Positions 1 to 7,694 of a DNA stretch of 7,694 bases are shown here, one piece after another; the first letter of the stretch is position 1, and every line of letters starts with the position of its first letter. The stretch comes from Candidatus Latescibacterota bacterium (GTDB taxonomy: Bacteria; JAAXHH01; JABIQT01): assembly GCA_018667995.1 (NCBI GenBank), contig JABIQT010000741.1, positions 1 to 7,694 of the forward strand, read 5' to 3'. Below the pieces are notes generated by a model. That model was not told the DNA's origin and made no database searches. It saw nothing but the letters and a program-made list of their open reading frames with translations. Position numbers and translations under genes: made by a program.

Positions 1-302
1 CAGTCTACATCGTAGTAACCATAGTCACCGCGCTCGACATACTGATCCATTCGAGATTGGGGCAGAGTCTCGACATCATGAACCTCGAAACCCTCCTGGC
101 GAACGCGAACCACGTGCGGACCACGTCCTGCCAGAACAACCGGATATCCACGATTCCGGAGTGCCCTCGCCAGAACCAGAGGACGAATCGTATGAGCGAG
201 AGCTTGCCCGTGAAAGAAGATCAGAACGGGCAAACTGTTCCGATCTAGCCTGAGGGAGGCAGCTATTTGCCCGATCCTCTCTACGGCACTTCCAAATTTC
301 AT
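1..302 (-). CDS. Probable GT-B fold glycosyltransferase, N-terminal part (runs off left edge)
   Basis: An open frame with no stop continues through the left edge; 100 residues are visible from the ATG at 302-300. After a leader of about 24 residues comes a hydrophobic first strand (PVLIFF, residues 25-30), then HGQALAHTIRPLVLARALR and RGYPVVLAGRG (to about 61), then a turn and GFEVHDV. This strand, glycine/histidine loop, long helix and second strand is the start of the N-terminal Rossmann domain of MurG/UGT/YjiC-type glycosyltransferases, which move a sugar from a nucleotide donor to a lipid, glycan or small molecule. The donor-binding C-terminal half is outside the window, so substrate and activity cannot be judged. 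No clear Shine-Dalgarno precedes this ATG. The frame stays open upstream, with in-frame ATGs at 371, 377, 383 and 389 inside the preceding small gene, so translation may be coupled or start earlier. It lies 37 bp after the small gene on the same strand, probably in one operon. Confidence 0.7.
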   Translation of the reverse strand, partial: MKFGSAVERIGQIAASLRLDRNSLPVLIFFHGQALAHTIRPLVLARALRNRGYPVVLAGRGPHVVRVRQEGFEVHDVETLPQSRMDQYVERGDYGYYDVD

Positions 303-339
303 CAATGGGGACAGTGGATGTTCTGGAGTCGCGTTCCGA

Positions 340-558
340 TCAATCCGGATACGGCGGCACTTCGTCTCCATCAACATCAACATCAACATCTTCTGCGATA
401 GACAGTGCGGCCTCAAGTCCGGCAGAAAGACTGTCCTCGGTCACCGGCGCGACTTCTGCAAATGCGTCTGCTGGTCGCACGGCTATTGAAGCCAATAGGA
501 GAGCAATACCTCCAACTACGTAGTCGGTTGCTCTACGAACCGTACCTACTCGTCTCAT
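340..558 (-). CDS. Small acidic protein with N-terminal signal peptide or membrane anchor (72 aa)
   Basis: Starts at ATG 558-556, chosen because a perfect GGAGG lies five bases upstream (564-568); a longer frame back to a TTG at 642 has no such support. The N-terminus has a basic stretch (RRVGTVRR, residues 2-9), a hydrophobic core (about 13-27, VVGGIALLLASIAV) and then RPADAFA. This resembles a signal peptide with a possible signal peptidase I site after A32 or A34, or a single signal anchor with a basic cytoplasmic end. The remainder is short and acidic, with an EDVDVDVDGDE run encoded by a hexanucleotide repeat. No family is recognised and no function is claimed. It is the first gene after the control region at 559-872 and precedes the glycosyltransferase by 37 bp, so it may help, anchor or be exported with that pathway. 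A short protein can arise by chance, but the ribosome binding site and the topology signal argue that it is real. Confidence 0.55.
   Translation of the reverse strand: MRRVGTVRRATDYVVGGIALLLASIAVRPADAFAEVAPVTEDSLSAGLEAALSIAEDVDVDVDGDEVPPYPD
369..390. repeat. Hexanucleotide tandem repeat (CATCAA)3.7
   Basis: Three full copies and one partial copy of CATCAA on the plus strand lie inside the small gene. On the coding strand this reads as repeated GTTGAT, giving Val-Asp dipeptides in the acidic tail. In the frame of the downstream glycosyltransferase the same repeat supplies a series of in-frame ATG codons. A six-base unit keeps frame when copies are gained or lost. Confidence 0.85.
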
Positions 559-563
559 TTCAT

Positions 564-568
564 CCTCC
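564..568 (-). promoter_or_regulatory. Ribosome binding site of the small protein gene
   Basis: GGAGG on the minus strand, five bases before ATG 558. It is a strong match to the anti-Shine-Dalgarno sequence and decides the start of the 72-residue protein against the upstream TTG. Confidence 0.7.
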
Positions 569-637
569 AGATGGGTTCTATAGGGAGTGGTCGCGAATAG
601 TTTCACACACACTCGACTTGTATCTGGAGAACTACAT

Positions 638-653
638 ATCAATAAGCGTGCCT
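638..653 (-). promoter_or_regulatory. Candidate sigma-54-like promoter (-24/-12) for the small protein and glycosyltransferase
   Basis: The minus strand reads AGGCACGCTTATTGAT, compared with the sigma-54 consensus TGGCACG-N4-TTGCW. GGCACG and TTG match with correct spacing. The first T is A, and the -12 GC is GA, a mismatch at a highly conserved base, so strength is uncertain. The predicted start is near 627, leaving a leader of about 69 bases before ATG 558. Support comes mainly from context: an enhancer-binding-protein gene lies immediately upstream, and two dyads lie at remote enhancer distance. Confidence 0.4.
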
Positions 654-698
654 ATACAAACAGTGGCACTCGGCTATGACCTCAAGTGGAGTTATTAC

Positions 699-715
699 AA
701 CAACTTCTAGTTGTT
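699..715. repeat. Short perfect inverted repeat, 7-bp arms
   Basis: AACAACT, a TCT spacer, then AGTTGTT. The arms are A/T-rich. On the minus strand the hairpin is followed by GTAATAAC, which has no proper U-tract, so it is a poor intrinsic terminator. Its centre is about 80 bp before the predicted start at 627, so it could instead be a protein-binding dyad (possibly for the AraC-like protein) or have no function. Confidence 0.4.
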
Positions 716-757
716 TTCGTTTGATCTGTTAAGTATCTCGATCACATACATCAAGAA

Positions 758-773
758 GACGATATTTCGTAAT
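758..773 (+). promoter_or_regulatory. Candidate enhancer (UAS) site, proximal dyad
   Basis: GACGATATTTCGTAAT. It contains the dyad ACGA-TATT-TCGT (759-770) and is the exact reverse complement of 838-853. Centres of the two sites are 82 bp apart, close to eight helical turns. It lies about 138 bp before the predicted start at 627, within the usual range for binding of a sigma-54 activator dimer. Confidence 0.5.
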
Positions 774-837
774 TAAATCTTGGATAGCGCACATGATTTC
801 AGCTGAATACGTTTATTAACAGCATGTTACACTATGC

Positions 838-853
838 ATTACGAAATATCGTC
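838..853 (-). promoter_or_regulatory. Candidate enhancer (UAS) site, distal dyad
   Basis: ATTACGAAATATCGTC, the perfect inverted copy of 758-773, containing ACGA-AATA-TCGT (841-852). It lies 20 bp past the stop codon of the upstream activator gene and about 220 bp before the predicted downstream start. Its 8-mer AAATATCG (844-851) recurs at 4812-4819, upstream of the araC-like gene. Confidence 0.5.
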
Positions 854-864
854 ACATCAATCTG

Positions 865-886
865 ATTCTACGCTAATTCGTAGAAT
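865..886 (-). terminator. Hairpin enclosing the activator stop codon
   Basis: Perfect 8-bp arms (ATTCTACG at 865-872 and CGTAGAAT at 879-886) with a six-base loop. On the coding strand the loop is AATTAG and its last three bases are the TAG stop of the activator. No U-tract follows, so it is not a classical intrinsic terminator. It may mark the 3' end, stabilise the message or slow ribosomes at termination. The paralogous gene ends in the same way at 4915-4934. Confidence 0.5.
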
Positions 887-3800
887 TACCACCAGGGGGC
901 ATCTGCTTCTTCTTGAATTGCACACCCAGGCGCTCAAGCCGACTACGCAGAGTTGTGGGCTTCACTTGCAGAATTGCCGCCGCCCCCCGGGGACCGTGGA
1001 TCACTCCGCCGGTATGCTCAAGGACTCGTTGCAAATACTGGCGCTCGTCTTCCTCCAACGGGAGAAACCCTTCTGGATCCCTGTTATTCGATATATCAAG
1101 TCGAGTCTCGATACCTAGAATCTCCATCGAGATTAGGCCACCACCTGACAGAATCACTGCCCTCTGGAGAGTATGTTCGAGTTCTCGGACATTGCCCGGC
1201 CATTCGTAGTGTAGCATTGATTCCATGGCCTCAGAGGAGATCTGTGGAACTGGTCGACTAAGATGAGAAGCGAAAGCTGCGACGAAGTGCATAGCAAGAG
1301 CCGGCGTATCTTCCCTACGATCTCTCAATGGCGGAATCTCGATTGGGAACACATTCAGCCTATAAAAGAGGTCGGCTCGGTATCTCTTTTCCTGAATTGC
1401 CTCGGCAAGATTGCGGTTTGTAGCGGCGACAACTCGGACGTCAACATTGATGGTCTGAGTCCCTCCAACTCTTTCAATTGTCTTGTCCTGCAACACCTTC
1501 AGCAGACGCGCCTGCGAATCGAGCGGCAGATCTCCTATCTCGTCTAGGAAGATGGTGCCGGCATGAGCCAACTCGAATTTGCCAAGCTTCTTGGAGAATG
1601 CTCCAGTGAACGCGCCTTTCTCATGACCGAAAAGCTCACTGTCGACCAGGCCTTCTTGCAGGGACCCACAGTTCACATAGACGAACGGCCCACCACGCCG
1701 CTCGCTGCATTCGTGGATTCTCTTAGCTGCGATCCCCTTGCCCGTACCAGTCTCGCCCAAAACTAGCACTGTGAGATCCGTCCATGCGACCTCTTGGATC
1801 TGCCTTATCACTTCTGCCATTCGATCGCTGTCTCCAACGAACTCACCCTGCGCACCCTCTGCGCTTAGGGCCTCGCGATATGCGTTTAGCCGAGGATCAG
1901 CAACTACCACGAAAGTGAGCTCTGCCACCTCCGAGTAGTTCAGGTCGCGGTCGATTGCTTGGACCTCTAGTCTATAATCTCCAGGACGCAATCCCGGATA
2001 CTCGACGTGCGAGACTCCGATTTGAATCCAGTCCCTGTCGTAGCCTATCAAGCGGTGTCGGTATACCAGATCGCGGCTTGCGTCGACGTCGCTGACACCG
2101 CGGAGATTAATGGTTAGCCGGCTGGCCGAGTCAGGAATCTGAATATCCTCTGAGGCCGAGTAATCCCTGTCAGCCGTGATTCCCAGTATCTCAACTCGCA
2201 CTAACCCCTTGACCAGCTGCCTTTCGAGCAAACCCCCGTTCGTCGCGATCCAAGTACTTGAGCTGCCTTCAGCGATTGACGATACGGTATTGCAGAAGGG
2301 ATTTCCGGGCACGGTAATCACCTGGAAAACGTCTCCGTCATGGAGGCATAACCCTCCGCCTTCCGTGCCGATCCAGATCCGACCCTCTTTATCACATGAT
2401 AGGGACGTGATCAGCTCAGAGGACAGACCGTCAGACATACCAAACGAGAGGATATAGTCCTCTTCAAGAACAGCGAGCCCCTCGTTCGACCCGACCCAGA
2501 GCCGGCCACCAGGGCCAACACAGAGGGCATTTACGGCGACGCCAGACAGGCCGGAGGCTCTCCTAAAGGATTCACCATCAAGCTCAGCAATCCCGTCCCA
2601 CACATTGGGCTGCGCAGATCCCAAGTAAACCTCTCCAGCAGGACCAGTCGCAATTGCGGACACCCTTGGGGGAGCAAATAGAGACCCTGATGGGCTAAAA
2701 TACGTTAGGGAGTCGGGATCATCGTAGACCGCAAAGCCGCTGCCGACGCTCGAGGCGACCCATATTCGACCGGCGGAGTCCTCCTCCATGCAATCAACTG
2801 CGTAACCAACCATTCGTTCGTCTGCAGCGCAGGGCACGCATGAGTCGCCATCGTGGGTGTATATGTATCCGTTCCTCTTACCAATCCACAAGAGCCCTTG
2901 TCGATCCCGAAGGACAGAAGTGACATCCGGACTGCCATGCGCTTGGGCAACCCAAGCATCTGCCACACCGAAATGCCCATCTGAATCACGCAGAACTAGA
3001 CCGTCGGACGTCGCGACGGACAAGGTTCGCGTAGCGTCTACAGCGTGGATAGGAGCACCCGAAAGACCGCTTTCCGTCGAATGCAGCTTGAGTCTTTCGC
3101 GATCGTGACGATATAATCCAAACCCGTAGGAACCAATCCACAACCTCGCTCTGCCGTCCACAGCCAGGGAGCGCCAGAGAGGCACTGAAAGATCGCAGAT
3201 CTGAGTTGCGACGCCGTCGTCGAGAAGGAAAATCTCGCCTGAGCGCGTTGAGACGACAGTCCCTACGTCCTCATGAGTGACTGCAGCCTCTACCGACGCC
3301 CCTAAGGCCTCAATTCTCCTCAGTTCGTTCTTCTCGTATAGGTACGTCCCGTGGGCAGATCCTATCAGAATCCCATCACTGTGGGGTGCAATGACCTTTA
3401 TGTGCTGGAACTCAACCCGGTCTGGCATGACCTGCTGAAACACACCCCGCCTTGCAACATAGAGCCCGTCACCTGCGAGCCAGACGTCTCCTCCCAGAGA
3501 AACGACAGAAGCTATGCTAGCACCTCCAACTGACGAAGTCTCACTGAGATCGTGCACCAACATCTCTGATCCTGTCCAGTGAGCGACTGCAGCACTTTGG
3601 CCAGGCTGTCGATCAAGACCGAACCATACGTGGTTATCCCCCCCCACCGCAGAGCCCCAGAGACAGCCTCTCCCGCCCGTGCTGTGAGAGGCAAAAACAC
3701 CATCTGTGTAGGATGTTACCCCGCCATCGGTTCCAACCCAAAGGACTCCATCATGATCCTCGCAGAGCGAAAACACACTCCGCCCACTTACCCCCTCTCG

Positions 3801-3983
3801 CTCTGTGTATATCTGAAAGTCGTCCCCGTCGAAGGCAGCGAGCCCACGTGAATGTGTGCCAATCCAGAGATTCCCAGCATCAGTGCAGTGAAGGCTTTCG
3901 ATCTTCATATCGGGCAAGCCATCCCGAATACCGAAGTGCTCCGACATTCCCTGAGGACCATTTAGACTTGAGGTCAACGGCAT
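873..3983 (-). CDS. Propeller-sensor sigma-54 activator (reg_prop / Y_Y_Y / AAA+ / Fis-type HTH), complete copy
   Basis: 1036 residues from ATG 3983, ten bases after the araC-like stop; an ATG at 3947 and an overlapping TTG at 4043 are alternatives, none with a strong Shine-Dalgarno. Residues about 15-590 carry recurring LWIGT/LWVGT-type motifs followed by glycine-rich turns, typical of two-component regulator propellers and perhaps enough for two propellers. A Y_Y_Y-like beta domain follows (about 621-693). The sigma-54 AAA+ domain has Walker A GETGTGKG (743-750), the sigma-contacting GAFTGA loop (790-795), Walker B IFLDE (D814, E815), arginine-finger candidates R869 and R875, and WPGNVRELEH. 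A Fis-type HTH ends the protein (about 996-1021, PTTLRSRLERLG). All key catalytic residues are present, so it should hydrolyse ATP to open sigma-54 holoenzyme promoters. No signal peptide, transmembrane segment or kinase was seen, so ligand sensing is inferred to be cytoplasmic and direct. The ligand is unknown. Confidence 0.9.
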   Translation of the reverse strand: MPLTSSLNGPQGMSEHFGIRDGLPDMKIESLHCTDAGNLWIGTHSRGLAAFDGDDFQIYTEREGVSGRSVFSLCEDHDGVLWVGTDGGVTSYTDGVFASHSTGGRGCLWGSAVGGDNHVWFGLDRQPGQSAAVAHWTGSEMLVHDLSETSSVGGASIASVVSLGGDVWLAGDGLYVARRGVFQQVMPDRVEFQHIKVIAPHSDGILIGSAHGTYLYEKNELRRIEALGASVEAAVTHEDVGTVVSTRSGEIFLLDDGVATQICDLSVPLWRSLAVDGRARLWIGSYGFGLYRHDRERLKLHSTESGLSGAPIHAVDATRTLSVATSDGLVLRDSDGHFGVADAWVAQAHGSPDVTSVLRDRQGLLWIGKRNGYIYTHDGDSCVPCAADERMVGYAVDCMEEDSAGRIWVASSVGSGFAVYDDPDSLTYFSPSGSLFAPPRVSAIATGPAGEVYLGSAQPNVWDGIAELDGESFRRASGLSGVAVNALCVGPGGRLWVGSNEGLAVLEEDYILSFGMSDGLSSELITSLSCDKEGRIWIGTEGGGLCLHDGDVFQVITVPGNPFCNTVSSIAEGSSSTWIATNGGLLERQLVKGLVRVEILGITADRDYSASEDIQIPDSASRLTINLRGVSDVDASRDLVYRHRLIGYDRDWIQIGVSHVEYPGLRPGDYRLEVQAIDRDLNYSEVAELTFVVVADPRLNAYREALSAEGAQGEFVGDSDRMAEVIRQIQEVAWTDLTVLVLGETGTGKGIAAKRIHECSERRGGPFVYVNCGSLQEGLVDSELFGHEKGAFTGAFSKKLGKFELAHAGTIFLDEIGDLPLDSQARLLKVLQDKTIERVGGTQTINVDVRVVAATNRNLAEAIQEKRYRADLFYRLNVFPIEIPPLRDRREDTPALAMHFVAAFASHLSRPVPQISSEAMESMLHYEWPGNVRELEHTLQRAVILSGGGLISMEILGIETRLDISNNRDPEGFLPLEEDERQYLQRVLEHTGGVIHGPRGAAAILQVKPTTLRSRLERLGVQFKKKQMPPGGNSTN

Positions 3984-3993
3984 CCGAGGGCTG

Positions 3994-4692
3994 CTATCTT
4001 CCAACTCGACGATTGTATCGGAACTCCCTCGGAGTAATGCCAATCACGGAGCAGAACGTCTCCGTAAAACGAGATGGAGTGCGGAAACCACATTGATCCG
4101 CGATCATGTAGAGAGGCTCGTCGCTTTGGATGAGCAGTTCACTGGCCTTACTGATTCTGCGTTGCGCCAATCGCGTCCTGAAGGTCAGACCGAGATCCTC
4201 TCTAAAAAGCCTTCCCACGTATCCGGCCGTGATGCCGAATCTCGCGGCAACGCTGTTCATGTCCAAATGTTGATCACCGAATTCCTGCTCGACGAAATCA
4301 TCCAGCTTAGTTGCCAGACAACTACCTGCCCTCTTCCTGTACCTGCAACAATCATTCAGGATAGGGTTGATGTTTTCGGCGGTCAGCGGTCCCACTATGT
4401 AATCCTTAACACCAGCCCGAAATGCTCGAATGACAAAGTCAGCTACAGGGGTTCCGACTACTACGAAATCAGTCTGTCTTGGAAGCTCATTGGTCCCGAA
4501 ATATTCCTTGAGACTGTCGAGATCAAGCGCTTCTTCCGCCCAGAAGGACAAGATACAATCCGAGCCTTCGACCCACTCCCATGCATCCATGTTTGCGCTG
4601 GCCTCGACTACAGTGACAGAGGCCTCGCTAGTTGCACTCCGAACGGCTGACACCCCCACATCACCCACTACCAATATCAAATTGTTCTTCAT
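3994..4692 (-). CDS. AraC-family regulator with degenerate receiver domain (232 aa)
   Basis: Starts at ATG 4692, with AAAGGAG nine bases upstream. Residues about 4-110 follow the receiver fold: LILVVGD as strand 1, DFVVVGTP (75-82) and AFRAGVKDYIVGPL (90-103) as the last strands. The usual acidic pair is reduced to G10-D11. The phospho-acceptor aspartate is missing where CILSF (46-50) occupies strand 3, and the conserved lysine before proline is G101. Phosphorelay is therefore unlikely, and this is probably a pseudo-receiver used for dimerisation or protein contact. Residues about 126-228 form an AraC-type DNA-binding domain with two helix-turn-helix units (about 143-165 and 193-216; YMIADQCGF and a final GITPREFR are typical). 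It sits first in an apparent operon with the sigma-54 activator ten bases downstream, so the two probably act on the same promoters. AraC proteins usually work with sigma-70-type polymerase, which makes this pairing unusual. Targets are unknown. Confidence 0.88.
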   Translation of the reverse strand: MKNNLILVVGDVGVSAVRSATSEASVTVVEASANMDAWEWVEGSDCILSFWAEEALDLDSLKEYFGTNELPRQTDFVVVGTPVADFVIRAFRAGVKDYIVGPLTAENINPILNDCCRYRKRAGSCLATKLDDFVEQEFGDQHLDMNSVAARFGITAGYVGRLFREDLGLTFRTRLAQRRISKASELLIQSDEPLYMIADQCGFRTPSRFTETFCSVIGITPREFRYNRRVGR

Positions 4693-4701
4693 CTGGCCGA
4701 T

Positions 4702-4708
4702 CTCCTTT
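4702..4708 (-). promoter_or_regulatory. Ribosome binding site of the araC-like gene
   Basis: AAAGGAG on the minus strand, nine bases before ATG 4692. It fixes the start of the araC-like gene and falls just inside the short leader predicted from the sigma-54 promoter. Confidence 0.75.
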
Positions 4709-4723
4709 CGTTGAGATCGACAT

Positions 4724-4740
4724 TGCCATTATCGTGCCAA
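4724..4740 (-). promoter_or_regulatory. Sigma-54 (-24/-12) promoter of the araC-activator operon
   Basis: The minus strand reads TTGGCACGATAATGGCA. The -24 block TTGGCACG matches the consensus YTGGCACG completely. The invariant GG (4738-4737) and GC (4726-4725) are ten bases apart as required. The only departure in the -12 block is TGGC for TTGC. The predicted transcription start is near 4713, giving a leader of about 21 bases that includes the ribosome binding site. Orientation and position fit the araC-like gene and the activator behind it, so the operon is probably activated by one or both of the sigma-54 activators encoded here. Confidence 0.72.
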
Positions 4741-4914
4741 TCAGCCTAATGCAGTTCACGCCCTTGTTTTTTATACACTTATGGATGGTTCTTCGGTTTC
4801 TTCAATACGTTAAATATCGCGACAAATAGACCGATTCGTTCACATGTATAACCTTAAGTTGATATTAAACAAATAGTTATATTACTATTCGACATTTCAC
4901 GCATCCAGTTATAC
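4741..4914. promoter_or_regulatory. AT-rich upstream region of the araC operon with possible enhancer half-sites
   Basis: No gene is seen. AAATATCG (4812-4819) repeats the core of the distal dyad at 844-851 and lies about 100 bp before the predicted start at 4713. GATATT (4861-4866) repeats the core of the other orientation about 150 bp before it. Neither copy has the full ACGA-N4-TCGT dyad, so assignment as activator binding sites is tentative. Confidence 0.3.
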
Positions 4915-4934
4915 AACCGCGCTATTTCGCGGTT
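4915..4934 (-). terminator. Hairpin enclosing the stop codon of the second activator
   Basis: Perfect 7-bp arms (AACCGCG at 4915-4921 and CGCGGTT at 4928-4934) around a six-base loop. On the coding strand the loop is AAATAG, ending in the TAG stop. In the gene's direction only GTATAAC follows; in the plus direction a run of five T overlaps the end of the stem. It may act as a weak or bidirectional terminator. Confidence 0.5.
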
Positions 4935-7694
4935 TTTCGCACAGCTTTCACACCAAGCTTTCTTATTCGTGAGCGCAACGTGCTCGGATTAATGTTGAGA
5001 ATCGCGGCCGCTCCCTCCGCACCATCAACTCGTCCAGAAGTTAAGACCAATACTCGCTCAATGTATGCTCGTTGATTCTCATCCAAGGTCTGTAGACGGA
5101 ATTCATCCTTCACCTCAGCCTGTCCTGTACCCATGACCGGGAGGTGATGGACTTCCAATACAGAATCAGCAACAACCACGGCGGCAAGAATCGCATGCTC
5201 GAGTTCTCTGATGTTCCCAGGCCAATCATGCGCCTCGAGAGCCGCCATGAGTTCTCTGCTGAGAGTTGGCTTCTTCTTCTGAGTTCGAATTGCTGCGGCT
5301 TCAACAAAGTGCATCACAAGATCCGGCAGATCGCCAAGGCGCTCTCTGAGTGGTGGAACGTTGATCGTGAAGGCGGCCAGCCTATAGTAGAGATCTTCGC
5401 GGAACGTGCCTTCGTTAATCTTCTCCGACAATACGTGGTTTGTAGCTGAAACAACGCGAACATCTACCACTTGGCGCTCCTCACCTCCAACGCGGCTCAT
5501 CGACCCATCCTGAAGGACATGGAGCAAACGTGCCTGACACCCATGGGGGAGATCGCCCACTTCATCTAAGAAGAGAGTCCCCCCATGGGCCAGTTCAAAC
5601 GCCCCTGCCCTGGATCGAATTGCGCCAGTAAAGGCCCCTCTCTCATGTCCGAAGAGTTCACTATCGACGAGACCTTCGCTCAAACCTCCACAATTGAGTT
5701 GGATGAATGGGCCATCAGACCGCGTGCTACCCTCATGGATGTGCCTTGCAGTAACGCCTTTTCCAGTCCCGCTCTCGCCCATGATTAAGACCGGAACATC
5801 TGTACGAGCAACTACAGCCGCTCGACGAACCAGAATTCTTGTCCCCTCGGAATCGCCATAAACCGCGATGTTCGATTTAGATGACTTGATAGCGTCCTGA
5901 TAGCCGATCGTCCTTGCATCTTCCACAACTCTAACCGGGATTCGCCGAATTGCTGAATACGAGTGATCCGGATCTCTTATCTGGAGGGACAGATGCTGCG
6001 CTCCCAAGAGGTCAAACTTCGCCCTGAACTTTAAGTCAGAGACCTGCCATTCTCTGCCTTCTATTCGCCAACGAATCGTGAGATTGCGCGAATTCCACTT
6101 CGAGCTTGTGGCTGATACTTGGACCCAATGATCCTCGCCGGCTTCAATCACGACTTCCTCACACGCGGGGTAGCCGTAAGAAGAGCCGATCTGGACTCGC
6201 TTGCAGACGGGAGGTCGCTGTCCGTAGTCGAACCAGGCAATTCCGGCGTTCGTGGCTATGATTGCCCTACGGCTCTGCCGATCGATTGAGATGTCGTTGA
6301 CCGCCTGATACTGGGGTATCAATGGGAATGGTAGCCGCGTGCCCGTCTCACCGACAGCGCAGACGAGCCCGCCTCCTTCCGTTCCGACGAGGATTCTCTC
6401 CGATTCAATTTCCTCAATCGAAGAAACCATACCAACTATCCCCAGGACCCTTTCCGTTCGACAAGCCCTGTCTACAGTTGAGAGCACGTTCGTTCCTCCG
6501 ATCCAAAGACGGTCATCTGAATCATATAGAGTTGTCGTCGAATGCTCGCAGTTGAGTACAGCATCGATTGTCCCATTGGCTAAGACTCCGATGATCCTGC
6601 TGTCAGAGGAGGCGCCAGAGAGAGCCAACCAGAACCCTCCTCCTGTTCTGTTCGAAAGGGCGGTTACGGCTGTTATCGGAATCTCGCCAATTTCTTGGAC
6701 CTGACTTAGTCTTGGAGCGAGTGTGCCAAAGCTATTGGGACCTCTCCCTCTGTAGTAGACCGTGCCGTCGACGGCCACTATCTGCGCGATACTTAGGCCA
6801 CGTAACTCGGGAGGGCTGTCTCTCGACCTAATGGTCATCGTCTGAATTGAATAGACAAGGCCATTTCGACTTCCGACCCATAGTTCTCCGTCGGTTGCAC
6901 ACAGACTCGTCACCGAGGCCGAAGAGAGCCCATGCCCTTGCGGCGAGGCAAGTAATCTGCCATCGGCCAAGACCGCCCATAGCCCCTTTGTTGTACCAAT
7001 CCAAGTTGTGCCATCGGTATCAACTTCAACGGCAAGCACGCTGGAGTCTGGCATTTCATCGGTTTCTAGCAGCCTCAGGATGGAATCGTCATAGCAGCAG
7101 ACGCCGCCGCCAAATCCCGAGACCCAGAGGCGCCCGCGACTGTCAATCTGCACGCCACGCCACAATGATGTAATAGGCGACTGCCGTTTCTGACTGTACC
7201 CTTGCCCGTCGAATTCGGCGATTTCTCCATCACTAGTCGATGCCCAAATCTTCCCGTCACGAACCACAACGCTCTCTGCTCCTCCTTCACTACTCACCTT
7301 CTCTACGGATGTGGCAGAGACCTCGTAGATTCCGCCCTCTGCAGCGACTATTGCAGTTCCATCGTCGACAGTCGCCAACGCCCTCGCGTCATTTAGCTGC
7401 CAAGGTAGCACAAGAAGCTTCTTACCTTGAACCGAGTACGAAATGTGACCGATCGCCATGAGCAGACCAGAGACTCTAGCAACAGAATGAATTGATATCC
7501 CCTCAGACCCTTCGGCCTCGATGAGCTCCAGGTCACTGCCATCCCAACGCACCACTCCGGCCGGCCTACCCGGCCGCCGATCGAGTCCGAACCAGAGGTC
7601 ACCCGACTCGTCCATGCAGCTTCCCCACAGAAAACTGTAGTCGAGGGATACGTCGAGGATCTCGAAAGTGGTACCGTCATACCGCGTGAGTCCG
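4922..7694 (-). CDS. Propeller-sensor sigma-54 activator, paralogue (5' end outside window)
   Basis: 923 residues are visible; the frame is open through the right edge. An ATG at 7615 is internal, because the residues before it (for example SFLWGSC) align with the complete paralogue. Visible residues about 1-500 carry propeller repeats, more degenerate than in the paralogue (DLWFGL, RLWVSG, TTWIGT, ELWVGS, RLWIGG). A Y_Y_Y-like domain follows (about 537-590). The AAA+ domain has Walker A GESGTGKG (639-646), GAFTGA (686-691), Walker B LFLDE (D710, E711), arginine-finger candidates R765 and R771, and WPGNIRELEH. The C-terminal HTH (about 892-915, PSTLRSRIRKLG) has nearly the same recognition helix as the paralogue. 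No transmembrane segment separates sensor and output; the N-terminus cannot be checked. From Walker A to WPGN the two proteins align without gaps, while the sensor part differs in length and sequence. The intact motifs imply an active sigma-54 activator with a different ligand but perhaps similar DNA sites. Confidence 0.9.
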   Translation of the reverse strand, partial: GLTRYDGTTFEILDVSLDYSFLWGSCMDESGDLWFGLDRRPGRPAGVVRWDGSDLELIEAEGSEGISIHSVARVSGLLMAIGHISYSVQGKKLLVLPWQLNDARALATVDDGTAIVAAEGGIYEVSATSVEKVSSEGGAESVVVRDGKIWASTSDGEIAEFDGQGYSQKRQSPITSLWRGVQIDSRGRLWVSGFGGGVCCYDDSILRLLETDEMPDSSVLAVEVDTDGTTWIGTTKGLWAVLADGRLLASPQGHGLSSASVTSLCATDGELWVGSRNGLVYSIQTMTIRSRDSPPELRGLSIAQIVAVDGTVYYRGRGPNSFGTLAPRLSQVQEIGEIPITAVTALSNRTGGGFWLALSGASSDSRIIGVLANGTIDAVLNCEHSTTTLYDSDDRLWIGGTNVLSTVDRACRTERVLGIVGMVSSIEEIESERILVGTEGGGLVCAVGETGTRLPFPLIPQYQAVNDISIDRQSRRAIIATNAGIAWFDYGQRPPVCKRVQIGSSYGYPACEEVVIEAGEDHWVQVSATSSKWNSRNLTIRWRIEGREWQVSDLKFRAKFDLLGAQHLSLQIRDPDHSYSAIRRIPVRVVEDARTIGYQDAIKSSKSNIAVYGDSEGTRILVRRAAVVARTDVPVLIMGESGTGKGVTARHIHEGSTRSDGPFIQLNCGGLSEGLVDSELFGHERGAFTGAIRSRAGAFELAHGGTLFLDEVGDLPHGCQARLLHVLQDGSMSRVGGEERQVVDVRVVSATNHVLSEKINEGTFREDLYYRLAAFTINVPPLRERLGDLPDLVMHFVEAAAIRTQKKKPTLSRELMAALEAHDWPGNIRELEHAILAAVVVADSVLEVHHLPVMGTGQAEVKDEFRLQTLDENQRAYIERVLVLTSGRVDGAEGAAAILNINPSTLRSRIRKLGVKAVRKTAK

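Follow-up and report, generated by a model that had tools for sequence, protein, structure and literature searches.

A large propeller sensor of the kind found in hybrid two-component systems (HTCS) is predicted to be joined, in one soluble chain, to the sigma-54-activating and DNA-binding output of an enhancer-binding protein (EBP) in propEBP1, a protein of 1036 residues encoded on the minus strand at positions 873–3983 of the window. The window, 7,694 bases long, is the whole of contig C132 of a metagenome-assembled genome (MAG) of 6.06 Mb in 1165 contigs; the host phylum is small and little studied. Because kinase, receiver and membrane helix are absent, propEBP1 is, on its predicted domains, a bacterial EBP with a new type of sensor rather than an HTCS. 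The modules are known; their combination is rare, and absent from the literature searched.

Genes of the window

The propEBP1 reading frame is uninterrupted, and the coordinates given for it in a preliminary description of this DNA are correct. The mechanical ORF starts at TTG 4043 and runs into the upstream AraC gene, so that ATG 3983 is the better start. Along the minus strand, on which all features described here lie unless stated otherwise, the order is propEBP2, araC, propEBP1, a 72-residue ORF and, cut short, the first part of a glycosyltransferase gene. The product of propEBP2 (4922–7693; 5' end cut by the contig end) has Pfam matches to Reg_prop (E 3.6e-12) and Sigma54_activat (E 2e-63) and is 34% identical to propEBP1. 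The AraC-family regulator (3994–4692) carries HTH_18 (E 1.1e-17); its N-terminal ~125 residues gave no receiver match in Pfam, and a degenerate receiver there was dropped as a candidate for lack of Pfam support. The 72-residue ORF (340–558), preceded by a Shine-Dalgarno-like GGAGG, has a signal-peptide-like N-terminus, an acidic tail and no Pfam match. The glycosyltransferase-transglutaminase gene (3–302) is cut by the contig end and is 99.2% identical to positions 7366–7628 of contig C603 of the same genome, where the full-length copy has Transglut_core and UDPGT/EryCIII-like matches. The second copy of the fusion in the window, the paralogue family, the downstream promoter-like elements and the paired enhancer-like sites described below go beyond the preliminary description.

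A double-propeller sensor of HTCS type

With Pfam positions converted to the 1036-residue numbering, propEBP1 matches Reg_prop with E 1.5e-29, and its blade motifs repeat every ~42 residues across residues 28–590. The C-terminal propeller (residues 306–600; 2184–3068) was modelled from the single sequence: residues 300–705 folded alone gave seven four-stranded blades and a Y_Y_Y sandwich (pLDDT 62, pTM 0.60). The top Foldseek match of this model was 4a2l (E 4.3e-13), a structure of the BT4663 periplasmic domain. VIA-align gave Z about 30 to several unrelated seven-bladed propellers, many of them near-equal, so that the fold by itself does not point to the HTCS family in particular. The sequence does so: a search with the propEBP1 sensor returned the Bacteroides HTCS sensors 4a2l, 3v9f and 3ott (BT4663, BT3049 and BT4673) as PDB relatives, which bears out the homology to periplasmic HTCS sensor regions proposed in the preliminary description. 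HTCS sensors consist of two seven-bladed propellers plus YYY (PMC3243724), and propEBP1, homologous by both sequence and fold, shares the Reg_prop double propeller and Y_Y_Y.

For the N-terminal propeller (residues 21–305; 3069–3923), seven four-stranded blades are inferred, as the full-length model is of low confidence (pLDDT 40); they rest on the Reg_prop matches, the ~42-residue repeat grid and the model strands. This full-length prediction, made with the two window proteins, was too poor for a fold search (pLDDT 39.7), and its strand pattern is also compatible with seven units in the first half. Structure prediction, suggested earlier as a way to count blades, gives seven for the propeller that was folded alone and a probable seven for the first. 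Y_Y_Y (residues 634–693; 1905–2084) is assigned by Pfam (E 1.9e-12) and by beta-sandwich strands in the model. Judged by fold for the second propeller, and by repeat spacing and a low-confidence model for the first, the predicted sensor is a double propeller plus Y_Y_Y of HTCS type. It spans ~690–700 residues, in agreement with the size of about 690 given before.

No membrane segment, and a complete sigma-54 activator

A 19-residue Kyte–Doolittle scan of propEBP1, with inspection of its N-terminus, revealed neither a transmembrane segment nor a signal peptide. The best mean, 1.39, falls within the AAA+ lid, and none reaches 1.6; by comparison, a propeller-SpoIIE phosphatase (C749) and a propeller-kinase (C213) of the same genome reach 2.3 and 1.79, respectively. 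Neither feature that the preliminary description had named as evidence against its soluble reading, a transmembrane helix or a signal peptide, was seen by these means. A linker of 22 residues (694–715; 1839–1904), defined by alignment and hydropathy and free of a transmembrane helix, leads from Y_Y_Y to the complete AAA+ domain, which had been correctly placed directly after the sensor.

The output half begins with Sigma54_activat (residues 716–882; 1338–1838; PF00158, E 4.6e-68), within which alignment locates Walker A GETGTGK (1737–1757) and GAFTGA (residues 790–795; 1599–1616). AAA_lid_14 (residues 887–957; 1113–1325; E 1.9e-21) and a Fis-type HTH, HTH_8 (residues 976–1018; 930–1058; E 2.5e-4), follow. 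In propEBP1, as in its close full-length paralogues, none of Walker A, Walker B LDEIGD, GAFTGA and the arginine-finger segment is disrupted. Pfam confirmed three of the domains named in the preliminary description, Reg_prop, Y_Y_Y and Sigma54_activat; the fourth, HTH_8, lies slightly below cut-off in propEBP1 (21.1 bits against 22), and the two C603 paralogues (24.3 bits) and the C188 paralogue (25.7) exceed it. The protein has no Pfam match to HisKA, HATPase or REC. In NCBIfam it comes closest to FhlA, NifA and NorR, but scores far under the equivalog cut-off of each. With EBPs of the NtrC/FhlA/NifA/NorR class propEBP1 shares the AAA+ domain with GAFTGA, the lid and the Fis-type HTH, but its regulatory part is a double propeller plus Y_Y_Y of ~690 residues instead of a GAF, PAS, ACT, V4R or receiver domain. 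The earlier view that so large a sensor is unusual for an EBP needs a qualification: very large EBP sensors are not unique to this family, as an unrelated genome encodes an EBP of 1823 residues with an N-terminal protein kinase-like region.

A small family of fusions

The host genome encodes at least six propeller–EBP fusions: two in the window, two on C603 and one each on contigs C188 and C75. Genome G011, which belongs to a different family of the same order, has one more. These two genomes were the only ones with the fusion among 16 searched from the host phylum, and again the only ones with full fusions among 384 sampled genomes, mostly of other lineages; the wide searches took one genome per species and scored 6–12 candidates in each. 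Searches of 195 genomes from a different phylum, one rich in EBPs, and of seven genomes from two further phyla gave no fusion above the score threshold. Contig C38 of genome G001 scored like a fusion, but actually carries a propeller-kinase beside a separate REC-EBP. Among 72,556 plasmids no fusion scored above threshold and no locus covered 80% of the query; plasmid matches to the propeller–Y_Y_Y part carry diguanylate cyclases and kinases, and the best tblastn matches (Rhizobium, Ensifer) had no propeller on an EBP, those inspected being ordinary EBPs. Scans of viral contigs returned ordinary EBPs only, or nothing for the propeller, and a scan of genome contigs with a single protein gave just one EBP-type match. 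No paper on a propeller–EBP fusion was found in the literature searched, and the combination is rare, in line with the preliminary description.

In a tree of the AAA+ domains, the four proteins of C132 and C603 group together (89/90) and C75 pairs with G011 (97/91), while C188 is unresolved and most forks are weak. This branching would allow more than one origin of the fusion. The EBP C284 branches close to the C75 group, but no propeller precedes it, and it was rejected as a fusion.

Two sister cassettes

C132 and C603 have identical gene order. Their flanks are nearly the same, at 99.5% identity over 202 nt in propEBP2 and 99.2% over 263 nt in the glycosyltransferase gene, whereas the regulators between them differ: propEBP1 is 44% identical over its full length to its C603 counterpart, and the other propEBPs are 34% identical to propEBP1. 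Both boundaries of identity are abrupt and intragenic. Each cassette has a small ORF of 72 residues with a hydrophobic N-terminus and a tail rich in acidic residues; beyond this the two are dissimilar. Two strains with exchanged cassettes and two copies in one genome both fit these observations. That the contigs are genomic copies homogenised at their ends, and not alternative alleles of co-binned strains, is a reading to which we give slightly less than even weight. In its favour, both contigs fall in one bin and their flanks are nearly identical; against it, the shared stretch on the left shows no mismatch for 141 nt and a single difference at position 142, as expected for a graph branch between variants. 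This junction looks like an assembly-graph branch because C375 and C583 share the same exact 141-nt overlap. It does not decide between alleles and copies, since a repeat would branch likewise.

Pushed further, the alleles might belong to one swappable cassette of two propeller-EBPs, an AraC protein and a secreted-type 72-residue peptide, in which the propellers sense the cognate peptide, perhaps modified by the glycosyltransferase-transglutaminase. This would make a pherotype-like sigma-54 communication locus, with variability resembling that of the signal and receptor genes of ComQXPA pherotypes (PMC4008528). The idea is an analogy, and we think it very improbable.

Promoter-like and enhancer-like sites

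A -24/-12-like element lies on the sense strand 174–225 nt after each of the six propEBP stops examined. Upstream of araC–propEBP1 it is TGGCACGATAATGGCA (4724–4739), which agrees with the consensus at 11/12 positions, a score reached by 0/2000 shuffles; upstream of the small ORF it is AGGCACGCTTATTGAT (638–653; 10/12, P 0.0115), which is without the canonical -12 GC. The C603 elements are TGGCACGCTTCATGAT and TGGCACACTCTGTGCT (10/12), and those of C188 and G011, TGGCACGTACTTTGCA and TGGCACGGAGATTGCA, agree at 12/12. Each score was reached in 0–2% of shuffles; the published sigma-54 consensus is TGGCAC-N5-7-TTGCT (PMC12316311). No sigma-70-like promoter was found on the sense strand in the scanned region 1–5000, and the host genome has a partial match to the sigma-54 DNA-binding domain.

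Two exact enhancer-like sites, ACGAAATATCGT, occupy the interval between propEBP1 and the small ORF, one at 759–770 and the other, 82 nt from it, at 841–852 on the plus strand. The C603 cassette has one exact site and one with a single mismatch at the identical 82-nt spacing, plus further copies. Four of the six exact copies of this 12-mer in the genome lie within the two cassettes; those on C786 and C1018 are single and intragenic and were rejected as sites. The propEBP2–araC interval of the window has no match within three mismatches, and in C188 and G011 the corresponding interval holds different repeats, as judged by eye. A half-site related to that of FhlA, which we take to be CATTTCGTACGAAATG, suggested itself; the FhlA motif has been described as similar to TGT-N10-12-ACA, and for this reason the likeness was not used as evidence. 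The simplest reading of these predicted elements is one of autoregulated local operons, driven by sigma-54 from candidate enhancers 106–199 nt upstream.

Discussion

We consider it likely that propEBP1 is a soluble, cytoplasmic one-component EBP, a ligand-gated activator of its own neighbourhood acting through sigma-54, and it probably switches on the adjoining genes. In this proposal we infer that the protein lies in the cytoplasm, that it binds a ligand, that Y_Y_Y and the linker couple sensor to output, and which genes it targets. A ligand would bind the sensor, most likely a glycan or glycoconjugate fragment and possibly another metabolite or a peptide. Since HTCS sensors bind oligosaccharides (PMC3243724), a glycan fragment is a sensible candidate to start from, and the presence of glycosyltransferase genes nearby agrees loosely with it. 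A change in the propeller/Y_Y_Y dimer would then be relayed by the short linker, and the AAA+ domains would assemble into a ring. The HTH could hold this ring on paired ACGAAATATCGT-type sites, and the ring would remodel sigma-54 RNA polymerase at a -24/-12 element 106–199 nt away. Two local targets are likely: araC–propEBP1, through the element that follows propEBP2, and, through the one that follows propEBP1, the small ORF of secreted type together with the glycosyltransferase genes; propEBP2, araC, propEBP1 and the small ORF would form a short autoregulated cascade.

Propellers are common interaction platforms, and in both cassettes two propEBPs are encoded together with an AraC gene. The propeller might accordingly be a protein-interaction scaffold on which a partner (AraC, the second propEBP or a transporter) sets AAA+ activity and no small ligand takes part. 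We judge this unlikely: the solved structures nearest to it are of ligand-binding HTCS sensors, a kind of sensor shown to bind oligosaccharides (PMC3243724), and no partner has been identified. Still harder to sustain is the reading in which these regulators are EBP-derived and, like TyrR, no longer act through sigma-54. Some EBP relatives do depend on sigma-70 (PMC3162934), and the host rpoN was recovered only as a fragment, a PF04552 DNA-binding-domain match (C643:6–155) that is partial because the gene sits at a contig end; yet GAFTGA, Walker motifs and lid are intact, and -24/-12 elements recur downstream at similar distances, two of them perfect. That assembly error or a frameshift joined a propeller gene to an EBP gene is scarcely credible even in so fragmented a MAG, since the same junction is shared by several independent genes (30–44% identity) and by one in another family of the order.

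Work on the double-propeller Y_Y_Y sensor has treated it as a periplasmic device that passes its signal through the membrane to a kinase. In contrast to the Bacteroides HTCS, propEBP1 has no signal peptide, transmembrane helix, histidine kinase or receiver, and a sigma-54 AAA+ domain and a Fis-type HTH form its output. The same sensor and output types occur as two proteins in pairs of a propeller-histidine kinase and an adjoining REC-EBP (C213 in the same genome; C38 in G001), which, unlike propEBP1, work with a phosphorelay. The C213 kinase combines a signal-like N-terminus with a hydrophobic helix behind Y_Y_Y, whereas that of G001 has no clear transmembrane helix and could resemble an evolutionary intermediate. 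A possible route, drawn from these predicted architectures, would lead from a propeller-transmembrane-kinase with REC-EBP (C213) through a propeller-kinase without clear transmembrane helix and its REC-EBP (G001) to the fusions. Propeller-diguanylate cyclase and propeller-SpoIIE proteins carry the same type of sensor on other outputs; the SpoIIE protein C749 has a transmembrane helix after Y_Y_Y.

Within one genome the same sensor is shuffled between kinases, a phosphatase and EBPs; together with the G001 kinase beside its EBP gene in a relative, this outlines how fusion may have come about. The direct junction to a sigma-54 activator in a chain free of membrane helices suggests that neither a membrane helix nor a phosphorelay is needed for the sensor to drive an output. 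As a single protein with predicted promoters and enhancer sites, propEBP1 offers a test case for how propeller closure may lead to assembly of an AAA+ ring. In it, a propeller of the sugar-sensing, periplasmic type known from gut bacteria would be joined directly to an intracellular gene-activating motor, giving a putative one-protein switch.

Divergent sister cassettes

The window and C603, a contig of the same MAG with a sister cassette (locus L023), share flanks that are ~99% identical (window 1-263 with C603 7366-7628; window 7493-7694 with C603 1-202). Between these flanks, the cassette proteins are only 34-44% identical, and the breakpoints of identity fall abruptly inside propEBP2 and the glycosyltransferase gene. 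The two cassettes may be allelic versions from different strains, or the genome may carry the cassette twice. Their AraC proteins share 40% identity across the HTH domains, while the N-terminal ~125 residues do not align; in the window protein (3994-4692, minus strand), this segment matched no Pfam family. The 72-aa ORFs (window 340-558, minus strand; L023:7062-7280, plus strand), likewise without a Pfam family in either cassette, follow a Shine-Dalgarno-like sequence and encode a signal-peptide-like N-terminus and an acidic C-terminus; their products may be secreted peptides. Downstream of the C603 regulators, one protein combines a macrolide-type glycosyltransferase region with a transglutaminase-like domain (L023:7315-9834, plus strand).

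Candidate binding sites and sensor outputs

Perfect (12/12) -24/-12 elements follow the propEBPs of C188, another contig of this MAG (L002:2445-2460), and of G011, from another family of the order (L088:8227-8242). Because each element has its own repeats upstream, ATTCCCA/TTGGGAAT in C188 and copies of CTGTACAAAT in G011, the sequences suggest that the two propEBPs differ in binding specificity. Very large EBP sensors also occur outside the propEBP family, as judged from an 1823-aa EBP encoded in genome G049 (contig C86; L125:2169-7637). By inspection of its sequence alone, this protein has a protein kinase-like N-terminus, followed by ATPase-like and repeat regions and then by a GAF-like and sigma-54 AAA+ region.

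In the window's genome, a propeller-Y_Y_Y-TM-SpoIIE phosphatase (contig C749; L085:3286-6354, minus strand) represents a further output on the propEBP-type sensor. Genome G001 encodes a propeller-Y_Y_Y-histidine kinase (contig C38; L123:2371-6168, minus strand) with a GAF-like region, seen by eye, between Y_Y_Y and kinase, and without a clear TM helix. This kinase, whose gene adjoins a REC-EBP gene, could resemble an intermediate on the way to the propEBP fusion.
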